Below are positions 1 through 38,034 of a stretch of 38,034 bases of DNA, in pieces (positions within the stretch are counted from its first letter, which is position 1; each line of letters begins with the position of its first letter). The stretch spans positions 1 through 38,034 of IMG/VR virus record IMGVR_UViG_3300012931_000045, one strand, 5' to 3'. Source of the DNA: a virus. The position numbers and the translations under genes are program-made. The notes below the pieces were generated by a model. That model was not told the DNA's origin and ran no database searches. It saw nothing but the letters and a program-made list of their open reading frames with translations.

Positions 1-738
1 CAGTACTACCAACTACCGCCCGATTATCTGTTCCTGAACGAAATTACTATTACCGTCGGGGGAAAGGCGTACCCGATTGTCGAGGAGGAAAGCCAGGAAT
101 ATTGGGACTACCTGAATTTGACTTCGCAGACTAGCGACATACCGCAGAAATTCTTTATCAGGCAGAACTTCGGCATAGCGGGGGCGGAAATCGGCATATA
201 CCCCAAACCGGCAACCGCGGGCAACACGATCACGATTTCCTATGAGTCTACTGACGCCGACTTGAGCGTCGACAAATATACAGCAAGCACAATTACCTTA
301 GTAAACGGGAGTGCTACAGTCACGGGCGCGGCGACTGTCTTTACTACGGCTATGGTCGGGCGGTATTTGAATGTAGCCAAGCCGACAGGTGACGGGCTGT
401 GGTATAAGGTCGCCTCGTTTACCAGCACACTTGTAATGACACTTGAGAACGTCTACGAAGGGCCAAGTGGCGGGGGATTGACTTACCAAATAGCCGAACT
501 GTTCGCCCTGCCCGAGGAAATCCAACTGCTTCCCGTCTATTACGCGCTACAGCATTACTATTCGGGCAAGCAGAATATCAAACAGGAGGCGAAATATGTC
601 GGCCTGTTCGACAAGGGGTTGGAACTCGCCAAAAGACGCTGGGGGACAAAGACACGCTCGGCGATAATAAGGGGCGGCAACTTGTTCAGGAAATGGCCCG
701 TAGCCACGCCGTCCTATTTCCCGTCCAGCGCCACCTAA
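1..738 (+). CDS. Putative neck / head-tail adaptor protein, 5' end cut by window
   Basis: The frame is open from base 1, so the true start lies outside the window; 245 residues are visible. The ATG/TTG-like codon at 118 is internal, because the upstream residues (YYQLPPDYLFL) are clearly coding. Motifs such as SDIPQKFFIRQNFG and IGIYPKP resemble small connector/adaptor proteins that bind below the portal (P22 gp4 or T7 gp11 class), and the gene precedes a hub-sized protein as those do. The family assignment rests on size, order and general look, not on a decisive motif. It could instead be another minor head-completion protein. Confidence 0.6.
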   Translation, partial: QYYQLPPDYLFLNEITITVGGKAYPIVEEESQEYWDYLNLTSQTSDIPQKFFIRQNFGIAGAEIGIYPKPATAGNTITISYESTDADLSVDKYTASTITLVNGSATVTGAATVFTTAMVGRYLNVAKPTGDGLWYKVASFTSTLVMTLENVYEGPSGGGLTYQIAELFALPEEIQLLPVYYALQHYYSGKQNIKQEAKYVGLFDKGLELAKRRWGTKTRSAIIRGGNLFRKWPVATPSYFPSSAT

Positions 739-780
739 AAGGCGATTGCGTAAAAGAAGGAATAGTTATAAAATTGGAGT

Positions 781-1302
781 ATGAAAACTATTCCCAAAGC
801 GAAACGGATTTGTAAGAATTGCGAAAATATTTTTTATATTGATAGGTGGAAATTAAAATGGAAAAAGGCGATATTTTGTTCAAGGAAATGCGCAAATATC
901 GCCAATTTACCAAAACGACTGCCTTTTATAATAGGTCAGACTCCTTGGAATAAGGGTTTACATATTTATTTAGGTGGGAAAAGGTTTGAAAAAGGACAAA
1001 CGCCTTGGAATAAAGGTAAAAAATATGAACTTAAAAATAAAAAGGGGTGGATAAATAGTTTTGGTTACAAATTATTAAATAAAAAAAGAGAACATCGGAA
1101 AATTATCGAAGAATATTTAGGCAGGAAATTAACAAAAGATGAGATTGTTCATCACATAAATGGTATTCCTACCGACAATAGAATTGAAAATTTACAAGTG
1201 GTGACTCGTGGGGAACATCAAAGATTACATCATTTAGGAAGTCATTATGATAAAAACAGTCACACAAAAGCGCTTCTATTCAGGAATTGCGGAGTCGATT
1301 AA
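781..1302 (+). CDS. HNH homing-type endonuclease (173 aa)
   Basis: An N-terminal zinc finger (C11, C14, C33, C37) is followed by two copies of a GQTPWNKG motif (about 52-59 and 72-79), typical of DNA-recognition modules of phage homing enzymes. A C-terminal HNH_3-type nuclease follows (EYLGRKLTKDEIVHHINGIP, then DNRIENL, then H146 and H150). The gene is visibly AT-rich between GC-richer structural genes, which suggests recent transfer. A TATAAA box sits 8 nt before the ATG and GGAG is very close to it. Its last 56 nt overlap the start of the next gene in another frame, so it is wedged between the neck and hub genes. Such genes normally spread by cutting unoccupied alleles. Confidence 0.9.
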   Translation: MKTIPKAKRICKNCENIFYIDRWKLKWKKAIFCSRKCANIANLPKRLPFIIGQTPWNKGLHIYLGGKRFEKGQTPWNKGKKYELKNKKGWINSFGYKLLNKKREHRKIIEEYLGRKLTKDEIVHHINGIPTDNRIENLQVVTRGEHQRLHHLGSHYDKNSHTKALLFRNCGVD

Positions 1303-2695
1303 AGAAGGGTTGACTGGCGCGTGCAACTTCACCCGCAACATAAATATCGTTGACGAACCCTCCCAAATTACATTAATGCCTAAAACCGTCCTTGACAGCG
1401 GGGAAACGGTCACGGGGCTGGTTAAGTGGTGCGTTTCAGGCGCACCCTATAACACCAATACCTATTTCCTCGACGAGAACGGGCATTTCTATAAGCGGAC
1501 GGCGGGCGGGACGTGGTCGGACTTGCGGACTGTAGCCAACTGCCACGGCCAGGGCTTGGCGGTATGGGATGATTATGCATATTATACGGGCGATACATTC
1601 ATAGGCTTTTACGGGCCCCTGTCTGGCGTTCCGGCCTTTACCGATGCCTGGTGGGCAGGGCTAGAGGACACCTCGGACACAAAGTTCGCCCCCTGCATTC
1701 CCTTCAAGGAGGGCATCGCTTTCCTGACGGGCGGGGTAGTAAACTGGACTACTTTAGCGGGAAGCACCGCCAGCCGCTTGGTCTTGCCTAAAGGATTTGA
1801 GGGCAGGACGCTTGAAGTTCTGGATGAATACCTTGTCATCGGCGCGTGGCGGGGGACTTCCATACTTGACACCGAGGACGGCTACCTTTTCTTTTGGGAC
1901 GGCGACGCCACCACGTATAACTTCTTCGTCAAGATAAACGAGGGCGGGGCAAACGCCATACTCAACACCAAGAACAAACTGCTCTCAGTTGTCGGCTCGG
2001 CGGGGGTGCTCAACCTAAATTACGCGCCGTTCAACCACGTCCATACCATACCCAAGCTCGAGGGGGGGAAGTACCTCGACGTCTTCCCCGGCGCCGTCAG
2101 CAACTGGAAGGGCAAGGCGCTGATCGGGGTTTCGGGCGTCCACAATTCAGCCACCGTCAGGCAGGGCGTCTATACCTGGGCGAACAAGAGCGACCGCTAT
2201 CCCGAGGGCCTGTCAATGCCGTTCACCATCTCATCGGGCGCCTTTGACAGCGACGTGAAGATCGGCATGGTAAAGGGGCTGGGCGATGAGCTGTTCATAA
2301 GCTGGCAGGACGGGCAGAGTTACGGCGTTGACGTGGTGACCGACACCAACGCGCCCTTCATGGAGGGGATTTATGAGGGGCTGATATTCGACGACGCCGA
2401 CCCGACCAAGGGAATGCTGGCGCTCCGCCTGAAAGCGTCGCACCTGCCTTTAGCGGCGGGCGAAAGCATACAGTTGGGCTACAAGACCGACAGGAGTGCC
2501 AGCTATACGACGGGGACTGCCAACTCCACCGTCGGCGAAATGGAAACGCTATTGCCGATAACCGCCAGCGTGGCGAGGTGCAGGGACTTCCAGTACGAGG
2601 TCATCTTGGGCAACAACGGCAAGGTTTCAACCAGCCCCACTGTCACGGGGATAAGCTTACAGTACGACGACCTGGCCGACGAGGAGGAGTTTTGA
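1247..2695 (+). CDS. Putative tail hub / nozzle protein, beta-propeller-like (482 aa)
   Basis: Start is the ATG at 1247, with AGGAAG just upstream; the start lies inside the HNH gene. The protein is rich in short beta-strand repeats with aromatic and Gly-Asp turns (for example YFLDENGHFYKR, YLVIGAWRG, ELFISWQDG), as expected of a propeller. Residues near the N-terminus (SGIAESIKEGLTG then NFTRNINI) match the opening of phage hub/nozzle proteins. At 482 residues it is close to P22 gp10 (472) and follows a gp4-like gene as gp10 does. Its TGA overlaps the next ATG. It probably closes the neck or forms the short tail tube; the exact class is inferred. Confidence 0.6.
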   Translation: MIKTVTQKRFYSGIAESIKEGLTGACNFTRNINIVDEPSQITLMPKTVLDSGETVTGLVKWCVSGAPYNTNTYFLDENGHFYKRTAGGTWSDLRTVANCHGQGLAVWDDYAYYTGDTFIGFYGPLSGVPAFTDAWWAGLEDTSDTKFAPCIPFKEGIAFLTGGVVNWTTLAGSTASRLVLPKGFEGRTLEVLDEYLVIGAWRGTSILDTEDGYLFFWDGDATTYNFFVKINEGGANAILNTKNKLLSVVGSAGVLNLNYAPFNHVHTIPKLEGGKYLDVFPGAVSNWKGKALIGVSGVHNSATVRQGVYTWANKSDRYPEGLSMPFTISSGAFDSDVKIGMVKGLGDELFISWQDGQSYGVDVVTDTNAPFMEGIYEGLIFDDADPTKGMLALRLKASHLPLAAGESIQLGYKTDRSASYTTGTANSTVGEMETLLPITASVARCRDFQYEVILGNNGKVSTSPTVTGISLQYDDLADEEEF

Positions 2696-3168
2696 TGCCC
2701 AAGAAAAACACGGCCCAAATGCCGGAAGTAAAACCAGTTGTAGTCATACCGCGGGAACGGGTCGGGCAGGCTGGCTTGATGCCGGCGGCGGTAAAGAACA
2801 GGAACATAGGCCAGGACATATTATTGTCAAATTCAGGGCTAGGCTCGGCAGTCCTTAACAACGGCGGCGAGGCGCTTTTTACCTCAACGCTCTCGACAAC
2901 CAACAATGACAGGGTGATGGCGGTTTACGACATAACGCTTTATTTAGCCTCAGTTGCCGCCGGGAATGAAATGCCCAGCTTCGGCGGGACGGTCGACATG
3001 AGCCAGTGGCAGGTCGTCGGCGGCTGGAACGACTGGGGGGCGACGAACAACCTGAACGTAAAGAACCGCCTGTATGTCCGCAACATATCGGCGGGGGCGG
3101 CACAGACCGTCATTTATTATTCACAGGCAAGGGTACTGGTCAATACCCAGCGGCAGGCAAACGCATGA
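2695..3168 (+). CDS. Small virion protein of unknown function (157 aa)
   Basis: Starts at the ATG overlapping the previous stop (TGATG), with GAGGAGGAG upstream as SD; the reading frame is open further upstream but that part overlaps the hub gene. The C-terminal 100 residues are beta-rich and hydroxyl-rich (TSTLSTTNNDRVMAVYDITL, VKNRLYVRNISAGAAQ), like small phage decoration or tail-accessory proteins; the N-terminus is basic and proline-containing. Translational coupling to the hub gene suggests a virion component. No family is recognised. Confidence 0.6.
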   Translation: MPKKNTAQMPEVKPVVVIPRERVGQAGLMPAAVKNRNIGQDILLSNSGLGSAVLNNGGEALFTSTLSTTNNDRVMAVYDITLYLASVAAGNEMPSFGGTVDMSQWQVVGGWNDWGATNNLNVKNRLYVRNISAGAAQTVIYYSQARVLVNTQRQANA

Positions 3169-3371
3169 AGGTAAAGATCGAACTATTCGAGGAAGGGCAA
3201 TTCGCAGTAAGCTCGGACTGCGAGATCAAGATCGGCAAGAACCCGCCCCTGCAGACAGTCGAGCTCGACCTGCCCGATGTCCAGGGGCTTATGCTCATCC
3301 ACTACCCGCAGGCATTCCTCGAATACGACAAGGACAGGAAAAAACTGAAAGTCAAAAGTGGTATAATTTAA
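3165..3371 (+). CDS. Small hypothetical protein (68 aa)
   Basis: The ATG overlaps the preceding TGA (ATGA), indicating translational coupling. The product is a compact mixed-charge protein beginning MKVKIELFEEGQFAV and ending with a basic tail; no family is recognised. Its final codons overlap an extended -10 promoter (TGGTATAAT at 3359-3367), so the end of the gene doubles as the promoter of the next transcript. Confidence 0.6.
   Translation: MKVKIELFEEGQFAVSSDCEIKIGKNPPLQTVELDLPDVQGLMLIHYPQAFLEYDKDRKKLKVKSGII
3359..3367 (+). promoter_or_regulatory. Extended -10 promoter TGGTATAAT
   Basis: TG-N-TATAAT with the TATAAT at 3362-3367, embedded in the last codons of the preceding gene. No good -35 is seen; the TG extension can compensate. 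Expected start of RNA is near 3374, directly at the foot of the hairpin that follows. The same nine-base box recurs at 8466, 30694 and 33194. Confidence 0.6.
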
Positions 3372-3374
3372 CCA

Positions 3375-3410
3375 GAGTGCTAAAAGCAGCTAGAAAGGCG
3401 CTCATTTTTT
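3375..3410 (+). terminator. Hairpin plus U-tract directly before an ATG
   Basis: GAGTGC (3375-3380) pairs with GCGCTC (3398-3403) with one G-U pair, followed by ATTTTTT and then the ATG at 3411. It looks like a weak intrinsic terminator, but it lies between a promoter and a gene with no SD, so it may be an attenuator or a 5' hairpin leader. Confidence 0.5.
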
Positions 3411-4370
3411 ATGGCTGGAATACCGTTTCAGGACATCAAATATTCAGACGTCGCACAGCAGGGCCAGGGCGAAAAGGACACCTACGCCCGCAAGTACGGC
3501 TACCCGGGCTGGAATGAAATGGAAGCGGCGGGGGGTGCTAACCTCATCGGCGGTTACGGCACGTTTTCCGCAGGCCCTAGTTCCTCCGACATCCTCGCTA
3601 AGCAGGCCGCCGAGGAAGAGAAACTGTTCGGGGAATACGAAACTATCCGGGCCGGGCAGGAAAAACTTCCCGCATTGTACGCACGCCTGAAGACTGAAAC
3701 GCCAGGCTACGCCAGCGCCCAAACACAACTGGAAACCGCAAGGGGTGAAGTTGCCCGGGTCAAGGCAATACTTGACAGGCTCGAGGAAGACGTGAACGCC
3801 ACCACCACCCAGGGCCAGGGATTTGTCAGCGAGGCGCAACGCAATAGGATATTAACGCAAGCTGAGGCGCCGCTCAGGAAAGACTTAGGCCGCTACCTTA
3901 CGGGCCAGGAAATAGCCGCGGGGCAAGTTTCAGCCGCGCAGACAGAGATCGGCCAGCAATTTAGCCTAGCGACTTCGCAACAGGAACGGGAGATGGAGAA
4001 CATTAAGATGCGCATTGTCGCTTTTTCAGACAGGGCCGCCCGCGAAATGAATGCATATACGGCCGACAAGAAAAATGAGCTTGACCTTTATATCGAAAAA
4101 TTGAGGGTTGAAGGCACGCTTACGCAGCAGGAAATGGTAAATGCCAGCCAACTCGCCCAAATTGAACGCCAATCCATCGCAGATGCAAAGAAGATACAGA
4201 TACAAATGGAGGCAAATGTCAAAGAAGCCATACTTAAGAAGGGCGCGGGGGTTGGCACTACGGCTGGCGCTACAGTTGCAGCGCCTACGTCTCCCAAGCC
4301 GACTACGGCCCCCACTTCAAGCAGCTTTGGCGGATTTAACTACTACTCCAATTTATTCAATGAATTTTAA
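3411..4370 (+). CDS. Coiled-coil virion-associated protein (319 aa)
   Basis: Alanine-, glutamine- and glutamate-rich. Long helical stretches (about residues 60-280) show heptad-like patterns such as EMVNASQLAQIERQSIADAK. A Thr/Pro/Ser-rich linker (about 283-305) and a short aromatic tail FGGFNYYSNLFNEF follow. No SD precedes the ATG, which follows a U-tract. Position between hub genes and a large membrane-active protein suggests an internal virion (ejection) protein or tail needle. The sequence alone does not decide, and no family is recognised. Confidence 0.6.
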   Translation: MAGIPFQDIKYSDVAQQGQGEKDTYARKYGYPGWNEMEAAGGANLIGGYGTFSAGPSSSDILAKQAAEEEKLFGEYETIRAGQEKLPALYARLKTETPGYASAQTQLETARGEVARVKAILDRLEEDVNATTTQGQGFVSEAQRNRILTQAEAPLRKDLGRYLTGQEIAAGQVSAAQTEIGQQFSLATSQQEREMENIKMRIVAFSDRAAREMNAYTADKKNELDLYIEKLRVEGTLTQQEMVNASQLAQIERQSIADAKKIQIQMEANVKEAILKKGAGVGTTAGATVAAPTSPKPTTAPTSSSFGGFNYYSNLFNEF

Positions 4371-4372
4371 TT

Positions 4373-6310
4373 ATGGATGACGAACTAAGACGGAAAATCC
4401 AAAGGGCAAGGGAATTGGGCTGGCCGGAGGATATAATCCAGCCACTAGCCGCCAATTATATAGCGATGAAACAGAATGTCCCGGCCTTCGAGTCAACGGC
4501 GTCGGTCAGCCAGCAGTTTCTTGAAAATGCCACTCCCCAGGCATTGGAAACTACCGTACCGGCAAAAACGCAAAGGGTTAAGGGGTCGGAATACCTGCCG
4601 ATGGCGGGCGCAGTAGCGGGATCATTTGTCCCCGGCTTAGGACCGATCGGTGGCGGGGCAGTTGGCGCCGGCATAGGCGAACTTGCCCGGCAGGGCTTGG
4701 AGGGGGAGCAATTAGACCTAATGAAAGCCGGAAAAGAAGCGGGGATTGGTCTTGTTGGCGGAACAGTAGGGTGGGGAGCGGGGAAAATAGGCGGTTATTT
4801 ATTAAGGGGCGTCGGTAATTGGGCGGCCAAAGAAGCCGCGGGAGAAACTTTAAGGCTGACTGGTTCTAAGGTTGCCCCGGCGATCGAGAAGGGGATTGAC
4901 ATAAAAGGCGCTTTCCTTAAATGGGCGCCCAAATTAGGCTTGTCGTTTGACGACATGATCGGGCCAATAGCCGAGAGGGGCAAGGGTGGGGCAGTAAAAA
5001 CCCTGTTAACGGGTGAAGAAGGAGTCATAGACAGCGTTGCCAAGACCATAGGCAAGAAATTCAGGATTAGCGGAAAGTTGATAAAAGAAGCGGTCGAATT
5101 GGAAGCTGGGAACATAGGCGATGAGTTGGGTACTGGCCCTGTCAAGCGGGTGGCGCTAAAAAAAATCATTGAGCAGATAGGTGAAAAATACAAAAATGGC
5201 AAGTCAATAATTGACGCAAGGGAAATACTGAAAGCTGCCAATAAAAAGTTTGCCGACACTATCCTTGACACTACGAAAGATGCAGTCGCCAAAGCCTCAC
5301 AAAAGATAGAGGCTAACGCCATTAGGTCGGCACTTAAATCGAAATTCCCACAGATCGCTACAGCCCTCGACAACGAACAGGAACTTTTGGTGCTCAGGCC
5401 TTTATTAAACGAGGCGCGCAATAGGGCTTATGCGGAGGGCATGACGGGTAAATTGGCACGGGTCAGCTTGATGAACCCGCTTTCAACTGTCAACTTGGTT
5501 TTAGAGAGCCCTTTGATAACGGGGGTCGGCAGGAAAATCGGGGAAACCGCGATGAAAGCCGGGGCGAAAATACCGCCGGTTGCAGGCCAGGTAATGCCAA
5601 GAATGGGACAGTTACCCTCCACTCCCGGCGAAGTGCAAATGGGTGGGGAGGAAAAACAGGCACAGCAACAGGAATATACCGGCGACCAGGGCTATATCCA
5701 TGCCGCCGACGGAATTTACAGTGCCGACAGGACATGGAAATGGGACGCCGTTAAAAACGACTGGGTGCAAAATGCAGGAAGCGGCCAGGATGCCCAAAAA
5801 GAAAACCTGCGGTTGGCCATGCTTAATGCGGGAAGCGCGAAGGACTTTGATTTACTGATGAAAAAATATAAATTGTTAGGTGCAGGCGAAGAGGGCCAGC
5901 TGAATGTAAGTAAAGTAACCTCGCAAAACTATAGCAATGCCCTGTCCGGGGAAGACTCTTTTGCCAAGGCGAACGAGCTTATATTTAAGCCTGACGGAAA
6001 AACATTAGACAGAAATACCATTATCGCCCTAAAAACGCCCGGAACGCCCAACCAAAAAGCCCGGCAGCTTAAAGCATATCTTTATAATGTAGCCGATTCG
6101 TACCTTAGGCTAAGGACGGGGGCGCAGGCCAACCCGGCGGAAATTAAAAGGCTAGCGGACAGCCTTGAGCCGGGTTTATTTGACAGTGCGGAAACGATTA
6201 AAACCAAGCTGGGAATTTATGACATTACGTTCAACCAGATAATTAATTTAGCTAAAAATATGGACCTTGAAGAAACGGTATTGCAATACCCGAATGCAGC
6301 GATGGAATAA
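4373..6310 (+). CDS. Large internal virion / DNA-ejection-type protein (645 aa)
   Basis: The ATG follows the previous stop by two bases. Residues about 75-150 form glycine-rich hydrophobic segments (MAGAVAGSFVPGLGPIGGGA, GIGLVGGTVGWGAGKIGGYL) with GxxxG-like spacing, typical of phage proteins that insert into the host envelope during genome entry. The middle (about 190-350) is helical and charged. A short WKWDAVKNDWVQ motif near 455 may be a small adhesion fold. The C-terminal 170 residues are helical. The pairing with the coiled-coil gene upstream resembles sets of ejection proteins in short-tailed phages. Function is inferred from composition and order only. Confidence 0.6.
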   Translation: MDDELRRKIQRARELGWPEDIIQPLAANYIAMKQNVPAFESTASVSQQFLENATPQALETTVPAKTQRVKGSEYLPMAGAVAGSFVPGLGPIGGGAVGAGIGELARQGLEGEQLDLMKAGKEAGIGLVGGTVGWGAGKIGGYLLRGVGNWAAKEAAGETLRLTGSKVAPAIEKGIDIKGAFLKWAPKLGLSFDDMIGPIAERGKGGAVKTLLTGEEGVIDSVAKTIGKKFRISGKLIKEAVELEAGNIGDELGTGPVKRVALKKIIEQIGEKYKNGKSIIDAREILKAANKKFADTILDTTKDAVAKASQKIEANAIRSALKSKFPQIATALDNEQELLVLRPLLNEARNRAYAEGMTGKLARVSLMNPLSTVNLVLESPLITGVGRKIGETAMKAGAKIPPVAGQVMPRMGQLPSTPGEVQMGGEEKQAQQQEYTGDQGYIHAADGIYSADRTWKWDAVKNDWVQNAGSGQDAQKENLRLAMLNAGSAKDFDLLMKKYKLLGAGEEGQLNVSKVTSQNYSNALSGEDSFAKANELIFKPDGKTLDRNTIIALKTPGTPNQKARQLKAYLYNVADSYLRLRTGAQANPAEIKRLADSLEPGLFDSAETIKTKLGIYDITFNQIINLAKNMDLEETVLQYPNAAME

Positions 6311-6430
6311 TTAATGCCGTTTTATATTACCGGCAACCAAGCCGTATAAAAATAAAAAGCATAAGCCGAATATGATTGCCCAAAAATTAACCTGCAATAG
6401 CAGTGAAAAGAAATATATAAACAGGTGCAT
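6311..6430 (-). CDS. Hydrophobic 39-residue peptide, minus strand
   Basis: On the minus strand an ATG (6430-6428) opens a 39-codon frame ending in TAA at 6313-6311, immediately beyond the stop of the large ejection gene. The peptide starts MHLFIYFFSLLLQVNFWAII and continues hydrophobic (GLCFLFLYGLVAG) to a basic tail NIKRH. It would span the membrane once or as a tight hairpin with the tail inside. A consensus extended -10 (TGATATAAT) lies 8 nt upstream with TTTACT 17 bp before it, so the mRNA would be essentially leaderless. Role unknown: lysis accessory, exclusion peptide or regulator are all possible. Confidence 0.5.
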   Translation of the reverse strand: MHLFIYFFSLLLQVNFWAIIFGLCFLFLYGLVAGNIKRH

Positions 6431-6438
6431 ATAGTAGG

Positions 6439-6467
6439 ATTATATCATGCTGACGCCCTAAAGTAAA
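6439..6467 (-). promoter_or_regulatory. Minus-strand promoter TTTACT-N17-TGATATAAT
   Basis: Minus-strand -35 TTTACT (6467-6462), 17-bp spacer, -10 TATAAT (6444-6439) with a TG extension. It drives the 39-residue peptide. It is back-to-back with the plus-strand promoter at 6471, only 3 bp between the -35 boxes. Confidence 0.55.
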
Positions 6468-6470
6468 CCC

Positions 6471-6502
6471 TTGACAGTAGACTATTATTAAAATGTTATA
6501 AT
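6471..6502 (+). promoter_or_regulatory. Promoter for the lysis block, TTGACA-N20-TATAAT
   Basis: TTGACA at 6471-6476 and TGTTATAAT at 6494-6502; the 20-bp spacer is longer than usual but the -10 is extended. The ATG at 6513 has AGGAGG at 6504-6509, so RNA starting 7 nt after the -10 would begin inside or after that SD. Confidence 0.5.
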
Positions 6503-6512
6503 CAGGAGGAAT

Positions 6513-6818
6513 ATGGACAACGCAACAAATAATATCGATATGCAAGCAATCCGCGAGGCGGTACTGCGCCGGAGCCAGGGTGGGGTAGGAATGCCCGCTG
6601 CCTCACAAATGTCAGCACCGGCCGCGCCTAACCCAATGGGCGGGGCACCGACACCTACACAGCCGCCAGCCGCACCCGTTGGAGTGCCACCGACGGGAAC
6701 TGGCGGGCTATCGCAACCTGGCGTACAACGGCCCAAGATCGCACAGGGGACGAACTTCGACGAGGATACCAAGAGGATCGCCAAGACGCTCATTTCGAGG
6801 CTTATTCAGGTTCTATAA
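6513..6818 (+). CDS. Pro/Ala-rich small protein (101 aa)
   Basis: SD AGGAGG lies 3-8 nt before the ATG. The N-terminus (about 1-25) looks helical (MQAIREAVLRRSQ), the middle (about 26-75) is a low-complexity Pro/Ala/Gly/Thr linker, and the C-terminus (about 78-101) is a second helix (EDTKRIAKTLISRLIQVL). Two short helices joined by a flexible linker suggest a bridging or scaffold-like protein. No family is recognised. It is the first plus-strand gene after the divergent promoter pair. Confidence 0.55.
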   Translation: MDNATNNIDMQAIREAVLRRSQGGVGMPAASQMSAPAAPNPMGGAPTPTQPPAAPVGVPPTGTGGLSQPGVQRPKIAQGTNFDEDTKRIAKTLISRLIQVL

Positions 6819-6825
6819 AAATAAA

Positions 6826-7074
6826 ATGGGAAAAACCGAGAAACTACAAACGGTCGCCGCTGCCGCCGCTTCTGCGGCCATCGTCGCCTCCGACATAAAG
6901 TATATCCAGAGGGATGTCGGCCAACTTCAAAATGACGTCAAGCAAATTATGGAGAACCACCTTCCCCATTTGGAAACTAAAATACAGGAATTGAATACAA
7001 AAATAACCCTTTTTACCGCCATCAATATCGGGGGAATAATACTAGGCATCATTGCGACGCAAATACTTAAATAA
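6826..7074 (+). CDS. XhlA-like coiled-coil / membrane protein (82 aa)
   Basis: Start taken at the ATG at 6826, after the previous stop. Residues about 10-20 are Ala-rich, about 20-55 form a coiled coil (DIKYIQRDVGQLQNDVKQIM, LETKIQELNTK), and about 57-80 form one transmembrane helix ending at the C-terminus (INIGGIILGIIATQIL). This layout is that of XhlA-type haemolysin/holin-accessory proteins, which associate with the membrane and help release the lysin. It lies directly before the endolysin, which supports a lysis role. Confidence 0.65.
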   Translation: MGKTEKLQTVAAAAASAAIVASDIKYIQRDVGQLQNDVKQIMENHLPHLETKIQELNTKITLFTAINIGGIILGIIATQILK

Positions 7075-7075
7075 T

Positions 7076-7573
7076 ATGCAGACCTATCAGGAGTTTTTTA
7101 ACGTCTGGAATAACAAGCCGTGCGAGGTATCCGACCCGACCAATAAGGAGCAGTGCATGGACTTGGCCTACGCATGGGTTGACGCCAGGGAAATTCCGCG
7201 CGACACCATCGCCCACCTTTACGCCTACCAGGTCTATTCACAGCCCGTCGAAAATACATATATCCACTTCTACAGAATACCCAACCTCGCCCATACCATT
7301 CCCAAACAGGGCGACCTGATCGTCTGGAATTACACCTTTAACGGTGCGGCGGGCCATATCGGAGTCTGCCAAAGCGCCGACCTGAACAAACTTCAAGTAT
7401 TCGAGCAGAACGATCCTCTCTTGTCCGACTGCCACGTCAAGGAATACAACTACAACAATATCCTCGGATGGTTGAGGCCAGTCAATTTGGCGCAAACAGA
7501 CTGCCAGCCCTTCAAAGACCAGATCAGTGCACTACAGGCAAAAATCAATAACGCAAGAAACGCACTAAGTTAA
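7076..7573 (+). CDS. CHAP-domain endolysin (165 aa)
   Basis: Start chosen at the ATG 7076, just after the upstream stop; an in-frame TTG at 7052 would overlap the previous gene. The CHAP cysteine peptidase/amidase core is clear: catalytic C27 in QCMDLAYAW, the PKQGDLIVW strand (about 76-84) and catalytic H94 in GHIGVC. It should cut peptidoglycan peptide or amide bonds at the end of infection. There is no signal peptide, so export would depend on the holin-like neighbours. A short C-terminal coiled tail (about 148-165) follows instead of a recognised cell-wall-binding domain. No clear SD is visible. Confidence 0.85.
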   Translation: MQTYQEFFNVWNNKPCEVSDPTNKEQCMDLAYAWVDAREIPRDTIAHLYAYQVYSQPVENTYIHFYRIPNLAHTIPKQGDLIVWNYTFNGAAGHIGVCQSADLNKLQVFEQNDPLLSDCHVKEYNYNNILGWLRPVNLAQTDCQPFKDQISALQAKINNARNALS

Positions 7574-7589
7574 TCGGGGGTGAGGATTT

Positions 7590-7757
7590 ATGGATTTATT
7601 AGTTAAGATTTTAGTCGGCATTGGTATTATCTGGCTGGTCCAGACTTTTCTGGAGGCTATCGTATTAAAAGAACCCGCCCACAAAATAGTATTTGTCATT
7701 ACTATTATTTTAGTCGTGCTTTGGCTCGTGTCGGGCCAGACATTATTGCTTAAATAA
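7590..7757 (+). CDS. Small two-helix membrane protein, holin-like (55 aa)
   Basis: A strong SD (GGGGGTGAG) lies 6-14 nt before the ATG. Two hydrophobic segments (LLVKILVGIGIIWLVQTFL, about 3-21; IVFVITIILVVLWLVSG, about 34-50) flank a short charged loop (KEPAHK). Size, topology and position just after the endolysin fit a holin or antiholin, but no family signature is seen. Confidence 0.6.
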   Translation: MDLLVKILVGIGIIWLVQTFLEAIVLKEPAHKIVFVITIILVVLWLVSGQTLLLK

Positions 7758-7769
7758 GGTGGTGAGAAT

Positions 7770-8027
7770 ATGGTCAATTTATTCGGAATTTTACTGCCGC
7801 CGTTTATCGACCTTATCAACCGCAAGGTCAAGGACTCAGACGCCCGCTTTTGGGTTTCGGTGGGGGTTTGTATTTTAATCGGCGCAGTTGTCAATTATTT
7901 CGCCAATGGTTATCATTTCAACTGGGCCACAATCGAGGGCAATATAATCGCGGTATTCGGCTGGGCGCAACTGGCCTACAAGGGAATTTACGAGGATTCA
8001 AGACTGCAGGAGGTTATAAGAGGTTAA
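7770..8027 (+). CDS. Membrane protein, holin-like (85 aa)
   Basis: SD AGGTGGTGAG precedes the ATG. A segment near the N-terminus (NLFGILLPPFIDLI) and a clear transmembrane segment at about 28-45 (FWVSVGVCILIGAVVNYF) are followed by a third hydrophobic stretch at about 53-70 (IEGNIIAVFGWAQLAYKGIY). It is similar in size to small phage holins. With the 55-residue neighbour it may form a holin/antiholin pair; which is which cannot be told. Confidence 0.6.
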   Translation: MVNLFGILLPPFIDLINRKVKDSDARFWVSVGVCILIGAVVNYFANGYHFNWATIEGNIIAVFGWAQLAYKGIYEDSRLQEVIRG

Positions 8028-8029
8028 TT

Positions 8030-8164
8030 ATGAAAAAAGACAGCTACGACTGGGTGAAGAAACTCAACCCGTCGATAAAGGAAAGGCTGGCCCGCTTCTT
8101 CCAGAGATTGCTGGACTGGTGGGTCTTGCCGGACAAAAAACAGCCAAAGAGAAAAAGCAGGTAA
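8030..8164 (+). CDS. Small basic protein (44 aa)
   Basis: The ATG lies two bases after the previous stop, with GAGG about 8 nt upstream. The product has an amphipathic, aromatic centre (ERLARFFQRLLDWWVLP) and a strongly basic tail (KKQPKRKSR). It could bind membrane or nucleic acid. It is probably cotranscribed with the lysis genes; no family is recognised. Confidence 0.5.
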   Translation: MKKDSYDWVKKLNPSIKERLARFFQRLLDWWVLPDKKQPKRKSR

Positions 8165-8167
8165 ACC

Positions 8168-8377
8168 GTGGAAAAGCCTAGAATATTACCGCCGGGAATA
8201 ACCAACCCTTACAACATGGATGGGGAAATGTGGACTGGCCCCGCAAAAAGGGCAGCCGTAACGGGGACGGTCATTGTCCAGAAAACCCCGCAAGAAGCCA
8301 AGCCCCCGCCAACCCAATTCCCCCGAACTCCCGTGGAAGTAGTCTTTATCAACATAAGAAAAATGCCCAAGCCATGA
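8168..8377 (+). CDS. Proline-rich hypothetical protein (69 aa)
   Basis: GTG start three bases after the previous stop. Pro, Thr and Val rich (PGITNPYNM, KPPPTQFPRTPVEVVF) with no membrane segment or recognised motif. It is the last gene before the large hairpin at 8384-8466 and so probably ends the lysis transcript. Confidence 0.45.
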   Translation: MEKPRILPPGITNPYNMDGEMWTGPAKRAAVTGTVIVQKTPQEAKPPPTQFPRTPVEVVFINIRKMPKP

Positions 8378-8383
8378 GTCATA

Positions 8384-8466
8384 TTAACTCCGCCTAGCGT
8401 CTTTACTTGACAATGGGGCGTCCTTACCACCGCCCCGCTCGGTAAAGAGGCGCGGAGTTAATTTTT
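8384..8466 (+). terminator. Large multi-stem terminator-like structure
   Basis: Outer stem TTAACTCCGC (8384-8393) pairs with GCGGAGTTAA (8452-8461); a second stem CTTTAC (8401-8406) pairs with GTAAAG (8442-8447); an inner hairpin GGGGCG (8415-8420) pairs with CGCCCC (8431-8436). The outer stem runs into a T-run (8462-8466). It is far larger than a normal intrinsic terminator and sits immediately before a promoter. Confidence 0.6.
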
Positions 8467-8474
8467 GGTATAAT
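8466..8474 (+). promoter_or_regulatory. Extended -10 promoter TGGTATAAT before the parB-like gene
   Basis: TATAAT at 8469-8474 with TG at 8466-8467. Only 8 nt separate it from the ATG at 8483, so the expected RNA start is at or within a base or two of the start codon (leaderless). Confidence 0.6.
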
Positions 8475-8482
8475 TAGGGCGT

Positions 8483-9100
8483 ATGGCAGAACCCAAACTT
8501 ATATGGCCCATCGGAAAGCTCCATGAATGGGAAAAAAACCCGCGTTCCATTACCGCCAGGGACTTTGAAAGGCTAAAGAAGCAAATCTCAGTGCTAGGGC
8601 AGTACAAACCCCTTATCATCACCGCTGACGGTACAGTCCTCGGGGGGAATATGCGGCTCAAGGCTTACCGTGAATTGGGCCTCGAGAACATTTGGGTGAG
8701 CATAGTTGAGGCGCCCGACGAAGCCAAGAAACTGGAATATTCACTCTCGGACAATGACCGCGCTGGGTTCTATGATGGTGACTTATTCTCCGGCTTGGTA
8801 GACCAATACCCAAACTTCAACTGGGGGGACTTTTCCATAGACTTGAACGTGCCGCTCAATATCAGCGACTTATTAGCCAAGTTTAACTTTGACCCGAACG
8901 CCGAATGGAATGGAATGCCCGAGTTTGACCAAAAGGTTAAGGGGTACAGGCAAATATTGGTGAACTTTGAAACTGACGGGGACGTGCAGAGATTTGCCGA
9001 GCTTATCGGGCAATCCCTGACCAGCAAGACTAGGTATGTCTGGTTCCCTAAAAAAGAGAAGAAAATATTGACTGGCCTTGCCTATAAGCATGAACCCTGA
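8483..9100 (+). CDS. ParB/Srx-like domain protein (205 aa)
   Basis: N-terminal ParB-type domain: NPR at 19-21, an LKKQISVLGQYKPLIIT segment and the nucleotide-binding GGNMRLKAYRELG (54-66). It lacks the HTH of chromosome-partition ParB. The C-terminal part (about 150-200: ILVNFETDGDVQRFAELIGQ, TRYVWFP) resembles a module I associate with phage ParB-like and DNA-modification proteins. It overlaps the glycosyltransferase start by 11 nt, so the two are translated together. A role with DNA modification is inferred from that pairing; plasmid-type partition is unlikely because no ParA is seen. Translation is probably leaderless. Confidence 0.75.
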   Translation: MAEPKLIWPIGKLHEWEKNPRSITARDFERLKKQISVLGQYKPLIITADGTVLGGNMRLKAYRELGLENIWVSIVEAPDEAKKLEYSLSDNDRAGFYDGDLFSGLVDQYPNFNWGDFSIDLNVPLNISDLLAKFNFDPNAEWNGMPEFDQKVKGYRQILVNFETDGDVQRFAELIGQSLTSKTRYVWFPKKEKKILTGLAYKHEP

Positions 9101-9926
9101 ATACCCAATATATATCCCCTCCAAGGGCAGGTGGGAGAGCCTGCTTACCGTAAAAACTTTGGAAAAGATGGGCGTTCCCTATAAAATCGTAGTTGAACCC
9201 CAAGAATATGAGCAGTATGCTTCGGCGGCAAACAAGGACAATATTCTAGTCTTGCCTTTCTCCAACCTGGGGCAGGGGAGCATTCCCGCGCGCAACTGGA
9301 TATGGGGCCATTCAATCAAGGCTGGCGCGGCAAGGCACTGGGTGATCGACGACAATATCAGGTGGTTCAGGCGGCTGAACAGGAACAAGCGGATACGGGT
9401 AAGCGACGGGACGATATTCAGGGCGGCGGAAGACTTTGTGGACAGGTATGAGAATGTAAAGATGGCGGGCTTCAACTATACGTTCTTTGCTGAGGAAAGG
9501 GGGGTAAAAAAGCCATTCTACCTAAACACCCGGGTCTATTCCTGCATCTTGCTAAGCAACGACATCCCCCACCGTTGGCGCGGAAGGTACAATGAAGACA
9601 CTGACCTGTCCATCAGGATATTGAAGAGCGGGTATTGTACCGTCCTGTTCAATGCCTTCCTGTGCGACAAGGCGGAAACAATGAGCATGAAGGGGGGCAA
9701 TACGGACGAACTCTACAGGCAAGGCAAAAAATATGACGGTAGGTTTGAGATGATGATGTCGCTCATACGCCAGCACCCGGACATTGTCCGCATCAACCGG
9801 CGGTTTGGCAGGTGGCAGCACTTGGTTGACTATCGGCCGTTCCGGAGAAATAGGCTGGTAAAAAGGGGGGGCTTGAAAATTCCAAGCGGGATAAACAATT
9901 ATGGCATGGCCCTGGCCAATATTTGA
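9090..9926 (+). CDS. TET-associated-type glycosyltransferase (278 aa)
   Basis: Start taken at the ATG 9090; a TTG lies 12 nt upstream. The GT-A-like fold is shown by YIPSKGR (8-14), the metal/sugar-nucleotide site DDN (87-89 in RHWVIDDNIRWF), LNTRVYS (145-151) and NEDTDLSIRIL (168-178). This pattern matches phage glycosyltransferases found with TET/JBP dioxygenases, which add sugars to 5-hydroxymethylcytosine in DNA. No dioxygenase or cytosine methylase lies in this window, so the acceptor base is inferred. Its last 28 nt overlap the minus-strand Vsr-like gene tail to tail. Confidence 0.75.
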   Translation: MNPEYPIYIPSKGRWESLLTVKTLEKMGVPYKIVVEPQEYEQYASAANKDNILVLPFSNLGQGSIPARNWIWGHSIKAGAARHWVIDDNIRWFRRLNRNKRIRVSDGTIFRAAEDFVDRYENVKMAGFNYTFFAEERGVKKPFYLNTRVYSCILLSNDIPHRWRGRYNEDTDLSIRILKSGYCTVLFNAFLCDKAETMSMKGGNTDELYRQGKKYDGRFEMMMSLIRQHPDIVRINRRFGRWQHLVDYRPFRRNRLVKRGGLKIPSGINNYGMALANI

Positions 9927-10375
9927 CGGAAACTCCTGCCGGAAATCCCGCCATCCCTTACCGAGACAACTTTTATGCCCATCAGCCTTAGTTTAAGCCT
10001 TTTCTTCACCTCGTTGGCATAACCGTATACAAGTTTTCCGCGCCAATAACCCTTCCTCCTAAAATATTCAGGCAAAAGCTGGGAGGCCCGGGGGTGCCAA
10101 AAGTCACCGTCGTAGAATAGGGCAAGCCCTAGTTTCGGGAACCAGAAATCGGGAGTGCCCGGGAGTCCCCGGAAATTACGCCTATACCCGCCAATGCCGA
10201 GGGCGGCAAGGGTGGCGTTTATTTTCCTCTCGGGGCCGGTGCCCTTTGACCGTATTTTGGACATTATAAAGCTGCGCTTACTTCGAGACGTATAATCCAT
10301 CGGCTTTCCGGCTTGCCGCCGTTTTAACGATGGCCTAGCGATTCCCTTAGCGGTAAAATTTTTCTGCCGTAACAT
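9899..10375 (-). CDS. Vsr-like (very short patch repair) endonuclease (up to 158 aa)
   Basis: Vsr/PD-(D/E)XK signature: RSFIMSKIRSKGTGPE (34-49), LPGTPDFWFP with D76 (71-80), FYDGDFWHP (88-95; D89, D91, W93, H94). Classic Vsr nicks beside T:G mismatches made by deamination of 5-methylcytosine, so it fits a cytosine-modifying phage. Start is either M1, with AAGGTGG about 15 nt upstream, or M26 (MDYTSRSKRS), which is where most family members begin. The gene is convergent with the glycosyltransferase. It could also act as a nicking or degradation nuclease. Confidence 0.75.
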   Translation of the reverse strand: MLRQKNFTAKGIARPSLKRRQAGKPMDYTSRSKRSFIMSKIRSKGTGPERKINATLAALGIGGYRRNFRGLPGTPDFWFPKLGLALFYDGDFWHPRASQLLPEYFRRKGYWRGKLVYGYANEVKKRLKLRLMGIKVVSVRDGGISGRSFRQILARAMP

Positions 10376-10384
10376 ATTTATTAT

Positions 10385-10510
10385 TTAACCACCTTTTTTA
10401 TAAGGTTCTAAATCCCTATAAGTAGGGTTTAAAAAAATAAACGGTGGCGGTTTTGAAAAAATCTCCCGCTTCATCGGCCTAGGTCGTGCTTTATCCTCTG
10501 CGGGCTTCAT
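10385..10510 (-). CDS. Possible 41-residue protein upstream of the Vsr-like gene
   Basis: Minus-strand ATG (10510-10508) to TAA (10387-10385). The peptide begins MKPAEDKARPRPMKREIFSK and continues PPPFIFLNPTYRDLEPYKKGG. A second ATG is at codon 13. A GGGAGG sits directly against the first ATG, which is too close for a normal SD. The stop is 9 nt before the Vsr-like ATG and the last codons contain its AAGGTGG. It fills an otherwise empty gap in a minus-strand gene row; no family is recognised. Confidence 0.4.
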   Translation of the reverse strand: MKPAEDKARPRPMKREIFSKPPPFIFLNPTYRDLEPYKKGG

Positions 10511-10608
10511 CCTCCCATCCTATCCGTTGCAGGCATAGGGGTCACGGACGGTTGTCTTTCATCTAGGAAAACTTGACGGTTATTCCACCGAGCTTACTTT
10601 ACCACCGC

Positions 10609-10845
10609 TTAAAATATGGAAATCTGCGCATTATCAAACGACTTTTGCGCATTATTTTTAAGGAAATTTCTTGCCTCACCTTTCCTGAAAATAGGAATCT
10701 TAAGGTTGTCTATCCGGGGAATAAACTGGGGTTTTTTGCAATTTATGCAGGTTCCGTGTAAATGTAGGTTGCCATTTTTATCTTTAATATAATAAAGATT
10801 TTCTAAAATATTATTACAGTTGGAGCAATTAGAAATTACACCCAT
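10609..10845 (-). CDS. Small zinc-ribbon protein (78 aa)
   Basis: Four cysteines in two CxxC pairs (C7/C10 and C33/C36) with a beta-turn between (YIKDKNGNLHLHGTC) form a zinc ribbon in the first 40 residues, followed by a basic tail. The ATG follows the stop of the upstream gene by three bases, so the two minus-strand genes are coupled. Zinc ribbons of this kind bind nucleic acid or protein; the target is unknown. Confidence 0.6.
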   Translation of the reverse strand: MGVISNCSNCNNILENLYYIKDKNGNLHLHGTCINCKKPQFIPRIDNLKIPIFRKGEARNFLKNNAQKSFDNAQISIF

Positions 10846-10848
10846 AGG

Positions 10849-11142
10849 TTAAAATGGGAATGGCTCTCCTGCCGCATTATATTCAACCCCTTTTTGTTTT
10901 TCAGTAAACCCGGCCGCTTCACAATTGGGAATGCACCACCTGTGCTTTTGGGTTCGCCAATGGGAAACCCACATGGCAATGGGGATGGCGTCTTCCTTGT
11001 GCTTGCCCTGCCAGGCGGCCAAAAGGATAGGGTAGGGCTTGAGGCTTTCCCAAGAACGGGCAACTTCCGCCCCGTTATATATGCGGATTGAGTCTTTTAA
11101 TAATGGCCGCGGTTCGATTGGTTGGTATGATAAATCAGGCAT
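10849..11142 (-). CDS. Hypothetical protein (97 aa), first gene of the minus-strand operon
   Basis: Acidic-basic mixed protein with several Trp (SWESLKPYPILLAAW, MWVSHWRTQKHRWCIPNC). No family is recognised, although the Trp/His/Cys-rich centre looks like a small metal- or nucleic-acid-binding fold. There is no SD. The ATG is preceded by a hairpin and a U-run that begin where the promoter at 11219-11191 would start the RNA. It heads a minus-strand set ending with the Vsr-like gene. Confidence 0.6.
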   Translation of the reverse strand: MPDLSYQPIEPRPLLKDSIRIYNGAEVARSWESLKPYPILLAAWQGKHKEDAIPIAMWVSHWRTQKHRWCIPNCEAAGFTEKQKGVEYNAAGEPFPF

Positions 11143-11144
11143 AA

Positions 11145-11192
11145 AAAAATCCCTCGCTGCATTCAGGTGCCGAGGGATTTTTCTGAATGCAG
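11145..11192 (-). promoter_or_regulatory. Two perfect interleaved inverted repeats in the leader
   Basis: Plus-strand order: AAAAATCCCTCG (11145-11156), CTGCATTCAG (11157-11166), GTGC, CGAGGGATTTTT (11171-11182), CTGAATGCAG (11183-11192). The first and third blocks are exact complements (12 bp), as are the second and fourth (10 bp). The first pair is a bidirectional terminator-like hairpin. The second overlaps the minus-strand -10 and may be an operator, or may form a pseudoknot with the first. Confidence 0.7.
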
Positions 11193-11219
11193 TATACCTT
11201 AAAAATTTAATTAAGTCAA
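11191..11219 (-). promoter_or_regulatory. Minus-strand promoter TTGACT-N17-TATACT
   Basis: Minus-strand -35 TTGACT (11219-11214), 17-bp spacer, -10 TATACT (11196-11191). RNA would start near 11184, directly at the hairpin stem 11182-11145, and reach the ATG at 11142 after about 40 nt. Confidence 0.65.
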
Positions 11220-11341
11220 TAATAAAACAAAAATCACCTAATGTAAATATATAAGAATATGACTTTCCATGTCAGTTTTGATTTTGCGAAAATTATAAGT
11301 TATTATAACTTTGCCCGCTAGTTAAATTTTTTGCCCAAAAG

Positions 11342-11376
11342 CGGGGGTAGGCCGGGAGGCTTCCCCCCGTTTTTTA
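11342..11376 (+). terminator. Strong intrinsic terminator
   Basis: CGGGGGTAGGCC pairs with GGCTTCCCCCCG across a GGGA loop, with one mismatch and one G-U pair, followed by TTTTTT. No plus-strand gene lies between 9926 and here, so it mainly insulates the promoter just downstream. The stretch 11220-11341 before it holds no gene that I can support. Confidence 0.7.
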
Positions 11377-11388
11377 GTGGCGTAAAAG

Positions 11389-11416
11389 TTGACATAGCCA
11401 TGCTACGTGATATAAT
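11389..11416 (+). promoter_or_regulatory. Strongest consensus promoter of the window, TTGACA-N16-TGATATAAT
   Basis: Perfect -35 TTGACA (11389-11394) and perfect -10 TATAAT (11411-11416) with TG extension. RNA should start near 11423 and run into a 290-nt untranslated leader before the first early gene. Confidence 0.8.
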
Positions 11417-11422
11417 GCTTTT

Positions 11423-11652
11423 ATAATATTATAAACGATATTAGGACCTTAAAATAACCAATCAAATCAAATTAACCCAAGGGGAAAATTCCAACCCTGC
11501 TGGTTCCATCCCGAATCTACCCGACGCTAAAAATATTTTTGATTGGTACCCGAAAAAATCCACTCTCTTGGGTGGTCATTGATTTTTTCTACAATCTCTT
11601 GTTTCCGAACTGACTCTAACAGAGGAAAATTAAATTTCCGGCTGATTGCCGG
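11423..11652 (+). ncRNA. Long structured leader or small RNA of the early operon
   Basis: No gene is supported here. ACCAATCAAA (11457-11466) can pair with TTTGATTGGT (11538-11547), enclosing about 70 nt that include the short hairpin AACCCTGCTGGTT. A second stem pairs GAAAAAATC (11552-11560) with GATTTTTTC (11581-11589) around an inner CCAC/GTGG helix and ends in a U-tract, so RNA could stop near 11590. A small CCGGC/GCCGG hairpin follows at 11638-11652. It may be a stand-alone RNA, an attenuated leader or a riboswitch-like element. Confidence 0.45.
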
Positions 11653-11696
11653 TTCGGGGGTAAGAGCGGGGCTTAAACGCCCTGCTCTTGCCCGAA
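11653..11696 (+). promoter_or_regulatory. Long stable hairpin before the first early gene
   Basis: About 15 continuous pairs (including GAGCGGGGC with GCCCTGCTC) around the loop TTAAAC, plus two or three outer pairs. There is no U-tract. The SD GGGAG and the ATG at 11717 follow. It occupies the same place (just before an SD) as the three repeated RNA elements downstream but is not the same motif. Confidence 0.6.
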
Positions 11697-11716
11697 TTTA
11701 AGGGAGTGAAAATATT

Positions 11717-12013
11717 ATGAATATGATTGACAAAAATTTTCGGGAAGCATTGGGGCAAATATTGGGCGGGGTTTTCGCTAAAAAGTCCAGCGCAAGGCGA
11801 ACGTTATATATGTATTTTTCAAATACAGGAAACTACGATAAATATTTTTTTACCACTGTAAAAGTAAATTTTAAGGGTAAGCAAAAATATGTTTCCGGGA
11901 TTTGTCGCTACATTGAAACGGAAAAAACATGGAAATTGATAAATGAAGCGGAACACGAACTAAAAGAAAATGCTTATGCAAAAGCTCTTGAATTATTTAA
12001 GAATAAAATTTAA
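11717..12013 (+). CDS. Early hypothetical protein (98 aa)
   Basis: SD GGGAGTG about 8 nt before the ATG; a second Met is at codon 3. Mixed beta/helical protein with aromatic strands (RRTLYMYFSNTGNYDKYFFT) and a charged helical C-terminus (EAEHELKENAYAKALELFK). No family is recognised. It is the first gene after the strongest promoter, so it is probably made early and abundantly, a place often taken by host-takeover or anti-defence proteins. That role is only inferred. Confidence 0.6.
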   Translation: MNMIDKNFREALGQILGGVFAKKSSARRTLYMYFSNTGNYDKYFFTTVKVNFKGKQKYVSGICRYIETEKTWKLINEAEHELKENAYAKALELFKNKI

Positions 12014-12071
12014 GGCTTGTGGGTGGGGTAAAACTTCATGCTTAATTTTACCCCGCCATCGGTTGCTTAAA
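12009..12071 (+). ncRNA. Repeated two-stem intergenic RNA element, copy 1
   Basis: Outer stem TTTAAG (12009-12014) with CTTAAA (12066-12071); inner stem GGTGGGGTAAAA (12022-12033) with TTTTACCCCGCC (12046-12057). Internal loop: 7 nt GCTTGTG on the 5' side and 8 nt ATCGGTTG on the 3' side. It overlaps the stop of the preceding gene and ends 5 nt before the next SD. Confidence 0.7.
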
Positions 12072-12090
12072 TTAAAAAGGGGGTGATTTT

Positions 12091-12255
12091 ATGATAACCA
12101 AAGACCAATTTTCTGCCTATATAAATGTCCAGATGTCGGGCGTAACCAATATGTTTGACGTCAGGACGGTTTCAGAATTGTCGGGGCTTTCCCGTGAGCA
12201 AATTCTGGAAATTATGAAAAATTACGGGGAATTGGAGAAAAAATATGGCAACTAA
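12091..12255 (+). CDS. Small conserved-looking phage protein (54 aa)
   Basis: Very strong SD (AAGGGGGTGAT, 12077-12087) before the ATG. The sequence (QFSAYINVQMSGVTNMFD, then VRTVSELSGLSREQILEIM) is helical with an HTH-like second half and an acidic-basic tail. It resembles short proteins I have seen in many phages, of unknown function. It overlaps the next gene by 11 nt. Confidence 0.65.
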   Translation: MITKDQFSAYINVQMSGVTNMFDVRTVSELSGLSREQILEIMKNYGELEKKYGN

Positions 12256-12433
12256 AAAGCGGTTTGTAAAATGCCCGGCCTGCTCGATGGTCTATCCGAG
12301 GGAATTTATATTTTGCCCGCGTTGCGAGGACTCTTACTACGAGGCAAAACATAATTTGATTGATGATGACCACGATTGCCACGCCGACCGTGAGGACGGC
12401 TGTAGCTATCCAGAACTACACCGACCGGAATAA
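12245..12433 (+). CDS. Zinc-ribbon protein (62 aa)
   Basis: C10xxC13 and C24xxC27 (KCPACSMVYPREFIFCPRCE) form a zinc ribbon. The acidic, His-rich C-terminus (DDDHDCHADREDGC) adds possible metal ligands. It starts inside the previous gene, so translation is coupled. Probably a nucleic-acid- or RNA-polymerase-binding early protein; no specific function is recognised. Confidence 0.65.
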   Translation: MATKKRFVKCPACSMVYPREFIFCPRCEDSYYEAKHNLIDDDHDCHADREDGCSYPELHRPE

Positions 12434-12492
12434 GTTAAGACCTGCGGGTGGGATTGACGGTAGCCCTTCAATCCCGCCATCGGTTTCTTAAC
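12434..12492 (+). ncRNA. Repeated two-stem intergenic RNA element, copy 2
   Basis: Outer stem GTTAAG (12434-12439) with CTTAAC (12487-12492); inner stem GGTGGGATTGA (12447-12457) with TCAATCCCGCC (12468-12478). Internal loop 7 nt ACCTGCG / 8 nt ATCGGTTT. Compared with copy 1, both stems change on both sides and stay paired. Confidence 0.7.
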
Positions 12493-12511
12493 CGGGAAGG
12501 GAGGTGATTAT

Positions 12512-13279
12512 ATGGACAATTACAATTTTCCTGTAGATTTGCAACCGATTTACTTCGGTAAGCACCAGAAGATTGACAACAGAATGGCGGTTATCCGAAC
12601 CGACACCAACACTCCGCTCGGCATAGTGTCCGATAACTACGGAATGGTCAAACATTCGACGGTTATCGACTCTTTCAGGGCGGCGGGGAAAAAATACGAA
12701 ACTAAGGAAAAAATTACCTTAACAAATAACGGGGCAAACCTTTTTTACCGTATGGATTTCCCTAAAATCGAGGGTGAGGTTAGGAAAAACGACCTGCTCC
12801 GCCTGCAAATAACAGTCAAAAATTCCTATAACGGAAGTAATTCCCTGCGGATTATTTTCGGGGCGTTGCGACTTGTTTGCTTAAATGGCATGGTTATCGG
12901 CCAGAAGTTTATGGCTTTTGCCTACCGCCACATCGGTGAAGTCGGGGGCATGGCAGACGCCGATACAATCGGAAAATACGAGGACGCCTATAAGAAATAC
13001 ATCAAACTGTTTTCTGAAACTTTGCCCGAAATTCAAGCCATGTCGAGGGCGAAAATCGCCAAGGATGGTGGATTATTCGATAAAAAGAAAATCCATATTC
13101 CCGGGTATTTACTTGAGGAAGCAGAGGCCAGTTACAAATCGACCGAAGACTACACGGTTTGGGGATATTACAATTCCCTGACTTACGCCATTACCCATAA
13201 AATGAAAAGGGAAAGTATCAGTCAATCAATGTTTTATGGAATGGTTGCGTGGAAAAAATCCGAAAGCCTGCTGGGTTGA
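12512..13279 (+). CDS. DUF932 family protein (255 aa)
   Basis: SD GGGAGGTGAT before the ATG. Matches the phage/plasmid DUF932 family in overall pattern: GIVSDNYGMVKHSTVIDSF (37-55), a central VKNSYNGSNSLRIIFGALRL (about 108-127) with VCLNGM, and a helical C-terminus ending VWGYYNSLTYAITHKMK. The family is common in early regions of phages and in plasmids; its biochemical role is unknown. The length is usual for short members. Confidence 0.8.
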   Translation: MDNYNFPVDLQPIYFGKHQKIDNRMAVIRTDTNTPLGIVSDNYGMVKHSTVIDSFRAAGKKYETKEKITLTNNGANLFYRMDFPKIEGEVRKNDLLRLQITVKNSYNGSNSLRIIFGALRLVCLNGMVIGQKFMAFAYRHIGEVGGMADADTIGKYEDAYKKYIKLFSETLPEIQAMSRAKIAKDGGLFDKKKIHIPGYLLEEAEASYKSTEDYTVWGYYNSLTYAITHKMKRESISQSMFYGMVAWKKSESLLG

Positions 13280-13282
13280 TTA

Positions 13283-13311
13283 TTGACCTTACCTGCCCAG
13301 TTTTATAAAAT
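13283..13311 (+). promoter_or_regulatory. Promoter with CCTGCCC spacer motif, copy A
   Basis: TTGACC (13283-13288), 17-bp spacer containing CCTGCCC, -10 TAAAAT (13306-13311), then a TATAAT just after. It drives the 173-residue gene, here with a normal SD leader. Copies B (14576) and C (17394) share the spacer motif and spacing. Confidence 0.6.
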
Positions 13312-13339
13312 TATAATACTGTAAAGGGGGTGATTAAAA

Positions 13340-13861
13340 ATGGGATTGGATATGTTCTTACACAGGCGGATTTTTGTCTGGTCGGAAGACCGCAAAAACC
13401 TTAAAATCCAACTCGCAAAAACCCCGATAAAAGGTGAAAAAGTGGACTATATCGTGGAGGAAGCGGGGTACTGGCGTAAGGCAAACGCAATCCACAAATG
13501 GTTCGTCGATAATGTCCAAAAGGGAAACGACAACTGCGGCGAATATTATGTGGACGAAAACCAAATGCTGGAACTTCTGGTAACAATCAAAAAGGTTATC
13601 GAAGCCTCCGAATTGGTCGACGGCGATGTGGTCAATGGTTATTCCTTTAAAGACGGCAAAAAAACGCCGATAATCGGAAAGGGTAAAACAATCAAAGACC
13701 CGACCGTGGCGCAAACGCTTTTACCGACCACCGAGGGATTTTTCTTTGGCGGCACGGAATACGACCAATATTACATTGACGACTTGCGACAGACACAACA
13801 AATTCTCGAGGAATGCTTAAAGGATAAGCGGGGTGATTATTATTATTCCTCAAGTTGGTAA
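13340..13861 (+). CDS. Conserved phage hypothetical protein (173 aa)
   Basis: SD AAAGGGGGTGAT before the ATG. The opening MGLDMFLHRR, the central AGYWRKANAIHKWFVDNVQ (about 41-59) and LPTTEGFFFGGTEYDQYYIDD (about 131-151) are recognisable as a family widespread in phages and of unknown function. It has its own promoter and is flanked downstream by copy 3 of the repeated RNA element. Confidence 0.7.
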   Translation: MGLDMFLHRRIFVWSEDRKNLKIQLAKTPIKGEKVDYIVEEAGYWRKANAIHKWFVDNVQKGNDNCGEYYVDENQMLELLVTIKKVIEASELVDGDVVNGYSFKDGKKTPIIGKGKTIKDPTVAQTLLPTTEGFFFGGTEYDQYYIDDLRQTQQILEECLKDKRGDYYYSSSW

Positions 13862-13922
13862 TTTAAGCCTTGCGGGTGTGGTCAAGTTCGCAGGTCATTG
13901 ACCACGCCATCGGGAACTTAAA
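13862..13922 (+). ncRNA. Repeated two-stem intergenic RNA element, copy 3
   Basis: Outer stem TTTAAG (13862-13867) with CTTAAA (13917-13922); inner stem GGTGTGGTCAA (13875-13885) with TTGACCACGCC (13898-13908). Internal loop 7 nt CCTTGCG / 8 nt ATCGGGAA. It starts right after the stop of the upstream gene and ends just before an SD. Confidence 0.7.
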
Positions 13923-13939
13923 AAAAGGGGGGTGATTTT

Positions 13940-14152
13940 ATGGAAAATTCCATGGGTTTTGAACATCTGATAGTCGCCCAAAAATCAAGCGGAATACCTT
14001 TTGACTGGACGCAGGTTTTAACTGCGGCGCTTGGATTTTTGTTTATCTGTTTAATCGCTGTTATGGCTTATGAAGCGGGGCGGTATTCAATGGTCGGGTA
14101 CATCACCGAGGCAAAGATGTGCCATTTATATTGTTTGGGAGGTCAAAAATGA
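13940..14152 (+). CDS. Small single-pass membrane protein (70 aa)
   Basis: SD GGGGGGTGAT before the ATG. One transmembrane helix at about 25-44 (VLTAALGFLFICLIAVMAYE) with a polar N-terminus and a Cys-containing C-terminus. The ATGA overlap couples it to the next gene. Early membrane peptides often serve in host takeover or superinfection exclusion; nothing here decides. Confidence 0.55.
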   Translation: MENSMGFEHLIVAQKSSGIPFDWTQVLTAALGFLFICLIAVMAYEAGRYSMVGYITEAKMCHLYCLGGQK

Positions 14153-14346
14153 GGGAATATCTAATTTTTAACAAAAAAGAACGGATTACAAAATGGGTAC
14201 AGGCGCAATCGTTTGAAGCGGGGTGCGCCGAATTGGGCTGGTCAATCCCCGATTGTGAATTTGTCATGGCGAGGCAGCCCAAACCCGTGAAAGGGGGTGA
14301 TAAGAAAAATGTATCAAATAACTTTCATAAACGGAAAGACCGTTAA
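14149..14346 (+). CDS. Hypothetical protein (65 aa)
   Basis: The ATG overlaps the upstream TGA and is preceded by GGGAGG. The N-terminal half (MREYLIFNKKERITKW, EAGCAELGW) looks like a small folded domain and the C-terminus is basic. Its final part overlaps the start and SD of the next gene by about 40 nt. No family is recognised. Confidence 0.5.
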   Translation: MREYLIFNKKERITKWVQAQSFEAGCAELGWSIPDCEFVMARQPKPVKGGDKKNVSNNFHKRKDR

Positions 14347-14575
14347 AACAAAAACTCTGGACAAGGCGTATTTATACCACTGTGGAAAATTCCTCATGGA
14401 TATAATTTCACACGACGGCGAGCCAAAGGTCGGGGTTTACGAAAATATCAGCCTTATCGTCAAAGAACTGACCGACTCCGACCAAAAGGAAAAGGCGGTT
14501 AAAATAACGACCGACCTGAAAAAAGCACAGGAATTGGTCGATAAAACCGCCGTGGTAATTAAAAAAGGGAACTGA
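14309..14575 (+). CDS. Hypothetical protein (88 aa)
   Basis: Start set at the ATG 14309 because AAGGGGGTGA lies 7-16 nt before it; an in-frame GTG at 14297 falls inside that SD. A beta-rich N-terminus (MYQITFINGKTVKTKTL) and a Lys-rich helical C-terminus (KITTDLKKAQELVDK). No family is recognised. It ends just before promoter copy B. Confidence 0.55.
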   Translation: MYQITFINGKTVKTKTLDKAYLYHCGKFLMDIISHDGEPKVGVYENISLIVKELTDSDQKEKAVKITTDLKKAQELVDKTAVVIKKGN

Positions 14576-14604
14576 TTGACTTTCCCTGCCCGTATTTATA
14601 AAAT
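14576..14604 (+). promoter_or_regulatory. Promoter with CCTGCCC spacer motif, copy B
   Basis: TTGACT (14576-14581), 17-bp spacer with CCCTGCCC, -10 TAAAAT (14599-14604). The ATG at 14610 begins 5 nt after the -10, so the transcript would be leaderless, or nearly so if the ATG at 14616 is used. Confidence 0.6.
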
Positions 14605-14609
14605 TATAA

Positions 14610-14795
14610 ATGATTATGGAAAAAGCGAAATTGAGAGAGTACCTTAAATACCTCGCCGCTAAAATCGGTAAAATGGAATTAATGCGGAATACAGGGCATT
14701 ATGTGTCGGGGAATTTACTGTTACAAACCAAAAGGGCATTCCGCCATTATTCAAGAATTTACTGGAAAACAAAAAATGAGCCGATTAACCTGTAA
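14610..14795 (+). CDS. Small basic protein (61 aa), probably leaderless
   Basis: Two candidate starts, ATG 14610 and ATG 14616 (MEKAKLREY); neither has an SD, and promoter copy B ends 5 nt before the first. Strongly basic and helical (KLREYLKYLAAKIGKMEL, LLLQTKRAFRHYSRIYWK), so nucleic-acid binding is plausible. Its end overlaps the zinc-finger gene that follows by 20 nt. Confidence 0.5.
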   Translation: MIMEKAKLREYLKYLAAKIGKMELMRNTGHYVSGNLLLQTKRAFRHYSRIYWKTKNEPINL

Positions 14796-14976
14796 ATATT
14801 CTATTCACGATAAAGCCGAAAGGGCTTGTGATGACTGCCAATCCTATCTTTGTGATATGTGCGGTTATATGTTCGAGGGTAAAGATTATTGTAATGAGTG
14901 CTGGGCGAGGTATGAAGTCGCTCACCATTTTGAAAAAGGCAGGGCTTGGCTCACTTTGGAAAAGAGGAAAATATGA
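14776..14976 (+). CDS. B-box-like zinc-finger protein (66 aa)
   Basis: Metal-ligand order C6, H11, C18, C21, C26, C29, C39, C42, H50/H51 matches a B-box-type zinc finger (CKYSIHDKAERACDDCQSYL then CDMC and YCNEC). Such domains mediate protein or nucleic-acid contacts. The stop overlaps the nuclease ATG (ATGA), so it may be a partner of that nuclease. Confidence 0.6.
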   Translation: MSRLTCKYSIHDKAERACDDCQSYLCDMCGYMFEGKDYCNECWARYEVAHHFEKGRAWLTLEKRKI

Positions 14977-15977
14977 AAGCATTTACAATTCAAAATTTAT
15001 GGAACGAAAAGGTCAGGGTTGAAAAACGCCTGCCGAAAGTCCGCAACTACATTTCACCGTCAGACTTGGGCGGGTCAATGATTGACCGCTATTATAAAAT
15101 GAAAGGCGAACCGCCAACCAACCCTTTTGACGAGCGTATTTTAAGGGTATTTGACGCGGGACGTTTATTTGAGTGGATTATTACCCGCACTTTCGCTATG
15201 TCGGGTATTTTACTTGAAAAACAATTCAAGATTTCCCTACCCGCCACTCCCGACAGGTTTGAGGTTTGGGGATATGGCGACGCTATAATAGGCGGCACTC
15301 CGAATTGGCAAATGGCTCGGGATAGGATAAAAACTTTCCTTAATGAATACAAACTCAAACTTGATGATGAGGTTATCGAGTCTTACTCAATGAAATTAAT
15401 CGACGGTCTGGAAAAAACTTACCCGCTCGGAATTAAAGAAAAAATCATCATTGAGGCGAAGTCGATAAACTCAATGGCTTTTTGGTCGCATAAAAACAGG
15501 GATAAGGATGACCATTTCCTCGGTTACGACCACCACAAATTACAAACTTACGCTTATTTAATGGGTCGCCCCGACGCTCACCACGCCAACATTTTTTATA
15601 TCAGTAAAGACGATTTGTGCCTACAGGAATTGCCAGTATACCGCACCGTGGTCTTATCGGAGGCGTTCCTTAATGACACCAGAATGATTACTCATTATAT
15701 TAAAGAGAATATAACACCTCCCCGTGAGCCGGACATCCTGTTTAATCCTAAAAAGCGGAAATACGAGCCCAATTGGAAAGCGGGTCGGAGTTTATATTTG
15801 ACGAAAATAACTGGTATCAAAGACCAAGAAACTTGGGAGGCGAATTTTCATCAGGAATTACTTGATGTTAACCGAGCTATAAAACATATTGACGAAAAAA
15901 AGGTCAAGGATGAGGATAAAATAATGATTGAAAAATACAAGTTAGAGGAATTACTGAAAGGGGGTGACAGTTTATGA
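14973..15977 (+). CDS. PD-(D/E)XK nuclease, RecB/Cas4-like (334 aa)
   Basis: Start set at the ATG 14973 (overlapping the upstream stop, with AGAGGAAA before it) rather than the in-frame TTG 27 nt upstream. Nuclease core: D103 in VWGYGDAIIG, E161 and K163 in IIIEAKSINS, and the QxxxY helix motif HKLQTYAYLMG (Q191, Y195). These are the diagnostic residues of RecB-family exonucleases. Probably acts in phage recombination or in breakdown of host DNA. The iron-sulphur cysteines of true Cas4 are not seen. It couples to the next gene by ATGA. Confidence 0.8.
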   Translation: MKAFTIQNLWNEKVRVEKRLPKVRNYISPSDLGGSMIDRYYKMKGEPPTNPFDERILRVFDAGRLFEWIITRTFAMSGILLEKQFKISLPATPDRFEVWGYGDAIIGGTPNWQMARDRIKTFLNEYKLKLDDEVIESYSMKLIDGLEKTYPLGIKEKIIIEAKSINSMAFWSHKNRDKDDHFLGYDHHKLQTYAYLMGRPDAHHANIFYISKDDLCLQELPVYRTVVLSEAFLNDTRMITHYIKENITPPREPDILFNPKKRKYEPNWKAGRSLYLTKITGIKDQETWEANFHQELLDVNRAIKHIDEKKVKDEDKIMIEKYKLEELLKGGDSL

Positions 15978-16501
15978 AACGATTAATGCTCAGTTCCGAC
16001 CAGATAGTCCAGATTTATGATTTAAGGAACCTCGGGGCCGACTGGAAAGAAATCGGAGAAAAAATTAATCCGCCAATAAAGGCCGGCGTGGCGTATCAAT
16101 CCTACCGAAAGGTTATGAAATATGTCCATAATGAGGTCAAGGGTAAGAAATTCCAGACCTATATGGACGCCGCCACGAAAATTTGGGTAACGCAGAAAAC
16201 AATCGAACCCTCCAAAGAGGAAACGGAAATAAAACAGGAAATTCCTCATATCGCCCTGCCGATAACCCCGACCGCACCAAGGTCGGTTTACGAGGTTTTG
16301 GAAAACGCCTCGCTCAATTTGCAAAAGGCGATAGAAGATGTGATTGAATTTGAGGTACACCGCCGTACTGAAACGATAAAAAAAGAGTACGAAGATTTGC
16401 GGGATAAGGCGAAAAACGCCAATTGGGTTAAAAATTTACAGGATAAATTTCAGGACGGGGAAAAAAAATCGGCAGAGGATAATTCTCTACGGCCGATGTA
16501 A
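15974..16501 (+). CDS. HTH plus coiled-coil protein (175 aa)
   Basis: SD AAAGGGGGTGA before the ATG. The N-terminus (about 5-50: SSDQIVQIYDLRNLGADWKE, then IGEKINPPIKAGVAYQSYRK) reads as a helix-turn-helix. A Pro-rich linker (about 85-105) and a long charged helix (about 108-165) follow. It may be a DNA-binding partner of the upstream nuclease; no family name can be given. Confidence 0.6.
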   Translation: MKRLMLSSDQIVQIYDLRNLGADWKEIGEKINPPIKAGVAYQSYRKVMKYVHNEVKGKKFQTYMDAATKIWVTQKTIEPSKEETEIKQEIPHIALPITPTAPRSVYEVLENASLNLQKAIEDVIEFEVHRRTETIKKEYEDLRDKAKNANWVKNLQDKFQDGEKKSAEDNSLRPM

Positions 16502-16532
16502 TTTTTCACACTGTCCCAACGGGAGGCCGCTT

Positions 16533-16646
16533 ATGGATTTAAACAAAATGGTCTGGTTCAGGTTTTTATTTTTCTGCTCGGAGTTTTGCCTTGAAACTTC
16601 CCTGCCCCATTATTACCGACCAGACAGAAAAAGGAAAAAAACATGA
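16533..16646 (+). CDS. Small peptide (37 aa)
   Basis: ATG with GGGAGG 7 nt upstream, ending in a TGA that overlaps the next ATG. The peptide MDLNKMVWFRFLFFCSEFCL continues to a basic tail. Its DNA contains TTGAAA followed by CTTCCCTGCCCC (about 16589-16604), similar to promoter copies A-C, so the segment may be partly regulatory rather than coding. Confidence 0.4.
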   Translation: MDLNKMVWFRFLFFCSEFCLETSLPHYYRPDRKRKKT

Positions 16647-16933
16647 TTAGGGCAATCATTTTCGAATTATTTGCCAACGATTACACAAAAAGGCAAATCA
16701 ATTCCATGGTTAAAAAAAAGGTTAACGAGGAATTTGAGAAAAAATATCTCGAAGTTTTCAAAACTTTCATTGATAAACTCGACAAATTCTTCAAGTACAA
16801 TAAAAAATTACTGATTGAAAAGGAGGTGAAAAATAATGCCGTTAGTACAAGACGAACAAACCGAAAAACAGGAAAGCCTGTTCTTAAAGTACGAACCAGA
16901 AAACAAGTTAGTTCTACTTTCCCATTTGTATAA
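16643..16933 (+). CDS. Basic helical protein overlapping the next gene (96 aa)
   Basis: Couples to the upstream small peptide by ATGA. The first 65 residues are a highly charged helix (KRQINSMVKKKVNEEFEKKY). The last 32 residues are read from DNA that also encodes the next protein in another frame (98-nt overlap) and look like frame-shadow sequence (STRRTNRKTGKP). The start is believable; the unusually long overlap makes the C-terminus less so. Confidence 0.5.
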   Translation: MIRAIIFELFANDYTKRQINSMVKKKVNEEFEKKYLEVFKTFIDKLDKFFKYNKKLLIEKEVKNNAVSTRRTNRKTGKPVLKVRTRKQVSSTFPFV

Positions 16934-17393
16934 ACTCAATTTCCATTTTATAAATGAGGTCAAAAAATCCGTAGCCTGCAAGGGTGATGAGTGCCATTAC
17001 TGCCAAGCGGGTGAACAAAAACGGACGGAATACAATTATTGGGTCAACCTGAACGAACAGGACGGGCTTTTAAATGTTAAGCCCAGTGTTTTTTTCGCAA
17101 TCCAACAGATTTCACGGGCGAGCAAAAAGGATTTCAGGCAAATAAGCTGGCTAGTGATTAAATCGGGGCAAGGTCTGGACACGGAATACACCGTTTCAAA
17201 AGATGAAACCCTGACCGCCGACGAGTACAAGAAAATAAAAATCGAACTGGATAAAAACACCAACACCCTGACCAAACTTATGGAAGTAAGGGAAAATAAA
17301 TTGCTGGAAAGCTACGACGAGTATATGGGCGAGGTCTCCAAGAAGCCCAAAAAGGGTAACGAGGATATCAACCCTGACGATATACAAATCTGA
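16836..17393 (+). CDS. Probable zinc-containing ssDNA-binding protein (185 aa)
   Basis: Excellent SD AAAGGAGGTGA before the ATG. A metal-binding cluster (C48, C53, H54, C56 in ACKGDECHYCQAGE) is set in a beta-rich fold, followed by LVIKSGQGLDTEYTVS (about 109-124), a motif I associate with phage gp32-like ssDNA-binding proteins. A Lys-rich stretch and an acidic tail (NEDINPDDIQI) follow, as in SSBs where the tail recruits partners. The neighbouring nuclease fits a recombination/replication role. The assignment is by pattern, not proven. Confidence 0.6.
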   Translation: MPLVQDEQTEKQESLFLKYEPENKLVLLSHLYKLNFHFINEVKKSVACKGDECHYCQAGEQKRTEYNYWVNLNEQDGLLNVKPSVFFAIQQISRASKKDFRQISWLVIKSGQGLDTEYTVSKDETLTADEYKKIKIELDKNTNTLTKLMEVRENKLLESYDEYMGEVSKKPKKGNEDINPDDIQI

Positions 17394-17422
17394 TTGACAT
17401 TCCTGCCCATGTTTTATAAGAT
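17394..17422 (+). promoter_or_regulatory. Promoter with CCTGCCC spacer motif, copy C
   Basis: TTGACA (17394-17399), 17-bp spacer with CCTGCCC, -10 TAAGAT (17417-17422). The ATG at 17429 starts exactly 6 nt after the -10, implying a leaderless mRNA. Confidence 0.6.
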
Positions 17423-17428
17423 TATAAT

Positions 17429-17968
17429 ATGGAAGAAAAGCAAGAATTGTCCTTTGGTTTATATCAGGAGCTTGCTAAAGCCCTACAACACGAGAAAAGA
17501 TTATTTTTTACCATTGGCAAGATACTGAAAACTATCAGGGATGATAAACTGTATAAATATATCGGCGACGGGGGTTTTGATACGTTTAGGCAATTTACGA
17601 GTGCGCCTGAAATTAACCTGACACAGCCGAGGGTATATTTTTATATCCGTGTTTATGAATTTTATGTCGAAAAAATGCAGATAAGCGAAGCGGAATTGGA
17701 AGATTTGTCGGCTTATAAATTATTCCGCCTCTTACCTATCATCAGAGAAAAACCGAAAAAAGAGGTGATGGCGCTTATTGATACGGTTAGGGGATTAGGG
17801 GTGGCCGATACTGAAAAAGAAATCAATGACCATAAACTAGCGGTCAAACCAGATCGACCTATAATAGTACCTTGCCCGATCTGTAGTAAATGGATTATTA
17901 AATATAAATCAAACCAACTCTGCCAGTGCGAGGGTGGCGCGGCCTTAATCAATGAGGTGTTAAAATGA
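17429..17968 (+). CDS. Conserved phage protein with C-terminal zinc ribbon (179 aa)
   Basis: No SD; the start is placed by promoter copy C 6 nt upstream. The N-terminal 130 residues (FTIGKILKTIRDDKLYKYIG, QPRVYFYIRVYEFYVEKM) resemble a helical family common in phages of unknown role. The C-terminus adds a CPIC...CQC zinc ribbon (about 149-170). It couples to the next gene by ATGA. The helical part may bind DNA or a host replication protein; this is inference. Confidence 0.6.
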   Translation: MEEKQELSFGLYQELAKALQHEKRLFFTIGKILKTIRDDKLYKYIGDGGFDTFRQFTSAPEINLTQPRVYFYIRVYEFYVEKMQISEAELEDLSAYKLFRLLPIIREKPKKEVMALIDTVRGLGVADTEKEINDHKLAVKPDRPIIVPCPICSKWIIKYKSNQLCQCEGGAALINEVLK

Positions 17969-18171
17969 AAAAACGAATAAATAAAACTAAATTTCAACCG
18001 CAACCAATTACGAGAGTCAACTGCCCGATTTGTGGGGAAATACAACTTAAAATTTATCCTTATTCTAATTATAAGCCGCAACCGGGGCGGCCCTTAGTTT
18101 GCTTAAAATGCTTTAATAACGGGCGGGCGAAGGCGTTGCCTGAACTTAAATCGCCCAGTTGTTTGGATTAG
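17965..18171 (+). CDS. Zinc-ribbon protein (68 aa)
   Basis: Basic N-terminus, then C20xxC23 and C46xxC49 (NCPICGEIQL and LVCLKCFNNG) forming a zinc ribbon. The ATG overlaps the preceding TGA. It is the last gene before the gene-free stretch carrying the tRNA-like att core. Likely a nucleic-acid-binding accessory protein. Confidence 0.6.
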   Translation: MKKRINKTKFQPQPITRVNCPICGEIQLKIYPYSNYKPQPGRPLVCLKCFNNGRAKALPELKSPSCLD

Positions 18172-18325
18172 CTCCTTAAAATCTGGTGTCGCATAATAAA
18201 CCGCTATGCACGGTTAGTGCAACGTTGAAGCCCCGTAAGGGGTAGCCGGTGAAATGTAATAATCAAAGATTTCTTTGGCTCTCGCAAGAGTGAGGCGGGT
18301 TGGGTGTCCAATATCATCACTATCA
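18172..18325 (+). other. Gene-free, hairpin-rich stretch upstream of the tRNA-like core
   Basis: No convincing gene. Several short perfect hairpins lie in series: GCATA/TATGC, GCAC/GTGC, CCCC-GTAA-GGGG (a GNRA-type tetraloop), CAAAG/CTTTG and CTCT-CGCA-AGAG. This may be a structured RNA or the arm-binding region of an attachment site. I do not recognise a known RNA family in it. Confidence 0.35.
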
Positions 18326-18366
18326 AAAATGGTTGATTGCGGGTTCGAGTCCCGTCGCCCCCGCCA
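18326..18366 (+). other. tRNA 3'-half sequence ending in CCA, probable attP core
   Basis: T-arm GCGGG-TTCGAGT-CCCGT (18339-18355) is followed by CGCCCCC (18356-18362), discriminator G and CCA (18364-18366). The preceding AAAATGGT and TGATT fit an anticodon-stem 3' strand and variable loop. No 5' half lies upstream, so no complete tRNA is encoded. Phages that integrate into tRNA genes carry exactly such a 3' end as attP. The G discriminator and AAA before the stem would suit a host tRNA-Trp, but that is tentative. No integrase is in the window. Confidence 0.6.
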
Positions 18367-18530
18367 ATGGGGGCGAACAGTGGTATTCAGTGCAGAGGGC
18401 GCCAATCTTGGAAAGCTCTTATTTTGGTACTTGTTGGACTTTGGGACGGCAGATTGAGGAAACTTGAAATGCCCGATCTTAGGAAAGCGGTATTGATTTA
18501 TTCTTTCCCGCCAGATTTTAGGGAACTAAA
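18367..18530 (+). other. Gene-free stretch after the att-like core
   Basis: No supported gene. It opens with GGGGGCG (18369-18375), the exact complement of the tRNA acceptor strand just upstream, so the two form a 7-bp hairpin with a 6-nt loop. The remainder shows no recognised signal apart from weak inverted repeats. Confidence 0.35.
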
Positions 18531-18761
18531 ATGAAAATATATTATACGATGTCTTATCTTCTTGAAACGCTCAAAAAAGCGGGACTTCCGTTCTCGCGCC
18601 CGCATTACAACAAACTCGAGCGGGAAAAGAAAGTCAACCCGCCCGGGCAACGGTTGTTTTTCCGGCACAACGAGGTGTTCGGCGAAAAACAGATAAGAAT
18701 TTATACGCTCGACGAGATCGCCGCCATTGTAGTCCAGATCAAAAAGTTAGGGAACTTATAA
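18531..18761 (+). CDS. MerR/excisionase-like DNA-binding protein (76 aa)
   Basis: Start is ATG 18531 or ATG 18549 (MSYLLETLKK). A winged-helix pattern (SYLLETLKKAGLPFSRPHYN, then RIYTLDEIAAIVVQIKKLG) resembles small MerR-type or Xis-like proteins. Its place beside the att-like core makes a recombination-directionality or lysogeny-control role attractive. The small size suits both. No integrase neighbour is seen, so the assignment stays tentative. Confidence 0.5.
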   Translation: MKIYYTMSYLLETLKKAGLPFSRPHYNKLEREKKVNPPGQRLFFRHNEVFGEKQIRIYTLDEIAAIVVQIKKLGNL

Positions 18762-18771
18762 CTTTTATAAA

Positions 18772-19086
18772 ATGCGGAAAATTACCGTTACCCTGCCGAA
18801 TAAAAAATCGCCTCTTTTCAAAATGAGATATGGCGCGGGCGGGGGAATAACGAAACGGAAAGACCCCGTGTCGATATTTAGACGCATGGAAAAGAGGATT
18901 ATTAGCTTGCCCCGGGCAAAAAAAACGTCTGTTGTTATAAAAGATGGAGTATCCGTCATTAATGAATCCTTAACATCGTCTAACAAGAAATATTTGCTTT
19001 GGCTTTCGCTTTGTTTTCTTGAAGACAATTTGCCAAAACGCTATTACGATTCTAAAGAAAAATTATACGCGGGGAGCGAACCATGA
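18772..19086 (+). CDS. Basic hypothetical protein (104 aa)
   Basis: A TATAAC box lies 9 nt upstream and there is no SD, so the start may be leaderless. Strongly basic N-terminal half (KKSPLFKMRYGAGGGITKRK) and a helical Leu/Trp-rich C-terminus (NKKYLLWLSLCFLEDNL). No family is recognised. Its end overlaps the NinG-like gene start by 4 nt, suggesting coexpression. Confidence 0.5.
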   Translation: MRKITVTLPNKKSPLFKMRYGAGGGITKRKDPVSIFRRMEKRIISLPRAKKTSVVIKDGVSVINESLTSSNKKYLLWLSLCFLEDNLPKRYYDSKEKLYAGSEP

Positions 19087-19460
19087 AAACCAGATTAACC
19101 GACCGGCGTAAATGGGTCAGGGAGGCCGATAAATATTTTTCACGGTATATTATCCAACGGGACAAGAAAACTTGTCAGCGTTGTCATTCCCAGCCCTCTC
19201 GTCCCCAAAATTCCCATTTCTTCGGCCGACGTATGATTAGTGTCCGCTGGGACGAAAATAATTGTGACTGTTTATGTGGGGCTTGTCACATGTATTGGGA
19301 GAAAGAAGATAGGGAAGGTTACCGCGAGTTCAAGATTAAACAACTCGGTCAAAAGGGATTTGATGAATTGAACTTACGGGCGCATACCAAAGTAAAAAGC
19401 GCCGACCCGTTCCTAATGGCCGAGGCATACAAACAGCGATTAGAATTTAATTTTGTTTGA
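19083..19460 (+). CDS. NinG/Rap-like HNH recombination protein (125 aa)
   Basis: FSRYIIQRDKKTCQRCHSQP with C31 and C34, then NSHFFGRR with H45, RWDENNCDCLCGACH with C65, C68 and H69, and a C-terminal helix rich in Lys/Gln. This is the layout of lambda NinG (Rap)-type proteins, structure-specific nucleases of phage recombination; it is shorter than lambda NinG (about 200 residues). ATGA coupling to the gene before. It could alternatively be a generic HNH nuclease. Confidence 0.7.
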   Translation: MKTRLTDRRKWVREADKYFSRYIIQRDKKTCQRCHSQPSRPQNSHFFGRRMISVRWDENNCDCLCGACHMYWEKEDREGYREFKIKQLGQKGFDELNLRAHTKVKSADPFLMAEAYKQRLEFNFV

Positions 19461-19509
19461 AAGGGTGAGATTAAATAAGTTGGGTAGCAGTAAGAATTAT
19501 AGAGATAAT

Positions 19510-19689
19510 ATGAAAAAGAAAAATTTAAAATATTTCAGTTTAAATAACGACCCGATAACAAAAGGAGTAACAACTTTCAAAAACTATTTGGGAAATTCAA
19601 TCGTTGCTTTTGTAATGCCATCTGATTTTAAGGAATGGGAAACTGTAACAATTACTTACCAGAGCTTTTCGAAAGTAAAACAAAAATAA
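19510..19689 (+). CDS. Small AT-rich gene, hypothetical (59 aa)
   Basis: Start set at the ATG 19510; an in-frame TTG at 19453 would overlap the NinG-like gene. The product (MKKKNLKYFSLNNDPITKGV...) is a small basic/hydroxyl-rich protein with a beta-type C-terminus. No family is recognised. It is the first of a run of AT-rich tiny genes. The upstream gap carries GGGTAGCAG and ATTATA, repeated before the next gene. Confidence 0.4.
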   Translation: MKKKNLKYFSLNNDPITKGVTTFKNYLGNSIVAFVMPSDFKEWETVTITYQSFSKVKQK

Positions 19690-19729
19690 GGTACGGCAAT
19701 AACCGGGTAGCAGGACAGATTATAAAAGT

Positions 19730-19915
19730 ATGAAGTTAAAACATTTAATAAATTGGTGGATTTGGAAGTTTACAGGCTATCAGGAATTAACACAGCTTTT
19801 AAGGTCACATACTGGTAATTTTGATGCTTTGACACCTGTAGGTTTAGAACGAATGAAGGAACTGGGATTAAAAGAAAACGAATTACGAAGAAAATTAAAG
19901 GGGATTCAAAAGTAA
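19730..19915 (+). CDS. Small hypothetical protein (61 aa)
   Basis: A TATAAA box lies three bases before the ATG and GGGTAGCAG about 25 nt before; no SD. Aromatic N-terminus (MKLKHLINWWIWKFTGYQEL) and a basic helical C-terminus (MKELGLKENELRRKLKGI). It may be membrane- or DNA-associated. Part of the AT-rich island. Confidence 0.4.
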   Translation: MKLKHLINWWIWKFTGYQELTQLLRSHTGNFDALTPVGLERMKELGLKENELRRKLKGIQK

Positions 19916-19974
19916 AGTTTAACAATAAGAAGGTTTGGCAAAAGTTTAATTAGGCAATAAGAGGATATAGAAAT

Positions 19975-20223
19975 ATGAAAATAACACAAATATCAAATCA
20001 ACATTTACTCAATAGAATAGTCTATGTAAAAAGGTTCGTTGAAAGTTATCCTGGGCCTGAAACTTATATGGGTAATAGTGATTATGCCGAGGATGCTGTT
20101 GAATCCGAAAATAGTCATAACGAAGAATTATTAAGACAAGCAATAGCCCATGTTAAGTATATGGAAAAGGAAGCAAAAAAAAGAGGTTTAGCCCTAAACT
20201 CTAATACCCAAACACATATATGA
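19975..20223 (+). CDS. Small hypothetical protein (82 aa)
   Basis: AGAGGATA precedes the ATG by about 7 nt. Mostly helical and charged (ITQISNQHLLNRIVYVKRFV, HNEELLRQAIAHVKYMEKEA). No motif is recognised. The stop overlaps the next ATG (ATGA), so the two genes are coupled. Confidence 0.45.
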   Translation: MKITQISNQHLLNRIVYVKRFVESYPGPETYMGNSDYAEDAVESENSHNEELLRQAIAHVKYMEKEAKKRGLALNSNTQTHI

Positions 20224-20372
20224 AAAAGAGAATGGACAAAGAATTAGCAACGGTCTATGCATTACTTATGCAGGACTATGGAATACCAGACGATCGGGCT
20301 ATTGATTTTTTTAAATGGGTAAATACCAGCATTTTATTATTCAAGCAAATTAAAGAGAAGAATAGCAAATAA
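20220..20372 (+). CDS. Small hypothetical protein (50 aa)
   Basis: The ATG overlaps the upstream TGA. Helical, mixed-charge product (MKKRMDKELATVYALLMQDY, then GIPDDRAIDFFKWV) with a Lys-rich end. No family is recognised; the coupling to a neighbour is the main support for its reality. Confidence 0.45.
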   Translation: MKKRMDKELATVYALLMQDYGIPDDRAIDFFKWVNTSILLFKQIKEKNSK

Positions 20373-20409
20373 GAGTTTTGGCAATATCTGAGAAGGGTTA
20401 AACAGAAAT

Positions 20410-20715
20410 ATGGAAACAAATAAAAAAGATTGGGAGATACCAGAAAAAATTTGGATTGACCTATGGAGAAAACTCCATAAGAAATTTGGTATGGTTCAAG
20501 ATGATATTTATAAATGGCATTTCGGATTAACGCCAACGCCAAAAGGAATAAAAAACTTTATTCATAAATATTGTGTCCCTAAAAAGTATGTGGATTCCTC
20601 CCGCCTCTCTCTACTCAAAGAGATTAGAGAAGAAATAGAACATAAATTCTATGGAGCAAATGATCCTAAAATTAAGGATATTTTAGAACTCATACAGAAA
20701 AAGGAGAAGGAATAA
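20410..20715 (+). CDS. Hypothetical protein (101 aa)
   Basis: No good SD. Helical protein with a Trp-rich N-terminus (DWEIPEKIWIDLWRKLHKKF), a TPTPKGIKNFIHKYCVPKKY centre and an acidic/basic helical end (RLSLLKEIREEIEHKFYG). No family is recognised. It is the longest frame of the AT-rich island, and its amino-acid make-up is plausible for a real protein. Confidence 0.45.
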   Translation: METNKKDWEIPEKIWIDLWRKLHKKFGMVQDDIYKWHFGLTPTPKGIKNFIHKYCVPKKYVDSSRLSLLKEIREEIEHKFYGANDPKIKDILELIQKKEKE

Positions 20716-20718
20716 AAA

Positions 20719-20829
20719 ATGATCTTTTATCTTTTATTAATAGTTTTTAATCAAACAACATTTAGTTGGGGATGGTTTATAGGAAGTATTATTTATGAAG
20801 TTTTAATAGGTTTGGCTAATAAAGATTAA
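20719..20829 (+). CDS. Possible membrane peptide (36 aa)
   Basis: ATG four bases after the previous stop, with AAGGAGAAGGAA upstream (9-20 nt) as SD. Hydrophobic throughout (MIFYLLLIVFNQ, then WGWFIGSIIYEVLIGLA) with a charged end NKD. It may span the membrane once or twice. Size and setting allow a small toxin-like or lysis-accessory role; nothing specific is seen. Confidence 0.4.
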   Translation: MIFYLLLIVFNQTTFSWGWFIGSIIYEVLIGLANKD

Positions 20830-20839
20830 GAAAGGAAAT

Positions 20840-21049
20840 ATGAAAATCTACCAAAAGGGCGACATTAAAAAAATATTAAATGAGCGAGAACACCCGCCCA
20901 AGCGGACGATTGTTAAATTACCCTGCGGGCACAGTTCGGTTGAAATTACTAAACCCCGGGACACTTTATTTACCTGTCCTGTCTGCATGAAGCGCTTTGC
21001 CTTGACATGGTCTTTTATAGACAGCCATAAGAGGATTAAACAAATCTAA
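20840..21049 (+). CDS. Zinc-ribbon protein (69 aa)
   Basis: SD AAAGGAAAT before the ATG. C29/H31 (LPCGHSS) and C46xxC49 (FTCPVCMKRF) form a zinc ribbon after a basic N-terminus. Composition returns here to that of the early operon. Likely a nucleic-acid-binding protein; function unknown. Confidence 0.55.
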   Translation: MKIYQKGDIKKILNEREHPPKRTIVKLPCGHSSVEITKPRDTLFTCPVCMKRFALTWSFIDSHKRIKQI

Positions 21050-21051
21050 AT

Positions 21052-21318
21052 GTGGGAGAATTTATTGCAGTCTTTATTATCGGTGGTGTTTATAGTGTTG
21101 TTCTTGTTGCAACAGGCTTTATTATCGCGCACTATGCGCCTAAACAACGATTACTCGAAATTAAGCAGGGAATTGCTGAAAAAATACACAGCCGCCTTGC
21201 TGGAAAATCAAATACTGAGGGAGGCCCTATTAAGGCAATCACGAGGGCAGAACGGGAAGCCGAAAAAAACAAGGGATTTTCAGATAAATTAAAGGAGTAT
21301 TTGCCAAATGAAAATTGA
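21052..21318 (+). CDS. Single-pass membrane protein with cytoplasmic helix (88 aa)
   Basis: GTG start at 21052, just after the upstream stop. Residues about 4-27 form a transmembrane helix (IAVFIIGGVYSVVLVATGFI), followed by a charged helix (LLEIKQGIAEKIHSRLAGK, TRAEREAEKNKGF). An ATG two bases upstream (21050) opens another frame, but this one has the G-first codon bias of its neighbours and overlaps the next gene in the usual way. No family is recognised. Confidence 0.55.
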   Translation: MGEFIAVFIIGGVYSVVLVATGFIIAHYAPKQRLLEIKQGIAEKIHSRLAGKSNTEGGPIKAITRAEREAEKNKGFSDKLKEYLPNEN

Positions 21319-21478
21319 ACTGGCACGAAAGAAATTAGAGGACGCCGGATACCGCATAATAAAACGGGGTCATGGCGGCGTAACGTGGACCAATAGGCAT
21401 AAGTATATGGTCTATAACAGCAAGTCACTCCATCATTTCAACTCGCTCAACGAGGCGGTGCTTAAGCTGGAGTTATGA
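21308..21478 (+). CDS. Small basic protein (56 aa)
   Basis: AAGGAG lies 9-14 nt before the ATG. The product (ARKKLEDAGYRIIKRGHGGV, then TWTNRHKYMVY, then HHFNSLNEAVLKLEL) has a helix-strand-strand-helix look, loosely like small RNA-binding (HicA-type) folds, but the HicA catalytic pattern is not clear. It couples to the next gene by ATGA. Confidence 0.5.
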   Translation: MKIELARKKLEDAGYRIIKRGHGGVTWTNRHKYMVYNSKSLHHFNSLNEAVLKLEL

Positions 21479-21717
21479 AAATACGTTTGGCCTGTTCATG
21501 CAGGGAACTTTTCCATGAACTTGAGGTTGACAAGGTTACTTACGATTATCTGCATGAAATTATAGTTAATAAAGGCGAGTATAAAAAGGTTATCCATTTA
21601 CCCAGCGGTGAGTGTTACCGCGTGCCAATGGGTTACATTATGGTACACGGCTTAAAAGGTTTTGACTTGCCCTATTTGGGATTTCCTAAATGGAAGGATA
21701 AAAAAACAATTAATTAA
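21475..21717 (+). CDS. Hypothetical protein (80 aa)
   Basis: The ATG overlaps the upstream TGA. Beta-rich, starting MKIRLACSCRELFHELEVDK; two Cys (CSC) near the N-terminus and one in SGECYRVPMGY. No family is recognised. It belongs to the row of small coupled genes leading into the packaging block. Confidence 0.5.
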   Translation: MKIRLACSCRELFHELEVDKVTYDYLHEIIVNKGEYKKVIHLPSGECYRVPMGYIMVHGLKGFDLPYLGFPKWKDKKTIN

Positions 21718-21718
21718 A

Positions 21719-22177
21719 ATGATTTGTAAAGGTTGCGGTCAAAACAGTTTTCATATTAAAGTATTTTTTGATAAAAACGGTAAAAAAACCGAGGTCTGTA
21801 ATAATTGCGCCCGTTTAGGGTCAGGCCCGAAAATAGACGGCATACTGACCCGCAACTCTTTCCGCATACGGCGCCAGCAGGAAAAATATGCCCCCGATTT
21901 TGTCCAGCCGCATGTTTACGACAGGCACCGCAGGAAACTTGTATTTAATAAGGAATTTGCCAAGTTATACCCCGATAAGGTCGGAGATTATTTCAGCGAA
22001 AAGGAATTGATTAAGGAGGGCCTGCCAAGGCTCGCCCAGGCGTCAGCCAAACTGAAACGTGATAAGGCGCTCATTAAACAGCGCCAGCGTGATATGGTAC
22101 AATATTCAGGGAGCGATAAAACCGCCTTTAAGAAGATTATAAAATCTCAAGCCTATGCCCGAACCGCAAAACCATAA
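21719..22177 (+). CDS. Zinc-ribbon plus basic helical protein (152 aa)
   Basis: Start set at the ATG 21719 after the previous stop. N-terminal zinc ribbon: C3xxC6 (MICKGCG) and C27xxC30 (VCNNCARLG). A long basic helical region follows (FRIRRQQEKYAPDFVQPHVY, KLKRDKALIKQRQRD). Its last 23 nt overlap the terminase small subunit gene. It may be a DNA-binding accessory of packaging or a late regulator; this is inferred from position only. Confidence 0.55.
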   Translation: MICKGCGQNSFHIKVFFDKNGKKTEVCNNCARLGSGPKIDGILTRNSFRIRRQQEKYAPDFVQPHVYDRHRRKLVFNKEFAKLYPDKVGDYFSEKELIKEGLPRLAQASAKLKRDKALIKQRQRDMVQYSGSDKTAFKKIIKSQAYARTAKP

Positions 22178-22592
22178 CGCCTCAAAATATAAACCAGAGT
22201 ATTGCGACCTTCTAATTCACCACATGGCGAACGGATTATCCTTCGAGTCCTTTGCTGGTTTGATTGATGTCGACCAAGATACGTTATATAACTGGATTAA
22301 ATTAGCGGGTGAGGGCAATACATTTTATCAACCCTTCTCCGACGCCAAAAAAAAGGGAGTAGAAAAATGTCGCTTATTTTGGGAGAGGATAGGCGTCAGG
22401 ATGACTTTAGGATTGCCGATTAAATTCATTGACGCCGAAACCCACAAGGAAATTGAAACAAAAAGGTATAACACCACCGCTTGGATATTCAATATGAAAA
22501 ACCGCTTTAAGTGGCGGGATACTTTCGATGTTACCAGCGATGATAAACCCATGAGTACGCTTCCGATTAGAGTTATATTAAATAAACCGTGA
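22155..22592 (+). CDS. terS: Terminase small subunit (145 aa)
   Basis: N-terminal HTH (EYCDLLIHHMANGLSFESFA then IDVDQDTLYNWIK) followed by a conserved late motif, WIFNMKNRFKWRD, typical of phage terminase small subunits. It binds the packaging start site and hands DNA to the large subunit. It overlaps the upstream gene and is itself overlapped by TerL (GTGA), the standard arrangement. Length is usual for the family. Confidence 0.85.
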   Translation: MPEPQNHNASKYKPEYCDLLIHHMANGLSFESFAGLIDVDQDTLYNWIKLAGEGNTFYQPFSDAKKKGVEKCRLFWERIGVRMTLGLPIKFIDAETHKEIETKRYNTTAWIFNMKNRFKWRDTFDVTSDDKPMSTLPIRVILNKP

Positions 22593-24049
22593 TTTACAAA
22601 GATGTCAATTTTACCGAACTCGCTAAATTCCAATCTAAACAGTTAAAAGCCTACGAAACCCTGTTATTCAATCCTAAGTGTAAGTATTTGCTTTTCGGAG
22701 GCGCCGCTGGCGGGGGCAAAAGTTATTTTTTGCGCTGGGCCGCATTAGGGTTGGGATTTTATTATTCCTCGAAATATAATATGGTGGGTGTTCCGCTCGG
22801 ATTATTCAGTGAAGATTATCCGACACTCCGCGATAGGCAGATAATCAAGATTAAAAGGGAATTTCCTCCGTGGCTCGGTCAGATAAAAGAAACCAAAGCC
22901 GAGGGATTTGCGTTTATTACTTATAAGGAATACGGCGGGTTTATTATCATGCTCCGTAACCTTGACGACCCCTCTAAATATAGCTCGGTTGAGTTCGCCG
23001 CGATATTAGTGGAAGAATTGACCAAGAATAAACTCGATACTTTTGAAGCCTTGCGAACAAGAATGAGATACACAGGTATTCCCGATGTAAAATTTGCCGC
23101 CGCTACAAACCCGGGTGAAATAGGCCACGGTTGGGTTAAAAACAAATGGATACAGTTCGACTCGCAAAACCTTGATATAGAAAACGATAGGTTTTTCTTT
23201 ATTCAGGCGTTATACAGTGATAATAAATATATCGACCCTGATTACGTAAGGCAATTGGAGGCGTTATCCGACCCTTTGAAGCGTAAGGCACTCTTAGAGG
23301 GCAATTGGGACATATTCGTCGGTCAGGTTTTCTTCGAGTGGAATAGGGATTTGCACGTCACCGACAAGTTTTTATATTCTCTCGACGACTGCCAGAAGAT
23401 AGTCTGCTTTGACTGGGGTTACAACGCCCCGGGCTGTGCATATTGGTTGGCATTTACGCCCGACTTGCGGGTCTATTGCTACCGTGAAATATACAAGAAC
23501 CAGCTCACGCCCGAAGAATGGGCGCAGGAAATCTCGATGTATACGTTAATCGAAAACACCGAATATATTGTCCTGCCCCATGATTGTTTCTACAAAATAC
23601 AGGGACGGGAAACGATAGAAACGACCTTCCGCAACAACCTTAACATACCAATCGTTTATGGTGGCGCTCCGTCAAAACAGTCACGCCGTAATAGGCTGGC
23701 TATAATGCACCAGTATTTGTCAAAAGCCCCCGATAAATTACCTTATTTACAATTCCACCCGTCCTGTGTCGAAGCGGTAAGGACATTACCCGAACTTATT
23801 TATGACAAGAATAATCCCGAGGATTTGGACACGAGGGGTGATGACCATAGTTACGATGCTATCTCGCTGGGCCTGTTAACCCATAGGGGATTGGTAACCG
23901 AAAGCGGGATAGTCAAGCCAGCTCTTGCCCAAAATTTGCGCAGTCCCGTCGTGGTAAATGAGCAGGGGCGTATTCCGTCACCCGACTTCTGGACAGCGTT
24001 TAAAGATAAACAATTTAAAAGGGGTCATAACGCCGAATTTGGAAAGTAG
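22589..24049 (+). CDS. terL: Terminase large subunit (486 aa)
   Basis: GTG start overlapping the TerS stop. ATPase: Walker A GGAAGGGKS (37-45), Walker B AAILVEEL (137-144), coupling segment AAATNPG (170-176). Nuclease: D275 in VCFDWGYN, D332 in LPHD and GDDHSYDA (417-424), the RNase-H-like acidic cluster. It pumps DNA into the prohead and cuts it at the start and end of packaging. Length and domain order are complete. Confidence 0.95.
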   Translation: MIYKDVNFTELAKFQSKQLKAYETLLFNPKCKYLLFGGAAGGGKSYFLRWAALGLGFYYSSKYNMVGVPLGLFSEDYPTLRDRQIIKIKREFPPWLGQIKETKAEGFAFITYKEYGGFIIMLRNLDDPSKYSSVEFAAILVEELTKNKLDTFEALRTRMRYTGIPDVKFAAATNPGEIGHGWVKNKWIQFDSQNLDIENDRFFFIQALYSDNKYIDPDYVRQLEALSDPLKRKALLEGNWDIFVGQVFFEWNRDLHVTDKFLYSLDDCQKIVCFDWGYNAPGCAYWLAFTPDLRVYCYREIYKNQLTPEEWAQEISMYTLIENTEYIVLPHDCFYKIQGRETIETTFRNNLNIPIVYGGAPSKQSRRNRLAIMHQYLSKAPDKLPYLQFHPSCVEAVRTLPELIYDKNNPEDLDTRGDDHSYDAISLGLLTHRGLVTESGIVKPALAQNLRSPVVVNEQGRIPSPDFWTAFKDKQFKRGHNAEFGK

Positions 24050-24055
24050 TATAAT
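24050..24055 (+). promoter_or_regulatory. -10 TATAAT six nt before the next ATG
   Basis: TATAAT at 24050-24055 across the end of terL; the ATG at 24062 follows after exactly 6 nt. No clear -35 is seen. Together with similar sites at 17429, 26368 and 30709 it suggests a leaderless start. Confidence 0.45.
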
Positions 24056-24061
24056 ATAAAT

Positions 24062-24337
24062 ATGTTGCAACCCGCCGCTATAACAGGTGAAAAAGGGGCT
24101 ATCAGCGTATGGCTGGATGGGACAAGCAATAATTCATTAAAGGCATTTCATTGCACGGTTTGCGGCAAGGTAGTATTTGAATATTATTCGGCGGTCAAGA
24201 TAGTAATGGCAGGGGACAATGAGGGCGCACCCCGGCAAACGCCGATAGTCATACAATGCCACGGGCAGGTTGAGTCATATGCCAACGGTTATAAGAAGGC
24301 CCTGCCGTGCAAAACCAAGTACTTTTTGAGTGCTTAA
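24062..24337 (+). CDS. Small zinc-binding protein between terL and portal (91 aa)
   Basis: Cys pair C31xxC34 (FHCTVCGKVVFEYYS) and further Cys (IQCHG, LPCKTKY) form a zinc ribbon in a beta-rich protein. No SD; a -10 box is 6 nt upstream. Small zinc proteins between TerL and portal occur in other phages and may be late regulators (Com-like) or head accessories. Function is uncertain. Confidence 0.6.
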   Translation: MLQPAAITGEKGAISVWLDGTSNNSLKAFHCTVCGKVVFEYYSAVKIVMAGDNEGAPRQTPIVIQCHGQVESYANGYKKALPCKTKYFLSA

Positions 24338-24339
24338 AT

Positions 24340-26346
24340 ATGGACGAAAATTTACCGACATACCCTACGCCTGACGAAGAACGGATAGAGCAACCCACCG
24401 TTGAAGTACTGCCGTCGGTTGACATCGACGATAACGACCTAGTCGCCGTCATTAACCGCAAGGAGGCGGAAGCCCAGCAGTACACCAAGAACGTCCTCAA
24501 GCTCCCCGAACGCGTAAAAACCAACAATAACTTCTGGATTGGCAAGCAATTTGACGAGGGTGCGTTCGAGAACTGGCAGGTGCCGTATAAAGATAACCTT
24601 ATTTGGCAGGACACCGAAACAAGGATTGCCTTAGCTGCGTCCCGGATGCCCGATATTATCCTCACCCCCGCTGATGTTAACGATGTCAAGAAAAAAGAGG
24701 CCACTAAAACATTGCAGCGCGGTTTGGATATAAGATTTAAGACTGACACCATCAAGCGCCTCATTAAAAACGGCCTGCGCCATAACCACCTTGACTTCAT
24801 CGGGATACTGAAATGCGTCTGGAACAAGGAAAAGGACGACTACGAGTACGTCACAGTCCGCCCCGACAGGATGATCCTCGACCATACCGCTACCATCCCC
24901 GAGGACGGTTTTACCGCCGATAATATGGATTTCATTTCCGAAGTTATTGAAGAACCCCTCGCCGTCATCGCCGCCAAGTTTCCTGGCAAGAAGGACGAAC
25001 TTTACGCCGCCGTCGGTATAACGCGCGGCACTTCCCGACAGTTGATGCGCAAGTATAAGTACAAAGAGATTTGGATGAGCTGGTGGGACGCGCAAGGCAA
25101 GAAACAGGAAATAGTCTGCCATAAATACCAGAACCTAATCCTTGACAAAGGTAAAGACCCTTACTGGGATTATACGGGTTACGAGAAAACTACTGACAGG
25201 ATCGACGAAACAACGGGATTTAACAAAACTGAAACTCTTTTCCATAACCACCTGCCATTTCCCCGCAAGCCTTATATTTTATTCTCGCACACCAATTTGG
25301 GTAAAGACCCCTATGAGGACACCACGCCGGTCGAACAGGCAATTCCGCTGCAAAAGTTCGCCAATAAGGTCGGCAGGCAAATTGCCGAAATATCGGCAAG
25401 GGCAGTCCCGAAGATAGGTTTTTCAGGCAAGTTCATTACCAAGGAGGAGGCAAGGCGCGTTACCAACGACCCCGACGAGAATATCTGGTTAAAGGACGCT
25501 GATGATATAAGACAGGCGATTTCGGTCATTCCTGCCTCGCCCCCGTCAATGGTTCTCTCACAGGAATTGACGAGCACCCGTTCGCAGATCGACAGCAAGT
25601 TCTCGACCCATTCCACAACGAGAGGCGAGAGGATTGCGCAGGAGAGCGGAATTTCCAAGCAGATTACGAGGGAGGGCGACCTCTCGATTTCCGATGACAT
25701 AGTGAGCATTTGCGTCGAGAGGGTAGTATATGAAATGGCGAACTGGGCAGTGCAGATGATTAAGCTAAACTATGACAAGGCCCATTACGTGCGAGATGTC
25801 GGGCCTGACGGCGAGGCGGTGCAGTTGGAGTTAAGCAGGGACAAGATCGACGATGGTATAGCCGTTAATGTCAAAGCGAGTTCGGTCGACAAGAGCGAGC
25901 GGCGCGCCATAGCCCTGCAACTGGCCAGCCGTAAGGGCATTGACCCGTTCTCGCTGGCGGAAGACCTTGACCTTTCCAACCCGAAGGAACGCACTAAACG
26001 GCTGATACTTTTCTCGACTAACGACTTCCCCGCCTATTTCAAGGAACTTGGTATAGACATGCCCGTCCAGGGAGGCGCGGGGGGATCGGACGTCGAGCAG
26101 GCGCAGGTTGATATCCAGCGCTTAATGGGCGGTGAGGATGTCCAGCCGCCCGAACAGTTAAGTACCGACTATGTCAATACTATACGCGGGTTCGTCAACT
26201 CGCCCGAGTTCCCCGCCCAAGACCCGACCGTACAGGAGAGGATAAAATCTTTCATCGGGTTAATGCGCCAGAAACTTTCTAATCCGCAAAATACGCCACA
26301 ATCCCCGTTGCCTGCGCAACCACCGGCATTGACATCGCCCATTTAA
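24340..26346 (+). CDS. Portal protein (668 aa)
   Basis: Start set at the ATG 24340, two bases after the previous stop; an in-frame GTG at 24307 would overlap. The pattern YKDNLIWQDTETRIALAASR, then YVTVRPDRMILDHT, then FPRKPYILFSHTNLGKDPYE and PVEQAIPLQKFANKV is that of large phage portals, forming the dodecameric head vertex ring for DNA entry and exit. Its length is close to P22 gp1 (725). A Pro/Gln-rich tail (about 640-668) is probably disordered. Position after TerL supports the call. Confidence 0.85.
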   Translation: MDENLPTYPTPDEERIEQPTVEVLPSVDIDDNDLVAVINRKEAEAQQYTKNVLKLPERVKTNNNFWIGKQFDEGAFENWQVPYKDNLIWQDTETRIALAASRMPDIILTPADVNDVKKKEATKTLQRGLDIRFKTDTIKRLIKNGLRHNHLDFIGILKCVWNKEKDDYEYVTVRPDRMILDHTATIPEDGFTADNMDFISEVIEEPLAVIAAKFPGKKDELYAAVGITRGTSRQLMRKYKYKEIWMSWWDAQGKKQEIVCHKYQNLILDKGKDPYWDYTGYEKTTDRIDETTGFNKTETLFHNHLPFPRKPYILFSHTNLGKDPYEDTTPVEQAIPLQKFANKVGRQIAEISARAVPKIGFSGKFITKEEARRVTNDPDENIWLKDADDIRQAISVIPASPPSMVLSQELTSTRSQIDSKFSTHSTTRGERIAQESGISKQITREGDLSISDDIVSICVERVVYEMANWAVQMIKLNYDKAHYVRDVGPDGEAVQLELSRDKIDDGIAVNVKASSVDKSERRAIALQLASRKGIDPFSLAEDLDLSNPKERTKRLILFSTNDFPAYFKELGIDMPVQGGAGGSDVEQAQVDIQRLMGGEDVQPPEQLSTDYVNTIRGFVNSPEFPAQDPTVQERIKSFIGLMRQKLSNPQNTPQSPLPAQPPALTSPI

Positions 26347-26361
26347 TAATTATGTTATAAT
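26329..26361 (+). promoter_or_regulatory. Promoter TTGACA-N21-TGTTATAAT
   Basis: TTGACA (26329-26334) and TGTTATAAT (26353-26361), spacer long (21 bp) but the -10 extended. The ATG at 26368 is exactly 6 nt after the -10, so the mRNA would be leaderless. Confidence 0.5.
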
Positions 26362-26367
26362 TTCAAT

Positions 26368-26565
26368 ATGCCATTACTTCCGGGTAAGAAAAACATAGGC
26401 AAGAATATATCAGAACTCGAACACTCGCAAACCAAGGCGGGCAAGCAACGCTCCCATAAACAGAATATTGCCATCGCCTTGTCAGTTGCCCGCAAGTCAG
26501 GCGCTAAAATCCCCGTTAAAAAAGATTACATAGCCAAAATGAAAGAAAGGAGCAAGAGTGGCTAA
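26368..26565 (+). CDS. DUF6496-like small basic protein (65 aa)
   Basis: MPLLPGKKNIGKNISELEHS followed by QNIAIALSVARKSG is the pattern of small Lys-rich proteins placed near portal and capsid genes in many phages (DUF6496-like); their role is unknown. Leaderless start behind the promoter at 26329-26361. It overlaps the next gene by 8 nt. Confidence 0.6.
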   Translation: MPLLPGKKNIGKNISELEHSQTKAGKQRSHKQNIAIALSVARKSGAKIPVKKDYIAKMKERSKSG

Positions 26566-26800
26566 ATTACCGCATATGAAACCAGCAGGGAAGAAGGGCA
26601 TGGCGCAGGTCAAAAGGTTGGGCCGTACCTTCAAGACAGGTGGATTTAACAAGATTGCCTCAAGCGCCGCCAAGGAATACGGCTCGAAGGAAAAAGGGGC
26701 AAAGGTCGCCGGGGCAATCTTCCAGAAGATGGCCGCCAAGCATAAGGGTAAGTCCGTCAGGCAGATGAAGTTTGAGGCTATGAAGAAACGGGCATCTTGA
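26558..26800 (+). CDS. Small very basic protein (80 aa)
   Basis: GTG start with GAAAGGAG upstream. Lys/Gly/Ala-rich (FKTGGFNKIASSAAKEYGSK, GAIFQKMAAKHKGK), without acidic patches, so it could bind DNA or the acidic scaffold. Overlaps the preceding gene and ends just before a new promoter. No family name is given with confidence. Confidence 0.55.
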   Translation: MAKLPHMKPAGKKGMAQVKRLGRTFKTGGFNKIASSAAKEYGSKEKGAKVAGAIFQKMAAKHKGKSVRQMKFEAMKKRAS

Positions 26801-26825
26801 CAGTAGGGAAATTGGGACTTACAAT
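26797..26825 (+). promoter_or_regulatory. Promoter TTGACA-N17-TACAAT for scaffold gene
   Basis: TTGACA (26797-26802), 17-bp spacer, TACAAT (26820-26825), overlapping the end of the preceding gene. The ATG at 26835 is 9 nt downstream with no SD, so the leader is at most a few nucleotides. Confidence 0.6.
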
Positions 26826-26834
26826 ATTATAAAT

Positions 26835-27524
26835 ATGCCCGAACCTTCAACCGCGCCTGTCATTACCCCACCCGCACCCGACTTATCGGGTATTAACGCC
26901 ACGATTGATAAGTTAAACACTACTCTCAATGAGATCACCGAGCGTATTGATAGCGTCGAGGAACAGGTAACCGCCGCTACCAAGCCCGCTGAACCGCCTA
27001 AGACCGACGAGGATGAGTGGAAACCCAATAAATGGTCGGACATACCCAAGAAAAGCGAGGAAATTGCCGAAGATGTAGTCGAACGGAAACTGCAGGAAAA
27101 GGAACAGGCGGAAGTCGACGCCAAACAGGCGGAGGCAGACAAGCAAAAGGCAATCAATGACGAGTTCGACAAGCAACTGGGAGAACTGGAAACTTCAGGC
27201 AAAATACCCAAGGTCGTCGATGCCAACAATGAGGACGACCCCGGCAGGGCGGCAAGGCGTGAATTGTTCGGGCTGGGCGTGCATTACGAAAGCACCAACC
27301 TGACCAAGCTGGCCGAACTGCGGGAAACCCTGAGCAAGCAAGGGTATAAGTATGACACCAAGGCGGGCAAGCTGATCCGCACCAATAGTGCGCCAACCTA
27401 CTCCCAAAATGCACCCATCGCTGGAGTGAACAAGTCAGGGTCGAGCGAAACCAAACCCTCTTATAAAGATATTCACCTCAAGAGCGCCGACCAACTCCGC
27501 CGAGAGTATTTAGGCGAAGATTGA
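26835..27524 (+). CDS. Putative scaffolding protein (229 aa)
   Basis: Acidic Pro-rich ends and a central coiled coil (about 20-55 and 75-120: INATIDKLNTTLNEITERID, VVERKLQEKEQAEVDAKQAE) with many Glu/Lys/Gln, directly before the major capsid gene. These are the marks of phage scaffolding proteins, which guide capsid assembly and then leave. No protease domain is visible. No SD. Confidence 0.7.
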   Translation: MPEPSTAPVITPPAPDLSGINATIDKLNTTLNEITERIDSVEEQVTAATKPAEPPKTDEDEWKPNKWSDIPKKSEEIAEDVVERKLQEKEQAEVDAKQAEADKQKAINDEFDKQLGELETSGKIPKVVDANNEDDPGRAARRELFGLGVHYESTNLTKLAELRETLSKQGYKYDTKAGKLIRTNSAPTYSQNAPIAGVNKSGSSETKPSYKDIHLKSADQLRREYLGED

Positions 27525-27548
27525 TAATATTATAATTTCCCCGAAGTC

Positions 27549-27578
27549 TTGACAAACATTTTCCCTATTTGAAACAAT
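27549..27578 (+). promoter_or_regulatory. Weak promoter upstream of the capsid gene
   Basis: TTGACA (27549-27554), 18-bp spacer and AACAAT (27573-27578), four of six -10 bases. RNA would start near 27585, before the hairpin at 27598. Confidence 0.4.
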
Positions 27579-27597
27579 AGTACCAGCAGTCCACAGA

Positions 27598-27623
27598 GGC
27601 TCGTCTTACAGACGGGCTTTTTT
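27598..27623 (+). terminator. Intrinsic terminator-like hairpin before the capsid gene
   Basis: GCTCGTC pairs with GACGGGC (one G-U pair) around TTACA, followed by six Ts. It lies between the scaffold gene and the capsid SD. It may end upstream transcripts, attenuate, or protect the 5' end of the capsid mRNA. Confidence 0.6.
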
Positions 27624-27649
27624 AGTGGAAGGAAGGGGGTGAATAATAT

Positions 27650-28735
27650 ATGATTTTTTCAGAGAGAGTTTTGTCATTAACGCAGGACGCGTTACTTCCC
27701 AAGGTTGTCGATAATACTTTAGGTTCGAATATCCTTCTCTATCGGTTGATGTCCAACGCCAAACAGGGAAAAGGCGAGTCTATCAAACGGGCAATCAAGT
27801 ACCAGAATAGCGGTACCGCCGGTTCATTCTCAGGCATGGATACATTCACCGCAACACAACTCACAACCAAAGTCAGAGCCTCTTTTGACATGAGGGGTTA
27901 CCGCATTCCGATTGGTGTATCAGGTATGGAAGCGGTCGCCAATGCCGTGTCAGAAACACAGGTAACTGATCTGGTTCAGGAGGCACTTGAGGAAAGCCAA
28001 CAGGAAATGATTGACGGATTGGGAACAGCAATTTACGGTGACGGTTCAGGGAATGGCAATAAAGACCCGCTCGGTGTCGACGCAGTGGTTGACGACGGCA
28101 CGTTAGTCCCGACATTCGGGGGATTAAGCCGCACAACCTACCCGGTATTCGTAGGGACAAGAACCGCCTCAGGCGGCTCGCTGACCCTGCTCAAGCTGGC
28201 GACGCTTTACAGCGCCATTTCCAGTGGTACGGGTATGTCAACACCGACCCTGATCGTTTCCAACGAAACGGTTTGGGATTTATACGAAACATTATTGACT
28301 CCGCTGGTTCAGGAACAGTACACCATGTTCGGTTACTACGAGGTGGGCCGAAGGGGAGGCGCAGTCAGGCAAGGTTCACAGGAAGGCCTGAAAGGCACGC
28401 AGGGATTTGTCGCAGTTACCTACAAAGGTATTCCGTGGGTACGGGATGAAAAATGTACCGCGCAGAGGGTTTTCATGCTCAATGAAAACTGGCTCGACTG
28501 GTACGGCTGGGACGCCAAGGGGATGTTCGGTTATAACAAGGTTTCCCTCGGCAGTTCCACGGTGGAAGGTCTTTACGCCGAGTCGCCCATGTCCGATTAC
28601 ACAGGATTCAACTGGTCAGGCTTCAAAGCACCGACCAACCAATTCTCGGGCATTGCGGACGTCATTATTTTGGGTAATTTGGTATCGTGGCAACCAAGAC
28701 GCCATGGTCAACTGACCGGCGTTACCACGGCCTAA
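27650..28735 (+). CDS. Major capsid protein (361 aa)
   Basis: Strong SD (AAGGGGGTGA) before the ATG. HK97-fold type sequence: helical N-terminal arm (about 1-60), YRIPIGVSGMEAVANA (about 84-99), long helix VTDLVQEALEESQQEMIDGL, and a C-terminal beta part with GFVAVTYKGIPWVRDEKCTA (about 252-271) and a MLNENWLDWYGW segment. Position after the scaffold and strong translation signal fit the most abundant virion protein. It forms the icosahedral shell. Confidence 0.85.
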   Translation: MIFSERVLSLTQDALLPKVVDNTLGSNILLYRLMSNAKQGKGESIKRAIKYQNSGTAGSFSGMDTFTATQLTTKVRASFDMRGYRIPIGVSGMEAVANAVSETQVTDLVQEALEESQQEMIDGLGTAIYGDGSGNGNKDPLGVDAVVDDGTLVPTFGGLSRTTYPVFVGTRTASGGSLTLLKLATLYSAISSGTGMSTPTLIVSNETVWDLYETLLTPLVQEQYTMFGYYEVGRRGGAVRQGSQEGLKGTQGFVAVTYKGIPWVRDEKCTAQRVFMLNENWLDWYGWDAKGMFGYNKVSLGSSTVEGLYAESPMSDYTGFNWSGFKAPTNQFSGIADVIILGNLVSWQPRRHGQLTGVTTA

Positions 28736-28784
28736 AGTCGCTAGACGACTCTATAAAACTTAAAAAGGAGGGGGTGAATATATT

Positions 28785-29516
28785 ATGAAACTAGGAGGAG
28801 TAGCACAGGTTATGGATTTTGACCCCTATAATATCCGCACGGAGGAAGGGGCAACTCACCTTATTGGTGAACTTGTCATGGCCGACGACGGCAGGGTTTT
28901 CAGATACGCCGTTGCGGGAGAGGCACTCGCCGCAGGTTACCTGACGACAGAGCCTACCGGAAATGTCTTGCTAACCAACATGGCTGTCTTGACGGGGGCA
29001 AAGGGGGCAACGAAAATTACCTTTACCAACGCCGCAACCACGACCACCGCAGGATATTATGACGGGGGTTATGTTTGCGTAACTTATGGTACGGGTATCG
29101 GACAGACTTACAGGATTGCTAATTTGGCCGCACTTGTCAGTGGGGCCGCAAGCACTGTCTATTTGAATGAACCAATCGCCGTGGCGCTTGACACCACTTC
29201 AAGAATTGACATTGTTGCCAGTCCTTGGAACAGGGTTTTGCATACGGCAACGGCAACGCTCAGACCAACTGGCGTGCCGCTGGTCGCGGTGACAGCCGCA
29301 GGGGATTTCTGCTGGCTACAGACCAGAGGAATTGCCGCAGTATTTTCAGACAGTACAGTCGCCGCAGGTTCAGGAGTAGAACAGGATGACTCTGTTGCAG
29401 GGGCAATACAGATAATCGTAGAAGCGGATTACGTTGTTAATCCGAGAGTAGGACGGTCTTATCATATAGCGGGGGTGCAGAATTATGCCCACCCGGTATT
29501 TTTGGAAATTGACTAA
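28785..29516 (+). CDS. Capsid-associated / decoration-type protein (243 aa)
   Basis: Very strong SD AGGAGGGGGTGA before the ATG. Beta-rich with Ala/Thr/Gly repeats (ITFTNAATTTTAGYYDGGYV, ASPWNRVLHTATATLRPTG) and a C-terminal AIQIIVEADYVVNPRVGRS segment seen in phage head or decoration proteins. It lies directly after the capsid gene. The same frame stays open and protein-like for 23 codons beyond its TAA stop (see 29517). Confidence 0.65.
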   Translation: MKLGGVAQVMDFDPYNIRTEEGATHLIGELVMADDGRVFRYAVAGEALAAGYLTTEPTGNVLLTNMAVLTGAKGATKITFTNAATTTTAGYYDGGYVCVTYGTGIGQTYRIANLAALVSGAASTVYLNEPIAVALDTTSRIDIVASPWNRVLHTATATLRPTGVPLVAVTAAGDFCWLQTRGIAAVFSDSTVAAGSGVEQDDSVAGAIQIIVEADYVVNPRVGRSYHIAGVQNYAHPVFLEID

Positions 29517-29588
29517 TATTTAACTACCGCCGTTGACGAGGAGGCCGCAAGGCTGATTCAGGAGGGAAAAATACAAAGGGTAGTTTAG
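29517..29588 (+). other. In-frame coding-like extension beyond the TAA stop
   Basis: Directly after the TAA at 29514-29516 the same frame reads YLTTAVDEEAARLIQEGKI and ends RVV then TAG. The VDEEAARLIQEGK pattern is typical of C-termini of phage head proteins. No start codon precedes it within the extension. It is either a readthrough product or the remnant of a lost gene end. Confidence 0.5.
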
Positions 29589-29602
29589 CTTATAAACTAA
29601 AC
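29583..29602 (+). promoter_or_regulatory. Near-perfect 20-bp palindrome
   Basis: GTTTAG and CTAAAC flank CTTATAAA; only the central bases deviate from perfect symmetry. It includes a -10-like TATAAA. Possible operator, or the first of two tandem hairpins before the beta-helix gene. Confidence 0.5.
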
Positions 29603-29632
29603 GCTGAAACCCCCTTTGCGGGGTTTTTGCGT
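29601..29632 (+). terminator. Terminator-like hairpin before the beta-helix gene
   Basis: AAACCCC (29607-29613) pairs with GGGGTTT (29620-29626), flanked by outer ACGC/GCGT, with a run of five Ts. The SD of the next gene follows at once. Same placement as the hairpin before the capsid gene. Confidence 0.6.
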
Positions 29633-29651
29633 AGGAGGGGGTGAATATATT

Positions 29652-30629
29652 ATGAAATTGAGAAATTTTATTCCAGCTCTTAAATACGGGGCTAAAATCA
29701 CTTCACAGGATTGCGTGGGAGTTGGTTCCTTTGATGGTTATTTTGGAACTGATGTCTGGTATGTTGACGGGAATGATGGCCTGGATACCAATTCAGGCGG
29801 TTATGATGACCCCTATAAAACAATCCAGAAAGCTATCAATTCCGCAAGCGCGGGTGATACCATTTATATCAACGCATTGGGTTATGATACAGATGCTTCC
29901 GATCCGAAACAATATGCGGAGGATTTAGATATTCCTTACGCAAAGCGTGATCTAAAATTAATCGGTGTCAACTCAAGCGGAAGTAGATTGCCTTACGCAG
30001 GGCCGAAGATTAAGAATGCGGCAGCGGCAACCGCAAGTCCGCTTCTTAAAGTTCACGCCCCAGGAGTTCATTTGGAGAACCTTCAATTCAACTGTACCAG
30101 AAACAGCGGGACTTACGGCATTTGGTTTACTGGTGAAACAGGATATGCCGCAGAAGCCGGTTCAGTTGGGTTTACGATGGTCAACTGCATGATTAAAAAC
30201 GGCAGTGATACGTATTATGGGGTTTGGGTTGATGGCGGGTACGGGGGGATGATAAGCAATTGCACTTTTCAGTATTGCTTAAGAGGGGTAAATCTTAAAG
30301 CCGATTTGCTTCCTTCCAGCGGACATACGATTGAATATTGCGATTTCAAGACAATCAATGCCGCCGCGTGCACTTTGCATATCAATATTCCAGCGGGTTC
30401 AGGCCATGATTGGACGATAGATGGTTGTACTTTTTGTGCAGCTACGACCTTTATAAATATCGGGGCAGTGGGTAGCGGTATTATCAATGATTGCGGATTT
30501 AACGATGAAACCACTACAACTGTAGCTAACTCAACTGGCAAAATTACACTTCCAGCCGCCAATGAGACGGTCGGCGTGACTGGTTGTTATGGTGGTGGTG
30601 ACGAACTTGTTGTGAATGACGGCGCTTAA
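29652..30629 (+). CDS. Right-handed beta-helix (pectate-lyase-like) virion protein (325 aa)
   Basis: Start set at the ATG 29652 with AGGAGGGGGTGA upstream. After an N-terminal linker, VWYVDGNDGLDTNSGGYDDP (about 36-55) and YKTIQKAINSASAGDTIYIN (about 56-75) form the classic entry of parallel beta-helix proteins. Repeating turns such as VHLENLQFNC, FTMVNCMIKNG, MISNCTFQYC, HTIEYCDFKT and WTIDGCTFCA follow. Such proteins form spikes or head fibres that bind or cut surface sugars. Catalytic residues cannot be assigned. Confidence 0.8.
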   Translation: MKLRNFIPALKYGAKITSQDCVGVGSFDGYFGTDVWYVDGNDGLDTNSGGYDDPYKTIQKAINSASAGDTIYINALGYDTDASDPKQYAEDLDIPYAKRDLKLIGVNSSGSRLPYAGPKIKNAAAATASPLLKVHAPGVHLENLQFNCTRNSGTYGIWFTGETGYAAEAGSVGFTMVNCMIKNGSDTYYGVWVDGGYGGMISNCTFQYCLRGVNLKADLLPSSGHTIEYCDFKTINAAACTLHINIPAGSGHDWTIDGCTFCAATTFINIGAVGSGIINDCGFNDETTTTVANSTGKITLPAANETVGVTGCYGGGDELVVNDGA

Positions 30630-30642
30630 AGAAAATTGATTT

Positions 30643-30680
30643 CTTATCCAGCTCCTTTTTAGGGAGGGGGCTGGAATAAG
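30643..30680 (+). terminator. Stem-loop after the beta-helix gene
   Basis: CTTAT plus CCAGCTCC pairs with the G-run-GCTGG and ATAAG on the other side (one bulged A, one G-U pair), loop about 10 nt. No U-tract follows, so it is a weak terminator or an mRNA 3'-end stabiliser. Confidence 0.45.
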
Positions 30681-30693
30681 GGATTAAAAACTG

Positions 30694-30702
30694 TGGTATA
30701 AT
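30694..30702 (+). promoter_or_regulatory. Extended -10 promoter TGGTATAAT
   Basis: TATAAT at 30697-30702 with TG extension; no good -35. The ATG at 30709 is exactly 6 nt downstream, with no SD, implying a leaderless mRNA. Confidence 0.6.
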
Positions 30703-30708
30703 ATTTAT

Positions 30709-31248
30709 ATGCCTTCAAACGCCTCTGCTTTTAACCGTGACGCCAACAGGGTACCGATTACCCAAAACGGCCTCATGGTAACAAAATCCCTTACTTTTAC
30801 GGGTGACGACGCGACCGTCGCAACCCCTATTTTTAATGTCACGGGAGTGGTCGAAGTCCTTGCCCTATACGGGATAGTCATTACCCAACTAGGGGCGGGT
30901 CATACCGACGCCCATTGGAGGCTAAACGACCATACCGCAAGCGATATTATCCTGACAAAAGCAACGACATTAAGCATAGGCGGTATTTCGCCGGGGGCTA
31001 TGATTTTCAAGAGCGGTCTGATTACTGCCGTGGCAACGTACAAAACCTCCGACGCCGCCTCGATGTACGAGCCGACCACCCTGCAAACAAACTTATTCAC
31101 ACCATTTATTGTCGTACAGAAAACGGGCGGAATTGTAACCCATATCGAATATGTCTATACTACCGACGATGACCCGACATCGGGGACGATGAAGTTTTAC
31201 TGCGGGTTCATACCGCTTTCCGACGACGGGGACATAACCGCCGCTTGA
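30709..31248 (+). CDS. Beta-rich virion protein with RDANRVP motif (179 aa)
   Basis: FNRDANRVPITQNG at residues 8-21 is shared with the products starting at 33244 and 33657. The rest is beta-rich and neutral (VATPIFNVTGVVEVLALYGI, GIVTHIEYVYTTDDDPTSGT), like decoration or fibre-base proteins. Leaderless start behind the promoter at 30694. Probably surface exposed; no exact family. Confidence 0.6.
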   Translation: MPSNASAFNRDANRVPITQNGLMVTKSLTFTGDDATVATPIFNVTGVVEVLALYGIVITQLGAGHTDAHWRLNDHTASDIILTKATTLSIGGISPGAMIFKSGLITAVATYKTSDAASMYEPTTLQTNLFTPFIVVQKTGGIVTHIEYVYTTDDDPTSGTMKFYCGFIPLSDDGDITAA

Positions 31249-31276
31249 CAATAATAAAATTATAAACTAGCATAAT
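31245..31276 (+). promoter_or_regulatory. Promoter TTGACA-N20-CATAAT with downstream inverted repeat
   Basis: TTGACA (31245-31250) overlaps the preceding stop; CATAAT is at 31271-31276. GTTCTAAAAGAAC (31285-31297), a short inverted repeat, lies between the expected RNA start and the ATG at 31300 and may be an operator or a tiny hairpin. Confidence 0.4.
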
Positions 31277-31299
31277 ACAAAAGCGTTCTAAAAGAACTT

Positions 31300-32052
31300 A
31301 TGCAATCAGCGACACCCCAAGCAAATATTCCGCCAAGCCAGCCGGCCCCAGCCGAACACGAACTCGATTTCCTCATCGTCCACAATCCCGACGTCAACTG
31401 TGACGACATTGATACTGAATTGGGTTGGAATCACAAAGAATATTTTGAGGTCAGGTGGGGCAAGCAGCCGCACCGCATAAAGCCGGGTGAAACCCGCATC
31501 ATGCCGCGCTTCCTCGCCAAGCATTTCGCCAAGCACCTTGCCAACCACATACTGATGAAGCGGGAGGAAACCGAAAAGAAACGGGGGCTAGTCCAGTCGC
31601 CCGTCGAAAGGCCGAAGCTCCTTGCGCAGATTTTATTGGGCGTCCAGCAGTATTACCTGACTGAAGGGCCGGTAAACGAGGGCGAGAAGGTCGCCCAAAT
31701 GGTCGAGCAGGCCAACCCGCAGGAAAGAACCATTGACATAGGGAAAGTAGTCGACCCGACGCTGGGCGTGCTTAAGCCCGAAGGCCCGGGGCTTGAGCAG
31801 ATCATGAAGGCCGCAGGCAAAGAGGAAGCGCTGACGGCGGCCAATACCCCGCCACCCGCACCCATGCCGCCCAAGACTACGCTAGTTCCTACTGCGCCGA
31901 AACCCGCCGAAGAGCCGAAGACCTCGTTGTTCGACCCCGGCAAGCCCAAGCCCACCAAAGCCGAGCTGCTTAAGGCCGCCTTCGACATGGGAATCGACAT
32001 CACGGGGCGTGAAACCGTCGACCAGTTAATTAACAAGATCAAGAAATTCTGA
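31300..32052 (+). CDS. Virion-associated protein with HeH/LEM-like tail (250 aa)
   Basis: N-terminal domain (about 20-95: DFLIVHNPDVNCDDID, YFEVRWGKQPHRIKPGETRI then MPRFLAKHFAKHLAN) resembles a family in phage structural modules. A Pro/Ala-rich linker (about 180-215) leads to a C-terminal helix-extension-helix module (KPTKAELLKAAFDMGIDITG, then ETVDQLINKIKKF), similar to LEM/SAP-like DNA- or protein-binding tails. Its stop overlaps the next ATG. Role in the virion is inferred from context. Confidence 0.55.
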   Translation: MQSATPQANIPPSQPAPAEHELDFLIVHNPDVNCDDIDTELGWNHKEYFEVRWGKQPHRIKPGETRIMPRFLAKHFAKHLANHILMKREETEKKRGLVQSPVERPKLLAQILLGVQQYYLTEGPVNEGEKVAQMVEQANPQERTIDIGKVVDPTLGVLKPEGPGLEQIMKAAGKEEALTAANTPPPAPMPPKTTLVPTAPKPAEEPKTSLFDPGKPKPTKAELLKAAFDMGIDITGRETVDQLINKIKKF

Positions 32053-32384
32053 TGAAAAACTTACCGATAATCGGCGAGCCGAAGAAGTATTACCTGTCCA
32101 AGCAAGACCTTAATTTCTTAATACCGAGGAACAGGATTTTGCTTGAGCACCAGATACTGGCAGAGTCGGTCAAGCTGTCTATTGATGCCTTCATTATGCA
32201 GTTTTGCAGGGGCAAGTCCATAGACCCGATGGCAAACCAGGTGGATTATAATATTGACGACGGCGTGGTAACGGTGATTCCCCAGCCGCCAAAACAGGAT
32301 GAACAGCCAAAACAACCCGACGGACAAGCTGCTGGAACAGATCCAGCAAGACAGGGAACTGATAAGCCCGCAGATAAATCCTGA
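32052..32384 (+). CDS. Small protein with Pro/Gln-rich tail (110 aa)
   Basis: The ATG shares one base with the previous stop. Residues 1-75 look folded (KKYYLSKQDLNFLIPRNRIL, FIMQFCRGKSIDPM). The last 30 residues (QPPKQDEQPKQPDGQAAG...) are low-complexity and are encoded by DNA that also encodes the start of the next protein in another frame (86 nt). No family is recognised. Confidence 0.5.
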   Translation: MKNLPIIGEPKKYYLSKQDLNFLIPRNRILLEHQILAESVKLSIDAFIMQFCRGKSIDPMANQVDYNIDDGVVTVIPQPPKQDEQPKQPDGQAAGTDPARQGTDKPADKS

Positions 32385-33201
32385 CGCCAGCCAGGCGTCC
32401 TCATTTTTAGAGGTAAATAAACTGCAGAAAAGGGCCAACTTCCTCGCCCGCTTCATTTCCAAGGCCAAAGAGCAGTTTAACAGCGACATAAAGTACCTGC
32501 GTGACCAGAAAAGGATGTTGACGCTACAAATTACCGCCCAGCTGGCACGGTCGGGGCAATACCAGTGGCAAGTTAACCAGCTCAAGAAAACGGTCGACGA
32601 CATTAAGGGCCAGATCGAGCGGGTCAAGCAGGAACTCAATAAGTACCGCCAGGAGCAGATAAGTGACATAGACGCCCATGTGGCAAAAAAGGCATCGGAA
32701 GTCAAATTAATGGAGGCCACCGCCAACGCCAAAATGGAGTCAGCCAATGCCCTTGAGAAGAAACTGAAGCAATTCGAGGGCCAGTTGCTTTACGATGAGT
32801 CCGACCTTAAAAACTTCCAAAAAATAATCAGGCAGGATTATGAAGAAACCAAAAAAAACAACCAATTTATTAAAGAGGAAATGGGCAGAATTAATGAAAT
32901 TAAATCTGCCACCGAAAAAGAATGGAATGAGGCTAAAAGACTGAGGAAATTGCGCCAGCAGTCCTTCGATGGGGCAGTGCGCATTGAGAACGGCATTAAG
33001 GAAAAAAGCAGGAAGTTTGAGGCCGATAAGGGCAGGATTTTGGCAGAAATCGGCAACAGGGAAAGGGTCGTTAAGCAAAGGGGGGATGAGCAGAAACTCA
33101 AGGAGAAGCAACTCTCCGACAGGGAACGCTGGCTCGACGACAGGGAAAGCACCCTTACCCGCGCATTCAGGGAATTTGAACGGAAACAAAAAGTGGTATA
33201 A
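32299..33201 (+). CDS. Extended coiled-coil protein (300 aa)
   Basis: Nearly the whole chain is a charged coiled coil (VNQLKKTVDDIKGQIERVKQ, LRKLRQQSFDGAVRIENG, GDEQKLKEKQLSDRERW). Such rods occur in tail-fibre shafts and internal virion proteins. It starts inside the previous gene. The last codons overlap the promoter TGGTATAAT at 33194-33202. No family is recognised. Confidence 0.55.
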   Translation: MNSQNNPTDKLLEQIQQDRELISPQINPDASQASSFLEVNKLQKRANFLARFISKAKEQFNSDIKYLRDQKRMLTLQITAQLARSGQYQWQVNQLKKTVDDIKGQIERVKQELNKYRQEQISDIDAHVAKKASEVKLMEATANAKMESANALEKKLKQFEGQLLYDESDLKNFQKIIRQDYEETKKNNQFIKEEMGRINEIKSATEKEWNEAKRLRKLRQQSFDGAVRIENGIKEKSRKFEADKGRILAEIGNRERVVKQRGDEQKLKEKQLSDRERWLDDRESTLTRAFREFERKQKVV

Positions 33202-33202
33202 T
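33194..33202 (+). promoter_or_regulatory. Extended -10 promoter TGGTATAAT
   Basis: TATAAT at 33197-33202 contains the stop codon of the preceding gene. RNA would begin near 33209, two bases before the hairpin at 33211. Same arrangement as at 3359-3410. Confidence 0.6.
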
Positions 33203-33210
33203 TAAGACAG

Positions 33211-33240
33211 AAACCCCAGCGGTTCATTATTGGGGTTTTT
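33211..33240 (+). terminator. Terminator-like hairpin between promoter and gene
   Basis: AAACCCCA (33211-33218) pairs with TGGGGTTT (33231-33238), followed by Ts and the ATG at 33244. It can end upstream transcripts, but for the promoter just before it the hairpin is the 5' leader itself. No SD. Confidence 0.6.
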
Positions 33241-33243
33241 ATT

Positions 33244-33660
33244 ATGATTAGAGATGCCAATAGAGTGCCCACTGTAGGCGCGGTCACAAATAATGCCGCC
33301 CTTACGCCCGTTGACGTACTGGTCAATCCCGCAACCAATGGCCTCTTAATTGACGCCACGCTGTCTTCCGCTTCCACTTCATTTGACCATGGCGCAAAGA
33401 GCGGTATAGGCGCAACCGCCCTGGCAATCACCGCAGTTGATTTCCCCTGTTATTTCGGGGTTATAGTCAAGGCCCTTGCCGCCAATCCCGACAATTTATA
33501 CATCGGGAGCGCAACGGTGACCCCCGGAACCGCAGACGCAACAGACGGGGTATTCCTTGAGCCGGGCAGGCCGGTAACCATTGAAGTAAGCAACCCCAAT
33601 TTATTGTATGCCATTGCCGACGGGGCAGGGCCTAATAAACTTTACTGGGTAGCGATATGA
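33244..33660 (+). CDS. Beta-rich virion protein with RDANRVP motif (138 aa)
   Basis: Starts MIRDANRVPTVGAVTNNAAL; then VDVLVNPATNGLLIDATLSS and a C-terminal NLYIGSATVTPGTADATDGV followed by FLEPGRPVTIEVSNPNLLYAI. The C-terminal pattern is shared with the next gene, so the two are paralogues; both resemble small phage decoration or fibre-attachment proteins. ATGA overlap to the next gene. No SD; a hairpin and U-tract precede the ATG. Confidence 0.65.
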   Translation: MIRDANRVPTVGAVTNNAALTPVDVLVNPATNGLLIDATLSSASTSFDHGAKSGIGATALAITAVDFPCYFGVIVKALAANPDNLYIGSATVTPGTADATDGVFLEPGRPVTIEVSNPNLLYAIADGAGPNKLYWVAI

Positions 33661-34082
33661 CAGATTTCAAGCGCGACTCTAACAGGGTGCCGGTTTCAGG
33701 CGGCGCGTCAAGCACCGACGCTACCTTAACCCTGCCTTTCAGGGTCAATCCCGTGACGGGCAGGCTCCTGGTCGACTCAATATCGGCGGGGGTTAGCAGC
33801 GCGGTTTTTGACACAGGTTCCAACCTTGACGTTGATACTGTCGCCGAACAGCTGGTCGCCGCCTCAATGCCCGCAATAAGGGGCGTATTGATGGCGACCC
33901 CCGTAGCAAATACGGGGGTAATTTATGTGGGGAATGCCGACGTGACCGCAGGGACGACTGACGCAACTGACGGGATACCCATAAATGCGGGTGAAACCCT
34001 GTTCCTTGAGATTGACGACGCCAACAAACTTTACGTCATAGGGTCGGCCGCCAACCAGAAAATATTTTATGTAGTAATATGA
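33657..34082 (+). CDS. Paralogue of the preceding virion protein (141 aa)
   Basis: FKRDSNRVPVSGGASSTDA at the N-terminus, then FRVNPVTGRLLVDSIS and GVIYVGNADVTAGTTDATDG, then LFLEIDDANKLYVIGSA. It aligns along its whole length with the upstream product. Tandem duplication of a virion protein is likely; they may form a mixed oligomer or serve different attachment points. Coupled to the upstream gene by ATGA. Confidence 0.65.
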   Translation: MTDFKRDSNRVPVSGGASSTDATLTLPFRVNPVTGRLLVDSISAGVSSAVFDTGSNLDVDTVAEQLVAASMPAIRGVLMATPVANTGVIYVGNADVTAGTTDATDGIPINAGETLFLEIDDANKLYVIGSAANQKIFYVVI

Positions 34083-34092
34083 AAGGGATAAA

Positions 34093-36375
34093 ATGCCGCA
34101 ATTAATTAGCAGGGCTTCAGGGATGACTTCATTTACCGTAGCGGGCGATGCCGGAGTAGCGCAAACCGTATCCAACGGGCAAACCCTGACTTTCGCCGGA
34201 ACGGGCGGGATTACCGCTACCATGGGGGGGACAAGGACTTTGACTTTAAGCCTGGGGTCTTTGGCGGCTACTTACCTTACCCTCGACCAGACAACCCCGC
34301 AGTCGGTAATAAACGGGAGGGCGACATTTGCGCAGGGATTAAACCTTGGGCTCACGCCCACAGTCGGTGCATTTGCGGAAGGGAAAGTCTACTATAACGC
34401 GACGAAAAAATGCCTCAACGCTGAAATAGACACGGACATTACCTTGCAAATAGGCGAGCAGGAATTAGTCTATTGTTACAACCCCGGCGTGCAAATTACC
34501 AAGGGCCAGTTGGTCTATCCTATTGGCGGCAACGGGAATTTCCCCAGTATTGCGCTCGCCAAGGCTGACGCAGAAGCGACTTCGCTTATTATAGGCGTAG
34601 CAATACAGACCATCGCCTCTACTGGCTACGGGTTCGTATTAGTGCGGGGGGTAATTGACGGTACCGCAACGGCAGTTTTAGACACTTCCGCCTTTACCGT
34701 AGGCGACACGCTGTACCTTTCCCCCGGTACCGCAGGGGCGTTTACCAAAACCGCCCCCACAACCTCTCAATTTCTGGTGCGGGTGGGCGTCTGCCTGGTA
34801 AGCCACGCAACTTTGGGGGCAATATATATCAGGCCGATAATCAAGAACCGGCTGGCAGACCTTGCCGACGTGGTGCTGGTAAGCCCGGCAGTCGACCAGA
34901 CCTTGCGTTACAACGGCCTTGAGTGGATAAACGCTACGGGCACTGCAATATCCGCGGGCGCAGGGATTGATTATTTCAATTCGACCCCGTCCATAATTGC
35001 CACGGGTACGCAAAATGAAATACCGCTTTTGACGCTGACTAAAAGCCCTACCACTTCGGCTGAACAGACCATTACCGGGACGGGCGATAGCTCTTCCACT
35101 CCCATTCCTTTCAGTGCGTGGCTGTACAATGCAGCACTCGGGAGGACTACCCTTGACGCAGGGATATGGGACTTCACCTCATGGGCAAATGTAAACAACG
35201 CAACGGGGACGACCACGATTACCAGAAACGTCTATGCGGTGCTGGATGAGGTCGGCGGTTCGACAGTGATGGTGACGACGATAGGCGGGGATACGACTAC
35301 CTTGCGTACCGCAACCTCGTCAGGCGGCACCCCGTTTGCGGTTGCCAAGATTGACGTAGGCGGAACCCCATTGACCGACTCATACCTCAAGACTACCAAG
35401 GGCCTGCTGCGGATAGTATCCCGCACCAGCGATACGGTAGTCCATGTCGCCACTCCCGCCACCTATACCGATGACATTGCGGGCATGGCATTTTCAGTCT
35501 GGAAAATGGTCGTTTCAAGTGGCGCTTCGCCCGACATAAGCACGACCACTGCCAGCGGGAATTACGAGTTGATTGACCTTTCGGTAAGCCACGCCGCCTA
35601 CGCGATTACCATACTGCATAAATTGGGCGTAATAAGTTTCGTCACCAGCACCGCAGGCAGGGTAGTTACCGTGACCTATAACGGGACTGCGCATAATACC
35701 CACGTTACTACCCCCCTTTCCACGCTCCACGGGGACTTGGCCGGGCTCCAAGGGGGAACGGGGGTAGTGCCAAATGAGGAATACTACCACCTGACATCGG
35801 CTGAATATACGGGGTCGGGTACGGGCGCATTTGCACGGGTAAGTTCGCCCGTTTTTACCACGCCGAATATAGGCACGGCAACGGGGTCTATTACGGGCAA
35901 CGCTGCCACCGTCACGGGATTTACTCCCGCTTCGGGGAGTTTGACCTTGGCGGGGGCTGACGCCTTAACACTTACGACCTCGGGCGACAGCAACGTCACT
36001 TTGCCGACCACGGGGACTCTAGCTACGTTGGCGGGTGCGGAAACCTTAACCAATAAAAGGGTAACCCAAAGAGTAATTACGACCGCAAATGACGCCTCGG
36101 CGGTTATTGATGTTGACGTTACGGACCAGTATGAATTATCGGCGATGTCGGCGGCAACCGAATTCACGGTAACGGGTACTCCGACAGATGGACAAAAACT
36201 AATCATTAGGTTGAAAGATGACGGGACGACAAGGGCGCTGACTTGGACTTTTGCCACCCAAGTCGGGGTAACGCTTCCCGTAACCACCACCGTTTCAAAA
36301 TGGCATTATTGCGGTTTTATTTATAATTTGGGGGCAACGGCTTGGCACGCAGTAGCGGTCTCAGAACAGGCTTAA
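34093..36375 (+). CDS. Tail fibre / receptor-binding protein (760 aa)
   Basis: Long, Thr/Ser/Gly/Ala-rich and almost free of Cys, with fibre-type motifs: LVYPIGGNGNF and TVGDTLYLSPGTAGAFTKTA (shaft domain seen in many fibres), LADLADVVLVSPAVDQTLRY, PVFTTPNIGTATGSITGNAA and LAGAETLTNKRVT near 645. The final 110 residues (QYELSAMSAATEFTVTGTPT, WTFATQVGVTLP) look like a receptor-binding tip. Probably trimeric. The largest protein of the fibre block. Confidence 0.8.
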   Translation: MPQLISRASGMTSFTVAGDAGVAQTVSNGQTLTFAGTGGITATMGGTRTLTLSLGSLAATYLTLDQTTPQSVINGRATFAQGLNLGLTPTVGAFAEGKVYYNATKKCLNAEIDTDITLQIGEQELVYCYNPGVQITKGQLVYPIGGNGNFPSIALAKADAEATSLIIGVAIQTIASTGYGFVLVRGVIDGTATAVLDTSAFTVGDTLYLSPGTAGAFTKTAPTTSQFLVRVGVCLVSHATLGAIYIRPIIKNRLADLADVVLVSPAVDQTLRYNGLEWINATGTAISAGAGIDYFNSTPSIIATGTQNEIPLLTLTKSPTTSAEQTITGTGDSSSTPIPFSAWLYNAALGRTTLDAGIWDFTSWANVNNATGTTTITRNVYAVLDEVGGSTVMVTTIGGDTTTLRTATSSGGTPFAVAKIDVGGTPLTDSYLKTTKGLLRIVSRTSDTVVHVATPATYTDDIAGMAFSVWKMVVSSGASPDISTTTASGNYELIDLSVSHAAYAITILHKLGVISFVTSTAGRVVTVTYNGTAHNTHVTTPLSTLHGDLAGLQGGTGVVPNEEYYHLTSAEYTGSGTGAFARVSSPVFTTPNIGTATGSITGNAATVTGFTPASGSLTLAGADALTLTTSGDSNVTLPTTGTLATLAGAETLTNKRVTQRVITTANDASAVIDVDVTDQYELSAMSAATEFTVTGTPTDGQKLIIRLKDDGTTRALTWTFATQVGVTLPVTTTVSKWHYCGFIYNLGATAWHAVAVSEQA

Positions 36376-36376
36376 C

Positions 36377-37105
36377 ATGACGGTTAATACTCACTCCCTT
36401 GATTTTGAACGGGGCAGTTCCCAATACGCCCATGCGGCGGATAGTGCAAGTCTTTCCATAACGGCTGACATAACTTTGGAGGCTGATATTAAATTGGAAA
36501 GTTTGCCTTCTGTTGCGGGAACAAGTTTTTGTATTTTAGGCAAATGGTATGAAGGTGACGATAAACAAAGTTATATGTTTTCCATTGATACAACTAATAA
36601 GTTACGCTTGTACATTTCTGCCGATGGAACTTATAATAATTATGCGAACTGGCAATCCACAACGACCATATCTATAGCCACATGGACTCATATTGCGGTG
36701 ACTTTGGATATTTCCGCAGGTACTACCGTATTTTATATCGGCGCAACTGTAGAGGCGGGAACTAATATTGACAGTGCGGGTACTTATACTTCGATAGAAG
36801 ATAATACTTCATCTTTCGCTATAGGCGCTTATAATACACAGGGGACTCCTTACTGGTATTTTGATGGCCTTATAGACAATCCGAGGATATGGAACGATAT
36901 AAGATCGGGAACGGAAATAATAAACAATAAATTTAAAGAACTTGTCGGTGATGAGGCCGGTTTAGCCGCTTACTGGAAACTCAATAATTCAGGATTAGAT
37001 GAAACTGCAAATAACAATGACCTGACTTTAGTTAATACTCCTGTTTATTCAACTGACGTACCGTTTACCGGGAAGGACACGGGCAAATTTTTCCTAGTTT
37101 TATGA
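36377..37105 (+). CDS. LamG/concanavalin-like receptor-binding protein (242 aa)
   Basis: Starts one base after the fibre stop. Sequence pattern SLDFERGSSQYAHAADSASL, ITLEADIKLESLP, WTHIAVTLDISAGTTVFYIG, FDGLIDNPRIWND and GLAAYWKLNNSGLDETANNN is the full LamG jelly-roll (concanavalin-like) domain, which binds sugars or proteins. It probably recognises the host surface. Its DNA is visibly more AT-rich than the fibre gene, suggesting a module swapped from elsewhere. Confidence 0.8.
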   Translation: MTVNTHSLDFERGSSQYAHAADSASLSITADITLEADIKLESLPSVAGTSFCILGKWYEGDDKQSYMFSIDTTNKLRLYISADGTYNNYANWQSTTTISIATWTHIAVTLDISAGTTVFYIGATVEAGTNIDSAGTYTSIEDNTSSFAIGAYNTQGTPYWYFDGLIDNPRIWNDIRSGTEIINNKFKELVGDEAGLAAYWKLNNSGLDETANNNDLTLVNTPVYSTDVPFTGKDTGKFFLVL

Positions 37106-37317
37106 TAACAGCATGGACAGATATAACCAGAAACAAGACGGATTATACCGACACGATCAAGAACACCACTCAATTTCAGGGAAACCCAGCCAATTTCAGC
37201 GGAGTGGTAAAACTTAATGACGTGGTGGTGCAATTAAATAGTGCGACGGTTGACTTAACGGGAAATTATACGGTGGCGCATTATGAAGACACAAGGGTAA
37301 ATATGGATTGGAGTTAA
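37102..37317 (+). CDS. Small fibre-associated protein (71 aa)
   Basis: ATGA overlap with the LamG gene. Beta-rich, beginning ITAWTDITRNKTDYTDTIKN, then VVKLNDVVVQLNSATVDL. It may be a cap, chaperone or second binding module for the fibre. No family is recognised; coupling to the LamG gene is the main hint. Confidence 0.55.
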   Translation: MITAWTDITRNKTDYTDTIKNTTQFQGNPANFSGVVKLNDVVVQLNSATVDLTGNYTVAHYEDTRVNMDWS

Positions 37318-37318
37318 A

Positions 37319-38034
37319 ATGACATTTCCGACAACACTTGATAATTTTACCAACCCGACGGCCACGCAAACTCTAGTGGCGGCGGGGGGCAATGGCTTGG
37401 CCGCCCAAATAACCGACCTTAACGACGCCGTAGAGGCACTTGAAGCCAAAGTGGGCGTTGACAGCTCGGCAGTTGCTACCTCGCTTGACTACCTTCTTAA
37501 AAACACCACCAGCGGGCATTTCCACGACGGCACGGGGAGCAAAAAAGTCCTCGCTACCAACATTGACGTTACGGGATTAACCGCCGAAAGGTACGTGCGG
37601 GTCAACGCGGCGGGGACGGCACTTGAAATTTACGGTTCGGGCGATTTCAACCTGCCCGCAGCGACGTCCAATATAACGGTGGCCGGGAGCGACTTTACCC
37701 GCTCGCGTTTCTTCTCCGCAACCGAAATGGTCGCCGCAACTACGGGAGGGCCGGCGCAAGGACAGGTCGAGTCGACCAATCAGAAGGTTAACGCCGGGAC
37801 ATGGGATTTTGACTCGGCGGCTGTCGAATATACCGCTTTTATATGGTCGCTTCCCAAGAACTGGAACTTGGGGGCGGTATACGTCACCTTTTATTGGATA
37901 GCAGGCACGGCGGGCGGCGTCAGGTGGAGTATTGATGCCATATCGCAGGCTGACCTTCTCGCCAACGACACCGCCTACGGTACGGCTGCGGCTGTTTCCG
38001 ATACTGCTGACGCCACCATACGCACCCTGATTTC
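37319..38034 (+). CDS. Fibre-type virion protein, 3' end cut by window
   Basis: The ATG lies one base after the previous stop and the frame is open to the window edge (238 codons visible). N-terminal domain: TQTLVAAGGNGLAAQITDLN then DAVEALEAKVG, a short helix typical of the virion-anchoring part of fibre proteins. A TSGHFHDGTGSKKVLATNID motif and an Ala/Gly/Thr-rich beta region follow. It is probably another fibre or tip protein. Confidence 0.65.
   Translation, partial: MTFPTTLDNFTNPTATQTLVAAGGNGLAAQITDLNDAVEALEAKVGVDSSAVATSLDYLLKNTTSGHFHDGTGSKKVLATNIDVTGLTAERYVRVNAAGTALEIYGSGDFNLPAATSNITVAGSDFTRSRFFSATEMVAATTGGPAQGQVESTNQKVNAGTWDFDSAAVEYTAFIWSLPKNWNLGAVYVTFYWIAGTAGGVRWSIDAISQADLLANDTAYGTAAAVSDTADATIRTLI

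Follow-up and report, generated by a model that had tools for sequence, protein, structure and literature searches.

Gene content of the locus

The stretch of DNA analyzed here (the window) comprises 38,034 bases and is a phage record from IMG/VR. Its portal protein shows 38% identity to that of MW202566 and 27% to that of a TM7 (Saccharibacteria) phage, and for the capsid protein the respective values are 58% and 35%. A TET-associated glycosyltransferase is encoded at 9078-9926 (Pfam TAGT, 5.8e-49), suggesting, because of this match, that the phage glycosylates modified bases in its own DNA. Elsewhere, the region 18169-18529 looks like a circularly permuted tmRNA in which the T-arm and 3' acceptor (GCGGGTTCGAGTCCCGTCGCCCCCGCCA) are located directly before the 5' acceptor (GGGGGCGAACAG); it scores 21.7 with Rfam tmRNA_permuted against a threshold of 47, ARAGORN reports none, and its DNA has 71% identity to that of L211 and L209, two near-identical loci in which a different acceptor still pairs.

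Three intergenic gaps of the window contain copies of one hairpin element. The genes and signals around them are as follows.

11389-11416, plus strand: promoter-like TTGACA-16-TATAAT, upstream of the gene block with copies 1 and 2, identified purely as a perfect consensus match
11717-12013, plus strand: 98-aa ORF upstream of copy 1, no family
12079-12087, plus strand: SD GGGGGTGAT, read from the sequence, serving the gene (ATG 12091) that follows copy 1
12091-12255, plus strand: 54-aa ORF, weak DUF5049-like match below the Pfam cut-off
12245-12433, plus strand: 62-aa ORF whose stop precedes copy 2, weak zinc-ribbon match below the Pfam cut-off
12500-12508, plus strand: SD GGAGGTGAT, read from the sequence, serving the gene (ATG 12512) that follows copy 2
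12512-13279, plus strand: 255-aa DUF932 protein downstream of copy 2 (Pfam 2.1e-18)
13283-13311, plus strand: second, weaker promoter-like site after the DUF932 gene and before the 173-aa gene, likewise purely a consensus match
13340-13861, plus strand: 173-aa protein whose stop precedes copy 3, many IMG/VR relatives
13927-13936, plus strand: SD GGGGGGTGAT, read from the sequence, serving the gene (ATG 13940) that follows copy 3
13940-14152, plus strand: 70-aa ORF downstream of copy 3, no family

The order is accordingly 98-aa ORF, copy 1, DUF5049-like ORF, zinc-ribbon-like ORF, copy 2, DUF932 gene, 173-aa gene, copy 3 and 70-aa ORF. No close relative of the DUF932 protein turned up when one was searched for directly. 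From the position of the genes and the promoter-like sites we infer that the block is probably early and co-transcribed as one transcript. The leader of the first gene (11560-11716) is also structured, in a way unlike the repeated element: a 15-bp hairpin at 11658-11693 lies immediately upstream of the SD and is itself preceded by a CCGGC/GCCGG hairpin that is possibly enclosed by TTAAATT/AATTTAA.

The gaps that hold the element are nearly constant in length, with 77, 78 and 78 nt from stop to ATG for copies 1, 2 and 3, and each accommodates the element together with a strong SD, the 3' end of the element lying 17-19 nt before the ATG in all copies. The original prediction placed each copy between a stop codon and an SD, which is borne out with the qualification that the outer stem of copy 1 overlaps the upstream stop codon, whereas those of copies 2 and 3 start right behind it. 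Readthrough or recoding at the upstream stops was considered and rejected given that, by our reading, the frames soon meet further stops.

Structure and covariation of the element

All three copies that had been predicted to share one fold were confirmed at the following positions.

12009-12071, plus strand: copy 1; P1 12009-12014/12066-12071, P2 12015-12017/12061-12063, P3 12022-12033/12046-12057, internal loop 12018-12021 (TGTG)/12058-12060 (ATC), bulge 12064-12065
12434-12492, plus strand: copy 2; P1 12434-12439/12487-12492, P2 12440-12442/12482-12484, P3 12447-12457/12468-12478, internal loop 12443-12446 (TGCG)/12479-12481 (ATC), bulge 12485-12486
13862-13922, plus strand: copy 3; P1 13862-13867/13917-13922, P2 13868-13870/13912-13914, P3 13875-13885/13898-13908, internal loop 13871-13874 (TGCG)/13909-13911 (ATC), bulge 13915-13916

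The consensus fold obtained with RNAalifold from the three copies consists of P1 (6 bp), a 2-nt bulge on the 3' side, P2 (3 bp), a UGYG/AUC internal loop, P3 (11-12 bp) and a variable cap, so that each copy combines 20-21 standard pairs with the internal loop. P1 is UUAAG/CUUAA plus one outer pair; P2 comprises a covarying pair N10-N58 (G-U, A-U and C-G), followed by C-G and Y-G; and P3 opens with GGUG/CGCC and, at 12 bp in copy 1, is one pair longer there than in the other two copies (11 bp). Refolding thus agrees with the original description of a 6-bp outer and an 11-12-bp inner stem and revises that of the region in between: instead of plain internal loops of 7 and 8 nt, a covarying 3-bp helix (P2) lies inside, leaving the UGYG/AUC loop and the 2-nt 3' bulge. 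The pattern TTAAG-N-YYTGYGGGTG...CGCCATCGG-NNN-CTTAA has exactly three matches in the window and none in 100 dinucleotide shuffles. An unfiltered covariance search of the window detected no fourth copy, the next plus-strand match scoring 12 bits against 78-83 for the copies.

Standard pairs are present in 60 of the 60 pair cells (20 pairs in three copies), and 6 of the 20 pairs show double compensatory changes, so the claim that the stems vary on both sides while remaining paired holds, together with the conservation of the loop bases: the core is invariant, whereas the apical loops differ at 67-90% of positions. When the 3' partners were moved by 1-3 columns as a sliding control, 32-53% of the cells were paired. 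In the statistical test of covariation that had been proposed along with the prediction, all cells were paired with a probability of 7e-4 under permutation of the partner letters and of about 1e-4 when initially perfect stems were left to drift neutrally (17 pairs, in P1 and P3), values that are to be taken as indications rather than proof because the drift model is simple and three sequences give limited power. Furthermore, every copy folds better than all 200 of its own shuffles (z of -3.6, -5.0 and -4.0 for copies 1, 2 and 3, respectively).

When the whole gaps were folded as single sequences up to the ATG, copy 3 kept the full element, whereas copies 1 and 2 were predicted to keep P3 and to trade P1 for pairings that reach the SD; an alternative fold touching the SD is therefore possible in this model. 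By eye, no good pairing by which the element would sequester the SD was apparent.

Several features indicate that the element acts as plus-strand RNA. The third position of P3 is an invariant U-G pair (columns 19-50) that would be C-A on the minus strand, the minus-strand folds of the copies are weaker, and the orientation is identical in all three copies, each of which lies in a stop-to-SD gap. Together with the compensated stems and the invariant core, the U-G wobble and the placement support the original view of a selected structured RNA rather than a DNA repeat. The same holds for the view that the copies are not intrinsic terminators: a terminator and promoter scan found no stem followed immediately by a T run at the three sites, where ATCGG and then A-rich sequence follow. 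An attC-like recombination site was also rejected, since in our reading the outer stem lacks RYYYAAC/GTTRRRY boxes.

Distribution of the element

No Rfam 15 family matched the element at gathering scores or up to E=10. IMG/VR was scanned with exact words, and near-identical records may be missing from the collections, which limits the following negatives. Among the matches listed for GGGTG..CGCCATCGG, and likewise for the core without P1, a stem check left chance ones only; TAAG with the loop and the base of P3 gave nothing; and neither the 5 matches to P1 and the P3 base with the loops free nor the 7 matches to the 3' side of P1 with ATCGG contained the element. A 22-bit genome match in L204, an Armatimonadetes MAG, was dismissed as chance, its P1 being mispaired and its P3 not extending past the base. 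With the covariance model, no copy outside the window was detected in 81 sources (including 80 loci of relatives of the 173-aa protein), in 16 whole phage records or in 22 whole records of capsid relatives (31-79% capsid identity, some of them fragments). The nearest relatives by capsid protein are among those without the element, and in L236, from a capsid relative, two genes homologous to nearby ones of the window (identities of 49% and about 33%) are packed without it.

The original prediction had tied its claim to the existence of further copies. No homologue outside this phage was found in the searches above, which counts in part against that claim; the structure itself stands, and the missing homologues set a limit on the distribution of the element without removing that structure. 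As a described RNA the element is new, and precedents exist for this kind of device.

Comparison with intergenic RNAs of other phages

A scan of 127 loci that relied on geometry and made no use of the motif sequence returned just two places where intergenic hairpins recur with constant flanks and differing stems: the window (and its pieces) and L186. In L186, at about 6496, 6893 and 7147, three TATAAT promoters are each followed by a perfect hairpin, with a different compensated stem every time, and then by an SD. What L186 has in common with the window is a set of three hairpins between genes, immediately upstream of an SD, whose flanks are conserved and whose stems vary with compensation; the L186 hairpins are nevertheless simple, perfect and located directly behind a TATAAT box, not after a stop codon, and they probably cap the 5' ends of new transcripts.

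In the T7 early region, irregular hairpins lie in the leader as well as in gaps of 62, 70 and 80 nt; five of them can be aligned and have in common a core around GTGGCCTT, with a loop that varies. We take these to be the R0.3, R0.5, R1, R1.1 and R1.3 sites, which carry no annotation in the T7 record. Like the T7 RNase III sites, the copies in the window form a set of irregular hairpins, each about 50-60 nt long and alone in its gap between a stop and an SD, in which the apical loops vary and an alignable core lies close to the internal loop. Unlike them, the window element has the 3-bp P2, the 2-nt bulge, the UGYG/AUC loop and an invariant P1, and its cleavage is putative; covariance model R1 gave no match in the T7 early region up to E=10. 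For the T7 R1.1 RNA, cleavage of one bond by E. coli RNase III yields products of 47 and 13 nt (PMC4858673).

The third comparison concerns the phage contig L162, which encodes a homologue of the 173-aa protein (38% identical) and a weak DUF932 match (21%). The first of its two hammerhead-like RNAs (4810-4865) begins at the stop (4815-4817) of an 80-aa ORF, two ORFs upstream of the 173-aa gene (5001-5453), and precedes the SD of a short ORF that starts at 4884 and is followed by the 173-aa gene; the second (5453-5510) lies behind the stop of the 173-aa gene and ahead of the SD belonging to the DUF932 gene (5535). The two RNAs have different stems, which are paired in both. Each RNA scores 21.7 bits with Rfam, well below threshold, and the hammerhead descriptor gives 0-1 matches per shuffled set against the 2 real ones in L162, so that the assignment rests on the pair lying 642 nt apart in equivalent gaps and not on the count. 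Clustered hammerheads that flank prophage genes were described by Perreault et al., who considered that long phage transcripts are possibly processed by them (PMC3088659). The window shares with these arrangements multiple RNA elements between neighboring phage genes, one of those in L162 lying behind the 173-aa stop and before DUF932, and differs in that its element has neither a CUGANGA/GAAA core nor a three-way junction and that self-cleavage would be putative. A type II hammerhead-like sequence was also noticed near 2513 on the minus strand of L338, an unrelated phage contig brought in by the motif scan.

Functional interpretation

The best reading, which we hold tentatively and with somewhat less than even confidence, is that the element acts in cis within the presumed early phage transcript, as a hairpin for RNA processing or for marking mRNA boundaries. 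The three copies would represent one hairpin family that sets message boundaries between genes: the irregular hairpin, with about 20 standard pairs and the conserved UGYG/AUC loop, would serve at the RNA level as both recognition and cleavage site, the most probable enzyme being a host nuclease of the RNase III type that acts close to the internal loop. If cleavage fell on the 3' side, the upstream message would keep a protective hairpin at its end and the downstream message would begin with a short open leader and a strong SD, which might affect message stability or translation. This reading is favored by the compensated fold with its invariant core and variable apical loops, by the 77-78-nt gaps, by the restriction of the multi-copy pattern to the window and L186 among the 127 loci, by the T7 early-gap hairpins of similar size, and by the hammerhead-like RNAs around homologous genes in L162 in conjunction with the reading of prophage hammerheads as possible transcript processing (PMC3088659). 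Against it stand the lack of any sequence match to the T7 sites, L162 or L186, the nearest capsid relatives and the packed early genes of L236, all without the element, and the fact that the hammerhead parallel comes from a single phage, with scores far below the Rfam threshold. In addition, RNase III does not usually need a sequence-specific core of this kind, and such a core points rather to a specific RNA-binding partner.

Such a partner is central to translational control, which appears unlikely while deserving consideration before the remaining alternatives. A phage or host protein would bind the conserved internal loop and gate ribosome loading on the SD only a few nt further downstream or, in a variant covered by the same estimate, initiation would be coupled to translation termination of the upstream gene, where the ribosome would melt P1. 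The position of P1, which starts at or inside the stop, and of its end 17-19 nt before the ATG in every copy agrees with this possibility, and an invariant core with variable stems would suit a protein-binding loop. However, the SD itself is unpaired within the element, GGGGGTGAT-type SDs occur elsewhere in the window without it (for example, at the ORFs starting at 13340 and 14297), and no RNA-binding protein was recognized among the phage proteins scanned.

To our knowledge, the fold in the window is simpler than those of known small ribozymes, and an undescribed class of self-cleaving ribozyme, which would cut within the UGYG/AUC loop and take the place of the L162 hammerheads, appears improbable. 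The parallel consists in the hammerhead-like RNAs of L162 in the same kind of gap around the same gene pair, and clustered prophage hammerheads flanking genes are documented to self-cleave in vitro and in vivo (PMC3088659). The element nevertheless is a single hairpin with no evident pseudoknot or three-way junction and matches no Rfam family up to E=10; with hammerhead descriptors and Rfam up to E=10, the CUGANGA...GAAA core in a three-way junction was not found at the elements. The specific form of a minimal class, in which the loop of the single hairpin would be the active site cutting the phage message between genes as hammerheads do elsewhere, is more doubtful still.

Quite improbable, too, is a cis-acting antitermination RNA (put, nut or EAR-like) that would be loaded onto the passing polymerase at several points. 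A structured RNA repeated along the phage transcript and the terminator-like hairpins in later intergenic gaps would fit this, but known put and EAR elements act near the transcript start, not behind each stop codon, and the stop-to-SD placement would be unexplained. For a DNA-level element, for example a cruciform or a single-stranded site recognized by a mobile or replication system, the probability is very low: a folded DNA strand could also use compensated stems, and there are three dispersed copies, but the U-G pair that becomes C-A on the other strand, the less stable minus-strand folds and the same orientation with strict stop-to-SD placement in every copy argue against it. Least credible is a functionless repeat that spread recently, given the compensatory changes alongside the invariant core, even though copies are known from this phage only.

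Implications

The element is an RNA motif undescribed in Rfam. A single phage, with capsid and portal proteins similar to those of a Saccharibacteria (TM7) phage, carries it in three covarying copies, and these natural variants of one core are convenient for cleavage assays in vitro. If it is a processing site, as in the reading preferred here, the comparison with L162 would suggest that phages unrelated to each other fill the same gaps around this gene pair with different RNA devices, which would be cut either by a host enzyme or by the RNA itself.
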